Source of the DNA: Planctomycetes bacterium syqfu
Lineage (GTDB): Bacteria; Planctomycetota; Phycisphaerae; Phycisphaerales; Phycisphaeraceae
Length of the DNA stretch: 64,000 bases
Assembly (NCBI GenBank): GCA_020974905.1
Contig: CP087563.1
Span: 7,192,001 to 7,256,000, forward strand
Direction: 5' to 3'
This document shows positions 1 to 64,000 of this stretch, piece by piece (position 1 is the stretch's first letter; each line of letters starts with the position of its first letter). A program made the translations under genes and the position numbers. The notes beneath the pieces were generated by a model. It made no database searches. It was not told where the DNA came from and was given only the letters and a program-made list of their open reading frames with translations.

Positions 1-378
1 GTAAATCACCCGTGCGGTCTGACCTTCAAAACGTGCAACATCATACGCACTTGCCATGATCTGGTTTTCGTACAACGTCGCATGGTGGTCAGCATTCATC
101 GTGATCAACACATACTGCTGCACCGGCACGGGCGCAATGACACGCGAACCGCGTGATCGGCGAATCTCAATCAGACCTTCTTTTTCCAGCTGCTGATAGG
201 CCTTGAGGACCGTAACATGACTCACGCCATCAAAGCTGTTGGAAGCAGGGAGTGTCGCACCTTGCGGTAACGAGCCACTTTGAATCTTCTGCCGGATGAA
301 GGATGCCACCTGCTGATTCAAAGGCAGATTGGATTGGGGTTCAAATGCCAGAACGGATTGTGTGTCTGATTGGCTCAT
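1..378 (-). CDS. GntR-family transcriptional regulator (partial, runs off the left edge)
   Basis: The first 126 codons of a regulator are visible, read from an ATG at 378. Residues about 18-85 form a GntR-type winged helix (NQQVASFIRQKIQSGSLPQG, TVLKAYQQLEKEGLIEI, then RGSRVIAPV), which should bind operator DNA. The following residues (YVLITMNADHH) look like the start of a sugar-binding effector domain of the LacI/periplasmic-binding type, but the rest is outside the window. The segment between LP and VSHVTV is about three residues shorter than in a usual GntR helix-turn-helix. The -10 box ends 7 bases before the ATG, so the transcript is probably leaderless. The target genes are unknown; the neighbouring sugar genes are candidates. 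Confidence 0.85.
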   Translation of the reverse strand, partial: MSQSDTQSVLAFEPQSNLPLNQQVASFIRQKIQSGSLPQGATLPASNSFDGVSHVTVLKAYQQLEKEGLIEIRRSRGSRVIAPVPVQQYVLITMNADHHATLYENQIMASAYDVARFEGQTARVIY

Positions 379-385
379 TGAGTTT

Positions 386-413
386 ATATTAGTTTAGTTT
401 ATTAAAGAGTCAA
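386..413 (-). promoter_or_regulatory. Sigma70-type promoter of the GntR gene, probably leaderless
   Basis: On the minus strand a TTGACT -35 box (408-413) is followed by a 16-base spacer and a TAATAT -10 box (386-391). Only 7 bases separate the -10 box from the ATG at 378, so transcription should begin at or next to the start codon. No Shine-Dalgarno sequence is present. Confidence 0.55.
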
Positions 414-442
414 GTTTTTTTTGCTCAATCTTTTCATTGGTG

Positions 443-607
443 TAGAGCGTGTTATGCACTTTTTCGTTTCTCAGACGCCGTTTTTCCTGCGTTTTATCGC
501 AGTGTGGACCGGCGCAGGCGATGCTGAAGCATCGTCGAGTACGGGACACCAAGAGAAAACGCAGGAAAAACAAGTATGAAGGCGATAAAAGTGCATAATA
601 CGCTCTA
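443..607. repeat. MITE-like non-coding element with 21-bp terminal inverted repeats
   Basis: The ends at 443-463 and 587-607 are inverted repeats of 21 bp with one mismatch (TAGAGCGT... / ...ACGCTCTA). A second, perfect 15-bp inverted pair lies inside (481-495 and 556-570, TTTTTCCTGCGTTTT), and a small CGATGC/GCATCG hairpin lies in the centre. No open reading frame of note is inside. It fills the gap between the GntR and AraC genes. The nested arms suggest a non-autonomous mobile element or a structured RNA; no target-site duplication is obvious. Confidence 0.6.
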
Positions 608-620
608 AGGGATTGGCGAA

Positions 621-1445
621 TTACTGTCGGTGATACCTGCGATACATACTTGCGCTGATCCCCGTGTTCTTGCGGAAGAGTCGGGAAAAGTACAACGGGT
701 CTTCATAACCGACTTCGTAGGCAATTTCCGAGATGGTCATGGCTGTTTCAGCGAGCATGCGTCGGGCGTGGATCATGCGGCGTTCAATGACATAGCGATG
801 CGGGGGAATGCCCACGAGATGGTTCCAGATGCGCCGGAAGACCGACGGACTTAAACCGTTGGACCTTGCAAGATCGTCAAAGTCATGCGACTGTTGCCAG
901 GTGGTTTCCAGATGTTGCTTGATATCGAGCACCACGCGATCGGATGGGCTGAGAATGGGTGGGCCGGGCAGCAGGCTTTCGGTGATCATTAATTCAGCTA
1001 AGCGGTCGAGTCGGTCTGCCATGCCGACTTCATCAATGCGTTGAGCCAGTTGGATGAACTGGTCGACAGTCTGCAAAAACGTGCTGGCATTCTCGACAGG
1101 CCACCAGCGTTTATTTTCGTTGATCAGCCCCCGTCCAGTCAGGGCAGGAATCTCCGAGCTCTCATAGATCAGGTACAACTCCCGCCAGGTTGTCCCCTTG
1201 GCGGGTCCATAATGCATCGGCATGTCAGGCCATTGCGTGATCACGCAGGGCGCCTTGATTGGGATGGACGGCTGACCTTCCCAAGCGTAAAAGCCATGAC
1301 CTTCAAGGATCAGTGAGAAGTTAAACGTCGTAAACGGATGATTGACCACATCACGCTTCTGTGGGACATGGCCGATGTATCCGATCTTCATATGACCGGG
1401 AAGAAGACGGCTGTACTGGATGGGAGCAATGGAAAAATGATCCAT
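621..1445 (-). CDS. AraC-family transcriptional regulator with N-terminal cupin-like sensor
   Basis: The protein has 274 residues. Residues about 10-140 look like the AraC ligand-binding cupin (FNFSLILEGHGFYAW, ITQWPDMPMHYGP). Residues about 175-272 hold the two helix-turn-helix motifs of the AraC/XylS DNA-binding domain (FDDLARSNGLSPSVFRRIW and ISEIAYEVGYEDPLYFSRLF). Family members usually activate sugar uptake or catabolism genes when a sugar binds. It is divergent from the Gfo/Idh/MocA gene at 1589, with 143 bases between the starts, so that gene is a likely target. A TATAAT-like box lies about 40 bases upstream of the start; no strong ribosome site is seen. Confidence 0.9.
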   Translation of the reverse strand: MDHFSIAPIQYSRLLPGHMKIGYIGHVPQKRDVVNHPFTTFNFSLILEGHGFYAWEGQPSIPIKAPCVITQWPDMPMHYGPAKGTTWRELYLIYESSEIPALTGRGLINENKRWWPVENASTFLQTVDQFIQLAQRIDEVGMADRLDRLAELMITESLLPGPPILSPSDRVVLDIKQHLETTWQQSHDFDDLARSNGLSPSVFRRIWNHLVGIPPHRYVIERRMIHARRMLAETAMTISEIAYEVGYEDPLYFSRLFRKNTGISASMYRRYHRQ

Positions 1446-1588
1446 GTTTTTGAAATTTCTGTCTATGGCCTTGTATTATGTGTTGATTATACTATTTCAA
1501 ACTGGCGATTGGCAGAAAAAATTGTCCATTTGCTGGTGAGTTACATCTTACGCACAACAGTCCACAAACACAGGCAGGCAAGAGTATC

Positions 1589-2704
1589 ATGGAAGTTATC
1601 AAGGTCGGCATCATCGGTTGCGGCAACATCAGCAGCATCTACATCGAAAATTTGTCCAACATGTTCAAAGGCGTCAAACTCGTCGCCTGTGCGGACCTTG
1701 ATCCATCGCGTGCCCAGGCCAAGGCGGACCAGAAAGATGATGATGGCAAGCTCAAATATCCTGATCTCAAAGCCATGACCGTCGAACAACTACTGGCAGA
1801 TGACCAGATCAAAATAGTGGTCAATCTCACCATTCCCGCAGCCCATCATGAAGTTGCAACGCAAGCGATCAAGGCAGGTAAGTCCTGCTACAACGAAAAG
1901 CCATTATGTCTGAGTCGTGATCAAGCTCAGGAACTGCTCAAACTCGCAGAAGAAAACAACGTCCTTGTCGGTGGCGCACCGGATACGTTTATGGGAGCAG
2001 GCATTCAAACCTGCGCCAAAGTCATTAACGATGGTTGGATCGGTAAGCCCGTCTCCGCGACCGCGTTCATGTGTTGCCCCGGTCATGAAAGCTGGCACCC
2101 GGCGCCGGAGTTTTACTACCTGCCTGGTGGTGGGCCGATGTTCGACATGGGACCGTATTATCTCACCGCGCTGGTGAACCTGCTTGGCCCGGTTGCCAAG
2201 GTTGCAGGACTCACCGGCCGCGCTAAAGACGAGCGTGTTTGCACCAGTGCGTTGCGGAAGGGCGATGTCATGCCGGTGGATGTGCAGACACATGTGACGG
2301 GTTTGATGCAATTTGCCTCGGGCGCAACGGGGACGATTATCACTAGCTTTGACGTGTTCAAACACAGCTTGCCCTGCATTGAAATCCATGGCACGGAAGG
2401 CAGTCTCAGTGTCCCCGATCCCAATTGCTTTGGAGGCCCGGTGAAGCTGTGTGTCGGTCGTGGTGACTGGAAGGAATTGCCTTTGTCTCACAGTTACCCG
2501 GAAAACAGCCGCGGACTTGGCGTGGCGGATATGGCTGACGCATTGCGATCCGGCGACGGCTTCCGCCCCGATGGCAAGCTTGCCTATCACGTCCTTGACC
2601 TGATGCATGCCTTCCATGACTCCGCTGACAGTGGCCAGTTTGTGGACATTCAAAGCCAATGCGATCAACCCAAGCCGATGCCCAGCGGATTGTTTTCACT
2701 GTGA
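1589..2704 (+). CDS. Gfo/Idh/MocA-family oxidoreductase
   Basis: This 371-residue protein has an N-terminal Rossmann fold with the dinucleotide motif VGIIGCGNIS (residues 6-15) and the family's EKP motif (about 103-105). A C-terminal alpha/beta domain follows, with GGGPMFDMGPYYLTAL, the usual Gfo/Idh/MocA signature in which D and the region after it face the sugar. Such enzymes oxidise or reduce sugars, inositols or their derivatives with NAD(P). The substrate cannot be read from sequence. It is divergent from an AraC regulator, which suggests inducible sugar metabolism. Confidence 0.9.
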   Translation: MEVIKVGIIGCGNISSIYIENLSNMFKGVKLVACADLDPSRAQAKADQKDDDGKLKYPDLKAMTVEQLLADDQIKIVVNLTIPAAHHEVATQAIKAGKSCYNEKPLCLSRDQAQELLKLAEENNVLVGGAPDTFMGAGIQTCAKVINDGWIGKPVSATAFMCCPGHESWHPAPEFYYLPGGGPMFDMGPYYLTALVNLLGPVAKVAGLTGRAKDERVCTSALRKGDVMPVDVQTHVTGLMQFASGATGTIITSFDVFKHSLPCIEIHGTEGSLSVPDPNCFGGPVKLCVGRGDWKELPLSHSYPENSRGLGVADMADALRSGDGFRPDGKLAYHVLDLMHAFHDSADSGQFVDIQSQCDQPKPMPSGLFSL

Positions 2705-2723
2705 TGAAGTTTGGGATTGAAGA

Positions 2724-5387
2724 TCAATGTGCCTGGGCAATTTCAGGGATGTGATAGCGGTTGCCAACCCGGTAATAGAAACAGCCAACGGTTTGATCGT
2801 ATTTGGTCAATGTTGCTTCCTGAATCGGCCCCATGGATTCGAAGTAGGTTTCCAATCGCTTGTCCTTGAGATGATCCAGTGAACGGCTAACCAACAGCAG
2901 GACGCGTCCGGTCTGATTCTCCGCGGGAAACCAGTAGCGATACATCAGGCCGGTCCCATTGAAAAGATGGTCCGCGGTGGTGTGTTCAAAGCCTTCGTTG
3001 TTTTCCATCTCAGGCTCGGTTTCACGCATCTTGTAACGGTAAAAAGCGACCTGGCTGGCGGTGAAATATTTGTCCAAACCCACCACCAAGGGCTCGGTAT
3101 GGGTTTGGTGCTCAACCGCCTCTTCGACTTCTTCAACCAGTCGTCCCATCTCCTCCCAGGCGACCGGCAGACGCATCTGCTTGTTGTAACCAATGCCCGG
3201 TAAACCAAGCACCAGGTAATGCATCAAGCCGCCCATGATCAGTAGTGTCACAAGCAAAGTAGGTTGCCAGAGTTTTTGGATTTGTCGTGAAAGTTGAGGC
3301 TTTGTATTCGGCAGCAAATGATCAAGACGAATCGCATGACTGATCAACGGGATAATCGCAAGCCACAGCGGCCCTGTCCAGTTGAGTTTGGGCTCGTGTT
3401 GCAGGCTAAAAAGCACAAACACCAGCAGGGGGACCAGTGTGAACACCGCAGCAAATTTGCGTTTGGGTAAACGTTCGTGAACACGATGGGCGGTTGCATC
3501 CTGACGCTTGCTCCATGCTGTGAGTAATGCCATCAAGCCGATCGGGGTGAGCAGGACAACGATGCCGCCCAGCAGGATATGCTCAGAAAAGACAGGTTCA
3601 CTTGCCATGCGTCGCGGCCCCTGGAACACGAACGAAGCCCAGTTGTGTTGGGCATTCCAAATCAGCACCGGTGAGAAAACCACAAGGGCAATGAATGCTC
3701 CAATGTAAGGTTCTATGCGAAGCAGATGGCGACGCATTGGTTTGTCGATGAGCATGATCACAAACGCAGCAGGCACGATCAAAACAATCGTATATTTCGA
3801 GAGCATCCCCAAGCCAAGGAATAGTCCGGCGGCATACCAGGCTTTGGGTTGATTACCCAATAAAGCACGATGAAGGTAAAACAATGTCCCTGCCCAACAG
3901 GCCGTCAACGGCGCATCGGGCGTCATTAAAAAGCCGGTCATGAAAAAGAAGGGCAGGGCCGTCACCATCATCACCGACCGCATTGCCGTGGATTTGTCAT
4001 ACATCTCACTGGCAAGGCGATACACAAACCCCAATGTCACCAACCAGCAGAACACCGAACCGATCCGCACGCCAAGTTCCGTATCACCGAGAATCGCAGT
4101 CCCTGCAGCAATGAGCCATGCCACCATCGGCGGGTGATCCAGATACCCCAGAGACAGATGCTTGGCATAGTTCCAGTAGTAGGCTTCCTCGGGAATCAGA
4201 TCAATCACACCCATGTACACCAGCTTCAATGCCAGCACGTAAAGTACGCATCCGATCGTCGCCACACGCCAACGCAACCAGGCGTTGTGTTCCAGCGATG
4301 CCTGTGGGAAGAGCAGGTAGCAGAACACACCAAGTAACACCATGTTTGAGACCAGCATCGCGGGGATGATCGCAAACATCTCCGGCCAGTGTCCGTGTTC
4401 CACGAGATTGCCCAACAGTCCGCCACGCAGGAACAATGCCAGCAGACTGAGAATGATGTAGCTGACCAATCGCCCGGTGGTGCTTTGCTTGGTCGGTGTT
4501 GCGTTAGCGGGAATGGTCCAGCGGACATGCAGTTGATAGGCAACCAGTGCACTGACGAAAAAGCTGGTGATATGGCTGAGGCCGAGTTGAATGTTTTGTG
4601 ATCGGAGAAACAGGAACAGGAACATGTCGATGAGCATGGCAATGAACGTCATGCCGACATATTTCCCGAGAACCTTTGTGCCGATACTCCCACCGGATAA
4701 TGCCATCAAGCGGTCGAGGTATTGGTAAATGGTGGACGCTTTGAGTTTGCTTTCACCTTCCACACGTTGGGCAAAAGTGATCGGCACTTCCAACACCCGT
4801 AAGTCCGTGTCACTGCCTGCTAAAACTTCAAGCCCGATCTTGTAACCCGAAGCATGCTGAGCAACCTTGGCCAAACGTTCTTTTCGGACACAGAAAAAGC
4901 CTGACATCGGATCACGGGCGTCGGCAAACGGCCAGGCAAGCACCGTCGCACCACGTGAAAGAATCTGCCGATGCAACGGCCAACCGGTCGTTTTACCACC
5001 ACGGATGTAGCGGCTGCCGATGGCAATGTCATATTCATCTTTGATCACCGGCGTGGCCAGGTCTGCGATTTTCTCCGGCGGGTGACTGAGGTCTGCATCC
5101 ATCACCAGTACCACATCGCTGTCTGCCATCGCTGCGCCATCGGTCACGGCGGTGGCAAGGTCGCGTTGATCATCTCTAGCCAGCAGAACCACCGGATGGG
5201 TTTGAGACCAGTGGGTGACGCGCTGGCGTGTCCCATCCGTCGAGCCATCATCCACCACGATGATTTGTATGGGCAAACGGTTTTCTGTTGCAGCAAAGAC
5301 TTGTCGGATCAGGTTGTCGATATTCCCCGCTTCATTGAGCGTGGGGACCACAATACTTAATTGTGGCTTGGCGGCGTCTACGGGCAT
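2724..5387 (-). CDS. Fused membrane glycosyltransferase: GT2 (DPM-like) + GtrA + GT-C/ArnT-like
   Basis: This 887-residue protein carries three enzyme or membrane modules. Residues about 8-235 are a GT2 family polyprenyl-phosphate mannose/glucose synthase (LSIVVPTLNEAGNID, VVDDGSTDGT, VMDADLSHPPEK). Residues about 240-365 are a GtrA-type four-helix membrane domain (KVLGKYVGMTFIAMLIDMFL). From about 375 on there is a multi-span GT-C (PMT/ArnT-like, GT39/GT83) domain with the early acidic motif PEEAYYWNYAKHL and LGYLDHPPMVAWL. The logic is to charge a lipid carrier with a sugar, flip it, and transfer the sugar to a cell-envelope acceptor. GGAA lies 7 bases before the ATG. The gene is convergent with the upstream oxidoreductase. 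Confidence 0.88.
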   Translation of the reverse strand: MPVDAAKPQLSIVVPTLNEAGNIDNLIRQVFAATENRLPIQIIVVDDGSTDGTRQRVTHWSQTHPVVLLARDDQRDLATAVTDGAAMADSDVVLVMDADLSHPPEKIADLATPVIKDEYDIAIGSRYIRGGKTTGWPLHRQILSRGATVLAWPFADARDPMSGFFCVRKERLAKVAQHASGYKIGLEVLAGSDTDLRVLEVPITFAQRVEGESKLKASTIYQYLDRLMALSGGSIGTKVLGKYVGMTFIAMLIDMFLFLFLRSQNIQLGLSHITSFFVSALVAYQLHVRWTIPANATPTKQSTTGRLVSYIILSLLALFLRGGLLGNLVEHGHWPEMFAIIPAMLVSNMVLLGVFCYLLFPQASLEHNAWLRWRVATIGCVLYVLALKLVYMGVIDLIPEEAYYWNYAKHLSLGYLDHPPMVAWLIAAGTAILGDTELGVRIGSVFCWLVTLGFVYRLASEMYDKSTAMRSVMMVTALPFFFMTGFLMTPDAPLTACWAGTLFYLHRALLGNQPKAWYAAGLFLGLGMLSKYTIVLIVPAAFVIMLIDKPMRRHLLRIEPYIGAFIALVVFSPVLIWNAQHNWASFVFQGPRRMASEPVFSEHILLGGIVVLLTPIGLMALLTAWSKRQDATAHRVHERLPKRKFAAVFTLVPLLVFVLFSLQHEPKLNWTGPLWLAIIPLISHAIRLDHLLPNTKPQLSRQIQKLWQPTLLVTLLIMGGLMHYLVLGLPGIGYNKQMRLPVAWEEMGRLVEEVEEAVEHQTHTEPLVVGLDKYFTASQVAFYRYKMRETEPEMENNEGFEHTTADHLFNGTGLMYRYWFPAENQTGRVLLLVSRSLDHLKDKRLETYFESMGPIQEATLTKYDQTVGCFYYRVGNRYHIPEIAQAH

Positions 5388-5492
5388 TTTCAGTTTCCAA
5401 TGAGGTGTGTTGCCAGTATGAACACTTCAACAAGTTGGCAGGTTGCGATAAAAGCAAAATGATTCTGAGTGTCAATTAGTCACATACTCGGC

Positions 5493-5522
5493 TTGCTCAT
5501 TGGTGATTGTCATGGGTATAAT
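5493..5522 (+). promoter_or_regulatory. Promoter of tRNA-Gly
   Basis: TTGCTC (5493-5498), an 18-base spacer and a perfect TATAAT (5517-5522) stand 14 bases before the tRNA 5' end. Confidence 0.6.
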
Positions 5523-5536
5523 TCCTCCTCACCAAC

Positions 5537-5609
<73 letters not shown>

Positions 5610-5628
5610 TTGAATGGACCATTCATAG

Positions 5629-5661
5629 CCCTGCTGAACCAGTTTTTCAGCAGGGTTTTTT
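5629..5661 (+). terminator. Rho-independent terminator after tRNA-Gly
   Basis: The arms CCCTGCTGAA (5629-5638) and TTCAGCAGGG (5646-5655) form a 10-bp hairpin followed directly by a run of six T. Confidence 0.9.
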
Positions 5662-5924
5662 CATGCAGATGTTCTCATGCCAAGCTGATTACAGGGAGCA
5701 GATGACATGGTGGGTGGGTTTGAGAATCGTTCGGCAATCAACTTTGTTGGTCCCGGTATATGTTGCTAGGGGGCAGGGTCGGCGGTATCGTAACGGTTTC
5801 TACTGCAATCCATGGCTGAACGCTTCAGAAGGGCCGTGTCAGGGACAGTAGCAGTACGGTACTTGTGTTATTCGGTGATGCGGCCGAAGCTGGTATGGGG
5901 CCTGGTCATGGAGGGCAGGAGGTT

Positions 5925-7871
5925 ATGAAGGTTCAGTTTATCGGTGAACCCATCTCGGTTCCGGGTAAAAAGGACTCCGATGGGAAGCCCTCTTCCAATC
6001 GTATCGGGATCGCCACCGTCTTCCCCAAGAGTGGTATCATTGTCACTTTGCCCGGCGTCCACACCACACAGCGCATGGCCTACACTGATCGCATTGATCA
6101 GGAACGTCGCAACCAGGGGCTTGATCCTCTCGATTCAGACCAGCGCATGGAAATCTGGCTTGGTGCTGTGGATTTATTGATGGACGATGAGCATGTGTTC
6201 ATCCGCCCTGATCCTGACCGCATGGACTTATCCTTTGAAGCTGATCAACTGCTTCAGACAATCGTCCCGCGTCAGTGTATTCGCTTTCTTTTTGCAAACA
6301 ACGACAAAGTCCGCAGCGCGATTAATCTCCGTGGTGAAGCATGGCGAATCCAGCCCCTGCCTCGATCCATGGATGACATGTGTCAGATGATCAATCGCAG
6401 TCGCGTGGCTGTGCAGGGTAAACCGATCTATTACTACTGCGGTGTCCGTGGCACGCGCATTCTCACTTACCAACAGTTCGTCCAGCTCGGTGAGATGCGT
6501 GTTGAGGAACTCCGCCAACACCTTCAGGAAATTGCAACACTGGGCAACCGCCGCAATGCGATGGGTTGGGAGGAACTGCAGTTATTCATGGCAGGACATG
6601 GACTGCAGGTCGCCGACCTGCTGCCCGAGAGTCTTGCTGAGTATGGCGGTGTACAGTTACGCGAGATGCATCGCAGAGCTTGCGAGCGCTTTGCCGAGTG
6701 CGTGCCTGTTGCGTTTAAGCAGGATGATGTCAAACTCGCGGAGTGGCGTAATCGCATGTATTGCACGCTCATCGCCCAGGGGGACGACACGCTCTCCGAC
6801 GAAGACCTGCTTGGCCTGAGTAACGAATATTTCATGCAGATCCGCTGGCTTCCCGGTGCACGAATCGAAGGCAAGGAACTGATCTTTGATACCGTGACCA
6901 ACACTGGTGAACTGAGCAACAGCATTGTTCATGAACTGATCTGTAATGTCATTCGCGAACATGACAAAATCAAATTCATCAACATCGGCCAGGTCGAACG
7001 CTCGGTCTCCAATCGTGTGGATCAGAAAGACAACGGTAGACGTGAAGTCTACATCATGCACTTTCGCACGCGCGATTCAACGCGTGATGAATTGCAAATC
7101 ATTCGCTTTCACAAGTGGGGTGTTCGCGAACGTCTGGAAGAAGGCAAAGACTTGACACAGGCCATGCTTGAGTCCGAAGAATACACCGACTTTATTCTCG
7201 ACCGACGCCTTGCCTGTCGACAGTTGGGGATGAATCTGGTTTCGTCCCTGATCACACGCAAGATTCAGGAAATCTACTACGGCAAGCAGGGTCATCTCAA
7301 CGGCATGCGTATCTGGACACCCTACGTGCAGCGCGATTACATCTCTGGCGTGGCGACGGACAAGGTGCCCCCGGCAAAGCTGCGGGATTCGGAGTTCGTG
7401 CGATCTCTTGCGCAGATGCTCGGACAGGCGGCTGCAAGCAACCTGATTGTCGGGCGTGCGACACCGGATCACAAAGTGGTCTTTGATGACGGTGATGAAA
7501 TCCTGCTGAGCAATCCAGCAGGGCAGGTTACCGACATGGTCATTGCGGACCCCACCGGCGCGTTTATGAATTTTGAGCACCCGCTGACCAAAGACGCACC
7601 CGCCTATGCCGCACCGATTAATCGTCGCAAGGATCGACTGGGTAACCGTGAGGTGTTTACCGAGATTTACCTTCAGGCCTTTGTCGCACGGTTTGATCAG
7701 ATTCAAAATGCCTATCGGCGTCACCGTGCAGCCTTTGACAGTCTCTTCTCACACCGACGCCGAGATCCAGGCGGGAACCTGGCGCATCGCTGGACGATGA
7801 TTCTCAAACGGCTGGATTCAGCGGACCCTGATAAACTCTGCAAGATCATTCGCGATCACATCAAACGCTGA
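5925..7871 (+). CDS. Large protein of unknown function (about 648 residues)
   Basis: I do not recognise a family. The reading frame is long, uses the same codons as its neighbours and is surely coding. The product is soluble: no signal peptide or membrane helix is visible. It is rich in Arg and acidic residues, with a middle helical stretch (RVEELRQHLQEIATLGNRRN) and a basic C-terminus (AYRRHRAAFDSLFSHRRRD). The start is uncertain. The ATG at 5925 (MKVQFIGEPISV) begins the well-folded part but its AGGAGG sits only 2 bases away; in-frame starts also exist at 5895 and 5865 (GTG). The frame lies alone between tRNA-Gly and a metal-efflux gene, so context gives no role. Confidence 0.8.
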   Translation: MKVQFIGEPISVPGKKDSDGKPSSNRIGIATVFPKSGIIVTLPGVHTTQRMAYTDRIDQERRNQGLDPLDSDQRMEIWLGAVDLLMDDEHVFIRPDPDRMDLSFEADQLLQTIVPRQCIRFLFANNDKVRSAINLRGEAWRIQPLPRSMDDMCQMINRSRVAVQGKPIYYYCGVRGTRILTYQQFVQLGEMRVEELRQHLQEIATLGNRRNAMGWEELQLFMAGHGLQVADLLPESLAEYGGVQLREMHRRACERFAECVPVAFKQDDVKLAEWRNRMYCTLIAQGDDTLSDEDLLGLSNEYFMQIRWLPGARIEGKELIFDTVTNTGELSNSIVHELICNVIREHDKIKFINIGQVERSVSNRVDQKDNGRREVYIMHFRTRDSTRDELQIIRFHKWGVRERLEEGKDLTQAMLESEEYTDFILDRRLACRQLGMNLVSSLITRKIQEIYYGKQGHLNGMRIWTPYVQRDYISGVATDKVPPAKLRDSEFVRSLAQMLGQAAASNLIVGRATPDHKVVFDDGDEILLSNPAGQVTDMVIADPTGAFMNFEHPLTKDAPAYAAPINRRKDRLGNREVFTEIYLQAFVARFDQIQNAYRRHRAAFDSLFSHRRRDPGGNLAHRWTMILKRLDSADPDKLCKIIRDHIKR

Positions 7872-7991
7872 GTCTGCCTGATACTGTGCTATGGGGTTGT
7901 TTATATCAACCATATTCCACTGCAGACATATTCACGACAAATGATGAAATAAACGCTGAGATACAGTGGTTTGTTGTATTATGGTGTGCTT

Positions 7992-9401
7992 ATGAATGCT
8001 TTTTTACAAAACTTGCTTGAAGTGAGTCTGGACGCTGCTCCCTGGCTCTTGTTTGGTTTGATCGTTGCGGGTTTGATCAAAGTGTTAATCCCGGTACGCT
8101 GGCTTAACCGTTGGTTAGGTGGCGGGGGGATCATGCCGGTGATCAACGCTGCGTTGCTTGGGACACCGTTGCCGCTGTGTTCCTGCAGTGTGGTTCCTGC
8201 TGCGCTGGCCATCCGTCGCAGTGGTGCTTCACGTGGTGCCACGACATCCTTCCTGATTGCCACCCCTGAGAACGGCGCGGACTCCTTGGCGTTGAGTTAT
8301 GCCTTGCTCGGCCCGGTCTTGATGATTGCCCGACCTGTTGCTGCGATCATCATCGCGGTGGCAACGGGGTTTTCAGTCTCATTGTTTGTCACCGATGAAA
8401 AGTCGGAAACCACATCATCAACCGATGACAAGACCAGCAAAACAGGTTCCTGTTGCAGTTCGACATCCCCGTCCGAGTCTGCAAAGGAAGCTTCCTGTTG
8501 CAGTACATCCGCCAAGTCTGAGCCTGCAAAGGAATCGACCTGTTGTTCGTCGCAGGCAGCGCCTGAGCAAGCCGAAAAATCTTCCTGTTGCAGTCACGAA
8601 GAAAAGAACCCTGAATCCCAAACCAGTTCGTGTTGCAGCAGCGAAGTGAGTCAAACCAAACCAGCTGCCCAATCCTGTTGCAGCAGTGGTATGGGTGATG
8701 ATGCATCTGCACAACCCCAACAAACTTTCTCTGAGAAGTTCACTGAGTTTTATGCTGCGATGAAGCGGTTGTTTGACGACATCGCTTTCTGGTTATTCAT
8801 CGGTTTGGTCCTTGCAGCATTGATCAATACGTTTGTCTCGCAGGGGCAAATCGCATCATGGGGTAGCGGTTTACCGGCCATGATCCTGATGGTGCTCATC
8901 GGTATCCCGATGTACATCTGCGCGACGTCTTCAACACCCGTTGCAGCGTCCATGCTCATCGCGGGTGTCAGTCCGGGGACCGTTCTCGTCTTCCTACTGG
9001 CAGGTCCAGCAACCAACCTCGGTACGGTCGGCATCATCCGCAAGGAGTTGGGCAATACGACGGCTGTGATTTACCTGGCTGGTGTTGCCATCGGTTCCAT
9101 TGCATTTGGTTTGGGACTGGATGTAATGATCGGTCAAATGAATCTTGCTGAGAGTATCACGGAACATGTTCACGAACATGGCAGCATGCTCCCCGCCTGG
9201 CTTGCCTACGGATCACTGGGGCTTTTGGCTTTGGCGATGCTGGCAAAATTCGGTTCCTACTGGAAAAATAAACTCAGCCAATCACCTGCTGCCAAGTCCT
9301 GTTGCAGCGGTGAACCAGCAGAACCCAAGCCCGAATCATCCTGTTGTTCAACGCAAAAAGCGGATCAACCCAAGAGCAGTTGCTGCTGTTCGTCGGAATA
9401 A
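7992..9401 (+). CDS. SO_0444-type Cu/Zn efflux permease with Cys-Cys-rich cytoplasmic loop
   Basis: This is a DUF318/ArsP-like permease (about 469 residues). The first membrane half includes ALLGTPLPLCSCSVVPAA with its membrane-embedded CSC, and the second half has GIPMYICATSSTPVAASMLI. Between them lies a hydrophilic loop with six CC motifs of the type SCCSS, and three more occur in the C-terminal tail (SCCSG, SCCST, SCCCSS). Known members of the SO_0444 family export copper or zinc; the CC motifs probably bind the metal. The start is taken at the ATG 7992 rather than the in-frame TTG at 7971, since MNAFLQNLLEV fits the first helix. No regulator is adjacent. Confidence 0.85.
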   Translation: MNAFLQNLLEVSLDAAPWLLFGLIVAGLIKVLIPVRWLNRWLGGGGIMPVINAALLGTPLPLCSCSVVPAALAIRRSGASRGATTSFLIATPENGADSLALSYALLGPVLMIARPVAAIIIAVATGFSVSLFVTDEKSETTSSTDDKTSKTGSCCSSTSPSESAKEASCCSTSAKSEPAKESTCCSSQAAPEQAEKSSCCSHEEKNPESQTSSCCSSEVSQTKPAAQSCCSSGMGDDASAQPQQTFSEKFTEFYAAMKRLFDDIAFWLFIGLVLAALINTFVSQGQIASWGSGLPAMILMVLIGIPMYICATSSTPVAASMLIAGVSPGTVLVFLLAGPATNLGTVGIIRKELGNTTAVIYLAGVAIGSIAFGLGLDVMIGQMNLAESITEHVHEHGSMLPAWLAYGSLGLLALAMLAKFGSYWKNKLSQSPAAKSCCSGEPAEPKPESSCCSTQKADQPKSSCCCSSE

Positions 9402-9517
9402 TAATCTGCGATCCTTTAGAAACATCGGACTAAAGACACATTTTAGCCTTGTCCATCTCTGCCAATCGCGATACCTTAATGGTGACCCCTTTTGGAAGAG
9501 TGAGGCACAATACGTCC

Positions 9518-11218
9518 ATGTCTGATCTTGATCGCCAAGTTTTCAAGCTCATCGTCCTGCATAACAAGTTGATGTCGGAAAAAGACCTCAACTTTTTCTT
9601 CACCAAGCACACTACGCCCGAACAATGCATCGAGCGGCTGGTGGTCAGTAACATGATCCAGCCAGAAGTCGGGAAGAAACTCGAGCAGGTTTACAAATCC
9701 AAGTTAGCCAAGGAAAAGGAACGGCTTGCCATCGCCGATTCGGTCGGAGGCATCGATGATGATGACGAACCCGAAGAACTCGATGAACCGATGCCCATGG
9801 ATGATCCGGAGGAGGATGCCATGGACTCCGGCGGATCAAGCTATGGCCTTGCTGGCGACTTTGATGATGATGGTGATCTGAATAAAGTTGATGAAGCCAG
9901 TTGGGGTGATCAGGCTGCGGTGAATCATGAAGAGAACATGGTCCATCATGTGGATGACTCTGAAAAAATCGATCTCTCCGATGAAGTTTCACCACGCAAA
10001 CTCGTCAAGGGCTTTGAAGACAGCAGTCGACTGGGGGCCAGTAAAGGTGAGTCATTACCCAAGTACAGCCGGGCTTCACTCACAGCCCATACACCCGCAT
10101 CGGTGTTGGCTCAGGACAGTGAAGACCCTGAGAGTGAAGACCACTTCAAGTCACCGGTCCCGCCTGGACAGATCGACCCGCTGGCACTCAAGCTTCTGAA
10201 AAAAGGTGTCCAACTTGGATGCTCCGACATTCATCTGGCATCGGGCGCTCCGCCGTTCTTCCGACTCAACGGTTCACTGGCTTACACGGAGTTACCACCA
10301 CTGACTCCCGAGCAGGCCAACGTCATGGCGTTGGGGTTCATGGATGACAAGCAGCAGCAGCAGTTCCTGCGCACCCATGACATCGACTTCTCGTTGGACT
10401 TTAAAGACATCGGCCGATTCCGTGTCAACGCGCTTCAGCAGTTCCGTGGGCCCTCCATTATTTTTCGATACATCCCGCGTAAAGTCCCGACCCTTGAGCA
10501 ACTGGGCTTACCCAAGAACCTGGCCAACTTCACCGAGTATCACCAGGGACTCGTTCTCGTCACCGGCCCGGCAGGATGTGGCAAGACCACCACGGCGGCG
10601 GCACTGATCGACCTGATTAACGAATCACGAAATGACCATGTCATCACCGTCGAAGACCCCGTTGAATTTTTGCATCCCTCCAAAGGCTGTAACGTCACGC
10701 AACGTCAGGTCCCCGTTCACACCGAGTCTTTTGCAGCAGCACTCAAGGCAGCGTTGCGTGAAGACCCCGACGTAATCATGATCGGTGAAATGCGTGACCT
10801 TGAAACGGTGTCCTTGGCCATCCGTGCTGCCGAGACCGGTCACCTGGTCATCGGGACCTTGCAGACCAAGTCGGCTGCCCGAACCATTGACCGCATCATT
10901 GACGTCTTCCCGGAAGATCAGCAGGCCCAGATCCGCGCGATGCTCTCTGAATCATTGCGTGGGATTATCTCCCAGAGCCTGATCCCGCGTAAGGATGGCA
11001 AGGGGCGTGTCGTTGCCTTGGAAGTGCTCAACGTGGTCAACGCCGTCTCCAATGTCATCCGGGATGCCAAGACGTATCAACTTCCGTCCATGATGCAGAC
11101 CGGTCGCAAGCAAGGCCAGGTCATGATGGATGACTCGCTGGACAAGCTCATTGCCGACGGCCTGATTACCAAGGAAGATGCATTCAAAGTCTCAGAAAAC
11201 CCCAAGCGGTTTAAGTAA
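9518..11218 (+). CDS. PilT-like type IV pilus ATPase with extra N-terminal domain and altered motifs
   Basis: From the ATG at 9518 the protein has 566 residues. Residues 1-65 are a helical domain (SDLDRQVFKLIVLHNKLM), followed by an acidic linker (DDDDEPEELDEPMPMDDPEE) to about 190. A PilT/GspE retraction ATPase follows. Walker A is GPAGCGKTTTAA (about 349-360), the Asp box ITVEDPVEF is intact, and Walker B is VIMIGEMRDLETV. The His box normally reads GTLHTNSA; here it is GTLQTKSA, so the family histidine is Gln. It may act in pilus retraction with the next gene, perhaps as a regulatory partner. The earlier TTG at 9449 is less likely. Confidence 0.85.
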   Translation: MSDLDRQVFKLIVLHNKLMSEKDLNFFFTKHTTPEQCIERLVVSNMIQPEVGKKLEQVYKSKLAKEKERLAIADSVGGIDDDDEPEELDEPMPMDDPEEDAMDSGGSSYGLAGDFDDDGDLNKVDEASWGDQAAVNHEENMVHHVDDSEKIDLSDEVSPRKLVKGFEDSSRLGASKGESLPKYSRASLTAHTPASVLAQDSEDPESEDHFKSPVPPGQIDPLALKLLKKGVQLGCSDIHLASGAPPFFRLNGSLAYTELPPLTPEQANVMALGFMDDKQQQQFLRTHDIDFSLDFKDIGRFRVNALQQFRGPSIIFRYIPRKVPTLEQLGLPKNLANFTEYHQGLVLVTGPAGCGKTTTAAALIDLINESRNDHVITVEDPVEFLHPSKGCNVTQRQVPVHTESFAAALKAALREDPDVIMIGEMRDLETVSLAIRAAETGHLVIGTLQTKSAARTIDRIIDVFPEDQQAQIRAMLSESLRGIISQSLIPRKDGKGRVVALEVLNVVNAVSNVIRDAKTYQLPSMMQTGRKQGQVMMDDSLDKLIADGLITKEDAFKVSENPKRFK

Positions 11219-11223
11219 AGGAG

Positions 11224-11321
11224 AGGGAGTAGTGAATAGGGATTAGGGAGTAGGTAAAGACATTTACGTTCGTATTGACGATCTGTCTTTGACTACTCCC
11301 TAATCACTACTGCCTACTCCC
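11224..11321. repeat. Inverted-repeat element (GGGAGTAG family) between the two pilT genes
   Basis: The arms 11224-11262 and 11284-11321 are inverted copies of a G-rich sequence built from GGGAGTAG and GGATTAGGGAGTAG, ending in AAAGACA at the inner side. About 30 of 38 positions match. The element fills the whole gap and ends 7 bases before the next ATG, leaving no ribosome site there. It resembles in style the GGGTGTGGGGTGTAGG elements near dnaJ and groEL1, but has a different sequence. Confidence 0.7.
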
Positions 11322-11328
11322 TGAACAA

Positions 11329-12420
11329 ATGGCTGATATCGATCGACTATTCCGCAAAGTCAAAGATGACAACGCAAGCGACCTTCACCTGCTCGAAGGT
11401 CTGCCACCCAAGTATCGCATTCATGGCACACTCCAGGCCATCAAGGGCGAATCCGTACTCACCGAAGAGAGTCTCAAAACGTTATTGACGCAGATCTGTC
11501 GACCGCATCAATGGAAAACCTACGAAGACACCGGTGATCTGGACTTTGCTTACGGCCTGGAAGGTGTAGCCCGTTTTCGTTGTAACTATCTCCGTCAGGT
11601 TCATGGGCGCGGCGCTGTCTTTCGACAGATTCCCGATAAGATTCTCACGGTGGATGATCTTGGCTTACCCGAGTCCGTTGCCAATCTCGCGCATCTGCGA
11701 AGTGGTTTGGTCCTCGTCACCGGCCCGACAGGTTCAGGTAAATCAACCACGTTGGCAGCGATCATCAATCTCATCAATCGCTCGTACAAAAAGCATGTGA
11801 TCACCATTGAAGACCCTATCGAATTCGTTCACGAAAACGAGAAGTCCGTCATCACCCAACGCGAAGTCGGGCAGCACTCCGACAGCTTTGCATCAGCACT
11901 CAAAGCAGGTGTTCGCGAAGACCCGGACGTGATTCTGGTCGGCGAAATGCGTGACTTGGAAACGATCAGTTTGGCACTCACCGCAGCGGAACTTGGCTTA
12001 TTGGTGTTCGGGACGCTGCATACCAACTCGGCATCCAAAACCATTGACCGTGTGATCGACGTGTTCCCTGCTGGTCGCCAGCCAATGATCCGAACTATGC
12101 TTGCTGAGAGTATCCAGGCGATTGTCTCACAGTTGCTACTCAAGAAAGTCGGTGGTGGGCGAGTGGCATGTCACGAAGTCCTCATCCGCAAAGAAGGCCT
12201 GTCAAACATGATCCGCGAAGGAGCGATCAGCAAGATCACTTCCATGATCGAAATCGGTCGCCAGGATGGCATGCAACTCATGGACCAGGGCCTGATGAAA
12301 CTCTTCAAAGCGGGCACCATCACCGGGGAAGAAGCGTTCATGAAGGCGTTTAACAAGAAAACTTTCGAAGAGTTCCGCGAAACCGGGGTCTGGAAAGACG
12401 AAGAGGACGACGAAGAATAA
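11329..12420 (+). CDS. pilT: PilT-family type IV pilus twitching ATPase
   Basis: This 363-residue protein is a full-length PilT/PilU. It has the N-terminal PAS-like domain (ASDLHLLEGLPPKYRIHG), canonical Walker A GPTGSGKSTT (about 132-141), Asp box ITIEDPIEF, Walker B VILVGEMRDLETI and the complete His box GTLHTNSA. The tail is very acidic (KDEEDDEE). PilT hexamers power pilus retraction and twitching. The preceding gene is a divergent paralogue; the pair may work as PilT with PilU. An inverted-repeat element sits directly before the ATG. Confidence 0.93.
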   Translation: MADIDRLFRKVKDDNASDLHLLEGLPPKYRIHGTLQAIKGESVLTEESLKTLLTQICRPHQWKTYEDTGDLDFAYGLEGVARFRCNYLRQVHGRGAVFRQIPDKILTVDDLGLPESVANLAHLRSGLVLVTGPTGSGKSTTLAAIINLINRSYKKHVITIEDPIEFVHENEKSVITQREVGQHSDSFASALKAGVREDPDVILVGEMRDLETISLALTAAELGLLVFGTLHTNSASKTIDRVIDVFPAGRQPMIRTMLAESIQAIVSQLLLKKVGGGRVACHEVLIRKEGLSNMIREGAISKITSMIEIGRQDGMQLMDQGLMKLFKAGTITGEEAFMKAFNKKTFEEFRETGVWKDEEDDEE

Positions 12421-12586
12421 CCCCGACCCCTGAAGCCCCCGGAAGTCCCCAGTAACTCACTGAAACATGCGGTGTGAAGCATACGTAAGCCGGCGGTTGA
12501 GCGTATGCGAATTTGACGGGTAGACGACATACAGAAAAGAGATATGTTAGATTCATTTCATTCATCTGGCGGTTTGTGTTGATCAA

Positions 12587-12632
12587 ATAAAAAACGATGC
12601 ACATCGTAATGACGTGCGTCGTTTGTTTTTTA
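12587..12632. terminator. Bidirectional terminator between pilT and the FmdB-type gene
   Basis: ACGATGCAC (12594-12602) pairs with GTGCGTCGT (12614-12622) with one mismatch. A run of A precedes the hairpin and T-rich sequence follows, so it can stop transcription from both convergent genes. Confidence 0.7.
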
Positions 12633-12672
12633 TTGCTGCGACATCTCCAGGAGGCGTGTCACTGATGGTTGC

Positions 12673-13038
12673 TTATATCTTGGCTTTCTTCTCAGCCTTG
12701 GGTTTGCTCTCCGACTTCTTGGCAGTGCTGTCGGACTTGCTGGAAGCGTCAGATTTTTTGCTCTCTGTCTTGGTGTCCGACTTGCTGTCTGTGGTAGAAC
12801 TTTCGGTTTTCTTGGCGGACTCTTTTTCGGCTTTGGCGGCTTCGTTGTAGCTGCCTGAGCGATAGTCGGTTTCGTAGAAACCTGAGCCCTTGAAGATCAC
12901 GCCTGCACCGATACCAATCAGACGTTTGAGCTTGTTTTTGCCACATTCCGGGCATTTTTTCAGAGGCTTGGCGGACATGGACTGAAACTCTTCGAGTTCA
13001 TGGCCACAATCATCACAACGGTATTCGTAAGTTGGCAT
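12673..13038 (-). CDS. FmdB-family zinc-ribbon protein with Ser/Lys-rich tail
   Basis: Residues 1-45 form the FmdB/regulatory zinc ribbon: MPTYEYRCDDCGHELEEFQS and then CPECGK, giving two CxxC pairs that bind one zinc. Residues about 65-121 are a low-complexity tail of Lys, Ser, Ala, Glu and Asp. AAAGGA stands 8 bases before the ATG. The gene follows grpE on the same strand after 56 bases, within the chaperone block, which makes a role in protein quality control or transcription possible. The exact function of this family is not known. Confidence 0.88.
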   Translation of the reverse strand: MPTYEYRCDDCGHELEEFQSMSAKPLKKCPECGKNKLKRLIGIGAGVIFKGSGFYETDYRSGSYNEAAKAEKESAKKTESSTTDSKSDTKTESKKSDASSKSDSTAKKSESKPKAEKKAKI

Positions 13039-13057
13039 GGCGAGATTCCTTTACTGC

Positions 13058-13075
13058 TAAACCGCAAGCGGTTTG
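13058..13075. repeat. Palindrome AAACCGCAAGCGGTTT, copy 1
   Basis: A near-perfect dyad, CTAAACCGC/GCGGTTTG, lies between grpE and the FmdB-type gene. The same palindrome recurs at 54711-54728. It is probably a dispersed REP-like repeat. Confidence 0.5.
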
Positions 13076-13094
13076 TTGAATCACAATGACGGTG

Positions 13095-13673
13095 TTACTG
13101 AGCGACTGCGACCTTGGCTGGACGCAGGGCTTTGTCCTTGAGCATGTAACCGGGTTGAAGCTGCATGGTCACGTGGTTGGATTCGATTCCTTCAGCTTCC
13201 TGGCGCATCAATGCTTCGTGGATGTTGGGATCGAACTCGGTGCCGGGCTCGACTTCCAGGCGGGTGATGCCGAAGCCTTCGAAGGTTCGCATGAGTGTGT
13301 CACGCACAATCTTGACACCTTCAAGCAGGGCAGCGGAGTCGGTCTTTTCAGGATCAATTTCAAGAGCATGGTCGAACTGATCCATGACGGTGAGCAGGTC
13401 TCGTGCCATGGACATGATCTGTTCTTCACGAGCAGAGTTGACGTTCTGAATCGAACGACGGGCCATGTTCTGGTAGTCGGCATTGGCGCGCAGTACACGC
13501 GATTCAGCATCCGCCAAAGCCTGTTTGGTTTGCTCAAGTTCAAGCTTGAGTTGCTCGACTTCACTGAGTTCTTCGACGGACTCTTCCGCGGTGTCGTCAG
13601 CAGCTTGCTCGGTGACTTCTTCGGCGAGTTCTTCTTCGTTGAGATTTTCGTTTTTGTTTGGCTTATCGTTCAT
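13095..13673 (-). CDS. grpE: GrpE, nucleotide exchange factor for DnaK
   Basis: The protein has 192 residues, the usual length. Residues 1-40 are an acidic, disordered arm rich in Glu (NEEELAEEVTEQAADDTAEE). A long coiled-coil helix follows (VEQLKLELEQTKQALADAESR), then the conserved core (RANADYQNMARRS) and a C-terminal beta domain with GFGITRLEVEPGTEFDPNIHEAL. GrpE dimers release ADP from DnaK in the cytoplasm. The start lies 2 bases after the dnaJ stop, so the two are translated from one message. dnaK itself is not in the window. Confidence 0.96.
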   Translation of the reverse strand: MNDKPNKNENLNEEELAEEVTEQAADDTAEESVEELSEVEQLKLELEQTKQALADAESRVLRANADYQNMARRSIQNVNSAREEQIMSMARDLLTVMDQFDHALEIDPEKTDSAALLEGVKIVRDTLMRTFEGFGITRLEVEPGTEFDPNIHEALMRQEAEGIESNHVTMQLQPGYMLKDKALRPAKVAVAQ

Positions 13674-13675
13674 GG

Positions 13676-14821
13676 TCAGTTACCAAATGAGTCAAAGTAA
13701 TCCTTGATCTTGCCCCAGAAACTCTTGTTTTCAGGCATGACGTCAAAGTGTTCGGTTTCAGCGTACTTCACGAGAAGCTCGCGTTGTTCGCTGGTAAGTT
13801 TGGATGGGATTTCAATTTCAAGCACGATGCCCATGTCGCCGCGTCTTCCGGAGCGCAGGTTGGGAAGCCCCTTGCCTGAGACACGGAAGACTTCGCCGTG
13901 CTGTGTGCCTGCCTTGATGTGCAGTTCGTGTGATTCACCTTCAAGTGTGGGGACCTTGACGACTGCACCGAGTGCTGCCTGCGAGAAACTCACGGGCATG
14001 TGCATCACGATGTGGTCGTTCTCACGGGTGAAAAGTTTATGTTCAGCAATGCGGATGACCACATGCAGATCGCCACGCGGGCCGCCGTTTTCACCGGGTT
14101 CACCTTCGCCGGAGACACGAATGGCTTGGCCGTCATGGATGCCTGCGGGGATCTTGACGTTGATGATACGTTTCTTGGGTTCGGTTCCCGTGCCACGACA
14201 TTTGGGGCAGTTTTCCGCGTACTTCTTGCCTGCCCCCTGGCAAGACGGGCAGGTGGTGACCATGCGGAACATGCCACCAAGTCCAGCTTGTTGAACCTGG
14301 CCGACGCCACCACATGTGACACAGGCCACGGGGTCGGTACCGGGTTTGCCACCTGAGCCTTTACATTCGGAGCAGTGGTCTTTACGGACGAATTCGATTT
14401 CACGTTCGGTGCCCGAGAGGACCTGTTCGAGCGTGATTTCGGTTTCAGTTTGCAGGTCATACCCGCGTTGGGCACGGCGTCCGCCACGGCTGCGCGAGCG
14501 TCCGCCACCACCGAACATGTCACCAAAGATATCACCGAACATGTCGAAGATGTCGTTGGCATTCATCGAGCCGAAGTCGTGACCGGCCTGGCCACGTAAA
14601 CCAGCATGACCGTATTGGTCGTAACGTGCACGCTTCTGATCGTCCATCAAGACTTCATAAGCTTCTGCAGCTTCTTTGAATTTGTCTTCGGCTTCTTTGT
14701 TGTCGGGGTTACGGTCTGGATGGTATTTCATCGCCAACTTGCGATAGGATCGTTTGATCTCATCTTGGCTGGCGGATTTGGATACGCCCAGGATTTCGTA
14801 GTAGTCGCGTTGCGTTGCCAT
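13676..14821 (-). CDS. dnaJ: DnaJ, Hsp40 co-chaperone
   Basis: This 381-residue class I DnaJ has a J domain (1-70) with the HPD motif ([11 protein letters not shown]), a Gly/Phe-rich region with [11 protein letters not shown], four zinc-finger repeats ([32 protein letters not shown]) and two C-terminal substrate-binding domains. It stimulates the DnaK ATPase and delivers unfolded clients. It is followed at once by grpE. The sequence before the ATG has no ribosome site; an inverted-repeat element begins 10 bases upstream and may have replaced it. Confidence 0.97.
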
Positions 14822-14830
14822 ATTGTTTCA

Positions 14831-15313
14831 GGGGTTGGGGGTTAGGGTGTGGGGTGTAGGGTTAAGAATTATTTCGTGGCTTCCAAGGCTTGAATCAGAC
14901 GAAACATAATTCGTCCTGTTTCCTGTGCTTTTTGCCAAATGGGATGAAGTTGCTCTTTGCTTGCATAATTCAATCGACTCAAGAGGATAAATTGTGTTTC
15001 CAGTTCTTTTAACGAACCGTTTGCAATCGACAAATGGTGGATGTAGTCACCTCTATGCCTTCGCCCATATCCTTCAGCAATATTGGATGGAATCGACACT
15101 GCGGCTCGTCTCATTTGCGATGTGAGTCCGAATCGTTCGTCTGTAGGCAGTGTTGATGTCAATTCGTAGGTGAGTTGCACCAAGTCCATCGCATGTTGCC
15201 AAGCATCAAGATCACGATATGACTGCAAGGCGCTGGATTCTTTTTCATTTGGCATTTCCATCCAAAGTTTCTCCATTCTGAATCCTACACCCCACACCCT
15301 AAACCCCAAACCC
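14831..15313. repeat. Inverted-repeat element (GGGTGTGGGGTGTAGG family) carrying a four-helix-bundle gene
   Basis: The arms at 14831-14860 and 15284-15313 are inverted copies matching at 28 of 30 positions. Between them lies only the four-helix-bundle gene. The element separates dnaJ from groEL1, and its right arm begins just beyond the groEL1 terminator. A related copy without a gene lies at 17025-17154. The arrangement is that of a cargo-bearing mobile element without its own transposase. Confidence 0.7.
14869..15276 (-). CDS. Four-helix-bundle protein (S23 / bAvd-like family)
   Basis: The 135-residue product matches the family often labelled S23 ribosomal protein or four-helix bundle: YRDLDAWQHAMDLVQLTYEL, LTSQMRRAAVSIPSNIAEGY and SLKELETQFILLSRLNY. 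It is related in fold to the Avd protein of diversity-generating retroelements; its cellular role is not known. The frame extends upstream into the inverted repeat (a start at 15309 would encode MGFRVWGVGF from it). The ATG at 15276 is preferred, because AGGA lies 6 bases before it. It is flanked on both sides by the inverted repeat and looks like cargo inserted into the chaperone block. Confidence 0.88.
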   Translation of the reverse strand: MEKLWMEMPNEKESSALQSYRDLDAWQHAMDLVQLTYELTSTLPTDERFGLTSQMRRAAVSIPSNIAEGYGRRHRGDYIHHLSIANGSLKELETQFILLSRLNYASKEQLHPIWQKAQETGRIMFRLIQALEATK

Positions 15314-15318
15314 TCTGA

Positions 15319-15360
15319 TAAAACCAGACCCAGGACAAATGGACCTTGCCCTGGGTCTGG
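15319..15360 (-). terminator. Rho-independent terminator of groEL1
   Basis: Perfect 11-bp arms CCAGACCCAGG (15324-15334) and CCTGGGTCTGG (15350-15360) are followed on the minus strand by TTTT, 30 bases after the groEL1 stop. Transcription of the groE genes should therefore end before dnaJ. Confidence 0.85.
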
Positions 15361-15389
15361 AGAGTTTGTCAGGGACTAATGCGGTCCGT

Positions 15390-17003
15390 TTAGCTGACGG
15401 CGCCGTCGACTGCGTCTTCGTCATCCTTGAGGTCGGTGATCATCACGTCGGTGGTGAGCATCAGACCGGAGACTGAAGCAGCGTTGCCCAGGGCGATCTT
15501 GGCGACACGAGCTGGATCGATGATGCCAGTCTTGACCATGTCGACGTACTCGCCGGTGGCAGCGTTGTAACCCTTGTTACCCTTGGCAGCCTTGACTTCT
15601 TCGACGACCAGGTAGCCATCTTCGCCAGCGTTATCGACGATCTGACGCAGCGGGGCTTCGAGTGCTGCTGCAACGATGTCAAAGCCGAGCTTTTCGTCAC
15701 CCTTGGCTTTCTTGCGAGAATCTTCCAATGCCTGTGCAGCACGGATGAACGCAACACCGCCTCCGGGGACATAGCCTTCAGCAGCAGCGGCCTTGGTGGC
15801 GTGCATGGCATCGTCGACGCGGTCCTTCTTCTCCTTGAGTTCCACTTCGGTAGCAGCACCAACGTGGATGATGGCAACGCCGCCGGTGAGCTTGGCAAGA
15901 CGTTCCTGGAGTTTTTCCTTGTCGTAATCACTGGTGGTGGTTTCGATCTGATTACGAATCTGATCACAGCGACCGGTGATGTCCTTCTTCTTGCCAGCAC
16001 CTTCGATGATGGTGGTGTTGTCCTTGTCGATGATGATCTTCTTGGCGGTACCAAGTGCATCGAGTTCGAGGGTTTCAAGGTTGACACCCAGGTCTTCGGA
16101 AAGGAACTGTCCGCCGGTCAGTGCAGCGATGTCACCGAGCATGGCTTTACGGCGATCACCAAAGCCCGGAGCCTTGACAGCACAGACCTTGAGGACGCCA
16201 CGCAGACGGTTGACGACCAAAGCAGCCAGGGCTTCGGATTCAACGTCTTCAGCAATGATCAGAAGGGGCTTCTGAGCCATGGCAACTTTGTTGAGCAGGG
16301 GAAGAATGTCAGCAAGGTTGCTGATCTTCTTTTCATGAATGAGGATCAAAGCATCTTCCAGTTCGCATTCCTGGGTTGCCGGATCAGTCATGAAATAGGG
16401 GCTCAGATAACCCTTGTCGAATTGCATGCCTTCGACGTAGTTGATGTAGGTTTCGTGGGTGTTGGAGTCTTCGACTTCAACGACGCCGTCTTTACCAACC
16501 TTGTCGATGGCTTCGGCGATGACGTTGCCGATGGAGGCATCGTGGTTCGCTGAAACGCAGGCGATGTTCTGGAGGTCTTTGAGACCTTTGCACTTGGTGG
16601 CAAGACCGTCGATGGCTTCGGAAGCGATCTTGGCAGCATTGGTGATGCCACGCTGAAGCGCGATGGGGTTGGCGCCGGCGGTGACGTGACGCAGACCTTC
16701 GGTGAAGATGGCCTGGGCGAGGACGGTGGCAGTGGTGGTGCCGTCGCCTGCTTTGTCAGCGGTCTTCTTGGCCACTTCGTTGACCATCTTGGCGCCCATA
16801 TTCTGGAACTCTTCGGGGAGGTCGATTTCCTTGGAGACGGTGACGCCGTCCTTGGTGATATGGGGATTGCCAAACGATTTCTGGAGGATGACATTGCGGC
16901 CGGTGGGGCCCATGGTCACCTTGACGGCGGAGGCGAGTTGATCCAGACCCTTTTTTAGTTGGACTTTCGCGTCGGCACCGAACATGAGTTGTTTGCTAGC
17001 CAT
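15390..17003 (-). CDS. groEL: Chaperonin GroEL, copy 1 (no GGM tail)
   Basis: This 537-residue 60-kDa chaperonin has all the signatures: [40 protein letters not shown] and [18 protein letters not shown]. It forms the double-ring folding chamber with GroES. The tail ends EDAVDGAVS and lacks the Gly-Gly-Met repeats that line the cavity in most GroELs, in contrast to the copy at 17651. It lies downstream of groES, separated from it by an inverted-repeat element starting 22 bases before the ATG. The two copies probably serve different clients or conditions. Confidence 0.97.
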
Positions 17004-17024
17004 TTTATTTTCTCACTTTGTTTC

Positions 17025-17154
17025 GGGGGTTGGGGGGGTGGGGTATAGGGTGTGGGGTTAAGGCAAAAAGGCATTGAGTTTGGCGAGTGAGTCGACGGCA
17101 ATTTTTGTTGTTTGCTGTCTTGACCCGACACCCCAAACCCGAAACCCTACACCC
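17025..17154. repeat. Inverted-repeat element without cargo, between groES and groEL1
   Basis: A G-rich arm (17025-17060, GGGTATAGGGTGTGGGGTTA) faces a C-rich arm (17123-17154, ACACCCCAAACCC and CCCTACACCC). The words match those of the element around the four-helix-bundle gene at 14831-15313, but pairing between the arms is looser and only about 60 non-coding bases lie inside. Confidence 0.6.
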
Positions 17155-17164
17155 TTGCCTTGAA

Positions 17165-17479
17165 TCACTTTTCGACAACGCCGAGGAGTTCGGATTCGCG
17201 GCAGATCATGTGTTCTGCACCATCGATGTCGATTTCGGTACCTGCGTATTTGCCGTAGACGACAATGTCGCCGACCTTCACGCCAAGTTCAGCACGGTTG
17301 CCGTCGTCGGTCATTTTGCCGGGGCCGACTGCAACGACTTTACCCATGAGGGGCTTTTCCTTGGCACCTTCGGGGATGTAGATGCCGGACTTGGTTTTTT
17401 CTTCAGCCTTGTTGGGCAGGATGACAATGCGATCGTCCAGAGGCTTGAGGGAGGTCTTGGTTTTGGTGGCTGTTGCCAT
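17165..17479 (-). CDS. groES: Co-chaperonin GroES
   Basis: The 104-residue protein is a full GroES: LKPLDDRIVILPNKAEEKT, the mobile-loop region SGIYIPEGAKEKPLMGKVVAVGPG, and GDIVVYGKYAGTEIDIDG. It caps the GroEL ring in the cytoplasm. GGAG stands 8 bases before the ATG. It is the only groES between two groEL genes, so both chaperonins may share it. Confidence 0.97.
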   Translation of the reverse strand: MATATKTKTSLKPLDDRIVILPNKAEEKTKSGIYIPEGAKEKPLMGKVVAVGPGKMTDDGNRAELGVKVGDIVVYGKYAGTEIDIDGAEHMICRESELLGVVEK

Positions 17480-17545
17480 GTTTATATCTCCGTAGCAGTG
17501 TTTTGCTTTTTGAAGTTTGGTTTACTGGTTACTTGTTCAAGGCAC

Positions 17546-17567
17546 CCCTGGGGTTAAAACCCCAGGG
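17546..17567. repeat. Palindrome CCCTGGGGTT-N2-AACCCCAGGG, copy 1
   Basis: Perfect 10-bp arms lie between groEL2 and groES. The same palindrome with the same flanks (…GCCCTGGGGTT… ) recurs at 59848-59869, so it is a dispersed repeat. It might act as a transcript end or an mRNA-stabilising hairpin after groEL2. Confidence 0.6.
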
Positions 17568-17650
17568 CTTTAATGTGCAATCGGGTGTCGCCGGCGAGGG
17601 ATGTTTTCTCTTGGGCAACTTCCTGGGGGCTTCCGAGGCCGGGGGATGAA

Positions 17651-19345
17651 TTACATCATTCCCATGCCGGGCATACCGCCCATGCCGCCCATGCCACCCA
17701 TGCCACCCATTCCGCCCATGCCACCCATACCCGGGTCACCATGTGCGTGGGGGGCTTCATCCTGGGGCTGTTCGGTGACGATGCAGTCACAGGTCAGCAG
17801 CAGGGTTGCGACGGAGCAAGCATTTTCAAGTGCGGTACGGTCAACCTTGGCTGGGGTGATGATACCCTTTTCAACCAGGTCACAGTATTCCAGAGCCAGG
17901 GCGTCAAAGCCGTTGTTACCCTTCTGGGCCATGACCTTGGCGACGACGACGCTACCGTGTTCGCCGGCGTTGTTGGCAATGGTCATCAGGGGAACCTTCA
18001 TCGCGTTGGCAACGGTGGTGATGCCAGCCTGTTCGTCCACACTGGCACCCTTGAGCTTGGCCAACGCGGGGATGGCACGCAGGAAGCTTACTGCACCGCC
18101 GGGGACGATGCCTTCTTCGACTGCAGCGCGGGTGGCGTGCAGGGCGTCTTCAACGCGAGCTTTCTTTTCCTTGAGTTCAGCTTCACTGCCAGCACCGACA
18201 TTGATCTGAGCCACACCGCCGGAGAGCTTGGCCAAGCGTTCCTGAAGCTTTTCGCGATCGTAGTCAGATGTGGTGGATTCGATTTCGCGACGGATCTGTT
18301 CGATGCGTGCTTGAATGTCCGCTGAGCTGCCAGCACCTTCGACGATGGTGGTGTTTTCGCTGTCGACGGTGAGTTTCTTGGCCATACCCAGATCGGAGAG
18401 TTCGACCTGATCCAGATCGACACCCAGATCCTTCATGATGGCTTTGCCACCGGTGAGCACAGCAATGTCGCCAAGCATGGCTTTACGACGGTCACCGTAA
18501 CCCGGAGCCTTAACCGCACAGACGTTGAGCACGCCACGGAGTTTGTTGACCACGAGGGTAGCAAGGGCTTCACCTTCGATGTCTTCAGCGATGATCAGCA
18601 GGGGCTTCTTGGCTTCCTGGACCTTTTCAAGGACCGGGACAAGCTTCTGCACGCTGTCGATTTTGTCTTCGTAGATCAGGACCAGTGCCTTTTCCATTTC
18701 GACGGTCATGGCATCCTGGTTGGTGACGAAGTTGGCAGAAAGGTAACCGCGGTCAAACTGCATACCTTCGACGACATCGACGTAGGTGTCCAGACCTTTA
18801 CCTTCTTCGACGGTGATCACGCCGTCTTTGCCGACCTTCAGGAAGGCGTCTGCCATGATCTTGCCGATTTCCTTGTCGTTGTTGGCCGAGATGGCTGCGA
18901 CATTGGCGATGTCATCCTTGCGGGTGGCATCGATGGGCTTGGCAAGCTTGTTGATTTCGTCGATGACGGTGGCCACGGCAGTCTTCATGCCACGGACGAC
19001 GGCGTTGGCATCGTTGCCAGCCGCGATGTTGCGCAGGCCTTCCTTGAAGAGGGCTTCGGCGAGGACCGTTGAGGTGGTCGTGCCGTCACCCGCCTTGTCG
19101 GACGTCTTGCTGGCCGCTTCCTTGACCAGTTGGGCGCCCATGTTTTCGTTCTTGTCCGCGAGCTCGATTTCTTCAGCAACGGTCACACCGTCCTTGGTGA
19201 CGGTGGAACCGCCCCAAGACTTGTCGATCACCGCGTTGCGACCACGTGGGCCGAGGGTGGATTTCACTGCTGAAGCGAGTTTCTCGACGCCTGCCAGAAG
19301 GCTGGCGCGTGCGTCCTGTTCGAATGCCAGGTTTTTCGCAGCCAT
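17651..19345 (-). CDS. groEL: Chaperonin GroEL, copy 2 (with long GGM tail)
   Basis: This 564-residue chaperonin is the first gene of the minus-strand chaperone block. Signatures include [42 protein letters not shown] and [18 protein letters not shown]. The C-terminus has six Gly-Gly-Met repeats and ends PGMGMM, as expected for the flexible tail inside the folding cavity. GGAG lies 10 bases before the ATG. No CIRCE element (TTAGCACTC-N9-GAGTGCTAA) is upstream; a short dyad TGCCA-N4-TGGCA lies at 19398-19411, about 55 bases before the start. Confidence 0.97.
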
Positions 19346-19776
19346 GTTCTATGTTCTCCAGATTACAGAACCATGAAATTATCCATTGATACCGACCTGC
19401 CAAATGTGGCAAATCGGACGTATCCAGTGACACGTGCCAGAGAATAAGCAAGCCGGATGCCTGAATGTAAAAAAAATAACTTGAGGCGACGTTGTCATAT
19501 TTGTTCTATTTATCAAGCGTTTATAGCCGAAGTAAGTTTGGATGGGATAGATTCATTTGATTTAAAGCCTGTCAGGCTGGCAGTCGATCCCATTTTTTCC
19601 TGACAGGTGGGCATTTGATCAATTGATAGTTGACTCTTCTGATATCGGAGAAAAATCTCGGAATATAACCAAAATATGCCTGTTCATACGTTTACGATCA
19701 GTTTGTGGGGGAGTACACTGACCAGAGATTAGGAACAGTCTTGAACTGACAAGGGCGGGTCAGCAAGGATGCATTG
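19346..19776. other. Divergent intergenic region between groEL2 and the histidine kinase, with two dyads
   Basis: No gene is seen. A 14-bp dyad TGCCA-AATG-TGGCA (19398-19411) lies where the groEL2 promoter should be. A larger perfect inverted repeat CCTGTCAGG (19568-19576) / CCTGACAGG (19599-19607) with a 22-base loop lies about 170 bases before the kinase start. Both are candidate regulator sites. No CIRCE or clear heat-shock sigma promoter was found. Confidence 0.4.
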
Positions 19777-21609
19777 GTGTTCAAACGTTTTCATATAAAG
19801 CTGGGTATCAGCAGTAAAATTGCGATTCTGGTATGCAGTATCGCAGTGTTATCTGTTGTTTTAACCAGTAGTTGGGTTTTCTACAAACTCGACCAGATCA
19901 TGATTCGTGAAAGTCAACAGCGTATTGAACACGATGCTCATGTCCTCAGCGAGCGCATTGAAGCCCCCATCCGTTCGATGTGTGAGGATGTTGCCTTTTT
20001 GCACGACACCCCGCCGATCTCCGGTATTATTCGCACGCTAAAATCAGAGTCTGGTATTGATCCGATTGATAATGGCTCAACATTTGAGCTTTGGAAGAAG
20101 CGTTTGGCGGTTATTTTCTCCGGGATGATTCAGGCCAAGCCCTATTACAGGCAGATTCGCGTGATTGGGGTCGCCAACAACGGGCGTGAAATCGTCCGTG
20201 TGGATCGTCTTTATCCATCCAATGAGCTTCAGGTCATTGATGATGAGATGCTTCAAGAAAAAGGTCATCGAACATTTTTCCAGGACATCATCAAGTTCCC
20301 CGCAGATCAGATTTACCTATCCGAGATCAACCTGAACTGGGACTACGGAAAAATCACGATACCTCATCTTCCGGTCCTGCGTGCAGCCAAACGTATCGTC
20401 GACGACCAGGGCAATACGTTCGGTTTTATCATCATCAATATGGACATGCGTTATGCCTTTAAGCTGTTACATAGCGATTTGCGTGATGATGTCACCATGA
20501 TGATGACCAACAAACGAGGGGACTTTCTGCTTCATCCTGAACCCAGCAAGACCTTTGGCTTTGACCTGAATCAACCCTACCTGATTCAAAGCGAATTTCC
20601 TGACATCACAAAACAATTTAGTGAAATCAAGAAAACACATTGGTCAGGATTTCTCAATCAGGATCAACCCAAAAAAAACTGGGTTGCTGCGTCACTGCAC
20701 AAGATCTATTTTGACAGCAGCAAGCCTGACCGATTTCTGGGGTTGCTGTTGACCATGCCACGAGAAGAAATTCTCGAATCCTTCAGGCCGGTTCATCAAC
20801 AGATTTTTGGTGTCCTGTTTCTGTTATTGCTCGTTGCCGTATCCATTGGACTGTTTTATTCACGGTCTTTGATTCGTCCTTTGATGCAGATCATTGAAGC
20901 CATTGACTCCTACGGCAAGGGTAACACCCGCAGCATTCACGTGGCCAACGCGCCGGCAGACGAAACCGGCATCCTGTTACAAGCTTTTCAGCACATGGTC
21001 TTTCAGGTTGAAAAGCGTAACAATGAGTTACGCTTCAGTGAAGCGCGCAACCGTGCCGTCCTCGAAGCAGCTGCCGACTCCATTTTGACCATTGATGAAA
21101 TGGGCGTAATTCAATCTGCCAATACGGCAACACAGGACCTGTTCGGATACGAGGCAAATGAATTGGTCGGTCAACGTATTGAAACACTGATGCCTTCGCC
21201 GCATCGTGAGATGCATGACAGTTATCTGGCCAAGTATCGTACCCCGTCAATCTCCACGGAACAGTCAGGTGAGAGTGTGCTGGGGCGCATCCGGGAAATC
21301 TCGGGATTGCACAAGGATGGCAGAGTCTTCCCGATTGAACTGTCTGTCAGTCGTACCTGGATCAACCAGAAACAATTATTCACCGGCATTATCCGAGACG
21401 TCACCGAACGCAAGGAAGCCGAAGCACGCCTGATTGCAAAGAACATCGAGTTGGAGCAGAAAAACAAGGAAGCTGAACAGTTCACCTATTCGGTTTCCCA
21501 TGATCTCAAATCACCATTGGTCAGTTGCACAGGTTTGCTGAGTCTGCTTTGGGAAGACATGGAAGACGGTGATATGGATGGCGTGCGCAAAAGCGCTAAA
21601 ACGTATTGA
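19777..21609 (+). CDS. Sensor histidine kinase, N-terminal part (gene interrupted by a frameshift)
   Basis: The frame holds membrane helix 1 (IAILVCSIAVLSVVL), a large extracytoplasmic Cache-like sensor (about 35-335), membrane helix 2 (IFGVLFLLLLVAVSIGLFY), a HAMP-like segment, a PAS domain (RNRAVLEAAADSILTIDEMG, YEANELVGQRIETLMP) and the phospho-acceptor motif FTYSVSHDLKSPL. It stops soon after, at KSAKTY. The remaining kinase domain continues in the +1 frame (next entry). Removing one base near 21594 would join them smoothly (GVRKS-LKRIDRN). AAGGA lies 7 bases before the GTG at 19777; a TTG at 19774 is the alternative. Confidence 0.8.
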   Translation: MFKRFHIKLGISSKIAILVCSIAVLSVVLTSSWVFYKLDQIMIRESQQRIEHDAHVLSERIEAPIRSMCEDVAFLHDTPPISGIIRTLKSESGIDPIDNGSTFELWKKRLAVIFSGMIQAKPYYRQIRVIGVANNGREIVRVDRLYPSNELQVIDDEMLQEKGHRTFFQDIIKFPADQIYLSEINLNWDYGKITIPHLPVLRAAKRIVDDQGNTFGFIIINMDMRYAFKLLHSDLRDDVTMMMTNKRGDFLLHPEPSKTFGFDLNQPYLIQSEFPDITKQFSEIKKTHWSGFLNQDQPKKNWVAASLHKIYFDSSKPDRFLGLLLTMPREEILESFRPVHQQIFGVLFLLLLVAVSIGLFYSRSLIRPLMQIIEAIDSYGKGNTRSIHVANAPADETGILLQAFQHMVFQVEKRNNELRFSEARNRAVLEAAADSILTIDEMGVIQSANTATQDLFGYEANELVGQRIETLMPSPHREMHDSYLAKYRTPSISTEQSGESVLGRIREISGLHKDGRVFPIELSVSRTWINQKQLFTGIIRDVTERKEAEARLIAKNIELEQKNKEAEQFTYSVSHDLKSPLVSCTGLLSLLWEDMEDGDMDGVRKSAKTY

Positions 21610-22195
21610 TCGCAATCTTCATCGCATGCAGACCAGTGTCAGCGATCTGCTGGAATTTTGTAAGGTCGGTCGCATCAAGCATGAGCCACAATGGGTCGAC
21701 ATGGATCAGGTTATTGTCAATGCGCAGGAAGAACTGGATTTACCCATCCGTGAAAAAAAGGCGGTTTTTGAAATTCAGCCGGATATGCCCCGAATTTATG
21801 CCGACCCTAATCGCATGAATGAATTGTTTGTCAATTTGCTGAGTAACGCCTTGAAATATGCCTGTGATGATGAGTGTGATTGTAAAATCAAAATTGGTTA
21901 CAAGCAGATTGAAGATGAAATAGTTTTTTACGTACGTGATTTCGGACAGGGGATTGATCCTGCTTATCACGAGAAAATTTTCACCTTGTTTCAACGACTC
22001 GATAATACTCGATCCGGTAGTGGTGTTGGATTGGCGATTGTTCGTCGCATTATGGAAATCCATCATGGCCGAGTGTGGGTTGAGTCGAATGTGGGGCAAG
22101 GGGCGACTTTTTGGTTGGCTTTTCCCATTGCCGCATCGGATGAATCATCCGTTGTAACAAACGAGCAGGAACAAGGTGAAAGTCATGGGGGATGA
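21569..22195 (+). CDS. Sensor histidine kinase, C-terminal ATPase part (frameshifted continuation)
   Basis: This frame carries the end of the dimerisation helix (LKRIDRNLHRMQTSVSDLLEF) and the complete HATPase domain: N box NELFVNLLSNALKYA, G1 box VRDFGQGIDPAYHEKIF, and G2 box GSGVGLAIVRRIMEIHHG. The class resembles phytochrome-type and Rcp1-partner kinases. It has no start of its own, and the coding sense runs straight on from the preceding frame. The break is either a real inactivating frameshift, an assembly error or, least likely, a +1 programmed shift. The response-regulator gene follows 24 bases downstream. Confidence 0.8.
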   Translation: MIWMACAKALKRIDRNLHRMQTSVSDLLEFCKVGRIKHEPQWVDMDQVIVNAQEELDLPIREKKAVFEIQPDMPRIYADPNRMNELFVNLLSNALKYACDDECDCKIKIGYKQIEDEIVFYVRDFGQGIDPAYHEKIFTLFQRLDNTRSGSGVGLAIVRRIMEIHHGRVWVESNVGQGATFWLAFPIAASDESSVVTNEQEQGESHGG

Positions 22196-22219
22196 AGTAA
22201 GTTTTCAGGAGATTGTGAG

Positions 22220-22669
22220 ATGTCACAGATGACGGATACCATGCGTGTGCTACTGGTTGAGGATGACGAAGATCATGCCATGTTGCTGATGCGCTGCCTT
22301 GAGAAATGCGACGTGGATAACCAGGTGGATCATGTCACCGACGGTGAGCAGGCGTTGAACTTTTTATATGCACGAAACGGTTTTGAAAACCGCAAGCTGC
22401 CCAATTTGATTCTGCTTGACCTGAATCTGCCGCGTGTGTCGGGGCATGAAGTGTTAAGCCAACTCAAGTCTGATCCGGAGATGCGGGTGATCCCCGTGGT
22501 GGTTTTGACAACTTCCAATATCGAAGCGGATCGAATTCGTGCATATCAGGAACATGTCAACAGCTATGTGGTCAAACCATTTGACCCAACGCGTTTCCGC
22601 CATGTGATTGACAATGTCTGTCGCTACTGGGCGGAGATCAATATTCAATCCCCAGACCATATTTCTTGA
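22220..22669 (+). CDS. Single-domain response regulator (Rcp1-like)
   Basis: The 149-residue protein is a lone receiver domain. It has the acidic pocket VEDDEDH, the phospho-acceptor Asp in NLILLDLNLPRVSG, the switch Thr in VVVLTTS and the Lys of VVKPFD. There is no output domain, so it acts by protein contact. The helical insert NFLYARNGFENRKLP is typical of Rcp1-type regulators, which pair with PAS-containing kinases such as the one upstream. AGGAG lies 8 bases before the ATG. Confidence 0.93.
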   Translation: MSQMTDTMRVLLVEDDEDHAMLLMRCLEKCDVDNQVDHVTDGEQALNFLYARNGFENRKLPNLILLDLNLPRVSGHEVLSQLKSDPEMRVIPVVVLTTSNIEADRIRAYQEHVNSYVVKPFDPTRFRHVIDNVCRYWAEINIQSPDHIS

Positions 22670-22885
22670 TGATCCGTTGTGATTGAGTTGAATCAGACGT
22701 GATGTCAGACTGTCTGTTGACGGTGATGTTTTGCCTCCGATCGTGACAGTCGATATGACTGATGTGAATCAGTTGAACGCGGTCGGTGGGTTTGATTTTG
22801 CTCCATAGAGGCGAATCCATCCCATACATTTGGATGTTTCGATAGATATTCTTCATCAGATCCGATTTGTTATCTGCGTACATGA

Positions 22886-23015
22886 GCATTTTTCACTCAA
22901 GTGTCGCGTCGACGAGTGACGCGCGCGCTGTCAGTTCGCGGCTATTGAATTGGTCTTTCATTGAAGACGCACACAGACATGATCGCGTCAGACGCGACAC
23001 TTGAGTGAAAAATGC
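22886..23015. repeat. Non-coding element with perfect 25-bp terminal inverted repeats
   Basis: The arms 22886-22910 and 22991-23015 (GCATTTTTCACTCAAGTGTC... / ...) are perfect inverted copies, 80 bases apart. Inside, CGCGTC-GACGAGT-GACGCG forms a second hairpin. No gene is seen between the response regulator and the GH57 gene. It may be a MITE-like element, a BIME/REP pair or a structured RNA; it is unrelated in sequence to the element at 443-607. Confidence 0.65.
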
Positions 23016-23094
23016 AATAGATCACGACAAAATCTTTTAAATAAGATTTTAAAGGTTTTTAGCATTTGCTGGGTTCTCTGAAGAGATAAGTGTC

Positions 23095-23122
23095 TTGACA
23101 GATGCTGGCGATGTGACATAAT
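23095..23122 (+). promoter_or_regulatory. Strong sigma70-type promoter of the GH57-like gene, leaderless
   Basis: A perfect TTGACA (23095-23100), a 16-base spacer and CATAAT (23117-23122) end 6 bases before the ATG at 23129. The predicted start of transcription is the start codon itself. Confidence 0.75.
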
Positions 23123-23144
23123 GTGTTAATGAACACATTAACAC
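23123..23144 (+). promoter_or_regulatory. Dyad operator overlapping the start codon of the GH57-like gene
   Basis: GTGTTAATG (23123-23131) and CATTAACAC (23136-23144) are perfect inverted 9-bp arms around AACA. The dyad begins directly after the -10 box and covers the predicted transcription start and the first codons. A bound repressor would block initiation. The regulator is not known. Confidence 0.55.
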
Positions 23145-24526
23145 TAAAGATCGTCTTTCTTCCGCACGGCAACATCCAATACTCCCAACTCCATCCCGAC
23201 AAACGGGCCTGGGTAATCGAAAATTCGTATCGCCCACTCTTCGAACTCGTCGAAAAGAGCGGTTACACCATCGGCTTTGAAGCCTCCGGCCAAACCGTTG
23301 TCGACATTGCAGAGAAATGCCCCAAGGTCATGGACCTGCTCAAAAACCTGATCCAAAACGGACAGATCGAACCCGTCGGATCACCCTTCACCCACCTGAT
23401 GCTCTCCAACGTTGATCCGGAGATCGGCCTGGCAACTCTCAAACACGGCATTGACGCATGGGAAGAACACACCGGCGTCCGCCCGGCGACCGGCTGGAAT
23501 CCCGAGTGTGGCTGGGCAGGCTACATCCCCGACATCTACCGCGAAGCAGGCTTCAAAAATCTCGTCATGGATGCAGACTCCTTCTTCCTGTCATTCCCGG
23601 AAATCCGAGAAGCTACCGGTTTGGCATTTGATGTGCGAGGTCACAGCAACAAGAACCAACTCTTCCGCATCGAGGAGTACATCAAGGACAAGCCCGACTT
23701 CATGCGGTATCTGACCAACCCCGCACAGTCGCATGGTCTGAATCTCATCTTCCGTAGTGACATGATGAGTAACTTCATGCTCTGGTATCTGATGGGTGCC
23801 ACCGAAGGCAATCGCGAAACGCCCATTTCCGTCGACGAAGTCAACGAGATGTTAGGCCGCTGGAAACAACGTGCCATTGACACCGGCAGTTACATCATGC
23901 CCTATGCCGAAGACGCCGAGTACATCGGCACGTCCGCTTACTTCTATGTCAAACAATTCGGCCAAGCCCGATTCTTCGAGCCCGAACCAGATAGCGTCGG
24001 TCGCTTCGAACAATTGCTCAAACTCGCTGTCGCACAAGGCTACGAATTGGCAACGCCGTCACAGGTCATCGCAGCCAGTGATGTGAAACTCGATGCTCCG
24101 CAGATCATGAATATCGAAAATGGCTGCGCCTGGCATGGTGGTACCGCCAAAGCCTGGGCAAACACGGACTACTCGCGTTTGCTCGATCCCGTGTGTTACA
24201 GCGTGTACCTCGGCATCAAGGCCATCGCCCAATATCTGGGTAAAGATCCCCGCAACCTTGACGGTAATTTACAGACCGCCTTACGTGCCGTCACCAGTGC
24301 CTACGTTTCCGACGCCCGTTGGCCTCCCGCGCCAACCAGCCCCGGCCGCTTCAACACCGACGAAGCCATCGCCGACCTGCGCACCGCCAATACCGCGTTA
24401 ACCAGTGCAATGAAGTCCGCCGGTATTTTTGAAATGAAGTCCATCTACTCCCCGGGGCTGATGGAAACCCAAATCAACGCCGTCGCCGATGAGCTTAAAG
24501 CGATCAAGTATTTCGGGGAAGATTGA
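23129..24526 (+). CDS. Glycoside hydrolase family 57-like protein
   Basis: The protein has 465 residues, all in one (beta/alpha) barrel-like unit. The motifs LPHGNIQYSQL near the N-terminus, NGQIEPVGSPFTHLML, and GWNPECGWAGYIPD match conserved regions 1-3 of GH57, where the Glu after W-x-P is the expected nucleophile. VMDADSF and DTGSYIMPYAEDAEYIG follow. GH57 enzymes act on alpha-glucans; the substrate here is not known. It has no signal peptide. The ATG at 23129 is chosen over the GTG at 23123, because the promoter -10 ends at 23122 and the message should be leaderless. Confidence 0.8.
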   Translation: MNTLTLKIVFLPHGNIQYSQLHPDKRAWVIENSYRPLFELVEKSGYTIGFEASGQTVVDIAEKCPKVMDLLKNLIQNGQIEPVGSPFTHLMLSNVDPEIGLATLKHGIDAWEEHTGVRPATGWNPECGWAGYIPDIYREAGFKNLVMDADSFFLSFPEIREATGLAFDVRGHSNKNQLFRIEEYIKDKPDFMRYLTNPAQSHGLNLIFRSDMMSNFMLWYLMGATEGNRETPISVDEVNEMLGRWKQRAIDTGSYIMPYAEDAEYIGTSAYFYVKQFGQARFFEPEPDSVGRFEQLLKLAVAQGYELATPSQVIAASDVKLDAPQIMNIENGCAWHGGTAKAWANTDYSRLLDPVCYSVYLGIKAIAQYLGKDPRNLDGNLQTALRAVTSAYVSDARWPPAPTSPGRFNTDEAIADLRTANTALTSAMKSAGIFEMKSIYSPGLMETQINAVADELKAIKYFGED

Positions 24527-24555
24527 TTCTGCTTAAACAACATTGCCCCTTAATA

Positions 24556-24606
24556 AAAACGGCTGTCTGACATTGCGTTGGACTGCCGTTTTAGATATTT
24601 TTTTTG
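24556..24606. terminator. Terminator between the convergent GH57-like and AbiTii-like genes
   Basis: AAACGGCTGTC (24557-24567) pairs with GACTGCCGTTT (24581-24591), one mismatch, followed within a few bases by an eight-T run on the plus strand. The run of A before it lets it serve the minus strand too. Confidence 0.7.
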
Positions 24607-24618
24607 CGAATTAGGCTG

Positions 24619-25296
24619 TTAAGCTAGTTTACTTTTGAATCGCTTAATGAATTCGTTTCGAATATTACTAATGATTCCAGTTATCTCTGAAGGACTGATG
24701 TTAAAACAGTAGACGTCGACTTCAAGATACTTTTTAAGCATCTCGATTGTATCCTCTTCTCGTATACTTATTACCTTGTCGTTTTGAGCTAACTTTTGTA
24801 GTTGTTCAATTCCATCACGGAATCGATGTGTGTTAACAAAATCTAAGTCTTTTTGTGGGATATGCAACATTCTGCCATACTGATCATAATATCTTCCAGT
24901 CACCTCACGATATTCAGGAACAACTTCATCTTCTTGCATGCCGTTTGCTTGATAGTAACCAAACAGTTCTAAGTTAATCCAGTGCTCGAGATTTTGATCA
25001 TGAGTGATCTGGGCTAATTTCAATCCATGAGACAAAACATCTGGCAAAGAATGGGTAAGTGAGTTTTCTTTAAGCCATTCAATTGTTAATTGCTTTGAAG
25101 ATAGTTTCGAGGGTTCGGTATGTTGTGTGTCAGAATTGGGTTTTTGAAACCTACGGCAGACTTCAATTATGCCAGCTACACAGCCACATAAGACGGTGTA
25201 TGGCTCATAGTTTCCTTCTGGGTTATTAATCCATAGAACACCTAAAATCAATGTTATAACCAATGCACATATCTCAATTATCAGCATCAAAGACAT
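24619..25296 (-). CDS. AbiTii-like domain protein with two N-terminal membrane helices (possible phage defence)
   Basis: The 225-residue protein starts with two hydrophobic segments (LMLIIEICALVITLILGVLW and PYTVLCGCVAGIIEVC). Residues about 68-150 resemble the AbiTii domain found in abortive-infection genes: LPDVLSHGLKLAQITHDQNL, EHWINLELFGYY and VPEYREVTGRYYD, the pattern 'adaptor helices, then W-x-x-x-E-L-x-G-Y'. The rest is helical and basic at the end. The gene is AT-rich and uses codons unlike its neighbours, a sign of transfer. GGGGAA stands 9 bases before the ATG. No partner defence gene is adjacent, so the defence role is an inference from the domain. Confidence 0.6.
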   Translation of the reverse strand: MSLMLIIEICALVITLILGVLWINNPEGNYEPYTVLCGCVAGIIEVCRRFQKPNSDTQHTEPSKLSSKQLTIEWLKENSLTHSLPDVLSHGLKLAQITHDQNLEHWINLELFGYYQANGMQEDEVVPEYREVTGRYYDQYGRMLHIPQKDLDFVNTHRFRDGIEQLQKLAQNDKVISIREEDTIEMLKKYLEVDVYCFNISPSEITGIISNIRNEFIKRFKSKLA

Positions 25297-25321
25297 GAGT
25301 TATTTCCCCGTACAACTATAA

Positions 25322-26248
25322 TTAATTAGCCATCGTTTGCGGGTGACTTTCACTCACCATCTCCAAGTCCGCGGCGGCGGCGTTGGATTGGACTTGTTCG
25401 ACAGTCTTACAGCCGGGGATGACGGTGGTGACGGCGTCGTTGGTTAAGACCCAAGCTAAAGCCCATTGAGCCATGTTGACACCTTCAGGGACTTCGTTTT
25501 GCTTGATCTCGATGGCTTGGGTGATTTTTTCCAGACGGGCTTTATCGTCCATCCAGTTACCACGCACGTCGGTCTTGTCGAAGGCAGCGGACTCGGTGTA
25601 TTTGCCACTGAGGAAACCGGAGGCCAACGGCACGCGAGCGAGGACGCCCAAATCCTGCTTGATACATTCGGGTAAGACCTGTTCTTCGGGCGCGCGGTCA
25701 AGACGGTTATAGACAACCTGTATGGTCTTGGCGTTGACGTCCGAAGCATGTTCGGTTTGGAAGATGTTGGTGTTGGAGCCGATGGAGATACCCAGGTGAC
25801 GGATCTTGCCAGCTTCGACCTGCTTTTGCAGCAGTTCCCATAGTCCGGGAGTTTGGAACATCTCGTCGTTGCCGGAGTGGAACTGGTAGAGATCGATGTA
25901 GTCGGTGCGCAGGGCGGTTAATGAGTCTTCGAGTTGCTGGAGGACAAGCTTGGGATCGTAGACGGTGTCACGGGTGAAGAGGTCATGGAACTTGTGGCCG
26001 AATTTGGTGGCAACGATCCAATCTTCACGGTTCCCTTCGATGGCAGCACCGATGAATTTTTCGGATAGATGATCGCCATAGCATTCAGCAGTGTCGATGA
26101 GATTAATGCCACAGTCTTTGGCCGCAGCGAACATGTCGTTGACTTCGGACTGCTCGAAGTTTTTGCCCCATTCCCCACCGAATTGCCAGGTGCCCACGCC
26201 TACAACGGAAACGTTCATATCAGTTTTGCCAAGTCGACGGTATTTCAT
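25322..26248 (-). CDS. Aldo/keto reductase
   Basis: This 308-residue NADPH-dependent oxidoreductase shows the family motifs in order: MKYRRLGKTDMNVSVVGVGTWQFGGEW, the catalytic D and Y in NLIDTAECYGDHLSE, the catalytic K in IVATKFGHKF, and LYQFHSGNDE. The C-terminus AWVLTNDAVTTVIPGCKTVEQV is the cofactor-binding segment. It resembles the YajO/perakine-type reductases. The substrate is not known, though carbohydrate genes surround it. Confidence 0.94.
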   Translation of the reverse strand: MKYRRLGKTDMNVSVVGVGTWQFGGEWGKNFEQSEVNDMFAAAKDCGINLIDTAECYGDHLSEKFIGAAIEGNREDWIVATKFGHKFHDLFTRDTVYDPKLVLQQLEDSLTALRTDYIDLYQFHSGNDEMFQTPGLWELLQKQVEAGKIRHLGISIGSNTNIFQTEHASDVNAKTIQVVYNRLDRAPEEQVLPECIKQDLGVLARVPLASGFLSGKYTESAAFDKTDVRGNWMDDKARLEKITQAIEIKQNEVPEGVNMAQWALAWVLTNDAVTTVIPGCKTVEQVQSNAAAADLEMVSESHPQTMAN

Positions 26249-26333
26249 GATTGGTCTTTCTTTATCAGTGTTATGCGGAGTTAAAGTTAACTGTTGATTC
26301 TAACAAATCAAATGTGATGTCACAGAGACTCGG

Positions 26334-27530
26334 TCAATTGACTTTAGGTGGGTAGATCAGGCTGAAAAGACGATGTGCGATTGGTAGTGTGTTCATGACT
26401 TGCGGTGAGATCGTCGTATCGGCACATGCTCCATGAATGTGTGATCGGATGGCGGTCAGTGCTGCCAGCTTGGTTGGTGAAGCAGGTTTGATTTGTTGAT
26501 GCGGCCAAGCGTCGATGCAATCCTGGTATGCCGTGAGATAATCGACCGCAGCTTTGAGAGTTTGGCCGTCAGGGCCGACGTGTTCCCAGAGATCGATCCC
26601 CAGTGTTTGCCCCCAGAGTGTCATTGCCAGCATGGCTTCGAGGTTGAAGATGCTGTAGGTGAGACTGAGTGTGCGAGCTTCTTCGTGGGGCTGGCTGCCA
26701 TCACTTGCGATGTGTTGATCAATCCGTTTGTTGGCAACCTGCTCAAGCACGTGACGTGCACGGTCTGGTTGGTTGGTGTACAGCGCAAAGGCGACGGTTT
26801 GTGCGTCATGCCATGTGCCATGGTTATTATGTTCATTGCGTTCGGTTTGGCCAAGGTCGGATTGTTCGAACCAGTCGAGATACTGGGCAAACCACCGTTG
26901 CATGCCTTGTTCGTCTGCGTCTTGCCAAAGATCAGAGTCGCGCAAGAGCGGGAGTAATTCAGTCACAGGGATCAGGCGATGGGTATCGATGAGTCCGATG
27001 CCGCGGCCATCACAATGACCGGGTATCCGCTGTGCATATTTCAGATGCGGGTTCATTGCAGATTGTTCGTTAAGAAAGAAGTGTCGCAGTGCGTCAATTG
27101 CCTTTTGAGCAAACGGCGTGTGATCCGTTAAACGCCACGCCAGAATCTGGATGGTGATCAATTGAACGACATCGCACATTGCCGTGAAGTCTGCTCCGAG
27201 TGTCTGCGGATTGCGTTGACCATCACGTCGGACATAAGGCAGGCCGTCATCGGCTTCGGGGTTTGGCCACCAATACGTGCCGAGACTGGTGTAGTCATGA
27301 TGATCACCACTTGGGGGAATGATCGGATCATCCACGACACTGGGCAAAGGTTCGTTGAGTTTGCTTTGAGCAATAGCGGTCAGGCAATCAACGGCTTGTT
27401 GGATGTCAGCTGCATTGTTTACCAATGCATTGCGTGTCAATTGGAGGGATTGGCGTTGAGCCTGGGGTAAAGCATAAAAGCCCAGCGTCCAGTGGTCTGT
27501 CTGTTCTTGTGGGAGTGCATGTTGTGACAT
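26334..27530 (-). CDS. Alginate-lyase family protein (PL5-like)
   Basis: The product is an (alpha/alpha) barrel protein of the alginate lyase domain family. Characteristic stretches are GDHHDYTSLGTYWWPNPEAD, YVRRDGQRNPQT, RIPGHCDGRGIGLIDTHRLI and the catalytic NNHGTWHDAQTVA (Asn-Asn-His-Gly-Thr-Trp), with PHEEARTLSLTYSIFNLEAM. Such enzymes cleave uronate polysaccharides by beta-elimination. The longer frame from 27596 would read through the upstream terminator; the ATG at 27530 (MSQHALPQEQ) gives a protein without signal peptide (398 residues). It sits downstream of a ThuA-domain gene. Confidence 0.85.
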   Translation of the reverse strand: MSQHALPQEQTDHWTLGFYALPQAQRQSLQLTRNALVNNAADIQQAVDCLTAIAQSKLNEPLPSVVDDPIIPPSGDHHDYTSLGTYWWPNPEADDGLPYVRRDGQRNPQTLGADFTAMCDVVQLITIQILAWRLTDHTPFAQKAIDALRHFFLNEQSAMNPHLKYAQRIPGHCDGRGIGLIDTHRLIPVTELLPLLRDSDLWQDADEQGMQRWFAQYLDWFEQSDLGQTERNEHNNHGTWHDAQTVAFALYTNQPDRARHVLEQVANKRIDQHIASDGSQPHEEARTLSLTYSIFNLEAMLAMTLWGQTLGIDLWEHVGPDGQTLKAAVDYLTAYQDCIDAWPHQQIKPASPTKLAALTAIRSHIHGACADTTISPQVMNTLPIAHRLFSLIYPPKVN

Positions 27531-27581
27531 GCCTGAGCATCTTACCCAAACTCCAATGAGATGGGGGAGATGTAAACAAAT

Positions 27582-27616
27582 AAAAAACATTCGCATGGTG
27601 ACGAATGTTTTTTTTG
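27582..27616 (-). terminator. Terminator of the ThuA-domain gene
   Basis: Arms ACATTCG (27588-27594) and CGAATGT (27602-27608) carry an A run on one side and a T run on the other, so the hairpin is strong in both directions. On the minus strand it lies after the ThuA gene and before the alginate-lyase start. Confidence 0.75.
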
Positions 27617-27639
27617 GTGATTTTGATTGTTGTCAAGCG

Positions 27640-28302
27640 TTAGCGTGTCGCCCAGAGCATGCCACGGATGACGAGTTCCAGGGCTTGGGGACAATCGAAG
27701 TCCTTAAAGGTATGTCCCCAGCAGGCGACGAAGACTTTGCCTTTGCCCCATTGCTTGGTCCATGCGTAAGGTAGGGTTGCGCCGACCTGATAGCGGGTGA
27801 TGTCGCCAGCACCTGCTTCAAAGGTGGTTGTCGCCAGCACGCGGACTGCCGGGTCAACATGAATGTAATACTGCTCGGTGTCGGTGAGTTTGAAGTCGGT
27901 GATCCCTTGTGTGATGGGATGGTCTTCGACGATGTTGACTTCATACTCGGGGATGCAGTTGCCGGGATGGGCGACCCATTGTCCGCCGGTCATCCATTGG
28001 TATTCGGTATTCTGACGGAAGGAGTCGATGATGCCGCCGTGGAAGCCTGCGATCCCTGTACCGTTGGCGACGGCTTTGTCCAGGCCTTTCCATTGATCGC
28101 CTGAGATTTCGCCCATGGTCCAGATGGGGACGATCAGGTCGACGGTGGCCATGAGTTCGTCATCGGTGTAGACATCCATGGAGTCATACACGGTGACGTC
28201 ATAGCCCTTGGCTTTGAGTTGTTTTTCGAAAAGGGCTGCACACTCAACGGGTGTGTGTCCATCCCAACCGCCTTGAACGATGATTGCTTTTTTCGTGCTC
28301 AT
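27640..28302 (-). CDS. ThuA-domain protein (trehalose-utilisation type)
   Basis: This 220-residue protein is a single ThuA domain, a class I glutamine amidotransferase-like fold: KKAIIVQGGWDGHTPVECA, LIVPIWTMGEISGDQWKGL, GIAGFHGGIIDSFRQN, EYEVNIVEDHPITQGI and WGKGKVFVACWGHTF. The family is linked to sugar and keto-sugar use and is very common in planctomycetes next to Gfo/Idh/MocA genes. The ATG at 28302 is preferred over 28323, since MSTKKAIIVQ starts the first strand. Confidence 0.9.
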   Translation of the reverse strand: MSTKKAIIVQGGWDGHTPVECAALFEKQLKAKGYDVTVYDSMDVYTDDELMATVDLIVPIWTMGEISGDQWKGLDKAVANGTGIAGFHGGIIDSFRQNTEYQWMTGGQWVAHPGNCIPEYEVNIVEDHPITQGITDFKLTDTEQYYIHVDPAVRVLATTTFEAGAGDITRYQVGATLPYAWTKQWGKGKVFVACWGHTFKDFDCPQALELVIRGMLWATR

Positions 28303-28460
28303 GGCTGGTACTTTACCGCCCATTGATCCGACTGCAAGCGAAAATCAGGGGTTGAGAAAATAATCCGAGATTTGGGAAATATTGTCCATGCCCCCGGAAG
28401 TTCCCCGTAGCTTTTGGTGATGTTGTTTGATGAGATGGCTTGGTGGGTATGTATGGCTTT

Positions 28461-28628
28461 AACCACAGAGGTACAGATACACAGCGTTCAAGACAGAGCA
28501 ATACATCTATTCACGCCTGTTTCACTCAAGACGCAGAGACGCCAAGCCAGTCAAAATGATTTTCGTTCCTTGCGGCTTTGCGTGAGATTTGTTTTTTTCA
28601 GGTTCTGTTTCTCTGTGACTCTGTGGTT
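28461..28628. repeat. Nested inverted-repeat element (ACCACAGAG / ACGCAGAGACGC family), no cargo
   Basis: The outer arms AACCACAGAG (28461-28470) and CTCTGTGGTT-type (28611-28628) are inverted. The inner word TCACGCCTGTTTCACTCAAG plus ACGCAGAGACGC (28511-28546) faces CTTGCGGCTTTGCGTGAG (28569-28586). The inner word matches the left arm of the element around the GxxExxY gene (36248-36283) at 32 of 36 positions. This explains most of the 360-base gap downstream of mrpG. Confidence 0.65.
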
Positions 28629-28688
28629 CAGACAAGAATGCTTGAATTTGCGTGAAGCAAAAAATAATCCATCTGTGAACGATGGTGA

Positions 28689-29048
28689 TCATTCGGAGAC
28701 GGGATTGTGTTCTTCGTCTGCGATCTGGCCTTCCCAGACCGGTGCGTTGTCCAGCTTGGCGGCTTTGGCCAGCAGGTGTGAGCCGACGGGGTTGGCGATG
28801 AACTGGAACATGATCACGAGGACCACGTTGGCAATGATGTTCACGACGTTGGCATCGTGTGCCTGGGCGTGATGGATCGCAGCAGCAATCATCAGGCCGG
28901 AGATCCCGAGGGTGACACCTTTGGTTGCTGCATGCATGCGGTGATATACGTCAGGCAGACGCAGCAAACCGAAGGCAGCGACGAACATGAAAAAGATGCC
29001 AAAGATCAGAAAGGCAATGACCAGGATATCGAGGATGATGTTCAACAT
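28689..29048 (-). CDS. mrpG: Mrp/Mnh Na+/H+ antiporter subunit G
   Basis: A small membrane protein with three helices (IILDILVIAFLIFGIFFMFV, GVTLGISGLMIAAAIHH, NIIANVVLVIMFQFIANPVG) and the family motif LLRLPDVYHRMHAATKG. It is the last gene of the mrpABCDEFG operon. The ATG at 29048 has a GGA about 10 bases upstream; an in-frame ATG at 29057 is equally possible. Confidence 0.92.
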   Translation of the reverse strand: MLNIILDILVIAFLIFGIFFMFVAAFGLLRLPDVYHRMHAATKGVTLGISGLMIAAAIHHAQAHDANVVNIIANVVLVIMFQFIANPVGSHLLAKAAKLDNAPVWEGQIADEEHNPVSE

Positions 29049-29125
29049 GGATGACATTCCGTGTGTGTGTCTGTTTCAAAGTTCCAGTAAAGCGTCGATC
29101 TCGCCAGTGAATACTTCCGGGGGGG

Positions 29126-29515
29126 TTAGGCGAGGTCTTCGAGTTTTTCGTTGCTCTTGACTTGTTTGTGTCGCAGGTGCGGTCGGGCGATGTACTGTGC
29201 CATGGCAACGGTGCCTGCAAAACTCAGCAGTGAGAGAATCAGCACACCGTCGATGAAGGCTGAGGTCATGAATCGCATGCCCAGCAGGATCACCATGCCG
29301 ATGAGTTCGACGCCCAGCGTGTCGGACGCCAAAGCGCGGTCAGCAAGATGCGGACTCTTAAGCAGGCGGATAACGCACATGAGCATGCCCACCGCGATCA
29401 TGACGATGCAGATGTCGATGGTGAAAGTCACCACGCCATCGAGTAGACCATGTTCTGCTGCCTCGTGAGCGACTTCATGGCCAGCTGTTGCAGAAGCAAG
29501 TAGAAGATTCAGCAT
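29126..29515 (-). CDS. mrpF: Mrp/Mnh Na+/H+ antiporter subunit F
   Basis: A membrane protein of 129 residues, longer than the usual 90 because of both ends. Core: FTIDICIVMIAVGMLMCVIRLLKSPHLADRALASDTLGV, then VILLGMRFMTSAFIDGVLILSLL. The D-R-x-x-x-x-D-T motif is typical of MrpF. The start overlaps the mrpE stop by 7 bases, so the two are translationally coupled. Confidence 0.92.
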   Translation of the reverse strand: MLNLLLASATAGHEVAHEAAEHGLLDGVVTFTIDICIVMIAVGMLMCVIRLLKSPHLADRALASDTLGVELIGMVILLGMRFMTSAFIDGVLILSLLSFAGTVAMAQYIARPHLRHKQVKSNEKLEDLA

Positions 29516-29994
29516 CCGAACACCTCCGTCATCAAACGGTCTTTCAATTCATCCAGTTCCTTGATCGCTGACTCACGGTTGTCTGCGTACATGCAGTGGA
29601 CCAGCAGCACCTCGTCATTCTCCAGTACGTCGACACTGAGCGTGCCAGGCGTCAGGGTGATGGCATTGGCCAGTGATGTGATTTGCAACGGCGTCATGCC
29701 TTTGACCGGGTAGCGGACAAACCGTGGGGACATGCTAAACCGGGGGGTGATCACTTCCTTGGCAACGGTGAGGTTGGCCTGGATCAGAATGCGAATGAAG
29801 TAGAACCCAAACGAGATGAGGTTAAAGAGCTTTGAGCCGTAACCTTTGCCATCCGGGTACCACGTGCGACTGACCGCACCCAATAGCAGGTATCCGAAGA
29901 AGAATCCTGCCAACATCGTCCAGATGTCGAATAGGCCCCACATGCACATCCAGAGGACGGCCAGGAGAACATTAATCAGAAAATAAGCCAGCAT
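29509..29994 (-). CDS. mrpE: Mrp/Mnh Na+/H+ antiporter subunit E
   Basis: The 161-residue protein has two N-terminal helices (LAYFLINVLLAVLWMCMWG, FDIWTMLAGFFFGYLLLG) and the soluble end TPLQITSLANAITLTPGTLSVDV, a hallmark of MrpE. AAAGGAG stands 9 bases before the ATG. Confidence 0.94.
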   Translation of the reverse strand: MLAYFLINVLLAVLWMCMWGLFDIWTMLAGFFFGYLLLGAVSRTWYPDGKGYGSKLFNLISFGFYFIRILIQANLTVAKEVITPRFSMSPRFVRYPVKGMTPLQITSLANAITLTPGTLSVDVLENDEVLLVHCMYADNRESAIKELDELKDRLMTEVFGC

Positions 29995-30018
29995 ATTGCA
30001 ACGCTCCTTTAGCGTTTA

Positions 30019-31659
30019 TCAGTGTCCGTGAGAATCGTGGTTGGCTGCCGTTTCATGTGATTCATGATGCATCGGCTGGGCCTGTGATGTTGGTTCGTTG
30101 ATCACCACTTTGTATTCCGGCGTGTTCTGTTCACCGAGCACGGCCTTGACGTAATTCGTCGGGTCGATCAGGGACTTGGCAGCGGTGGCACACATTGCGT
30201 AATACTTCTGAGCACCAAGGCCCATACTCAACGCAACGATCACCAGCAGGGCAATACCCCACATACCACCGACAGTCATGGGACGTTTTTTCGGTTGATC
30301 AACGTGCTTGCCCTGTGCAGGTGACCAGAAGCCGTAGCTCCAGATCTTGAGCATGGACAGCAGGGTGAACAGGGACGTGAGCACTGCAAAGAAGACCACC
30401 ACGTAATGCTCAGACTGGAAGCCTGCACTGAGCAGAACCCACTTGCCAAAGAAGCCGGACAAGGGGGGAAGACCCGCCAGCGACAGGGCAGCAATCATGA
30501 ACAGGGTGGCTAGCCACGGGGCACGCTTGAGCAGTCCGCCGATCTTTTCAAGGTCATCATCACCGGCATGTTCCACCATCAAACCGCCACACAAAAACAG
30601 GCAGCATTTGACGACCATGTTGTGCATGATGAAGAAAATCGCACCGGCAACCGCCATCTCCTTGATGTCCTGTGCGACACCGGTGGCAATGGCAAGGCCC
30701 ATACCCATGAGCATGTATCCGACCTGGCTGATGATGTGAATCGAGAGAATGCGGCGAACCGTATGCATCGACACCGCACCCAGCACGCCAAGGAACATGG
30801 TGATCCCAGCAGTGAGAAGCAGGATTGGGGCAATGATGTCAGTGACCTGCGTCGAGGTGCCAAACATCATCACGAACACGCGAATCATCACGTAAGCACC
30901 GACCTTGGTCAGCAAGCCTGCAAACAGACCGCCAATCGCGCTGGGCAGTGTGTGATAGGTATCGGGCAACCAGTACCACAACGGGAAGATCGCCGTCTTG
31001 CCACCAAAGACCAGCAGCATCATCGCAATGACGGGCAGCGATGACGTCGGCAGTTTATCGTCCATGGCAAGGCGTGTGATGTCCGCCATATTCAGCGTAC
31101 CCAGTTGACCGTAGATCAAACCCAGGCAGGTGACAAACATCGTCGAACCCAGCAGGTTCAAGAGTACGTACTTGTAGGCCTGCTTCATCTGCTTCTTTGA
31201 TGTTCCGACGCAGAAGATGGCATATGAAGCCATGAGCATGATTTCGAATGCGACGAACAGGTTGAAAAAGTCACCCGTGATAAAGCTCCATTGCACCCCC
31301 AGAATCAACAGGTGAAACATGGGATGGAAGAAACCGCCCTGTTGATCTCTGTCGAATTGAAAAGCGCAGTAGATAAACACGCAGAAGCAGACGATCGATG
31401 CCATCGAAAGCATCAAGGCGCTGAGCGTGTCCACCGCAATGGTGATGCCGAATGGTGCAAGCCAGTTGCCCATCTGTGAGACAAGGACACCGCCGGTGGG
31501 AGCGACCGTTGCCAGGGCTTTGAATGCAAAGACCATGTTGGCAATCAGGAAGCCTGCCCCGACCCAGCGTTGAGCCTGTCGATAGCGATGCAGGAACGTG
31601 GTGACGATGCCTGCTGCCATGGGTAAGACGACAAAGAGTACGATTTGATGTTGTGTCAT
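30019..31659 (-). CDS. mrpD: Mrp/Mnh Na+/H+ antiporter subunit D
   Basis: A 14-helix membrane protein of the NuoM/NuoN family (546 residues from the ATG at 31659). Key residues of the proton path are visible: the Glu in FVAFEIMLMASYA and Lys in KTAIFPLWYWLPDTYHTLPSAIGG, followed by VRRILSIHIISQVGYMLMG. The C-terminus is His-rich (MHHESHETAANHDSHGH). A TTG at 31674 is the longer alternative; GGAA lies 11 bases before the chosen ATG. Confidence 0.95.
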   Translation of the reverse strand: MTQHQIVLFVVLPMAAGIVTTFLHRYRQAQRWVGAGFLIANMVFAFKALATVAPTGGVLVSQMGNWLAPFGITIAVDTLSALMLSMASIVCFCVFIYCAFQFDRDQQGGFFHPMFHLLILGVQWSFITGDFFNLFVAFEIMLMASYAIFCVGTSKKQMKQAYKYVLLNLLGSTMFVTCLGLIYGQLGTLNMADITRLAMDDKLPTSSLPVIAMMLLVFGGKTAIFPLWYWLPDTYHTLPSAIGGLFAGLLTKVGAYVMIRVFVMMFGTSTQVTDIIAPILLLTAGITMFLGVLGAVSMHTVRRILSIHIISQVGYMLMGMGLAIATGVAQDIKEMAVAGAIFFIMHNMVVKCCLFLCGGLMVEHAGDDDLEKIGGLLKRAPWLATLFMIAALSLAGLPPLSGFFGKWVLLSAGFQSEHYVVVFFAVLTSLFTLLSMLKIWSYGFWSPAQGKHVDQPKKRPMTVGGMWGIALLVIVALSMGLGAQKYYAMCATAAKSLIDPTNYVKAVLGEQNTPEYKVVINEPTSQAQPMHHESHETAANHDSHGH

Positions 31660-31735
31660 GTTCGACGTTTCCAAGAGTCAGCGACACGTCGTGTCGCAGC
31701 TATTTTTTGGCTTTCCCTAATCACGAAACTTTGTC

Positions 31736-32083
31736 TTAGTGAGCTTCTTCCTCAGCGAGCATGTGCAAACTCAAGGTCTGGTTGCGACGCCATGTGATCA
31801 CGATCATCGTCAGCAGGAACGCCTGAACCGCAAAGCCGATGACGATAGCCGTCAAGATCAAGGCCTGGGGCAGTGGGTCCACCAGCGTATGAATGTCCAC
31901 GCCATGCGAGAGCACCGGCGGCATCTTGCCAGCAGGCGAGCCACTGACCGAGAGAATCGCGAGATTGGCACCATGTCCCAAAAGGAACACGCCCATGCAA
32001 ACACCCTTGAGTTCACGATCGAGCATCAGGAATGCTGACGAACCAAAAAGCACACCGACCATAATGGCGATGAGTAAATTCAT
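31736..32083 (-). CDS. mrpC: Mrp/Mnh Na+/H+ antiporter subunit C
   Basis: A three-helix NuoK-like protein of 115 residues: IMVGVLFGSSAFLML, MGVFLLGHGANLAIL, and PQALILTAIVIGFAVQAFLL. The last motif is the MrpC signature. The ATG overlaps the mrpB stop (TAATG), and GGAG lies just upstream. Confidence 0.95.
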   Translation of the reverse strand: MNLLIAIMVGVLFGSSAFLMLDRELKGVCMGVFLLGHGANLAILSVSGSPAGKMPPVLSHGVDIHTLVDPLPQALILTAIVIGFAVQAFLLTMIVITWRRNQTLSLHMLAEEEAH

Positions 32084-32517
32084 TATTGAATCTCCTTGCT
32101 AAGCACGTCGATCATCCCGACCACAACGCCGGTGACCACCAGAAACACACCCAGGTCAAAGGCCATGACACTGGCCCATTCAAAGTCATAGGTGTGTTCG
32201 ATCGTGGTCGGCAAATGCAGGTAACCATGTGCCGAAGTGAAGAACGGCAAGCCCTGCAGATAGGCCCCCATGCCAGTACCCAACGCCAGCGTCAAACCGA
32301 CTGCAATGAAGTAGCGTTCGGAGATCGGCAACATGCGACGCAGTGAATCACTGCCAAAGCTCATGCGATGCACGATCAACGCGACCGAGGCAACCAACCC
32401 TGCGACGAAACCACCGCCGGGCGTCTGGTGTCCCTTGAAGTAGATGTACATGGCAAAGACCAGGCTCAATGGCACGATCAGTCTTGCCCCAACTTTTAGA
32501 ATCACACTTGTACACAT
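32083..32517 (-). CDS. mrpB: Mrp/Mnh Na+/H+ antiporter subunit B
   Basis: A four-helix protein with the MrpB signature KGHQTPGGGFVAGLVASVALI. The rest is DLGVFLVVTGVVVGMIDVLS. The ATG at 32517 (MCTSVILKVGARLIVP) has GGAA 5 bases upstream and removes an unlikely polar extension that starts at 32562. It overlaps the following mrpC by one base. Confidence 0.93.
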   Translation of the reverse strand: MCTSVILKVGARLIVPLSLVFAMYIYFKGHQTPGGGFVAGLVASVALIVHRMSFGSDSLRRMLPISERYFIAVGLTLALGTGMGAYLQGLPFFTSAHGYLHLPTTIEHTYDFEWASVMAFDLGVFLVVTGVVVGMIDVLSKEIQ

Positions 32518-32567
32518 TGGAATTTCCAATTTCGAATTTAAGTCAGTTTCAATCAGAGACAATCAGA

Positions 32568-35303
32568 TCAACCTTCAGCCTTCAGTGGTTCAGGTCCGCT
32601 ATCCTCAAAGTCCGATGGATCGTTGTAATCGCCGGACTTCTTGCGGCGGCGAAGCAGGGTCCATACACCCATCGCAGCTAAGCCCAACACGGTGATTTCA
32701 CCCATCGTGTCAAAGCCACGGAAGTCCACCAGGATCACGTTGACCACGTTGTTGCCACCACCACCGTGATGGATCAGATAACTCTTTTCACCGTCTTGCG
32801 TGGCATGCGAGACCGCTTCGTCCAAAGCGTTGTCGTGGACTTCATTCGGATCAATCGCCTTGCTCACGACACCGCCGTAGACTTGGTTTTCTGGCACTGC
32901 CATGCTGTCAATACCGTGATGCGAGTTACGCAGGAAGTATTCGCCAAGGTTAGGCAGGTTCTGACCATCCTTGTTGACGTAGGGCATTTCCGGGCGGTTC
33001 ACATTGGTGCTCGAAAGCGTCAGCCAGAACATCACCAGGCCAACACAGATACTGATCACCAGTCGAATTGGCACGGCCTTACGCGTCTTGGGTGTCAGGT
33101 CGGGGACCAGAGACAACACCAAAAGGAAGAGGATGATCGAGACGATTTCAATGCTCAACTGTGTGAGTGCAAGGTCCGGTGCTTTGTACAGGTAGTAAAC
33201 ACCCGCAACCGAGAAACCGCACATGCCCAGGATCAGCACACGGCTAGCGCGGTTCATGACCACTGGCAGAAGCAAGGCGGTCAGACACACCATGCCACAC
33301 AGCAGAAGACCGGGCAGCAGTTGTGCGAAGGTTTCAGTGACAGCACCTTCGGGCCAAACCAGGCTGCCGAACTTCCCACCGATGGACCAGACAAACAAAG
33401 CGACCATCGCAACCAACACCGCACCGACATAAAAGCCAGCATGACCACGTTGGACCAAACCAAACGCACGGGGTCCGACGACCTTGGTGGTCATCGTGTA
33501 GAAACCCGGATACAGATGATCGCACGGATCGTTAAACGTCCCACGCAGGAACTTGCCAAAGCCCAGGGCGCAACCCAGGCCGATGGCAATCAAACTCATC
33601 ACCAACGGCAAACCCAGATGCGCGTCCCAAACAAGAGGTAACTCATTGCCCATGAGCGTATGGAAGCCATCATAAAAATGCTTACTTGGATCAAGCCAGC
33701 CAAACAGGTAATCGTAGGCATAGGGGATCATGCCGCAGATGTATTGGAAGGCAACGATGATCGCACCGGGAATCCATAGTAGTGCTGCATAGAAGCCGGT
33801 CTCATGTTCGTGTTCGCCGTGACCATGTCCATGTGCGTGATCATCATGATGTTGCTCATCATGTTTTTCATCAGGTTTGGCAAGCATGGTGGTGCAAAGA
33901 CGGATGAAGATCGCCACGTTGAACATGCCCGTTGCGATACCCGCAGCGACCAAAATCCAGAACATGGGGTTGCTGGTTGTTTCAAGTGCATGAGCGATCT
34001 GGTAGAAGAAGAATTCCTTGGCCGTGAAGCTCAAGGTGAATGGTCCTGCAGCCAAACCGTAACCGGCAAGCAGCAACACGATCGTCATGATCTTGGCTTG
34101 GCCACCCTTGTGATAAAAGCCCTTGAGGTCCGGCAGTTCACGCGTGGCAATATGGCCAATCGCGCCAGCAAGAATAAAGAGCGGGGCCTTGTAAAACGCG
34201 TGGTTCAAAATCTGTGTCACGTCCCAGATCAGGTTCGGGGCAGCGGCAGCGGCATGTGCCATGCCTTCGGCTTCAGCATGTTCACCACCATGAGCTTCAC
34301 CATGACCATATTTGTACGCAGCCAAACCATACATGCACATCAGTAAGCCAAGCTGACTCACCGTCGTGTAGGCAAAGATCTTTTTCAGGTCGGTCTTCTG
34401 CAAGGCAACGAATGCACCATAGACCATCGTAAATGCACCCAAAGGCACGATGATCATCGGCCAGAGTTCCAGATTCGCTGCCATGATCGGCCAGAAGCGA
34501 CCGGTGATAAACACGCCGGCTTTGACCATCGTTGCCGAGTGCAGGTAAGCCGAGACAGGTGTCGGGGCAGCCATCGCACCGGGAAGCCAGAACTGGAACG
34601 GGAACTGGGCACTCTTGGTCGCAGCCCCCAAAAACAGCAACACAAAACAGACCTTCATCGGTGTTGCACTAAAATCAATCTGGCCATGCTGCACCGCAGT
34701 GAGAAGTCCGGTGATCGTCCATTCGCCGGTATGCACACCCAGGAAGATCAGACCCGCGAGCATGCACAGACCCCCCGCACCGGTGACGATAAACGCCTGC
34801 ATGGCATTGCGGACGGATAACGGTGTGTCACGTTCCCAACCAATGAGCAGGAACGAACTGATGGAGGTCATTTCCCAGAACATCATCAGCATCATGTAAT
34901 TGTCGGATAACGCCACACCGATCATCGCCGTCATGAAGATCATCAGGTACGGGTAGAACCGAAACAGGCTGTCCGCGTCTTTACCGAAGTAGCCTCGGGC
35001 ATAGAGCACAATACACACGCCGATCCCTGAGACCAGGTAGGCAAAAAACAAACCCAGGTGGTCTGGGTTCAGTGCAATGTTCAGATGTAACAGCGGCATC
35101 CACTCAACGAAGGCGGTATCACCCCCAACGCCACTATGGAACGTGAAGTGACCGAGCATCAACAACGCACCGACCGGGCCGCAGAGAATCAGCAGCAGTC
35201 GCGGGAGAATAAACGGTCTGGGGATCAGCAGCGAAACAGTGCCGCAGATCAGGGGGCAAAAGATGGCTGCCATCAGGAGCCAGGTCGCAGAGTCGGGGGT
35301 CAT
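32568..35303 (-). CDS. mrpA: Mrp/Mnh Na+/H+ antiporter subunit A (with fused MrpB-like C-terminus)
   Basis: This 911-residue protein is the first gene of the operon. The N-terminal part (1-~450) is a NuoL-like antiporter module (GPVGALLMLGHFTF, MLMMFWEMTSISSFLLIGW, KSAQFPFQFWLPGAMAAPTP). The C-terminal part (about 640-900) is the MrpA tail with the PDLALTQLSIEIVSIILFLL motif and an MrpB-like end. The complex exports Na+ for H+ under alkaline or salt stress. A His/Asp-rich cytoplasmic-looking loop (DEKHDEQHHDDHAHGHGHG, about residue 480) is unusual and could bind metal. The ATG is preceded by AGGGA. Confidence 0.95.
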   Translation of the reverse strand: MTPDSATWLLMAAIFCPLICGTVSLLIPRPFILPRLLLILCGPVGALLMLGHFTFHSGVGGDTAFVEWMPLLHLNIALNPDHLGLFFAYLVSGIGVCIVLYARGYFGKDADSLFRFYPYLMIFMTAMIGVALSDNYMMLMMFWEMTSISSFLLIGWERDTPLSVRNAMQAFIVTGAGGLCMLAGLIFLGVHTGEWTITGLLTAVQHGQIDFSATPMKVCFVLLFLGAATKSAQFPFQFWLPGAMAAPTPVSAYLHSATMVKAGVFITGRFWPIMAANLELWPMIIVPLGAFTMVYGAFVALQKTDLKKIFAYTTVSQLGLLMCMYGLAAYKYGHGEAHGGEHAEAEGMAHAAAAAPNLIWDVTQILNHAFYKAPLFILAGAIGHIATRELPDLKGFYHKGGQAKIMTIVLLLAGYGLAAGPFTLSFTAKEFFFYQIAHALETTSNPMFWILVAAGIATGMFNVAIFIRLCTTMLAKPDEKHDEQHHDDHAHGHGHGEHEHETGFYAALLWIPGAIIVAFQYICGMIPYAYDYLFGWLDPSKHFYDGFHTLMGNELPLVWDAHLGLPLVMSLIAIGLGCALGFGKFLRGTFNDPCDHLYPGFYTMTTKVVGPRAFGLVQRGHAGFYVGAVLVAMVALFVWSIGGKFGSLVWPEGAVTETFAQLLPGLLLCGMVCLTALLLPVVMNRASRVLILGMCGFSVAGVYYLYKAPDLALTQLSIEIVSIILFLLVLSLVPDLTPKTRKAVPIRLVISICVGLVMFWLTLSSTNVNRPEMPYVNKDGQNLPNLGEYFLRNSHHGIDSMAVPENQVYGGVVSKAIDPNEVHDNALDEAVSHATQDGEKSYLIHHGGGGNNVVNVILVDFRGFDTMGEITVLGLAAMGVWTLLRRRKKSGDYNDPSDFEDSGPEPLKAEG

Positions 35304-35683
35304 ATGTTTCTATCCCTGAGCTGAGAATTCCACAATTGTCATTTACCACGCTTCTCTGACCGGTCATTAACGTCTCTGAATTGCCCTCTCCAGCAATCCA
35401 TGAACCCAGCGACGCGGTCAATTCACACCGGTGGTATGAGTCTGTCTAACCATCGGACAAATCAGGCCTCGAACCTGAAAAAGATTCCGATAAGTCCTAT
35501 ACAAGCGGTTATTTGCCATTTAGGCGACAAAATGGTCTCTAGCAAATTTCAGACCAGTTGTCCCGAATATACCGCCTGTAGTGGACGATTGTCGGATGTC
35601 CGATAAGTCGACAACATCATACAGTCTTGTCTGATATCGGCGAGTGCTTGTTGGAACTGGAGGATTGATGCTATAGTTCGTGC
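35304..35683. other. Divergent intergenic region between mrpA and the HIT gene
   Basis: No gene is seen. The right end holds a promoter for the HIT gene: TTGTTG (35648-35653), an 18-base spacer and TATAGT (35672-35677), 6 bases before the ATG, so the message is probably leaderless. The rest shows only short dyads (for example around 35592-35615, GTCGGA/TCCGAT-GTCGAC) of uncertain meaning. Confidence 0.4.
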
Positions 35684-36235
35684 ATGTTTCACAAGAATCT
35701 ATGGGCTCCCTGGCGAATGGCTTACATGCAGCAACTCTCTGCTGAGATGGACGAAGCGTCTTCAGAAAAATCTGCTCAGTCGCAAAAATCCAGTGGCTGT
35801 TTTCTCTGCGATGCCTTTACAACGGACATGAACACGGATGATGCCCAAATGCGCGGCGTGTTGCATGTGGCCAAATTCAATTCCATCTTGCTTAATCGCT
35901 ATCCCTACACCAATGGCCATTTACTGATCGCACCGGCAGAACATGTCGGTTCACTATCCGACTTAAGTGCTGATTGTCGGTCGGAGATGATGGAGTTGGC
36001 GGAGATGGCTGAGCGACTGCTGCGGGATGCCATGCACTGCCAGGGCGTGAATGTCGGCATGAACCTGGGCCGATGTGCTGGCGCCGGAGTTCCAGGCCAT
36101 GTGCATATGCACGTCTTGCCCCGCTGGGAAGGCGATACCAACTTCATGCAAACCATCGGCAGTGTCCGTGTCCAACCCCAGGCATTAGATGCCAGCTACG
36201 CCCATCTACGCAGCGCGTTGGAAAAGATGCTGTAA
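35684..36235 (+). CDS. HIT-family nucleotide hydrolase/transferase (Ap4A phosphorylase-like)
   Basis: The 183-residue protein has the branch signature near the start (MFHKNLWAPWRMAYMQQL), a CFLC metal-type pair, LLNRYPYTNGHLLIAPAEHVG and the histidine triad GHVHMHVLPRW, in which the middle His is the nucleophile. Members of this branch (FHIT/ATP adenylyltransferase-like) cleave diadenosine polyphosphates. No ribosome site stands near the ATG, in line with the leaderless promoter. Confidence 0.93.
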   Translation: MFHKNLWAPWRMAYMQQLSAEMDEASSEKSAQSQKSSGCFLCDAFTTDMNTDDAQMRGVLHVAKFNSILLNRYPYTNGHLLIAPAEHVGSLSDLSADCRSEMMELAEMAERLLRDAMHCQGVNVGMNLGRCAGAGVPGHVHMHVLPRWEGDTNFMQTIGSVRVQPQALDASYAHLRSALEKML

Positions 36236-36246
36236 AAGACTTTAAC

Positions 36247-36706
36247 CTCACGCCCGCTTCGCTCAAGACGCAGAGACGCAAAGATGCATGAGAATGAAAT
36301 TGTCAGATTGTTATCGATTCGGCAGTCAAGATACATCAAGCACTAGGGCCTGGACTGCTCGAATCTGTATATGAGACCGTTTTGGCAAATGATTTATCTA
36401 AACATGGATTGGATGTCCAAAGACAAGTTGCAGTGCCGATTATTTATGAAGGTTTGGAATTTAGTGAAGGATTTCGGGCAGATATCATCGTTAATGAATT
36501 AGTTATTCTGGAATTGAAATCAGTTGAGCAAATATCCAAAGTTCATCATAAGCAATTGCTGACATATCTCCGACTCAAACAAGTGAAGCTCGGATATATT
36601 CTAAACTTTGGCGCAGCATTGATGAAGGACGGTATCAAACGTATCGTCAACGGGCTCGAAAATTGAAATCTCCGCGTCTTTGCGTCTTGAGCGCAGCGGG
36701 CGTGAG
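36247..36706. repeat. Inverted-repeat element enclosing the GxxExxY gene
   Basis: The left arm (36247-36284, CTCACGCCCGCTTCGCTCAA then GACGCAGAGACGCAAAGA) and the right arm (36671-36706) are inverted copies with three or so mismatches over 35 bases. The right arm begins four bases after the stop of the gene; the left arm ends at its ATG. The words are those of the cargo-free element at 28461-28628. Confidence 0.7.
36284..36666 (+). pseudogene. GxxExxY-family (PDDEXK_3-like) protein, frameshifted near the start
   Basis: The body is intact and clearly GxxExxY: QIVIDSAVKIHQALGPGLLE plus SVYE (the signature G-x-x-E-x-x-Y), VPIIYEGLEFSEGFRADIIV and ILELKSVEQISKVHHKQLLT, with the acidic residues of a PDDEXK-like fold. 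It should begin MHENEI (ATG at 36284), but one base is missing after the ATT codon near 36301, so the start and the body are in different frames. Without repair, only in-frame TTG at 36382 remains, which loses the signature. The family function is unknown. The gene is framed by inverted repeats and looks like decaying mobile cargo. Confidence 0.8.
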
Positions 36707-36711
36707 ATAGA

Positions 36712-36748
36712 AATAAAAAAAGAACACCGACAGATATCGATGTTCTTT
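36712..36748 (-). terminator. Terminator of the PilZ gene
   Basis: On the minus strand AAGAACATCGA and TCGGTGTTCTT form an 11-bp hairpin (one GU-type mismatch), followed by a long T run. It lies about 65 bases beyond the PilZ stop. Confidence 0.8.
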
Positions 36749-36814
36749 AATCGTTGTATGAACCACATGGACCGGCAAAGTTGGCCGGACAGGAGGATTG
36801 TTTTTTTCAGCGGA

Positions 36815-37180
36815 TCAGGCAGCCGACGGAGCCATGCCGAAGCGGGCGCCGATTTCGTAGCCGTCTTCGCGTTTGATGCAACGGACGACGCGACAGTTAC
36901 TGTCGCAGGCACCGTCCGGGCCGTGTGCCGGGAACATGACGGTCAGGTCGCTGCCGACTTCAACCGGTTCGCTGGTGAAAGCACCGAGGCCGGTGGATGA
37001 GATATCCATGAGGTCAATGGCAGAGATCTTCGAACGACTTTCGCCATCCTTGCGGAAGCGACGAAGCACGGTGACGCGGCCATCCATGGGACGACGAGCG
37101 TCGCGGCGACGTTCAAACAATAGGGCATCGACTTCAACGATTGGTGATACGAGTTTCAGTGCTGCTTGTGACATGGTCAT
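36815..37180 (-). CDS. PilZ-domain protein (probable c-di-GMP receptor)
   Basis: The 121-residue protein is one PilZ domain. The c-di-GMP motif has two parts: RRRDARRPMDGRV (RxxxR) and DISSTGLGAF (D-x-S-x-x-G). The middle has HGPDGACDSNCRVVRCI and the end YEIGARFG. It has no effector domain, so it would act on a partner. AGGA lies 4-5 bases before the ATG at 37180; ATG at 37174 is an alternative. Two PilT ATPases elsewhere in the window are possible, unproven partners. Confidence 0.88.
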   Translation of the reverse strand: MTMSQAALKLVSPIVEVDALLFERRRDARRPMDGRVTVLRRFRKDGESRSKISAIDLMDISSTGLGAFTSEPVEVGSDLTVMFPAHGPDGACDSNCRVVRCIKREDGYEIGARFGMAPSAA

Positions 37181-37271
37181 CTTTTCCTGCCAAAATGTGA
37201 CCGGACCCTATAAGTAGAATCGGCAGAATAACCGTCAGGGTTTACCCAAAGTGATACAAAAATTGACAAAA

Positions 37272-38831
37272 ATGAACGATGAACTCCTCAATCCAGGCCA
37301 AAAAGGCCGTGTTGTCCTCGTCAGCGCAGGCCCCGGTGATCCCGGTTTGATCACTGCTGCAGGCCTCGAATATCTGGCGTCTGCAGACGTCGTGGTCTAT
37401 GACGCACTCTCAAGCCCGAAATTATTGGCACATGTTCAACTCGATGCCGAATTGATCTATGTCGGTAAACGGGGCGGTAACCATGCCAAGACACAGGATG
37501 AAATAAATGACATCCTGGTCCAAAAAGCAAAGTCGGGAAAATTGGTTATCAGACTCAAAGGAGGCGATGCTTATCTCTTTGGGCGTGGTGCTGAGGAATT
37601 GGCGTATCTGGCCAAGCATGGCGTCGATGCCATCGCGTTACCCGGTGTCACCGCTGGTGTCGCGGCACCGATGATGGCAGGCATCCCCGTGACCCATCGC
37701 AAGATTGCGTCCACGGTCACCCTCGTCACCGGCCATGAAGATCCGACCAAGGACGAAACCGCGGTCGACTACCAATCCCTGGCTGGACTCATTGCCAAGG
37801 GCGGCACCGTTTGTTTCTACATGGGTGTCGGTCGGCTGAGTCTGATCTGTGATGTCCTGCAATCCCACGGCCTTGCAGCAGACACACCCGCAGCACTCGT
37901 CCAGTGGGGGACCACCCCGCAGCAGCGACATATTGTCACCAATCTTGGCAAAGCAGTCACCGATGTCGAAAAAGCTGGCATCAGTTCACCTGCGATCATT
38001 CTCGTTGGCCAGGTCGCTGCCATCTCCGAACCCGGGTTGGACTTTTTCACCAGGCGTCCTTTGTTCGGTCAGACCATTCTCATCACCCGCACCCGTCAGC
38101 AGGCCTCCGCGTTTGGTTCGCAACTGGGCTATCTCGGAGCGGATGTGATTGAAGCACCGACCATTGATATTGTCCCGCCGGACGATTGGGCGGATGTGGA
38201 TGCGGTGATCAAGGACGTGAAAAATTACGATTGGCTGATTCTCACCAGTCGCAACGGCGTGACGGCGATGCGCGACCGGATGGCCGAAATGAAACTCGAT
38301 GCCCGACATTTGGCAGGGGTGAAGATCGCAGCCATCGGCAGTGCGACCGCCGAGTCGTTGGAAGATGAACTGAAGATCATTCCCGACCTGGTGCCGACGA
38401 AGTTTGTTGCTGAGTCCCTGGCAGCGGAGTTGATCGCCAAACATGACGTGGCAGGTAAGAAAATGTTGTTGCTACGTGCTGACATCGCCCGACCTGCGCT
38501 GCCGGAGTTGCTCGCTGAGGCCGGGGCCCAGATTACCGAGCATGTGATTTACCAGACGAAGTTGGCCGACGGTTTAACCGACGAAACGCTGTTAGCTTTG
38601 CGTGAAAAACGCGTTGATTGGGTGACGTTCACCAGTTCGTCGACCGCCAGGAACATGGTTGATTTGCTTGGCAGTGAGAAGGATTTACTCAAGGATTGTA
38701 AACTCGCCTCCATCGGCCCGATCACCAGCAAGACCATGACGGACCTTGGCCTGCCGATCGATGTCGAAGCCAGCCAATCGGACATTCCTGGTTTGGTGGC
38801 AGCGTTGGTGGATGTCGTGAAGCCCAAATAG
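37272..38831 (+). CDS. Fused uroporphyrinogen-III C-methyltransferase / uroporphyrinogen-III synthase (CobA-HemD)
   Basis: Residues about 10-255 are a SAM-dependent uroporphyrinogen methyltransferase (VVLVSAGPGDPGLITAAGLE, YVGKRGG, VIRLKGGDAYLFGRGAEE, LPGVTAGVAAPMMAGIPVTHR), which leads to sirohaem and cobalamin. Residues about 265-515 are HemD (FGQTILITRTRQQASAFGSQ, WLILTSRNGVTA, DWVTFTSSSTARNMV, ASIGPITSKTMTDLGLPIDV), which closes the tetrapyrrole ring. The fusion places precorrin synthesis after ring closure in one protein. A GTG at 37251 is the longer start; neither has a ribosome site. Confidence 0.94.
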   Translation: MNDELLNPGQKGRVVLVSAGPGDPGLITAAGLEYLASADVVVYDALSSPKLLAHVQLDAELIYVGKRGGNHAKTQDEINDILVQKAKSGKLVIRLKGGDAYLFGRGAEELAYLAKHGVDAIALPGVTAGVAAPMMAGIPVTHRKIASTVTLVTGHEDPTKDETAVDYQSLAGLIAKGGTVCFYMGVGRLSLICDVLQSHGLAADTPAALVQWGTTPQQRHIVTNLGKAVTDVEKAGISSPAIILVGQVAAISEPGLDFFTRRPLFGQTILITRTRQQASAFGSQLGYLGADVIEAPTIDIVPPDDWADVDAVIKDVKNYDWLILTSRNGVTAMRDRMAEMKLDARHLAGVKIAAIGSATAESLEDELKIIPDLVPTKFVAESLAAELIAKHDVAGKKMLLLRADIARPALPELLAEAGAQITEHVIYQTKLADGLTDETLLALREKRVDWVTFTSSSTARNMVDLLGSEKDLLKDCKLASIGPITSKTMTDLGLPIDVEASQSDIPGLVAALVDVVKPK

Positions 38832-38842
38832 CAAAGACAATA

Positions 38843-38991
38843 AACCACAGATGAACACAGATATCAAGACAGGAATTATTGAGCACCAGATGTCAATCTG
38901 GTGCAGGTCGTTGACAAGTCGATCGCGGGACCTGCACCGCATTAACATGCGGTGCTCATGGCTTGTTTTCTATCTGTGTTCATCTGAGGTT
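38843..38991. repeat. Cruciform-forming nested repeat (ACAGATGAACACAGAT family)
   Basis: Outer arms AACCACAGATGAACACAGAT (38843-38862) and its inverted copy (38971-38991) match except one base. Inside, 38881-38957 holds GAGCACC/GGTGCTC arms with two hairpins, GCACCAGAT-N-ATCTGGTGC and GCACCGCAT-N-ATGCGGTGC, and a third pair GGTGCAGGTC/GACCTGCACC. No gene is inside. It sits between cobA-hemD and the isochorismatase gene. The outer word recalls the outer arm of the element at 28461. Confidence 0.7.
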
Positions 38992-39034
38992 AAATTGCCT
39001 TGGAACGAGATGTGAAATTGACAAGGAAGATCAA

Positions 39035-39592
39035 ATGCCGATCAGTCGGATGATTAAAGAACGTAGTGCTGTGTTGGTGTTGGATATGCAGGAGAAACTG
39101 CTGCCGCAGATTCATGAATCCGAGCGGGTGATCCAGCAGGTGGGGCGGATGGTGGATGGGGCCAATGCCTTGGGTGTGCCGGTGCTGGTGACCGAGCAAT
39201 ATCGCAAGGGGTTGGGGGATACTGTCGAACCGATCAAAAGCAAGATTGCCAACGCGGTGATTAATGAAGAGAAGACACGGTTTTCAGCGTTGATTGATCC
39301 AATTCTGGACAAGCTCCGGGAGTTGGAAGTGACGCAGGTGGTGGTGTGCGGGATTGAGACGCATATCTGCGTGCTTCAGACGTGCATGGATTTAACGGAA
39401 AAGGGCTTTGAGACAGCAGTTGTAGTCGATGCAGTGAGTTCGCGTCGGCATACCGATCGGCAGGTCGGATTACTGCGTATGAACCAGATCGGGATCGTAC
39501 CTGTGACGGTCGAATCCGTGCTGCTGGAGTGGGTTGGAGATGCCTCTGATTCGGACTTCAAAGCGGTGTTGCCTGTGATCAAGGCGATTTGA
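39035..39592 (+). CDS. Isochorismatase-family hydrolase
   Basis: The 185-residue cysteine hydrolase has the catalytic Asp in AVLVLDMQEKLLP, a Lys-containing strand (NEEKTRFSAL) and the nucleophile in VVVCGIETHICVLQT (C-G-I-E-T-H-I-C-V), with DAVSSRRHTDR near the end. It resembles the YcaC/nicotinamidase-like hydrolases; the substrate is not clear. AAGGA stands 7 bases before the ATG at 39035, which rules out the longer frame that starts inside the upstream repeat. Confidence 0.9.
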   Translation: MPISRMIKERSAVLVLDMQEKLLPQIHESERVIQQVGRMVDGANALGVPVLVTEQYRKGLGDTVEPIKSKIANAVINEEKTRFSALIDPILDKLRELEVTQVVVCGIETHICVLQTCMDLTEKGFETAVVVDAVSSRRHTDRQVGLLRMNQIGIVPVTVESVLLEWVGDASDSDFKAVLPVIKAI

Positions 39593-39708
39593 GGCTATAT
39601 TACCGTCCCCGAACGTTGCTCAAGACGCCCCTTGGCGTTAGTCTAATGTGAATATCATCCCGCGTTTGGCATGTGCCAGGCATGGATTTCTACAGGAGGT
39701 TACTATCG

Positions 39709-39888
39709 ATGCTTGATATTTATGAGAAGCTTCAGCAGCAGATCGCCGAAGTGGAGCAGGACGTCCGCAAGGCCGCTGGAGGCAATCGTGCTGCCGGGAC
39801 ACGCGTTCGAAAAGCCATGCAGGAGATCAAGGCTACGGCCCAGGACCTGCGTACCAAGGTACTCGAAGCTCGTGAAGAAGAGCACTAA
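39709..39888 (+). CDS. Histone H1-like (Hc1-type) small DNA-binding protein
   Basis: A 59-residue helical protein: MLDIYEKLQQQIAEVEQDVR, then KAAGGNRAAGTRVRKAMQEI. Its layout (charged helix, GN-x-AA-x-x-RVRKA) matches the Histone_HC1-like family known from chlamydiae and planctomycetes, which bind and compact DNA. AGGAGG lies 9 bases before the ATG at 39709, which settles the start against 39673. It is a stand-alone gene. Confidence 0.85.
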   Translation: MLDIYEKLQQQIAEVEQDVRKAAGGNRAAGTRVRKAMQEIKATAQDLRTKVLEAREEEH

Positions 39889-39974
39889 GTCGCTGACGGA
39901 TCGCTCCTGACGCATTGAACTTAACACGCTAACACCGAAGGCAGATGATGCCGCACGGAGGCTTTGCAAGACGC

Positions 39975-40448
39975 ATGGCACCATCCTTTCTTTTTGATCT
40001 GAATAAATACGATTTAAATACTGTCAAATACGGCGTGGACGTGATTGAGAAAATCAATCCCCATCGCGGCGCGATGCGTCTGCTTGATGGTGTCTACGAA
40101 TGCGTCCTTGACGCACCGGCAGAAGTCATCGCTTACAAAGACATTCGTGATGACGAATTCTGGGTTCCCGGCCATGTTCCCGGTCGCCCGTTGTTCCCCG
40201 GTGTGTTGATGCTTGAAGCGGCTGCCCAGTTGGCCAGCTTCGTCTGTCTGCAACGTCTTGAACAGCAGTTTATGGGCTTTGCAGGGGCACAGGATGTCAA
40301 ATACCGCGGACAAGTGGTTCCCGGTGACAAGTTCATTCTGATGGGTAAGGAAATCAAAATCCACCCGCGCCGCAGTACCTGTCAGATGCAGGGGATCGTC
40401 GACGGCAAGCTCGTCTTCGAAGCCACGATCATCGGCATGGTGTTCTGA
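39975..40448 (+). CDS. fabZ: FabZ-type 3-hydroxyacyl-ACP dehydratase
   Basis: The hot-dog-fold enzyme (157 residues) has the FabA/FabZ motif HVPGRPLFPGVLMLEAAAQ, where His and the Glu of the helix are catalytic. The N-terminus FLFDLNKYDLN and the RDDEFWVPGH block are typical of planctomycete homologues. It dehydrates the 3-hydroxy intermediate in fatty acid synthesis. The ATG at 39975 is chosen; ATGs at 39945 and 39948 give a longer N-terminus. Confidence 0.9.
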   Translation: MAPSFLFDLNKYDLNTVKYGVDVIEKINPHRGAMRLLDGVYECVLDAPAEVIAYKDIRDDEFWVPGHVPGRPLFPGVLMLEAAAQLASFVCLQRLEQQFMGFAGAQDVKYRGQVVPGDKFILMGKEIKIHPRRSTCQMQGIVDGKLVFEATIIGMVF

Positions 40449-40657
40449 GTATGAACGCCCAGTGATATCGGCGGGATAGATGACAAGAATGTCACAAGTC
40501 CAAATCCGCTGTGTTTGACGTGCTTTTCACAGAAAAAATCGCCAATCGGACAAAACTGTCCGGTTGACCGTCACGTCCTCACTGATTATTCTTTGCCTCT
40601 TGGCTCAATTGTTCGCGTAACGATTTGCATTGCACTTAATGGATTGAGGATATCGCG

Positions 40658-41200
40658 TTGTTTACCACGCTTGCAGCTGGCACTGACTCTGAATCATTGG
40701 CACAGGTTGCGCCGTTTCTCTACCTGATCTTTGCAGCCATCACCATCCTCAGTGCCTGGATGATCGTCATCAGTCAGAACATCGTCCGCATGGCCATGTA
40801 TCTGCTGTTTACTCTCGGTGGTGTGGCGGGGCTTTACTTCCTGATGAGTGCCGAGTTCCTGGCAGCGATCCAATTGATCGTCTATGCAGGGGGCACGTTG
40901 ATTCTCATCGTCTTCGGCGTGATGCTCACCAGTAAAAATCCATTTATCCGACTGCAGACCATGCTTTGGGAACGTTGCGTTGCCATCGGCCTGGGGTTGC
41001 TGTTAGCCATGTTGATGGTCATCGCTTTGGCCAACACGCCGATCAAACAGACCGGCACCGAAGCGGTTGCTCAGAATCACGATATTCACACACTGGCCAT
41101 CACCATGCTTTCGAAATATCTCGTGCCCTTTGAGGTTGCTGCCGTGTTGCTGCTGGTCGTGATGATCGGTGCGGCATATATGGCAAGACGCCGGGCCTGA
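40658..41200 (+). CDS. nuoJ: NADH-quinone oxidoreductase subunit J
   Basis: The 180-residue membrane protein has five helices and the NuoJ core IVRMAMYLLFTLGGVAGLYF and IQLIVYAGGTLILIVFGVML. The start is a TTG preceded by GAGG at 8 bases. It begins a nuoJKLMN set; the hydrophilic arm genes (nuoA-I) are not in the window, so the complex is split in the genome or lacks parts. A small hairpin CGGACA-N4-TGTCCG (40547-40562) precedes it. Confidence 0.94.
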   Translation: MFTTLAAGTDSESLAQVAPFLYLIFAAITILSAWMIVISQNIVRMAMYLLFTLGGVAGLYFLMSAEFLAAIQLIVYAGGTLILIVFGVMLTSKNPFIRLQTMLWERCVAIGLGLLLAMLMVIALANTPIKQTGTEAVAQNHDIHTLAITMLSKYLVPFEVAAVLLLVVMIGAAYMARRRA

Positions 41201-41241
41201 GACGATTGAACTTAATTGGTTAAGAAAACAGAGATGCTGAT

Positions 41242-41571
41242 ATGACCATGCTCGCTTTATTCCAACCCGGCCTTTACCACCTGTTGGCGGTGTCCATTGC
41301 ACTGCTCACTGCAGGGGTTGCCGTGATTCTCACCAAGCGAAACGCGGTTGGGATTCTCATGGGGGTGGAACTGATCCTCAACGCTGCGGGTTTGAACTTC
41401 GTGGCATTTAACCGATATGTTTGGGCAAACGCCGTGGACGGTCAGATGTTCACGCTGTTTATCATTGTGCTCGCTGCTGCCGAAGCTGCGGTGGCGTTGG
41501 CCATCTTCCTGAACTTTTACAACAACTTTGACACCATCAACGTGGACCAGGCAGACGAACTGCAAGGTTGA
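41242..41571 (+). CDS. nuoK: NADH-quinone oxidoreductase subunit K
   Basis: This 109-residue three-helix protein has the two membrane Glu residues expected for proton transfer: NAVGILMGVELILNAAGLNFVAF and IIVLAAAEAAVALAIFLNFY. It is 41 bases after nuoJ and 6 before nuoL. Confidence 0.95.
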   Translation: MTMLALFQPGLYHLLAVSIALLTAGVAVILTKRNAVGILMGVELILNAAGLNFVAFNRYVWANAVDGQMFTLFIIVLAAAEAAVALAIFLNFYNNFDTINVDQADELQG

Positions 41572-41577
41572 TCGCTC

Positions 41578-43689
41578 ATGCATGCTATGCTTACACTCGC
41601 CGAATTGACAAGTGATCAGGAACTCATCCGCAAGCTGCTGTTTTGCGCGACGCTCCTGCCATTGGTCAGCTCGATTTTCACCTTGTTCCTGGGTACGAAG
41701 TGGCTCAAGAAACAGACCGGTCAATTTGCCGTCTCTGCGATGGCCATGTCTTTTGTCTGTGCCTTGTTTGCTGCTTTCAAGTTCACCACCGGTGATGTCG
41801 AACCCTTCACATGGGCCATCCCCTGGATTCCGATTCCCGGCCGCGAAGCAGGGTATCTGTATCTTGGACTTTTCTGCGATCAATTGACCGTTGCCCTGAT
41901 GGTGATGGTGACCCTCATCAGCACATTGGTGCACATCTACAGCATCGGATACATGGAAGGTGATAAACGCTACGAGCGCTTTTTCTGCTATCTCTCTGCG
42001 TTCACTTTCTCCATGCTCGGCATCGTCACTGCCAACGGCTTGATGCAGCTTTTCGTCTTCTGGGAACTGGTGGGTCTGACGAGTTACCTGCTCATCGGAT
42101 TCTGGTTTGAGAAGAAGGGGCCGCAGCAGGCATGCAAGAAAGCCTTCGTGATGAACCGCGTGGGGGACACCGGTTTTCTCATCGGTTTCGGGATTCTCTT
42201 TGCCCAGCTTGGTGGCAAGGTGTTACTGCCTGCGACCGACGGCGGCATGTTCGACGCCATTGCTGCTGAACTCGGTGGCAAAGCTGAGATCATGGCCAAC
42301 CCGCCGATGTGGTTGACCATTGCGGGTATCGGCCTGTTCTTCGGCGCGATTGGCAAGAGTGCCCAGTTCCCGCTGCACACATGGTTACCAGACGCCATGG
42401 AAGGTCCGACGCCGGTTTCCTCCATCGTGCACTCCGCGACCATGGTTGCAGCAGGCGTCTATCTGACCGCACGCATCTTCCCGATTCTCACGCCGGCAGC
42501 CCATCTGTTCGTCTGCATCATCGGTCTGATCACGTTGGTCATGGCTGCATGCATGGCGGTGGTCATGACGGACATTAAACGCGTCCTGGCTTACTCTACG
42601 CTGTCACAACTTGGTTACATGATTTTAGGCGTCGGAAGTGGCGCCTATATTTTTGCGCTCTTCCATTTGGTGACACACGCGTTCTTCAAGTGCTGCCTTT
42701 TCCAATGCTCCGGCTCGGTGATCAACATGGCTCACCATCAGCAGGACATGCGTTATTACGGTGGCTTGGCTAAGAAAATGCCACTCACCGCGCTGGCTTA
42801 CGGGATCTGCACCCTGACCATCTCCGGCATCGGGTTTGGCAGTTGGTCCTTCCTCTCAGGTTTTTACTCCAAAGACGGGATTATTCTCGGCAGCTACAAC
42901 TATGCTCACGAACTCGGTGGTTGGGGAAGCCTGTTTCTTTGGGGGCCGATCATCGTTGCCTACATCACACCGTTTTACATGGCTCGCAGTTTTGCACTGA
43001 CATTCCTGGGTAAACCCCGTGATCAGCATCTTTACGATCACGTCAAGGAAGCGCCCAAGACCATGGTCGGACCGCAGCTGGTGTTGGCCTTGTTCGCGAT
43101 TATCAGCGTGCCCTGGATTCTGCCTTGGGAGCACATGATTGAAATGACGCAACAGAGTCTGGTTGCCAACGGCGTGACTTGGATTCCTGGACTGCATGAA
43201 CTCCACGAAGCCCATCACGGTATTGCTGCACCCTTGCTCTTTGGCTTGGCCGGTCTGCTGATGATTGGTGTTGGCATCTGGATGTATAAGGATGGCTTTG
43301 GTAAAGCGGAGTTCCTGCTTAAGAAGGTGCCGGGGTTGAAGATCCTTCACACCTGGGCATTGAACAAGTTTTACTTCGACCACCTGTATGACATTTTCAT
43401 CGTGAAGATGACCAAGTGTTTTGCAGGCATCTGCAGCTTCATCGACAAGTGGGGCGTGGATGGTCTGGTTAACGTCGTTGGTCTGTGGACCAAGGGGCTT
43501 GCCAGGTTCACCGGCGGCTTTGACAACAAAGTGGTCGACGGACTGGTCAACGGTGCAGCCAACTCTGCACGGGCAGGGGGCCAGGCATTGCGGACCACGC
43601 AACCCGGTCGCATCCGTGTGTATGTGTCCCTGCTATTTGTCGGACTGATTATCGCCTTGATGTTTGCCCTGACTTTGGTCGCAAACTAA
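41578..43689 (+). CDS. nuoL: NADH-quinone oxidoreductase subunit L
   Basis: The 703-residue antiporter-like subunit shows the proton-pump motifs: MQLFVFWELVGLTSYLLIGFW (key Glu), AFVMNRVGDTGFLIGF, KSAQFPLHTWLPDAMEGPTP (key Lys) and RVLAYSTLSQLGYMILG. The long C-terminal lateral helix and the extra final helix are present (residues 590-703). It couples quinone reduction to proton or sodium export. Confidence 0.97.
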   Translation: MHAMLTLAELTSDQELIRKLLFCATLLPLVSSIFTLFLGTKWLKKQTGQFAVSAMAMSFVCALFAAFKFTTGDVEPFTWAIPWIPIPGREAGYLYLGLFCDQLTVALMVMVTLISTLVHIYSIGYMEGDKRYERFFCYLSAFTFSMLGIVTANGLMQLFVFWELVGLTSYLLIGFWFEKKGPQQACKKAFVMNRVGDTGFLIGFGILFAQLGGKVLLPATDGGMFDAIAAELGGKAEIMANPPMWLTIAGIGLFFGAIGKSAQFPLHTWLPDAMEGPTPVSSIVHSATMVAAGVYLTARIFPILTPAAHLFVCIIGLITLVMAACMAVVMTDIKRVLAYSTLSQLGYMILGVGSGAYIFALFHLVTHAFFKCCLFQCSGSVINMAHHQQDMRYYGGLAKKMPLTALAYGICTLTISGIGFGSWSFLSGFYSKDGIILGSYNYAHELGGWGSLFLWGPIIVAYITPFYMARSFALTFLGKPRDQHLYDHVKEAPKTMVGPQLVLALFAIISVPWILPWEHMIEMTQQSLVANGVTWIPGLHELHEAHHGIAAPLLFGLAGLLMIGVGIWMYKDGFGKAEFLLKKVPGLKILHTWALNKFYFDHLYDIFIVKMTKCFAGICSFIDKWGVDGLVNVVGLWTKGLARFTGGFDNKVVDGLVNGAANSARAGGQALRTTQPGRIRVYVSLLFVGLIIALMFALTLVAN

Positions 43690-43747
43690 GAGGTTACTGA
43701 GATAGAACCACAAACGAATTTGTATAGATCATCATTGGATCACAAAC

Positions 43748-45286
43748 ATGTATGACTCGCTTTTGAACTGGCTTATTTTCACCCCCTGTATTGGTGCAGT
43801 GCTCTGCTTGCTGCTGCCTGCGGACAAGGCCAAGAACATCGCCTTGGGGACAACCGTCGTCACGCTGTTGATGACGGTGTCGCTGGCGTTGGCTTTTAAG
43901 ACCGGCATGCAGGGGCCGCAGTTTGTCACCACGCTGGATTGGATTCCCGCGATTAACGTGCAGTACAAGATTGGTCTTGACGGCCTGAGTTTGCCGTTGG
44001 TGGTGTTGACCAGTGCTTTGAGTGTGCTCGTGGTGGGTGCAGGTTGGAAGATCGGTAAGTCCCCGAACGTGTTCATGGCGTTGTACCTGTTTTTGATGAG
44101 CGGTATGTACGGCGTGTTCTGTTCGTTGGACATGGTTCTGTTTTACGTGTTCTTTGAAATCTCACTGCTGCCGATGTATTTCCTCATTGGTATCTGGGGT
44201 GGTCCGCGTAAGGAATACGCAGCGATCAAGTTCTTCCTGTACACTTTGGCTGGCTCGGTGTGTCTGCTGATCACGATGCTGGGGATTTACAACGTGACTT
44301 CCTCAGCCGACTTTATCAACGGCAACACGTGGGACATGATGGCGCTGCAGTCCGAAGCGGTGCAAGCACTCTTTGCTCCCTCCGGTGAATATTGGTACTT
44401 CGCACGCTGGGCGTTCTGGCTGACCTTCATTGCCTTTGCGATCAAGATTCCCGTTGCCCCGTTCCATACATGGCTTCCCGATGCTCACGTCGAAGCCCCG
44501 ACCCCGATCAGTATGATCCTGGCTGGCGTGCTTCTGAAAATGGGTGGCTATGCCCTGATGCGTATCACCTACCCGTTGTTCCCCGACGCAGCATCTCTCT
44601 TCTGGGAATGTGTCGCGACGATTGGTGTGTTCGGCATTATCTACGGTGCACTCTGTGCCATGGCTCAGACCGACTGGAAGAAGCTGGTTGCTTACTCCTC
44701 AGTGAGTCACATGGGTTATGTCACCCTCGGTATCGCAGTTTTGACCCGGACTGGTTTTGACGGTGCTTACTACCAGATGATCGGTCACGGCATCACCAGT
44801 GCGATGATGTTCTTCCTCGTCGGTGTGGTGTACGAGCGTGCCCATCACCGTGAGATCAACAAGTTCGGCGGTCTGTGGCTTAAGTGGCCTCAGTACGGTG
44901 GCTGGTCGATGCTCGGATTCTTTGCAGGCATGGGGCTTCCCGGTCTGTGCGGTTTCATCGGTGAAGTGATGGTGCTTCTGGGGACCTTCCACGCAGCCGA
45001 CCGTGCTGGCGCTGATCCGACATTCGTCTACATCCTTGGCAGCTTTGCCGCCTTTGGTGTCGTGCTCACCGCCGGCTACATTCTGTGGATGTTCCAGCGT
45101 ATCTACATGGGCAAGACCCGCGAGGAATACGAACACTTCGAAAAACCCAACGCACGCGAGTATGCCATCATGGTGACCCTGGGCATCGCCGCGTTGATCT
45201 TCGGCATCGCGCCGCTGTTGGTCTTTAACTACACTCATGCGACTTTCGAAAATCTCATGGCCGTCATCGGTCTTGCAGGTTCCTGA
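43748..45286 (+). CDS. nuoM: NADH-quinone oxidoreductase subunit M
   Basis: The 512-residue antiporter-like subunit has FYVFFEISLLPMYFLIGIWGG (key Glu), KIPVAPFHTWLPDAHVEAPTP (key Lys) and KKLVAYSSVSHMGYVTLG. Fourteen helices are expected. No ribosome site is seen before the ATG, which follows nuoL after 58 bases. Confidence 0.97.
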   Translation: MYDSLLNWLIFTPCIGAVLCLLLPADKAKNIALGTTVVTLLMTVSLALAFKTGMQGPQFVTTLDWIPAINVQYKIGLDGLSLPLVVLTSALSVLVVGAGWKIGKSPNVFMALYLFLMSGMYGVFCSLDMVLFYVFFEISLLPMYFLIGIWGGPRKEYAAIKFFLYTLAGSVCLLITMLGIYNVTSSADFINGNTWDMMALQSEAVQALFAPSGEYWYFARWAFWLTFIAFAIKIPVAPFHTWLPDAHVEAPTPISMILAGVLLKMGGYALMRITYPLFPDAASLFWECVATIGVFGIIYGALCAMAQTDWKKLVAYSSVSHMGYVTLGIAVLTRTGFDGAYYQMIGHGITSAMMFFLVGVVYERAHHREINKFGGLWLKWPQYGGWSMLGFFAGMGLPGLCGFIGEVMVLLGTFHAADRAGADPTFVYILGSFAAFGVVLTAGYILWMFQRIYMGKTREEYEHFEKPNAREYAIMVTLGIAALIFGIAPLLVFNYTHATFENLMAVIGLAGS

Positions 45287-45305
45287 TAGAGAATAGGAAA
45301 CGACT

Positions 45306-46916
45306 GTGCTCCTAAGTGATCCACAATGGCTCCCCCAACTGATGGCTGACCTGAAACTGGTCATGCCCGAGTTATGGCTTGTCGTGACCATGTGCCTGGT
45401 ACTCATTGTCCCGTTCATCCGTAAGGGCAACGTGATCCTGCCGGTCTTCGTGACCATCTTCGGTTTGTTGATGGCGTTGCTTGCTTCACAGGGCGTGCAT
45501 CTGGACAGCATTGACACAGCTCGGCAGGGACTCGTTTTTTCCAACAGCCTGGCGATCGATCCTTTCAGCAGTCTGTTTAAGACACTACTGATGATCTTTG
45601 CCATGTTGGTCGTGGTGCAGTGGACGCTCTTCGGTCGCGATAACACACATGCACTTGATGCGCCGGACTTCCTTTGCCTGCTGCTTGGTGCGACCTTTGG
45701 TATGTCGTTGATGGCGTCGGCCAACAATCTGATCATGATCTTCATTGCCACCGAATCGGCATCCATCCCCAGCTACGCCTTGGCCGGATTCCGTAAGAAA
45801 AACAAAATATCAACCGAAGGTTCGCTTAAGTATGTCCTCTTCGGCTCGGTCTCCAGTGCGTTGATGCTTTATGGCATGTCCATGCTCTACGGCGTCAGTG
45901 GTTCACTGCAACTCTCGCATATCGCAGGCACGATTAACTCACAGGGTATGACACCGCTGATGGTCGTCGGACTTGTGGGGATGCTCGGTGGTTTTGCGTT
46001 CAAGCTTTCTGCTGTCCCGATGCACTTCTGGTGTCCTGACGTCTTTGAAGGTGCACCGACGGAAGTGACCACGTTTTTGTCAGTCGCCTCCAAGGGGGCT
46101 GCAATCTGCATGCTCGCTCGCGTCATTCAGAACTTCGGCACGATAGTCTACAACGAAGAAATCCTCACTGGGATCGCTTTGGGTGTCGGCGCCTTGGGTG
46201 CTGTCACCGCTACATGGGGCAACCTTGTCGCACTGCATCAATCCAATCTCAAACGACTGTTGGCTTACAGTTCCATCTCCCATGCCGGTTACATGATCAT
46301 GGGCTGTGCAGTGCTTCTGCTGGTGGACCCCAAGCTTATTCTCAGCGCGTTGTTGTTCTACGTGTTGGTTTACATGTTCATGAATCTGGGAGCGTTCACC
46401 GTTGCAGCCGTTCTGGAACGCCATCTGGGTACACTCGATATTGCAGACTATGCAGGACTATTCAAGAAGTCACCTACCTTGGCATCACTCTTGATCGTCT
46501 TCATGCTCAGTCTCTTTGGCATGCCCGGACTTGGCGGTTTCATGGGTAAGTTCCTGCTGGGAGCTGGCATGATCAAAGCTGGAACGCTGGGGACGGTTCT
46601 TGTCGGTATTCTGCTACTCAATACGGTCTTTAGCCTGTGGTACTACCTGCGTCCAGCCTATTTCATGATCTTTGTCGATGAGCAGGAAGATAAGACCTTG
46701 CCTGTGATCGCACCGTTGCGCCCAGCCATCTGGACCATCCTCGGTGTCTGTTGTGTCATGCTCTTCTGGACCGGTTTGCTCCCCGCAGTCGGCACGGATA
46801 TCGCTGAAGACAATGGGCAGATGATCGTGGCATCAGCCAAACGTGCACAGGATACCAACAGCCAACACACCTCAAATGTCAACGAGCCGATTGCCAAGGC
46901 AGACGCTCATCGATAA
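45306..46916 (+). CDS. nuoN: NADH-quinone oxidoreductase subunit N
   Basis: The 536-residue subunit closes the set. Motifs: IFIATESASIPSYALAGF (key Glu), FKLSAVPMHFWCPDVFEGAP (key Lys) and KRLLAYSSISHAGYMIMG. The C-terminus has a polar, Asp- and Lys-rich tail. The start is GTG with AGGA about 8 bases upstream. It is the last recognised nuo gene. Confidence 0.96.
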   Translation: MLLSDPQWLPQLMADLKLVMPELWLVVTMCLVLIVPFIRKGNVILPVFVTIFGLLMALLASQGVHLDSIDTARQGLVFSNSLAIDPFSSLFKTLLMIFAMLVVVQWTLFGRDNTHALDAPDFLCLLLGATFGMSLMASANNLIMIFIATESASIPSYALAGFRKKNKISTEGSLKYVLFGSVSSALMLYGMSMLYGVSGSLQLSHIAGTINSQGMTPLMVVGLVGMLGGFAFKLSAVPMHFWCPDVFEGAPTEVTTFLSVASKGAAICMLARVIQNFGTIVYNEEILTGIALGVGALGAVTATWGNLVALHQSNLKRLLAYSSISHAGYMIMGCAVLLLVDPKLILSALLFYVLVYMFMNLGAFTVAAVLERHLGTLDIADYAGLFKKSPTLASLLIVFMLSLFGMPGLGGFMGKFLLGAGMIKAGTLGTVLVGILLLNTVFSLWYYLRPAYFMIFVDEQEDKTLPVIAPLRPAIWTILGVCCVMLFWTGLLPAVGTDIAEDNGQMIVASAKRAQDTNSQHTSNVNEPIAKADAHR

Positions 46917-46991
46917 CCCTTCAACCTTCCCGCACGAACCCACAAGGGGGACATCACGCTTTCATGATGGTCAGCCCCAAGGACGTGTAAC

Positions 46992-47447
46992 ATGACAATG
47001 GCAGCAACCCAGGATCTTGCAGACAAGATCAACGCGATTCTATCCCTCCAGCACGGCTCATTGATCCGTCACATTGACGAAGCCAAGCCGCATCTCAGTG
47101 CGCGGACTTGGAAAGCCTGGCACGCCCTGGACAATCTCCAGGACCATCGTCAGATGCGCATTCATCTGTTGGTACGTGTTCTTTTTGAAGACCTCGACAA
47201 GCAACCTGCACCTGCTGACTTCGATCAGGCTGTCGGATTTGCCCATTTTCTGACACTCGATGCCTTGATGCCCAAGTTCCTCAAAGAGTTGGAAGAGACA
47301 CGCAAACGTCTGCAATCGCTGCTGCCTACGAAAAAGTCTGCGATGGATGACAAAATTCAATCTGCCATCGAACTCTGCGATAAGGATATCCAGGCAATCA
47401 GTGTTGCCATGAAATTGGCCAGCCAGACCCCTTCAACCTTAGGTTGA
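46992..47447 (+). CDS. Helical protein of unknown function after nuoN
   Basis: I do not recognise the 151-residue product. It is soluble and strongly helical, with amphipathic stretches (DLADKINAILSLQHGSLIRH, KFLKELEETRKRLQSLLP) and no signal peptide. AAGGA stands 8 bases before the ATG at 46992, supporting translation. It lies 75 bases after nuoN on the same strand, but no known complex I accessory factor matches. Confidence 0.7.
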   Translation: MTMAATQDLADKINAILSLQHGSLIRHIDEAKPHLSARTWKAWHALDNLQDHRQMRIHLLVRVLFEDLDKQPAPADFDQAVGFAHFLTLDALMPKFLKELEETRKRLQSLLPTKKSAMDDKIQSAIELCDKDIQAISVAMKLASQTPSTLG

Positions 47448-47924
47448 TCAGGCCAATCTCCGAATATTTAAGCCAATCATTGACTGCATGAGTCATCAGT
47501 CGTTGGCCATTGTCAAGATTTAAATTGGGTTTGGATATGAATGGATTGCTCATTTCATATCATTGCGACAAACACAGTATTGATCCCAAACAATCAGGTT
47601 GATGCCATGATTGCAGTGTTAATATATTAATATTGATACGTTTTATTTGTCTGTTGATTTGTCTGAACCAGGCGTGAGACAATACGTTAATCCTTGTGTT
47701 TTGATACAATTTTCATTCGCCAATGATGAGCTGTTATCGACTCTATTTTGTAAATAGATGTAAAATGACAAGATACTATTTGGTAACATCATGTTGATAT
47801 GATATATTTGTTGCCTTAAGCGGGGAGTATGATTGCACTGTCAATCTTTTAAATGCGTCAAAAAGTATTGAAGTGTTCGTATACAGTGAATACGACACGG
47901 CCAACACATTCAGGAGAATCGAAC
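47448..47924. other. AT-rich intergenic region upstream of the basic nucleoid protein
   Basis: About 480 bases without a gene. It is clearly more AT-rich than the surroundings. A dyad TCGTAT-N7-ATACGA (47877-47895) lies 30 bases before the start codon of the basic protein and just before its AGGAG; it may be an operator or a leader hairpin. Nothing else is recognised. Confidence 0.35.
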
Positions 47925-48392
47925 ATGGCAAAAACTCCAGCAGCAGCAGAATTGCTCAAACTCGTCAAGAAGCTTCAGGATGAACGTGCTTCCCACGTCA
48001 AAGCAATCGAAGCAATTGATCTGACTTTCACACAACTGGGTATTGAAACCGATACTACACCGGCTGCACCATCTGCCCCGGCCAAGAAGCGCCGCGGACG
48101 TCCCGCAGGCTCCGGCAAAAAGGCAAAAGCTGCCAAGAAGACCACCAAAAAGACCACTAAGAAGAAAACCAGCAAGCGCACACGCAAGAGCTTCTCGGTT
48201 TCCGGTGATGAATCCGTCCTGGCTTTCGTTAATGCCAACCCCGGCTGCACCACCGCTCAGGTGAATGAACACTGGACGAATGAAGGCCGTGCAGGCAAAG
48301 CGGACAACGCCCTTGGCAAACTCGTCAAGGAAGGCAAAATCACCCGCAAGAACATCAAGGGTCAACGCGGCAGCACCTACAAAGCCAAGTAA
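47925..48392 (+). CDS. Lys/Ala-rich basic DNA-binding protein (AT-hook-like, nucleoid type)
   Basis: The 155-residue protein has three parts. Residues 1-45 are helical (AAAELLKLVKKLQDERASHV). Residues about 50-88 are very basic with an AT-hook-like core (KKRRGRPAGSGKK) and Lys/Thr runs. Residues 90-155 look like a small winged-helix domain (NPGCTTAQVNEHWTNEG, ALGKLVKEGKIT). It should bind DNA and may organise the nucleoid; the tail resembles those of eukaryotic-type H1 proteins. AGGAG lies 8 bases before the ATG. The longer start at 47853 is unlikely. Confidence 0.85.
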   Translation: MAKTPAAAELLKLVKKLQDERASHVKAIEAIDLTFTQLGIETDTTPAAPSAPAKKRRGRPAGSGKKAKAAKKTTKKTTKKKTSKRTRKSFSVSGDESVLAFVNANPGCTTAQVNEHWTNEGRAGKADNALGKLVKEGKITRKNIKGQRGSTYKAK

Positions 48393-48430
48393 GTCGCATC
48401 AAGCTGACAGACTTTAAAACCGTATTTTTT

Positions 48431-48465
48431 AAGTAACCTGGCAATGACTGTCGGGTTACTTTTTA
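48431..48465 (+). terminator. Terminator of the basic DNA-binding protein gene
   Basis: AGTAACC (48432-48438) pairs with GGTTACT (48454-48460), flanked by A/T runs with TTTT after it. Confidence 0.75.
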
Positions 48466-48557
48466 TATACGCATAACAAGCTGCCCAGTCGGCATTGCAA
48501 CTGCTGATTTATTTGTTATAACCAGTAACAATCCGATTGGTCCTTGAGGAGTTGAGC

Positions 48558-49754
48558 ATGTCCACACGGTCGTTGAATATCGCACTGATTGGTTCAAGTT
48601 TCATGGGGCGGACCCATTCCAATGCCTACCTGAAAGTTGCCAAGTTTTTCGACTTACCCCTGGAACCGGTGATGCACACCATCGCCGCCCGTGATGCAGA
48701 GAAAGTCGCCAAGTTTGCCAAACGTTGGGGCTGGCTAAACAATTCGACGAATTGGAAAGAAGTCTGCAGTAATCCCGAGATTGATCTGATCGACATCGGC
48801 ACGCCCAATCACGTCCACAAGGAAATGGCACTCGAAGCATTATCACAGGGCAAGCATCTGGCATGCGAAAAACCGTTGGCTGGCAATCTCGATGACGCAC
48901 GTGAAATGTACAAGGCTGCAAAAAAATACAGGAAGTCCAAGACGTTTGTGTGGTTCACTTACCGCCGATGTCCCGCAGTTGCCTTTGCTCAGCAACTCGT
49001 TGCTCAAGGTAAACTCGGCAAGATTTATCATGTCCGCGCTGCTTATCTCCAGGATTGGGCAGGCCCCGATGCACCACTGGTCTGGCGCTTCCGCGGTGAT
49101 ATCGCAGGCTCCGGTTCTCACGGCGATCTGGGGGCACACATTATCGACATGGCAAGGTTCATCACCGGCGATGAAATCTCCGAGATTGCAGGCGCGATGG
49201 AACACACCTTCATCAAGGAGCGTCCCATCCCCGAGTCCACCGGCGGCGAAATCTCCGGCAGAAATGCCAAAACCTCCAAAACCAAAATGGGTAAAAGCAC
49301 CGTCGACGATGCCGTCATGTTCCTGGCACGTTTCAAGGGTGGTGCTTTGGGCAGCTTCGAAGCAACACGTCTTTCCACCGGTGACAAAAACCGCAACCGC
49401 ATTGAAATCCACGGTGAAAATGGCGCGATCCGTTTTGACTTTGAACGCATGAATGAACTGCAATGGTACGACGCCACCTTGGACGGCGCTTTGCAAGGCT
49501 GGTCCACCATCAATGTCACCAGTGGTGCTGACGGACATCCCTATGCAGCAGCATGGTGGCCGACCGCACATGTTGTCGGTTATGAACACGGCTTTATCAA
49601 CATGGCTTCAGATATCATCAACGTCCTAGGTGGTAAGGATGCAGTTGTGCCACTACCGGACTTTGCCGATGCGTACCAGACACAACGCGTGTTGCAGGCA
49701 GCCGTGGAATCAGCACGGAATCGTTGCCCGATCAAGATGAGTCAGATTAAATAA
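48558..49754 (+). CDS. Gfo/Idh/MocA-family oxidoreductase, second copy
   Basis: The 398-residue protein has the Rossmann motif IALIGSSFMGRTHSNAY, a CEKPLAG motif for the cofactor and a C-terminal domain with GSGSHGDLGAHIIDMARFITGDE. The Lys of EKP and the Asp and His of the second motif are the catalytic residues. An insert (GRNAKTSKTKMGKS) interrupts the middle. It likely acts on a sugar with NAD(P). GAGGAG is 6 bases before the ATG, which decides the start against 48537. Confidence 0.9.
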   Translation: MSTRSLNIALIGSSFMGRTHSNAYLKVAKFFDLPLEPVMHTIAARDAEKVAKFAKRWGWLNNSTNWKEVCSNPEIDLIDIGTPNHVHKEMALEALSQGKHLACEKPLAGNLDDAREMYKAAKKYRKSKTFVWFTYRRCPAVAFAQQLVAQGKLGKIYHVRAAYLQDWAGPDAPLVWRFRGDIAGSGSHGDLGAHIIDMARFITGDEISEIAGAMEHTFIKERPIPESTGGEISGRNAKTSKTKMGKSTVDDAVMFLARFKGGALGSFEATRLSTGDKNRNRIEIHGENGAIRFDFERMNELQWYDATLDGALQGWSTINVTSGADGHPYAAAWWPTAHVVGYEHGFINMASDIINVLGGKDAVVPLPDFADAYQTQRVLQAAVESARNRCPIKMSQIK

Positions 49755-49779
49755 ATGTCGTTGACATTGGGGGGCCACG

Positions 49780-50241
49780 ATGAATCAAACTACAAGCAAA
49801 CGTTACAAAACACGTTGGATCCTTGCAGTGTGCTTGTTGTTGGTACTTGTTATTTCATCTTTCAGTTTATGTGTTGAAGATTATTTTGATTTTTCAACAG
49901 GCGTTCAAATACGAAAATTCAAGGTGTTGGCTGTTGTAATTTGGTCGAACACAGACAAAACATTAGTGCCCAAATTTCAGCAGGTAATCAAGTCGTGTCC
50001 TATGAGTTTCGATGACAAGCCCGAAGTTGTGTATAAACGCCGTTACATTTTTTCGTCGAGTCGGACTGATATGGGATATGGCGATACCGTATCAAGTTTT
50101 GTCATGTATCTGCAATCCATCAATACTGCCTCAATCAATTGTCAAGACATAAAGACAATCTCACAAGCAATTGATCATGGTGATGGTTTTCTCGTTGAAG
50201 TTGATGATCAAATGATGGTATCAGTAAAGGTGTCTCAATGA
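49780..50241 (+). CDS. Membrane-anchored or exported protein of unknown function
   Basis: I do not recognise this 153-residue product. Residues 13-35 (ILAVCLLLVLVISSFSLCV) form a signal anchor; the rest is polar and expected outside. It is AT-richer than its neighbours. GGGGGG lies 6-10 bases before the ATG. No conserved motif is visible. It lies 25 bases after the Gfo/Idh/MocA stop, on the same strand. Confidence 0.65.
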   Translation: MNQTTSKRYKTRWILAVCLLLVLVISSFSLCVEDYFDFSTGVQIRKFKVLAVVIWSNTDKTLVPKFQQVIKSCPMSFDDKPEVVYKRRYIFSSSRTDMGYGDTVSSFVMYLQSINTASINCQDIKTISQAIDHGDGFLVEVDDQMMVSVKVSQ

Positions 50242-50251
50242 TCCGGTGATT

Positions 50252-50884
50252 TCACTTCGACACACACGGATGATCTTTGATCCAGAACCGATAGGGTTTA
50301 TCCGCCCATTCCTCTGCATATTGAATACCAATACGCGATCCGCTGGCAATGTCTTTGTTGGGGATTTTGATGTTGTGATCTTCGATCCAGAGTTTTGAAT
50401 CGGTGACCAGGTCAACGCCATCCTGTTCACGTGAGATGTTGAACGCCTGACAGAGTTTGGCGGGTCCTGAGCAAAGATCGCGATCTTTCTTTGCGACTTT
50501 TCGGCGGGTGTACATCTCGTCTTTACCCTCCATCGGTTCCAATGCGCGAATCAGAACCGCGACCGGTTCGTCTGCTTGTTGAGCGACAATGTTCATGCAG
50601 TGATGCATGCCATAGGTGAAGTAGACATAGAGTGTGCCACCGTCCTGCCACATGGATTCATTGCGTGGCGTACGGCGTCCACCGACGGTGTGTGCTGCTT
50701 TATCCGGGATGCCAAGGTAGGCTTCGGTTTCGACGATCATGCCTGAGAGGCGCTTGTTGCCATCCATGCGGACGAAGACTTTACCCAGTATCGCCTTGGC
50801 GAGTTTGACGACATCCTGATGATAGAAGTCGCGATTAAGCCTTGAGGGATGAATGATTGACTTCCGGGGGTGGGGGTCAGGCAT
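50252..50884 (-). CDS. 3-methyladenine DNA glycosylase (AAG/Mpg family)
   Basis: The 210-residue protein is a full AAG-type alkyladenine glycosylase: LAKAILGKVFVRM, the catalytic Glu in MIVETEAYLGIPDKAAH, RRTPRNESMWQDGGTLYVYF, TYGMHHCMNIVAQ and CSGPAKLCQAFNI. It removes alkylated or deaminated purines to start base-excision repair. The start overlaps the last codons of the cytochrome assembly gene upstream by 8 bases, so it is the third gene of that operon. Confidence 0.94.
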   Translation of the reverse strand: MPDPHPRKSIIHPSRLNRDFYHQDVVKLAKAILGKVFVRMDGNKRLSGMIVETEAYLGIPDKAAHTVGGRRTPRNESMWQDGGTLYVYFTYGMHHCMNIVAQQADEPVAVLIRALEPMEGKDEMYTRRKVAKKDRDLCSGPAKLCQAFNISREQDGVDLVTDSKLWIEDHNIKIPNKDIASGSRIGIQYAEEWADKPYRFWIKDHPCVSK

Positions 50885-52637
50885 AACTGTGCAGTCCAGC
50901 GAGTAACAGGTTCACACCCCAGTGGGTCCAGAGCATGACGAAAAAGCCAATCACGCTCAGCCATGCTGTGACAAGGTGTGGCTTGCGGACACCAAAGCGC
51001 AGATGGATGACGATGAGATAAATGATCCACGTGATCAACGCCCAGGTTTCCTTGGGGTCCCAACCCCACCAGCGTCCCCATGCGTGGTCCGCCCAGTAAG
51101 CACCAAGCAGGATACCAAGTCCTAATAGCCAGAAAGCCAGTTGGAGAATCACCAGATGTGCCTTGTCCAAATCGTGAAGCAGCTTCTCCGGGCCGGATGG
51201 ATTGTCCATCTCACCGAGTCCTGCTGCTGCCATGCGGACGGTCGCATCGGTCTTGAAGTAGTAGACACCCAGGTAAAACAGGGCGATGAAAAAACCAAGC
51301 GCGATCAGGGCATAGGCAGCGATGACGACATTGACATGAATGTAGAGAATCCGACTGGTTGCCAGAATCCCTGAGACCTGTGCAACATCATGTGACGGGA
51401 TGGCAACAGTGTTGGCAAAGAGGAGTGCAGTCGTCCCCAATGCTGCTGCAGCAGCGCCGAACATCCATTGACGCTTGGCAAACATCAGCACGATCCCCAT
51501 CATGCAGGCAAACCATGCCAACGCGATAAACGATTCAAACTGGTTATGGATCGGCCAACGCCCGGAGATGATGCCACGCACTGCAAAGCCTGCGGTGTGA
51601 ACTGCAAAGCCGATGAGCAGGAACGCGATTCCACTTCGGATCAGCCATTTGCGTTGCGTTCCCATGGCAATGAGCAAGAGAATCGTCGCCACACCATACG
51701 CCAGGTATCCGATGGTGAATTTGTGGGTCTGGTTGTAGAGCAACTCGGCATGACGCAGGGTTGCTGAGGGATAGGTCAAGGGGTGAATGCTGGGCAGTTT
51801 GTCAACGAGTTTGTCGATGGCAATTTGTGCTGCCTTGCTGTCCGCTTCATTCCATGCCTTGGCCAACTCCGTAAACGCCAAGCGTGCTTCAAGGACGTCG
51901 GTGTTTTCCTGCGTGGGCTCGAAGAGACTTTGCCACTTGTCACTTTTGGCAGTGGGGGATGGGCTGACAAGTAGCAGTGAGTTGGGCAGTAATTGATATC
52001 CGGCCCAGGCACTGAGGACTTGATTGCGACCCTTGAGTAAACGTAAATCCGAGGCGCTGCCGTTGAGAATCTGCTGAGCCTGCTCGGTTAGCAGCAGTGA
52101 CGGTGGCAGGCGACCAAAACTCAGAAAACCATCTTCGACTTCAGCAGGTAGCAACTTAGCCAGTGAACGACGCAATTCAAGCACTTCGACATAAATCAAC
52201 GGACGGTCGGCATACCATGATTTATTCAGCAGGATGTCCAGCCAGGTGAACGTTGGTGAATAATGTGTCGGATCAAAACGGTCACGATAGCGTGCTTTGC
52301 CAAACACATTGGTGATCATTTCGCGGGCATAGGTGTCGAAAATTTTCGCACGTCCCTGATCAAAAACGGCAAGTTGACTGAACGCAGATAAATCCAATTG
52401 TGCAGCAAAGTCCTGATGCTGTTGTTCTGAAATCCCGGGGGACATCATCTCAGCAGGCATCTGGCTGGTAATGGGAGAAGGGGATAATGCCGGTTGGTCC
52501 GGCAGCGTATTGCCCGCAGGTTCCTGTCGGACTTGTGCAGCTAGTGGCGGCGTATTGGCAAGCAGACACACTGTGATCACGCAGAACATCAGATATGCAA
52601 CGCGTTGGCAATGAAATGTTGAACTTTCACTTTTCAT
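50877..52637 (-). CDS. ccsA: Cytochrome c assembly protein CcsA/ResC type
   Basis: This 586-residue protein has a long extra N-terminal part (about 1-280: signal-like start and a soluble domain). The C-terminal half (about 290-586) is the eight-helix haem handling protein with the WWD-type motif WGRWWGWDPKETWALITW and conserved His residues. It joins haem to apocytochrome c at the outer face, together with ResB. The start codon overlaps the resB stop by 4 bases (ATGA). The N-terminal extension is worth noting, since typical CcsA is about 300 residues. Confidence 0.9.
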   Translation of the reverse strand: MKSESSTFHCQRVAYLMFCVITVCLLANTPPLAAQVRQEPAGNTLPDQPALSPSPITSQMPAEMMSPGISEQQHQDFAAQLDLSAFSQLAVFDQGRAKIFDTYAREMITNVFGKARYRDRFDPTHYSPTFTWLDILLNKSWYADRPLIYVEVLELRRSLAKLLPAEVEDGFLSFGRLPPSLLLTEQAQQILNGSASDLRLLKGRNQVLSAWAGYQLLPNSLLLVSPSPTAKSDKWQSLFEPTQENTDVLEARLAFTELAKAWNEADSKAAQIAIDKLVDKLPSIHPLTYPSATLRHAELLYNQTHKFTIGYLAYGVATILLLIAMGTQRKWLIRSGIAFLLIGFAVHTAGFAVRGIISGRWPIHNQFESFIALAWFACMMGIVLMFAKRQWMFGAAAAALGTTALLFANTVAIPSHDVAQVSGILATSRILYIHVNVVIAAYALIALGFFIALFYLGVYYFKTDATVRMAAAGLGEMDNPSGPEKLLHDLDKAHLVILQLAFWLLGLGILLGAYWADHAWGRWWGWDPKETWALITWIIYLIVIHLRFGVRKPHLVTAWLSVIGFFVMLWTHWGVNLLLAGLHSYA

Positions 52638-54547
52638 GAGGTCTCCGAAAGTTCAGTGTCTTTGAGTTGCTTTTGTATTTTACGTTTGGTTCGACGTAAA
52701 AGCGCGGGCTTGATGTAAAACGCCCATGGGATGCCCAGAACGATCAAGCAGGCTCCAATGAAGATGATGTGGATACCAACGTTGTTGCCAATGCCGAGGA
52801 TGACATATCGCTGCTGGAACAGGTAGCGTCCGTTTTGATCCTGTGCATCGTTTTGCGGATTGGTACTGTCACCCGGATCCCAGCCGGTTTGGCCGATCTT
52901 GATCCGGCCGGACATCATGGGATTATTCAATCGCGCGACATCGGTGTAGGTGGTGTTGTCCGGATAATGCAGCGTAATCTCCGAATAAAAGTCGCGGGGC
53001 ATGTGACTGCCGGGATAGGGGATCATGGCAAAGTCCCCAAGTGTCATGCTAAACGGTAAAGGGCGTTGCTGACGACTGAAACATAAATCGATTTTGCCCA
53101 GCGTGGGGATGTCCACGGTGATGGGGCGGTTCTCGTCGTTGGCAATGCCGGGCTCGGGATAACGCATATGTGAAAGCCAGATGCGTCGCTCCCATGTTTT
53201 GCCATCCGGTAAGTCCATCGCAAGGTTGACGGGGAGTAGCGCGTTGAGATACGTGCCTTCCTCTTTGCTGATCCGTTTACTTTTGAGAACGGGGACGGGT
53301 ATAAACGTCTGTCGTGCATTGGGCAGGTATCGGATGATTTGTACCCAGAGACTATGTTCTTCAAACGTGGCAACGGGGAAACGGTCATCCGTCAATGGCA
53401 CCTGCATCGCTTCGCGTTCGGGCAGGCAGATCAGCAGTACAAACACCGGCTGGTCTGGATTCTGCTGGATGAGATAGAACCGGCTGATGTTGGTTTGCTG
53501 TTTGCTTGCTGATTGCTTGAGTTGATCAATCTGTTGATCGGTGAGTCCGAGCAGGTATTGGACGGTCCAGTTGTTGCCTTGCAGTGAGGCATCCATTGAA
53601 GAGTTGGCAACAAGGGTTTTACTGGTCACACTCGGGCCGTCTTTACCGGTGAGAAGTTGAACCTGTAAGGCAGGATTGGGTTCGGTCAACGGATCGTTGA
53701 GCCATGCCGTCTGGAGTTTGGCGTAAGCGAGGAATCCGGGAATGGTCACACGCAGTTGATCACCGAAGCGTTCCTTGAATCCTTTGACTTCATGAAGTTT
53801 GAGATTCAGTGCGTTGGTCTGCGGGTCATAGTCGTTATACCGCGGCAAATTCGGCAGGGGGATGCTCAGCTTCGTATCTCCAACGGTGAAGAATAGGGCA
53901 GGTGTCACTGCGTCGTAGAACGTACTCACCGGGCCCGCAAGGGGTTGGTCATCACGCCAGAGGATGGTGTCGCCTTCCTGCTTGGCTTGGCCGTAGAACA
54001 TGCTGCCGATGGCAAGGATGACGATACCGGTGTGAACACTGAGAACGCCGATATTCACGAATTTAAATTCAATGCGTCGGATCGTCGCCCAGATCATGTT
54101 GAGCACGAAAAGGCCAAGGAGTAGTTGCATCGGCCACCAACTGAAGAACTCCAGTTCGGTCATCTCAAAATAACGCAATCGGTAAATGACGGTGGTGTGA
54201 TAGAGATCAAACCAGTCGATGGCGATGATCAGGCGTTGTGCCATGAAAACACCCATCCCCGCGATGGCAATGCCCAGCCCGAGCATCGCCATGCCCATGA
54301 GCCATTGCCTGCGACCTGCCCGCCATGCACCCATACAGGCGATGATGAGAGGGATGAAAATCGCCAGACCGATGAGCACGGTTTGTGCGAGCATACCCAG
54401 TGGGACAGAGCCGATGATGCCGTAGCAGACGATCAGCACAAGCAGGATGACAGCAAGCGTGATACTGGAGAATGCGCGCGTGAGTTGCTTGAGCAGCCAG
54501 GGCAGCTTTTCATCACGTTGGCGGATACGTTGGTATTTCAGACTCAC
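52634..54547 (-). CDS. resB: ResB-like cytochrome c biogenesis protein
   Basis: The 637-residue protein has several N-terminal helices (ITLAVILLVLIVCYGIIGSV, IGLAIFIPLIIACM), a large extracytoplasmic domain (about 200-570) with the ResB-like NIGVLSVHTGIVILAIGSMF segment before it, and a final helix (NVGIHIIFIGACLIVLGIPW). It works with the CcsA-type protein in system II cytochrome c maturation. The GTG start has AAGGA 8 bases upstream. Confidence 0.88.
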   Translation of the reverse strand: MSLKYQRIRQRDEKLPWLLKQLTRAFSSITLAVILLVLIVCYGIIGSVPLGMLAQTVLIGLAIFIPLIIACMGAWRAGRRQWLMGMAMLGLGIAIAGMGVFMAQRLIIAIDWFDLYHTTVIYRLRYFEMTELEFFSWWPMQLLLGLFVLNMIWATIRRIEFKFVNIGVLSVHTGIVILAIGSMFYGQAKQEGDTILWRDDQPLAGPVSTFYDAVTPALFFTVGDTKLSIPLPNLPRYNDYDPQTNALNLKLHEVKGFKERFGDQLRVTIPGFLAYAKLQTAWLNDPLTEPNPALQVQLLTGKDGPSVTSKTLVANSSMDASLQGNNWTVQYLLGLTDQQIDQLKQSASKQQTNISRFYLIQQNPDQPVFVLLICLPEREAMQVPLTDDRFPVATFEEHSLWVQIIRYLPNARQTFIPVPVLKSKRISKEEGTYLNALLPVNLAMDLPDGKTWERRIWLSHMRYPEPGIANDENRPITVDIPTLGKIDLCFSRQQRPLPFSMTLGDFAMIPYPGSHMPRDFYSEITLHYPDNTTYTDVARLNNPMMSGRIKIGQTGWDPGDSTNPQNDAQDQNGRYLFQQRYVILGIGNNVGIHIIFIGACLIVLGIPWAFYIKPALLRRTKRKIQKQLKDTELSETS

Positions 54548-54710
54548 GAATACCGTCCTTGGTGCGTGTGGACATCAGTCTGTACATGGTAACCGATGTT
54601 GGATGAGAGCAACCTTGTTTTGGATCAAGGTTTTCTCAAAACCGCATGCGATTCAGCGGGGATTCGTGTGATCGGGATGATGGATGGAAATCGAACGTTT
54701 CATGGAGCGC

Positions 54711-54728
54711 TAAACCGCAAGCGGTTTA
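54711..54728. repeat. Palindrome TAAACCGCAAGCGGTTTA, copy 2
   Basis: A perfect dyad between resB and the CLC gene; the same 16-base core occurs at 13059-13074. It is a dispersed repeat, perhaps also a transcript end for the CLC gene, whose stop is just beyond it. Confidence 0.55.
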
Positions 54729-54746
54729 TGTGGTGGTCGAAAAATG

Positions 54747-56096
54747 TCAGTCGGATTTTTTTTTCATCTCACGGACATTGCGCAGCGATGCCAACTCCGG
54801 CAGGTCTTTTTCGAGTTTGGGTGTGCCGATGCGTTGGGAGAGATAGATGCCCGAGTGTCCGCTGAAGAGATACGCGATGAAGCAACCTGCTGCGAGATAG
54901 ACCACGTGTTGCGGGCCGAAGAGTTCGATGCCCATGATGGTGCATGCCAAAGGCGTATTGGTTGCCCCTGCAAAGACGGCGACGAAGCCGATAGCAGCAA
55001 ACAAATCCACCGGCGCGCCCAGCACCCATGCACAGGTGTTGCCCAATGCCGCACCGATGAAGAACAACGGCGTGACTTCGCCACCCTTGAAACCAGCACC
55101 CAATGTGACTGCTGTGAATAACAGTTTCCACCACCAACTCAGTGGTGTTGCGCCGCCATCGGTAAAGCAACTGACAATGCTCACGCCACCATCGGGATTG
55201 GTGACACCTAAGCCCAGATAGTCACGTGTGCCCAGCAGGTAGACCATGCCGATGACGAGAAAGCCGCCGATGAAGGGGCGGATCATGGGGACTTTGATGA
55301 ACTTTTTGAAGAGCTTGCCGATGCCGTGGGTGAGTTCTGCAAAGAACATGCTTGCCAGCCCGAAGGCCACGCCAGCGATCATGACCTTCAGAAGCAGCAG
55401 CCAGTCCAGATGCGCGATCAGGCCGACCGGGTCGACCGCGTGCATGCTGGGGACGAAATAGAACTGGTGATGAATTCCCCATGCCTGACAGGCCCAGTCA
55501 CTCACAACGCTGGCAATCAAACTGGGGATGAGGGCTTCGTAGCTCATGCGACCGATCGCCAGGACTTCCAGGGCGAAGACAGCCCCGGTGAGTGGTGTAC
55601 CGAAGACACCGCCGAAACCTGCCGCGACGCCGCAGATGAGCATGGTGCGGACATCCGGTTGATTCAGCCAACTCAGGAAGGGCGAACGTGTCATGGCTGA
55701 GGCGATGGCGCCCCCCATTTGGATCGCTGTGCCTTCACGTCCCGCCGAGCCCCCGAATAGGTGGGTTGCCACCGTACCGATGAGCACCAGCGGCGCCATG
55801 CGTGCCGGCACGCCGCCGCCTGCTTCGTGGATCTCATCCATGACCAGGTTGTTGCCAGCTTCGACGGTTTTTCCCAACCATTGATACATCGCCCCGATGG
55901 CAAGGCCACCAATTGGTAGGAGAAACAGCAGCCACGGGTTGTCATGCCGCGTGTCCGTCGCCTCATGCAGTGACCACAAAAACAAGGCGCATGCCGAGCC
56001 GACAAGTAACCCAACGAACCCAGCAAGCAGGGACCATTTGAGCACGTACTTGCCCAGCGACATGTGATCTTTGACGTTTAAGCGAATCAAAAACAA
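54747..56096 (-). CDS. CLC-type anion transporter, probably the F-/H+ antiporter clade
   Basis: This 449-residue protein has the CLC fold. The gating Glu is in GGSAGREGTAIQMGG, and the last helices carry EVTPLFFIGAALG. Where chloride-type CLCs have the Ser of GSGIP, this protein reads GNNLVMDEIHEAGGGVPARM. This form (GN-x-L-x-x-DE-I-H and GREGTA-x-QMG) is what I know for CLC-F fluoride exporters. The start is uncertain: TTG at 56096 or 56090 with GGAG upstream, or ATG at 56063. No fluoride riboswitch is seen upstream. Confidence 0.8.
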   Translation of the reverse strand: MFLIRLNVKDHMSLGKYVLKWSLLAGFVGLLVGSACALFLWSLHEATDTRHDNPWLLFLLPIGGLAIGAMYQWLGKTVEAGNNLVMDEIHEAGGGVPARMAPLVLIGTVATHLFGGSAGREGTAIQMGGAIASAMTRSPFLSWLNQPDVRTMLICGVAAGFGGVFGTPLTGAVFALEVLAIGRMSYEALIPSLIASVVSDWACQAWGIHHQFYFVPSMHAVDPVGLIAHLDWLLLLKVMIAGVAFGLASMFFAELTHGIGKLFKKFIKVPMIRPFIGGFLVIGMVYLLGTRDYLGLGVTNPDGGVSIVSCFTDGGATPLSWWWKLLFTAVTLGAGFKGGEVTPLFFIGAALGNTCAWVLGAPVDLFAAIGFVAVFAGATNTPLACTIMGIELFGPQHVVYLAAGCFIAYLFSGHSGIYLSQRIGTPKLEKDLPELASLRNVREMKKKSD

Positions 56097-56630
56097 ATCT
56101 CCAATATCTCACCAATTTAGTCATTGGCTCGTTTGATTGCCAATGAGATGAAACAAGGTGCGTTCAGTTGTTGCAAATCGGTTTAGGGGAGGTCGAAATT
56201 GCATGTATTGTGTTTGTCTTGATGCAATGTTGCTGCGTCCGTTGGTTTGGTGCAGGTTGCGTGACTAATTGTGAAGCAATATCGGTATTCCTTATCTGAT
56301 GATCTGCGGTAAAATGTAGCAGCCCGTCATTTGCATGTCGTTTTTTCTTGCATGCAATTTAATTTAAACGATACTCAAAATAACAAGATGCTGTCTAAAG
56401 CAAGCTCCACTCATGTGGCGTCTGCGTGATTCAAGGGGAAAACGAAAAACCCTATAAAACAAGTAAAAAAGACCTGTTTTTCTTTATATGAAATTTTCAT
56501 TATTAGTTTGGAAAAACAGGGGATATCAACTGGAATCGTACCTTGTGGTTGATATCATGACTTCCCTTAAGCAAAAATTTTGACTGACGTGTCAACCTTA
56601 TTTCCCGCTTAGAGCAAGGAGCTCATGTTC
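56097..56630. other. Intergenic region before korA with two adjacent inverted repeats
   Basis: The region is AT-rich and holds no gene. Two perfect inverted repeats stand side by side: CCTGTTTTT (56473-56481) / AAAAACAGG (56512-56520), and GATATCAAC (56522-56530) / GTTGATATC (56548-56556). They lie 75-160 bases before the korA start and could be leader hairpins, a terminator-antiterminator pair or operator sites. Confidence 0.5.
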
Positions 56631-58619
56631 ATGGCTGCCTCAACCAACACAGAGGTTCCCCAGTCCAACAAACCGACTGAGGAATTGGCATCGGCTGTCA
56701 TCCGTTTCGCTGGCGACTCCGGCGACGGTATGCAGTTGGCAGGGACGCAATTCACCGATACCTCCGCGATTTTCGGTAACGATGTGGCGACGCTTCCCGA
56801 CTTCCCCGCTGAAATTCGCGCGCCTGCAGGCACGGTCGCGGGTGTCTCGGGTTTCCAGATCAACTTTGCAGCGTCCGACATTCACACCCCCGGTGACGAA
56901 GTCAATGCACTGATCGCCATGAACCCGGCTGCTTTCAAAGCTCATATTGATGACGTTCAGCAGGGTGGCATCATTGTGGTCAACGAAGATGAATTCACCA
57001 AGATCAATCTTCGCAAAGCCGGCTATCCCGAAGGCTACAATCCGCTGGATGATGAAAAGTACGACAACAAGTACCGCATCACCAAGGTGCCCATCACTCG
57101 CCTGAACGAAGAAACACTGGCTGATACCGGCATGTCCGCCAAGGACATTGGTCGCTGTAAGAACATGTTTGCCCTGGGTCTGATCTACTGGCTGTATCAG
57201 CGTCCCATCGACACGACCGTCAGTTACCTCGAAGACTACTTCGGAAAGAAGAAGAAACTTCCCGCTGTCGCCGAAGCCAACGTCAAAACCCTCAAGGCCG
57301 GTTACTTCTTCGGTGAGACCACCGAAATGTTCCCCGTGCGGTTCCATGTTGCCCGTGCACCGGTTGCTCCGGGTAAGTACCGCAAGATTGGTGGTAACGA
57401 AGCCACAGCCATGGGCCTTGCCACCGCTGCCCAACTTGCTTCCAAGACCCTGGTCTACTGCTCGTATCCGATTACCCCGGCATCCGACGTGCTTCACAGC
57501 CTTGCTGCCATGCGTAACTTCGGCGTCAAGACGTTCCAGGCTGAAGACGAAATCGCAGCCATGTGTGCTGCCATCGGTGTTTCGTTTGCAGGTCAACTCG
57601 GTGTCACCGGTACTTCCGGCCCCGGTTTGGCGCTCAAGTCCGAAGCATTGAACCTTGCCCTGATGATGGAACTGCCCGTGGTCATCATCAACGTCCAACG
57701 TGGTGGTCCTTCAACCGGCCTGCCCACCAAGACCGAACAGTCCGACCTGCTTCAAGCGCTTTACGGTCGTAACGGTGACAGCCCCGCGGTCGTCATTGCT
57801 GCTCAATCGCCTGGTGACTGTTTCAACACCGCCATCGAAGCTTCACGCCTTGCCATCAAGTATATGACCCCGGTGATCATGCTCACCGACGGTTACATCG
57901 GCAACGGTGCTGAGCCTTGGCGTATTCCCAATGTCGAAGATCTTGAGCCCATCGAAATCAGCCACCCGGTGTTCGATGAAAAGGTCGAATGGCATCCTTA
58001 CCAGCGTGATGAAAATCTTTCGCGTCCATGGGCCATCCCCGGCACCAAAGGCCTCCAGCACCGCATCGGTGGACTGGAAAAAGCACACATCACCGGTAAC
58101 GTCAGCTACGACTTTGAAAACCATCAGTTCATGACCGACCTGCGTCGCATGAAGGTGGAAAAGGTCGCTGACTCCATTCCTGATCTTGAAGTTCACGGCG
58201 AAGCGTCCGGCGACCTGCTGCTCGTGGGCTGGGGCGGTACCTACGGTTCCATCCTCACCGCAACGGATCGTGCTCAGGCGGCTGGCAAGAAGGTTTCCTG
58301 CATCCACCTGCGTCACCTCAATCCGATGCCCAAGAATCTCAAGTCCATTCTTGGCAACTTCAAGCAGATTCTGGTACCCGAACTTAACACCGGTCAACTC
58401 CGCATGATTCTGCGTGGCAAGTTCCTTGTCGATGCTCGTGGTCTGAACAAGATCGCAGGCAAGCCGTTCCTCGTCGAAGAAATCGAAGACGCCATCAAGA
58501 TCGTTCTTAATGGTGAACTCGGTGATCGCGAATATCTCACGCCGCGTCTGCACAAGGTGGATATCAACGATCAGGATATCGATCTTGCCAAGTTTGGAAT
58601 TAATGCCGTTCGCCTGTAA
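56631..58619 (+). CDS. korA: 2-oxoacid:ferredoxin oxidoreductase, alpha subunit with fused gamma domain (KorA)
   Basis: The 662-residue protein joins two modules. Residues about 15-190 are the gamma (pyruvate/2-oxoglutarate ferredoxin) domain with VIRFAGDSGDGMQLAGTQF. Residues about 250-660 are the alpha domain: GNEATAMGLATAAQLASKTL, YPITPASDVLH, QAEDEIAAMCAAIG, TGTSGPGLALKSEAL and INVQRGGPSTGLPTKTEQSD. With KorB it oxidises 2-oxoglutarate or a related acid to acyl-CoA, reducing ferredoxin. AAGGAG sits 9 bases before the ATG at 56631, so 56625 is less likely. Confidence 0.95.
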   Translation: MAASTNTEVPQSNKPTEELASAVIRFAGDSGDGMQLAGTQFTDTSAIFGNDVATLPDFPAEIRAPAGTVAGVSGFQINFAASDIHTPGDEVNALIAMNPAAFKAHIDDVQQGGIIVVNEDEFTKINLRKAGYPEGYNPLDDEKYDNKYRITKVPITRLNEETLADTGMSAKDIGRCKNMFALGLIYWLYQRPIDTTVSYLEDYFGKKKKLPAVAEANVKTLKAGYFFGETTEMFPVRFHVARAPVAPGKYRKIGGNEATAMGLATAAQLASKTLVYCSYPITPASDVLHSLAAMRNFGVKTFQAEDEIAAMCAAIGVSFAGQLGVTGTSGPGLALKSEALNLALMMELPVVIINVQRGGPSTGLPTKTEQSDLLQALYGRNGDSPAVVIAAQSPGDCFNTAIEASRLAIKYMTPVIMLTDGYIGNGAEPWRIPNVEDLEPIEISHPVFDEKVEWHPYQRDENLSRPWAIPGTKGLQHRIGGLEKAHITGNVSYDFENHQFMTDLRRMKVEKVADSIPDLEVHGEASGDLLLVGWGGTYGSILTATDRAQAAGKKVSCIHLRHLNPMPKNLKSILGNFKQILVPELNTGQLRMILRGKFLVDARGLNKIAGKPFLVEEIEDAIKIVLNGELGDREYLTPRLHKVDINDQDIDLAKFGINAVRL

Positions 58620-58680
58620 ACCGCAAACCGCCTTGGGTGTACATGACTGTGACACCCGTTAAATGCAGAGGAATCCTCTC

Positions 58681-59694
58681 ATGCCCGAAAAAGAACTCAA
58701 CGTACTTAAACCCAAAGATTTCGCATCCGACCAGGACGTCCGCTGGTGTCCTGGTTGTGGTGACTACGCCATTCTTAACCAGGTCCGCCGCATCTGCGCC
58801 AAGATCGGTCAGACCCGTGAAAACTCTGTCTTCATCTCCGGCATCGGTTGCTCCAGCCGTTTCCCGTACTACATGGAAACCTACGGCATGCACTCGATCC
58901 ACGGACGCGCCCCGGCCTTTGCCTCCGGCGTGAAACTGGCCAACCCCGGCCTTGACGTCTGGCAGGTCACCGGTGACGGCGATGGCCTGTCCATCGGTGG
59001 TAATCACCTGTTGCATGTGCTGCGTCGTAACTTCAACATCAAGATCATGCTCTTTAACAACCGTATCTACGGTCTGACCAAGGGCCAGTATTCCCCGACA
59101 TCCGAAGAAGGCAAGAAGACCAAGTCTTCACCGATGGGTGCCATCGACATGCCGCTCTCACCTTTGAGTGTCGCGTTGGCTGCCGAAGCCAGCTTCGTCG
59201 CTCGTGCCGTGGACGTGGATAAGGATCTTGGCGAAGTTCTGGAACGTGCTGCCAAGCATGAAGGTTCGGCGTTTGTCGAAATCTATCAGGACTGCAACGT
59301 CTTCAACCATCATGCCTTCAAGTATGCCACCGACAAAGACTCCAAGGAAGATCACATTCTCCGTCTGGAACATGGCAAGCCCATGATCTTCGGCAAGGAT
59401 CGTGACAAAGGCATCTGGCTCGACGGCAACCGTAAGCCTCGCGTCGTGGAATTGGGTAAAGGTATCCAGGCTGACGACCTGCTTTTCCATGATGAACATG
59501 ACGAGTCGCTCTCGTTCCTGCTCTCACGTATGACTTACCCCGAGTTCCCCGAACCCATGGGTGTGTTCTACCAGATCGAAGACGAATGCTACGAAAACCT
59601 GCTGCAGAAGCAGGTCGACGATGCCATCGAAGCCAAGGGAAAACCTGACCTTCAGGCACTCTTTAACTCCGGTGATATCTTCGAAGTCAAATAA
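58681..59694 (+). CDS. korB: 2-oxoacid:ferredoxin oxidoreductase, beta subunit (KorB)
   Basis: The 337-residue TPP-binding subunit has the cluster or cofactor Cys motif RWCPGCGDYAIL, FISGIGCSSRFPYY, the TPP motif GDGDGLSIGGNHLLHVLRRN and NNRIYGLTKGQYSPTSE. A further Cys lies in EIYQDCNVFNH. Its start is the ATG at 58681, 9 bases after AGAGGA; the ATG at 58663 would lack a site. It follows korA by 61 bases, and a strong terminator ends the pair. Confidence 0.95.
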   Translation: MPEKELNVLKPKDFASDQDVRWCPGCGDYAILNQVRRICAKIGQTRENSVFISGIGCSSRFPYYMETYGMHSIHGRAPAFASGVKLANPGLDVWQVTGDGDGLSIGGNHLLHVLRRNFNIKIMLFNNRIYGLTKGQYSPTSEEGKKTKSSPMGAIDMPLSPLSVALAAEASFVARAVDVDKDLGEVLERAAKHEGSAFVEIYQDCNVFNHHAFKYATDKDSKEDHILRLEHGKPMIFGKDRDKGIWLDGNRKPRVVELGKGIQADDLLFHDEHDESLSFLLSRMTYPEFPEPMGVFYQIEDECYENLLQKQVDDAIEAKGKPDLQALFNSGDIFEVK

Positions 59695-59718
59695 GTCTTT
59701 GATCCAAGCAATCAAAAT

Positions 59719-59759
59719 AAAAACCGCGTGAGTATCCAACGATCTCACGCGGTTTTTTT
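59719..59759 (+). terminator. Rho-independent terminator of korAB
   Basis: AAACCGCGTGAG (59721-59732) pairs with CTCACGCGGTTT (59744-59755), a 12-bp hairpin followed by a T run. Confidence 0.92.
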
Positions 59760-59847
59760 ATTGTTCATTCACACAGTTGTTTTCAAGCAACCCAACATTT
59801 ATCCAAAGTGATGAAATCCCCCTTGATTCTTCAGCCTGAAACTTAAG

Positions 59848-59869
59848 CCCTGGGGTTTCAACCCCAGGG
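59848..59869. repeat. Palindrome CCCTGGGGTT-N2-AACCCCAGGG, copy 2
   Basis: Perfect 10-bp arms, the same as those at 17546-17567. It lies between korB and the convergent ADP-ribosylglycohydrolase gene. Confidence 0.6.
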
Positions 59870-59919
59870 ATGTTGCGTCATAACACACGCTGTGATCACA
59901 TGGATCAAAAATCCATCAC

Positions 59920-61401
59920 TCACTTCCTCTCACTGCAATACTGCACATCCACCATCCAATGCCGATTCTCATCCGCCACGATGAACGCAAACTCATGGGG
60001 CACGCGTGTAGGGCAGACCAACTGCACCGTCACGCGATGCCAACCTGCTTTTGCATTTTCAATCACCGGCGCCTTGACACTGCAGCGATGGATTGCCGGA
60101 TTAAAACGCTTGCCATGTGTCTGTTCATAAATCAGTTCACCATCCACCCACAGCTTCACACCGCCTTCCCAGACCGGCAGGATCCGGAAGCTTCGATCTT
60201 CAGGCAGTTGGACTTGCGTCTGTAAAACCAACGTGTTCGGATGGGTATTCGGCCAAATCGCAGGCAAGTTGAAAAACGCACCGTCAGCAAAAACATGCTC
60301 CGATGCATCAGTCAGATCGGGCTCAACTTCAAGCAGTGAATTCGTCGGCATCGCCTTGAATTTCACCGGAATCTGGTAGGGGGACTTAATCGGCTCAATC
60401 ACCGGCAAGTGAAACGGCTTTTCAATCGTTGGCAGATCGGTCATGCCATCAGTCTGCTCGGCCAATTTCATCACGCGATCCGTCAATTCGTAAACGTCCT
60501 TGGGCGCATCAAAACCAAACACTCCTTTACTCGTCACCACGTTGGTGGCAATGTCCACCTTGGCGTTGGCAAAGATGTACTCCGCACCCTGGATAATGCC
60601 AATGATCGAACCCGCAGTCGCAGCCGTACAGTCCACGTCATAGCCACAGGATGATGCGTCGAGAATACACTTGAGAAAATCACCACCACCGTAAAGCAAA
60701 CCAGCAATGGTAAAGGCAATATTCTGCACACAATCGGTAAAGTTGTGATGGTGGAAGTCGGCCAGAATTTTCTCGCGGGTTTCACGTAATGATTTGCCCT
60801 CTGCATGCAGTTGCACGGTCAGTTGCACCGCACGCTTCATCACACTGTGATCCGGTATGAACGCTAAACCCTGGTCGATGATCTTGTGCAGGTTCGATTC
60901 CTCAAAGGCAATGGATTCCATGCAGGCAAAGAGCACCTCACCCCAAACTGATTCGTCCCAGTGATCAACCTGGGCATCGAGATACGCGTAGTAACCCGCG
61001 ACTTCAGGTCGGCCGGGGAAAATGCAGCCCCAGATTTCACTGCGAATTGGTGAACCCATGCCGTTGGTAAACCAGTTATTGAAGATGCCGGTAGCAGGGG
61101 GCTTGAGTCCCATCTTCAGGTTCGCCATCGCAACGCCGTATTCATCAAATGGAAACTTGACGTGATTAAGCCATGCATCGCCCATGTCATCGGCTGTGAT
61201 CCGAAGACCACGTTGTTCGAGTTGATGCAGCCAGACCAGTTGAAGGTCCAGATCGTCATTGTCGATGTTGACCTTGGGATATTCGTAAGGCAAATCTAGG
61301 AAGTTGGTATTGCCTTCCAAAGGTCCGCCGATGGTCCCGCCAATAGATTTTCCAATCCAGCAGCCAAGCATTTTGTCTTTGTAATCCGCGCGAAGTGTCA
61401 T
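59920..61401 (-). CDS. ADP-ribosylglycohydrolase-family protein with extra C-terminal domain
   Basis: Residues about 1-320 are an ADP-ribosylglycohydrolase (ARH) fold: KDKMLGCWIGKSIGGTIGGP, the metal site DNDDLDLQLVWLHQLE and, late, GYDVDCTAATAGSIIGIIQG (D-x-D). Residues about 350-493 form a second, beta-rich domain ending YCSERK. Such planctomycete proteins are often part of sugar or nucleoside catabolic loci rather than protein de-ADP-ribosylation. A promoter overlapped by a perfect LacI operator stands upstream, divergent to the LacI gene. AGGA lies 10 bases before the ATG. Confidence 0.88.
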   Translation of the reverse strand: MTLRADYKDKMLGCWIGKSIGGTIGGPLEGNTNFLDLPYEYPKVNIDNDDLDLQLVWLHQLEQRGLRITADDMGDAWLNHVKFPFDEYGVAMANLKMGLKPPATGIFNNWFTNGMGSPIRSEIWGCIFPGRPEVAGYYAYLDAQVDHWDESVWGEVLFACMESIAFEESNLHKIIDQGLAFIPDHSVMKRAVQLTVQLHAEGKSLRETREKILADFHHHNFTDCVQNIAFTIAGLLYGGGDFLKCILDASSCGYDVDCTAATAGSIIGIIQGAEYIFANAKVDIATNVVTSKGVFGFDAPKDVYELTDRVMKLAEQTDGMTDLPTIEKPFHLPVIEPIKSPYQIPVKFKAMPTNSLLEVEPDLTDASEHVFADGAFFNLPAIWPNTHPNTLVLQTQVQLPEDRSFRILPVWEGGVKLWVDGELIYEQTHGKRFNPAIHRCSVKAPVIENAKAGWHRVTVQLVCPTRVPHEFAFIVADENRHWMVDVQYCSERK

Positions 61402-61437
61402 GATGTTCAGTCCTGTTTATGTGTGTGTGGAATTAAA

Positions 61438-61453
61438 CTGGAAACGATTCCAG
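61438..61453 (-). promoter_or_regulatory. LacI-family operator CTGGAAACGATTCCAG
   Basis: The 16-bp dyad CTGGAA-ACGA-TTCCAG matches the LacI/GalR-type consensus TGnAAnCGnTTnCA at every defined position. It overlaps the -10 box of the ADP-ribosylglycohydrolase promoter and lies about 135 bases upstream of the divergent LacI gene. Confidence 0.8.
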
Positions 61454-61480
61454 TATTGTGATGTTTGTTTTAGAAGTCAA
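61452..61480 (-). promoter_or_regulatory. Promoter of the ADP-ribosylglycohydrolase gene
   Basis: On the minus strand TTGACT (61475-61480), a 17-base spacer and AATACT (61452-61457) make a sigma70-type promoter. The LacI operator begins inside the -10 box, so bound repressor would block RNA polymerase. Confidence 0.55.
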
Positions 61481-61552
61481 GTGATATTGGTGCAAAAATA
61501 TGAATGTTTTATCTGTTAATCATGTTGACATACTTAGGAGGTAAGCTTTCCA

Positions 61553-61581
61553 TTTACGCGCATCGTAAAGATGTTTATAAT
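61553..61581 (+). promoter_or_regulatory. Promoter of the LacI gene, probably leaderless
   Basis: TTTACG (61553-61558), a 17-base spacer and a perfect TATAAT (61576-61581) end 6 bases before the ATG at 61588. Confidence 0.6.
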
Positions 61582-61587
61582 TTGTTG

Positions 61588-62622
61588 ATGCCCAGAACCA
61601 AGCAGACAACCAAGACTGGGATTATTGCCATCGCCAAGGTTGCGGGTGTTGCACCTTCGACAGTATCACGTTTTTTTAATAACGGGCAGGTGTCCGCCAA
61701 GACACGGGCCAAGATTGAAAAAGCAGTGGAAAAGACCGGCTATCGACCTGATGCCCGAGCAGCGTCACTGCGCCGTGGCTCGACGAATCGGATTGGGGTG
61801 ATCCTGCCTGACGCCGGGAATCCGGCATACAGCATTGCGATGCGCGTGTTTCACGACCAGCTTCGAGAGCATGGTTATTCGATGGTGCTTGGCTGCACCT
61901 ATGGTTCGGTTGAGGAAGAACACAAGCTTCTGCAATTCATGCAGCAGGATCATGTGGATGGGATCATTCTTTACACCTGTGAAGGGCCACAGGACAAAAT
62001 CAGCCATCAAATGCTCAAGCAACTTTTGGATCAGAAGATACCGATTGTCTATGTGGGGAAACAGAACACGCTCTTGCCGACCGACAATCTGAGTGTTGAC
62101 AATAAACTTGGTATCGAAAAAGCGGTGCGTTATCTCAAACGAATCGGCCGAAAGCACATTGCCTTTCTCTCTGGTGATACTTCAAACTGGGCGTATCAGC
62201 AGCGCGTTGAAAGTTTCAAGCGTGCCATCAAATCGCTCAAACTCAAAACATCCCCTAAGTCCATTCTTGCGCATGGGCAATCGACTGTCGAGACCGGCAG
62301 CGCTTTGTTCCCCAAACTCATGGAACAAGCTCCCCGGACGGATGCAATCATTTGTTCCAATGACACGATGGCCATCGGGGCGATGTATGCTGCTCAGCAG
62401 TTAGGGATGAAGGTGCCAGAGGATTTGGCGGTGATTGGGTTTGATGACATTCAAATGGCCAGTTTGGTGCGACCACAACTCACGACAATACGTCAGCCAA
62501 TATTGGATATTGCTCAACAAACCTGCCAGTTCCTGTTAAGCCGGTTGTCGGGTGATATGGCATCCATGGCCCTGCAAAGTTTGCTTCTGGAGCCGGAACT
62601 GGTGGTTCGCGAAAGTGCGTAA
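61588..62622 (+). CDS. LacI-family transcriptional regulator
   Basis: From the ATG at 61588 the protein has 344 residues. Residues about 10-60 are the LacI helix-turn-helix and hinge (IIAIAKVAGVAPSTVSRFFN, VSAKTRAKIEKAVEKTGYRP). The rest is the periplasmic-binding-protein-like sugar sensor (RIGVILPDAGNPAYSIAMRV, DGIILYTCEGP, VIGFDDIQMASLVRP). It probably represses the divergent ADP-ribosylglycohydrolase gene through the operator at 61438. The longer frame from 61504 would read through the promoter, so it is not used. Confidence 0.92.
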   Translation: MPRTKQTTKTGIIAIAKVAGVAPSTVSRFFNNGQVSAKTRAKIEKAVEKTGYRPDARAASLRRGSTNRIGVILPDAGNPAYSIAMRVFHDQLREHGYSMVLGCTYGSVEEEHKLLQFMQQDHVDGIILYTCEGPQDKISHQMLKQLLDQKIPIVYVGKQNTLLPTDNLSVDNKLGIEKAVRYLKRIGRKHIAFLSGDTSNWAYQQRVESFKRAIKSLKLKTSPKSILAHGQSTVETGSALFPKLMEQAPRTDAIICSNDTMAIGAMYAAQQLGMKVPEDLAVIGFDDIQMASLVRPQLTTIRQPILDIAQQTCQFLLSRLSGDMASMALQSLLLEPELVVRESA

Positions 62623-62653
62623 ATCTTTTGCCAGATTTTATTTGCCAATCGAC

Positions 62654-62681
62654 TTGCCAAGCTCTGAACAATCCGTATAAT
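62654..62681 (+). promoter_or_regulatory. Promoter of tRNA-Arg
   Basis: TTGCCA (62654-62659), a 16-base spacer and a perfect TATAAT (62676-62681) precede the tRNA by 34 bases. Confidence 0.65.
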
Positions 62682-62715
62682 GATTCGTCTAATTGGTGAT
62701 TGCCACCAAACAAGG

Positions 62716-62789
62716 GCACCCATAGCTCAATTGGATAGAGCGGCGGTCTACGGAACCGCAGGTTTCAGGTTCGAATCCTGATGGGTGTA
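62716..62789 (+). tRNA. tRNA-Arg (anticodon ACG)
   Basis: The arms are GCACCCA/TGGGTGT (first pair G-T), D arm GCTC...GAGC, anticodon stem GCGGT/ACCGC around loop CTACGGA, and T arm TCAGG-TTCGAAT-CCTGA. The anticodon ACG would be read as ICG after deamination. CCA is not encoded. A terminator follows. Confidence 0.93.
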
Positions 62790-62798
62790 TTAATTAAA

Positions 62799-62838
62799 AA
62801 AACTCCGACACAGAGTCCAGGCTGATCGGGGTTTTTTT
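62799..62838 (+). terminator. Terminator after tRNA-Arg
   Basis: AACTCCGA and TCGGGGTT form a hairpin with one G-T pair and a 17-base loop, followed by seven T. Confidence 0.75.
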
Positions 62839-62865
62839 ATGCGCCGATTTAGTGTCATGGGCCTG

Positions 62866-63642
62866 TTATCGGTTGTCCTGTCGGTATTGGCCGGGGGCTT
62901 TGCCGGTGACTTGCTTGAATCGCCGGGAGAATTGCTGGACATCTGCAAAACCACAAATCGCTGGCAAGGCTTTAAGGGGTAGCTGAGAGTTAAGCAGCAG
63001 GTCACAGGCATGTTCTATGCGTAGTTCAGTCAACGCCTGGTAAATCGTCATGTCATAGTGTTCGCGATAAACATGCCGCAGGTAATCGAGGCTGATATCC
63101 AGGGCGTCAGAGACTTGTTGAAGTTGCTGAATTTCCCGCCAATGGGTCCGCAGATAGCCATGTGCAGCATCCGCCATTTCCTGTCGGCGCGAGGTGGGTT
63201 GGTTGCGTGGTTCAAACCGTTGTCCCAATCTCAGTATCTCCAGGAGAGCAGCGGTTAATCGGTGATCTGCAATTTGCTGTTCCTGTGCATTTTGAGGCTT
63301 GGGTAATGTGGACAGCGCAACCAGTTCCGCAGCCGGATAATGGTCTGGAAGTATGGGGTAGGAACAGGCGTAGTTGATTCGTCGTGTGAGTTGACGTTGA
63401 GCGGTAAAGAGAATGCAGCAGTCAATGCCTTCGGTCTCCTGAGTTTGTCGGTGAAATTCTCCTACAGGGGTGATTTGAATTTCTGAATCACAGAAAGACA
63501 CGTTACCAAACTGCTCCGTCTGAACAAGACCACAACCAGATTGGTGGTAAACCAGTTCCATGGCATGGTGGTTGTGACGCCCCCCGACACCACATGGAAC
63601 CTGTGCTTGCCAACCAAAAGTAAATTGAGCCAAATTTGCCAT
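62866..63642 (-). CDS. AraC-family transcriptional regulator
   Basis: The 258-residue protein has an N-terminal cupin-like sensor (1-110: FTFGWQAQVPCGVGGRHNHH, AMELVYHQSGCGLV) and a C-terminal double helix-turn-helix (about 165-255: QVSDALDISLDYLRHVYREH and KALPAICGFADVQQFSRRFK with GKAPGQYR). It is divergent from a dehydrogenase gene starting at 63834, its probable target. The gap holds the direct repeat TTGCATGTCAC / TTGCATCAC (63781-63809), possible AraC half-sites. Confidence 0.9.
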   Translation of the reverse strand: MANLAQFTFGWQAQVPCGVGGRHNHHAMELVYHQSGCGLVQTEQFGNVSFCDSEIQITPVGEFHRQTQETEGIDCCILFTAQRQLTRRINYACSYPILPDHYPAAELVALSTLPKPQNAQEQQIADHRLTAALLEILRLGQRFEPRNQPTSRRQEMADAAHGYLRTHWREIQQLQQVSDALDISLDYLRHVYREHYDMTIYQALTELRIEHACDLLLNSQLPLKALPAICGFADVQQFSRRFKQVTGKAPGQYRQDNR

Positions 63643-63833
63643 TGAAAGAAGATCGGTCTGATAAGTTTAATCTCGTTAATATGCTTTTATTTTAGTCATA
63701 TGTGGACTGATTGGGTAATAAAAAAATGAGAACAAGCCGGAATGGATAAAAAATGAGCCGTTCTGGCCATGGATTGTTATTGCATGTCACTGCTATCCTT
63801 CTTGCATCACAAACGATCATGAAAGGATGAATG

Positions 63834-64000
63834 ATGACGCGTGCGCTTCGTTACGCTGCTCCACGGCAAGCCAGTATTGTTTCAACTGACCAACCCAAGG
63901 CTCAAGGCAAAACCAGTATCGCCAGGACGCTGTTGACTTCGATCAGTGCGGGGACAGAGATGGGGTTTTACCGTGGGACCGCACCGCAGTTAAACAGTGT
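63834..64000 (+). CDS. Zinc-type medium-chain dehydrogenase/reductase (partial, runs off the right edge)
   Basis: Only the first 55 codons are present. TLLTSISAGTEMGFYRG is the conserved start of a subgroup of zinc-binding alcohol dehydrogenase-like proteins (S-A-I-S-A-G-T-E-x-x-x-Y-R-G). The rest, with Rossmann fold, is outside the window. AAAGGA stands 6 bases before the chosen ATG (63834); ATG 63831 is in the same frame. Confidence 0.7.
   Translation, partial: MTRALRYAAPRQASIVSTDQPKAQGKTSIARTLLTSISAGTEMGFYRGTAPQLNS

Follow-up and report, generated by a model that had tools for sequence, protein, structure and literature searches.

A four-helix-bundle gene between inverted heptamer arrays: a probable mobile gene-plus-palindrome pair resembling REPIN-RAYT systems

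In Calothrix, descriptions of short intergenic repeats go back to about 1990, and a 2008 paper by Elhai and others reportedly deals with very small mobile repeats of cyanobacteria. Several described systems share features with the arrangement presented in this article. REPIN-RAYT systems combine a gene with many gene-free inverted hairpin doublets that lie between genes, and gene and repeat co-evolve (PMC3116915, in excerpt). The 23S rRNA intervening sequence of Coxiella carries the S23 ORF inside an inverted-repeat element that is thought to be selfish; the excerpted text credits the mobility idea for rRNA intervening sequences to Ralph and McClelland 1993 (PMC4990558). Heptamer repeats form intergenic arrays in Xanthomonas (GGGAATC) and Nostoc (GGGGA(C/T)T), with four units preferred and some arrays arranged as inverted pairs (PMC4692102, in excerpt). 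In Geobacter, tandem octa- and heptanucleotide sites are paired on opposite strands (PMC2700814, in excerpt). The known parts are the protein family, the rRNA intervening sequences containing it, the heptamers of Nostoc and Xanthomonas, the paired 7/8-mers of Geobacter, and a heptamer switch in the Nostoc tRNA-Leu intron. In the open-access literature, a link between these parts, a co-variation of unit and protein, and an exchange of arms at kept sites were not found.

The locus described here lies in a stretch of 64,000 nucleotides of Planctomycetes bacterium syqfu (contig CP087563.1, positions 7,192,001 to 7,256,000), which is called the window, and coordinates refer to it unless stated otherwise. 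It consists of the following features:

14830 to 14869, no strand: heptamer-array arm (GGGTKTR units) on the dnaJ side, inverted partner at 15275 to 15314, 90% over 40 bases, period 7
14869 to 15276, minus strand: four-helix-bundle protein gene, 135 amino acids from ATG, TIGR02436 at 124 bits
15275 to 15314, no strand: heptamer-array arm on the groEL1 side, pairs with 14830 to 14869
15324 to 15360, minus strand: terminator-like hairpin 3' of groEL1, an inverted-repeat pair outside the element

The two arms are complementary at 36 of 40 positions, and each is a tandem array of the degenerate heptamer GGGTKTR. The gene fills the loop of this palindrome and is read from an ATG at 15276 to a stop at 14869; an alternative longer ORF with a TTG start extends to 15309 and runs through the groEL1-side arm. 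The first-pass annotation had recognized inverted arms around the gene and placed it between the groEL1 terminator and dnaJ. Both points are borne out, with 14831–14860 pairing with 15284–15313 at 28 of 30 bases and with dnaJ (13676–14821) on one side and the hairpin, followed by groEL1 (15390–17003), on the other. The gene is located downstream of groEL1 and upstream of dnaJ. The locus is not in an rRNA gene, and there is no Rfam match in window positions 11000–40000. The genome contains at least three groEL genes (15390–17003, 17651–19345, and a third at genome position 4011.9 kb), and half a G-rich palindrome lies immediately upstream of the start of the third.

The protein matches TIGR02436 well above the cut-off of 24 bits and PF05635 at 129.5 bits (cut-off 33.8), and it is the sole PF05635 match in the 7.38 Mb genome. 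Its AlphaFold2 model shows four helices with a mean pLDDT of 95.8. The nearest solved folds are 2gsc (TM 0.91) and 2rld, followed by Avd; the Avd structure 4dwl compares with the model at TM 0.78/0.89 and 12% identity, and entries of DGR ribonucleoproteins were matched as well. The kinship in fold with Avd claimed earlier is thereby supported, and the NCBIfam Avd model stays at 31 bits, below its cut-off of 80. Both 2gsc and 2rld contain five chains, an arrangement that would fit multiple contacts along an array of units. No catalytic site is named by the families matched. Carriage by phages was rejected, as a search of the phage collection at E 1e-5 gave no match to genes of the PF05635 type, and 32 plasmid records carry a four-helix-bundle gene.

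PF05635 was found in 40 of the 61 genomes searched, with 114 matches. Arm statistics were determined by one fixed procedure for 110 of these loci, the four weakest being left out. Inverted arms with a score of at least 17, a threshold chosen after viewing the control distribution (99th percentile 16), flank 82 of the 110 genes as opposed to 17 of 1807 controls placed at shifted positions within the same loci; two of the 28 genes without arms at this threshold score 16. The best lag is 7/7 in 65 armed loci and 8/8 in 13, so that 78 of the 82 have a period of 7 or 8. In a collection of named genomes, the 80 loci taken (the best 80 of 588 confirmed candidates) cover a dozen or more phyla as read from record titles. 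Herein, 58 loci are armed compared with 4 of 846 controls, and 54 of the 58 show a lag of 7/7 or 8/8. The genes are thus flanked by arms far above chance in both sets, and the build of palindrome plus gene is far more general than first described. The first-pass annotation was right about the presence of arms and elements and had overlooked the tandem, degenerate 7-mer build and the arms as a family-wide rule.

The arm units differ widely and include GGGTKTR, AGTTAAA, ATTTCGG, AATGACC, and AGCCATCG, among others. Four G-triplets in both arms are present in 9 of the 82 armed loci, and in 44, GGG is missing from both arms, which argues against the G-quadruplex as a general function of the arms. 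One might also suppose that the arms act at the level of RNA, forming a transcript stem that is kept as in rRNA intervening sequences. The complementary ends, the membership of the Coxiella ORF in the same protein family (PMC4990558, in excerpt), and the G-rich nature of the 5' arm (G>C in 120 of 139 loci) would agree with such a stem. Yet G-U pairs are not enriched among the arm mismatches when read on the sense strand (165, compared with 198 on the antisense strand), leaving selection on the stem unsupported, and 484 of 847 mismatches are transversions. The window stretch searched against Rfam is likewise free of matches, and rRNA was found in none of the 16 loci scanned of the 50 armless ones, making an RNA-level element the least probable of the alternatives weighed here.

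Arm unit and period track the protein more than the host. In the armed set of 82 loci, arm similarity rises with protein identity (r=0.41; maximum of 2000 permutations 0.075), and at equal protein identity, arm pairs from the same genome are not clearly more alike than those from different genomes. For 72 of 78 loci, the period is shared with the closest protein from a different genome (mean 56 and maximum 70 under permutation), and among period-8 loci, this closest protein also has period 8 in 11 of 13. Since unit and period change along with the protein, the gene seems to evolve jointly with its arms instead of being cargo acquired at random. The earlier proposal of repeats that pick up or move small genes therefore stands as far as it describes a class of palindromic repeats tied to small genes of unknown function; the picking up does not fit this co-variation. 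The same co-variation would equally arise from joint inheritance of gene and arms without binding. A locus's own arm was found again elsewhere in the same genome for 26 of the 82 armed loci (28 places, 10.2 per Mb), compared with 6 places (0.7 per Mb) in other genomes, six of which were sampled per locus; overlapping matches were clustered, and the search was limited to fetched sequence. With the overlapping loci L110 and L116 removed, 25 places remain in the own genome versus 1 in others.

The unit of this locus recurs in gene-free form. A scan for periodic palindromes detected four in the window (11224, 14830, 17027, and 38844), compared with a mean of 0 in two shuffled versions. Besides the armed gene, these are:

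11224 to 11322, no strand: gene-free palindrome with another heptamer unit (AGGGAGT-like), period 7
17027 to 17154, no strand: gene-free palindrome with the GGGTKTR arm unit in the groEL1–groES gap, absent from the same gap of congeners G001 and G003
38844 to 38990, no strand: gene-free palindrome with a 10-base unit (CACAGATGAA-like)

The 10-base unit of the last recurs at other sites of this genome. The palindrome at 17027, which is heptamer-periodic, corresponds to the cargo-free relative that the earlier reading had put at 17025. A pattern search for the unit, with the places read, yielded at least 11 gene-free GGGTKTR-type palindromes, namely 17027 and ten others of about 90–175 bp (E1–E10), as well as one half copy and one tandem array of the G-rich unit; the arm sequence is hence found elsewhere in the genome. 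Judged by eye from the flanking reading frames, E1–E10 are intergenic. Seven of the ten pass a strict automatic palindrome test, and E1, E2, and E4 fail with a score of 16. The exact unit triple without mismatch has 32 matches here compared with 3 in G001 and 0 in both G002 and G003, and from these counts, the G-rich set appears nearly private to this genome; the triple is present in 10 of the 61 genomes. A reversed-pattern control with two mismatches allowed was not neutral (111 control, 99 real), since reversal again yields a pattern of G-rich heptamers, and pattern counts were therefore not judged against it.

Other repeats are found in the same surroundings. A short palindrome with a GGGGTTAAAACCCC core (window 17536–17590) occurs at many places here and in congeners G001 and G003 and represents a separate REP-like family. 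A dispersed repeat of ~125 bp (TCATTCCCGC...GCGGGAATCCAGTGG), noted in the right flank of L387 and at L434, L436, and L446, has dozens of matches in G000 and G001 and is moreover nested inside the loops of periodic palindromes. Beside the arms, a loop motif AAGRCA/TGYCTT, picked after inspection, is present in 10 of 11 G-rich palindromes and in 17 of 18 palindromes with CACAGAG units, compared with 1.8 and 2.5 in shuffles. The set comprises E1–E10, 17027, and 18 palindromes of G003 among L379–L398, 2 of the 20 CACAGAG loci having been dropped as they have no second arm.

A second gene type shows the same build in the window:

36247 to 36706, plus strand: GxxExxY (PDDEXK_3) element, arms 36247–36285 and 36668–36706 (35 of 39 match), domain 36301–36645

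This element had been noted at 36247 and is real, its domain scoring 135.3 bits (cut-off 22), and it fails the periodic-palindrome scan of the window. At 36285–36645, the usual GxxExxY start peptide and the domain lie in different frames, and it may thus be a decayed copy. For GxxExxY genes (PF13366), 93 matches were found and 30 loci fetched; arms are present in 25 of 28 testable loci, a raw count, as control placements were run for PF05635 loci only. The arms mostly consist of CRCAGAG-like units with a period of 8–10. At least 20 CRCAGAG pairs occur in 21 of the 36 genomes with a GxxExxY gene versus 0 of the 25 without (maximum 18 in the latter). G005, G026, and G033 have GxxExxY genes and zero CRCAGAG pairs, and G037 has no pair and one low-scoring GxxExxY match. 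The GxxExxY elements, whose protein is PDDEXK nuclease-like, constitute a parallel class of the same build. Across the 61 relatives, the gene counts per genome of the two types correlate (rank correlation 0.51), and the four-helix-bundle gene count rises with genome size (rank 0.53).

The gap between dnaJ and groEL varies between congeners, as seen in 21 genomes searched. A GxxExxY gene takes the place of the PF05635 gene in congeners G001 and G003 and in the more distant G042, which refutes a fixed part of the chaperone operon. In 14 other genomes, including congener G002, the dnaJ and groEL matches are about 105–250 bp apart with no PF05635 or PF13366 match listed between them; the gap is about 430 bp in G006, and the matches are not adjacent in G004 and G041. 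The 17027 palindrome is missing from the groEL–groES gap of G001 and G003.

At the ten gene-free sites, the congeners contain palindromes with other or merely related units, unrelated sequence, or nothing. The flanks of E1–E10 were aligned in 20 comparisons (17 without G002), the flanks in G001 being mostly 87–96% identical. By eye, 12 of the 20 (12 of 17 without G002) hold a periodic palindrome, mostly with CACAGAG units; E4 and E10 of G001 are exceptions with a related G-rich heptamer. In the remaining 8, no periodic palindrome is present: E5 in G003 and E8 in G001 contain other sequence of similar or greater length, and the E4 site of G002 is empty, the adjoining stop and start overlapping each other. 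Several palindromes accepted by eye are degenerate, as E1, E4, and E8 in G003 score 8–10. In reverse, 11 of 20 CACAGAG palindromes of G003 had both flanks matched here and in G001, and by eye a periodic palindrome occupies 8 of these 11 sites here and 10 of 11 in G001; the unit is CACAGAG in 2 and 7 of them, respectively, and the rest have 7-, 9-, or 10-base units. A strict periodic-palindrome test of orthologous gaps was passed by 5 of 17 in the forward and 9 of 22 in the reverse direction (12 of 17 and 18 of 22 by eye). Against a base rate of 0.07 per spacer, derived from the four palindromes in the window at about one spacer per kb, this gives p 0.005 forward and 9e-6 reverse, and against 0.15, p 0.10 and 0.003.

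Such an occupancy could result from old palindromes at fixed sites, into both arms of which a new unit is copied genome by genome by gene conversion or templated repeat synthesis, with no insertion. Palindromes of similar size with different units at the same sites in congeners are as expected from such rewriting, and the loop motif common to both arm types, found post hoc, as well as the published case of the Nostoc tRNA-Leu intron, in which two heptamer classes have comparably been switched at a single position (PMC4476775, in excerpt), speak for it too. So do exact CACAGAG pairs, which, at the sites where this genome has its G-rich elements, were counted in 6 of 12 cases in G003 and in 5 of 10 in G001 (p 3.0e-6 at a background of 4% and 6.6e-6 at 3%, respectively), far above a background that generously assumes one spacer per kb; the site set includes places from match listings. 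However, palindromes are lacking at E3 and E4 in G002, E6 in G003, E7 in G002 and G003, and site 0 in G000 and G001. In addition, palindromes are nested at sites 3, 9, and 14, and an older arm remnant lies beside a newer palindrome at site 2 (G003), which favors insertion and decay and renders rewriting in place unlikely. A clean target duplication was not caught in the site comparisons, where flanks are too diverged or filled by another palindrome, and no movement intermediate was seen.

The same turnover bears on a regulatory reading, by which the arrays are binding sites of a four-helix-bundle or GxxExxY regulator that is itself encoded between two such sites. This would account for the co-variation of unit and protein, and the Geobacter sites have been called global regulator sites (PMC2700814, in excerpt). 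A regulon is nevertheless rather improbable: sites are gained, lost, and exchanged between congeners whose flanks, for G001, remain mostly 87–96% identical, the unit changes wholesale, and armed copies of the gene are spread over unrelated places in many phyla.

We consider it probable that this locus represents one copy of a mobile pair of gene and palindrome, akin to REPIN-RAYT without RAYT; the binding, present mobility, need for the protein, and strand chemistry in this reading are inferred. The basic building block would be one four-helix-bundle gene in the loop between two arms, each an inverted array of about 4–6 short units, here GGGTKTR. The protein would bind the unit array of its own element, in either double- or single-stranded form, and together with enzymes supplied by the cell, it may copy the palindrome into intergenic spacers. 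Spacers that already contain a palindrome would be the preferred targets, with the newcomer settling in or beside the old one, whose arms then decay. The gene-free copies would be non-autonomous and served in trans. The arms, their periodicity, their association with the gene across phyla, the co-variation of arm and protein, the recurrence of the unit within a genome, and presence, absence, and exchange at orthologous sites are observed, and the joint change of arm and protein suggests a protein that recognizes and spreads its own element.

Given the fold, a link to movement by a RAYT (Y1) transposase or by the reverse transcriptase of a DGR, located at another place in the genome, had been put forward for testing. 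This genome does share 6 Y1_Tnp and 6 RVT_1 matches, and the gene counts over 61 genomes show weak positive rank correlations (0.30 each), below that with genome size (0.53). However, of the 6 Y1 places, the 4 listed are >100 kb from any G-rich arm match, and all 6 reverse transcriptase places are >1 Mb from the locus. Tests of presence are not significant (Fisher p 0.27 for reverse transcriptase, 0.09 for Y1). RVT_1 is absent in 22 of the 40 gene-bearing genomes, 7 of which have at least three copies of the gene (G045 has 7 and G053 has 5), and G042 and G050 contain armed copies without RVT_1 and without Y1_Tnp. As a requirement, movement driven by either enzyme is contradicted by these genomes, and either as the motor is very unlikely.

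A recent case is found in cyanobacteria. In plasmids of Anabaena sp. 90 and Dolichospermum sp. UHCC 0315A, the cas region is 98.8% identical over the aligned 72% of a 3-kb query. At the cas6–cas4 junction, the former (L453) contains an armed four-helix-bundle gene with GTGACAG units inside a type I-D cas operon, and the latter an unrelated palindrome. The same junction is a 23-base gap in Nostoc sp. UHCC 0302, and in Pseudanabaena galeata, it holds another four-helix-bundle gene beside AAAAGCT and AAAAGCC heptamer arrays, whose pairing is not that of a simple inverted arm pair. The family has been described as co-occurring with cas4 and cas6 (PMC3936711, in excerpt), which may stem from the presence of such elements at the cas junction. 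A plasmid of Nostoc edaphicum (L454) has an armed copy between nrdB and nrdA; in Calothrix sp. NIES-4105, no such copy is present there.

Put tentatively, these elements may belong to a pan-bacterial mobile class without a transposase, integrase, or reverse transcriptase of its own. The arm unit would be read by the element's own protein, which is either a four-helix bundle that forms rings or a PDDEXK-like GxxExxY protein, and classes and units would compete for and replace each other at intergenic sites, such that site and build persist and the arm code changes. The orphan heptamers of Nostoc, Xanthomonas, Geobacter, and other bacteria would then represent its copies without the gene, and the intervening sequences of rRNA would be one particular form of it. 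An abundant, function-less protein family would herein be tied to families of short intergenic repeats that have so far been described piecemeal for decades and explained separately, which could account for several orphan repeat families in print. The prediction is that each protein binds its own arm unit and not that of another. Any movement of the elements would take place without a known recombinase and would remodel, within one genus, the spacers that separate essential genes such as groEL and dnaJ.

Compared with REPIN-RAYT, the many intergenic inverted doublets are present, and the associated Y1 transposase is not (4 of the 6 Y1 places listed; G042 and G050 without Y1). The gene is a four-helix-bundle or GxxExxY gene instead and lies inside the palindrome, and the arms are tandem 7/8-mers (8–10 for GxxExxY) of free sequence. 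Because the defining Y1 transposase is missing, the element is REPIN-RAYT-like and not a member. It shares the protein family and the inverted-repeat enclosure with the 23S rRNA intervening sequence but differs by lying between protein genes instead of in rRNA, by periodic arms, and by gene-free copies. Avd of DGRs is alike in fold and differs by the low identity, by a model score below cut-off, and by the lack of an RVT_1 match within 1 Mb of the locus. The Geobacter sites agree in having many copies of 7/8-mers paired on opposite strands, but in the excerpted text they are read as predicted regulator binding sites with no gene linked (PMC2700814). For the heptamers of Xanthomonas and Nostoc, G-quadruplexes are proposed in PMC4692102, the excerpted text of which contains neither "four helix" nor "S23", whereas four G-triplets in both arms are limited to 9 of 82 armed loci here. 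The Xanthomonas unit GGGAATC is nonetheless the arm unit of the Luteimonas gene L293, and a near unit to that of Nostoc, GGGGAGT, arms the gene of Nostoc L233.
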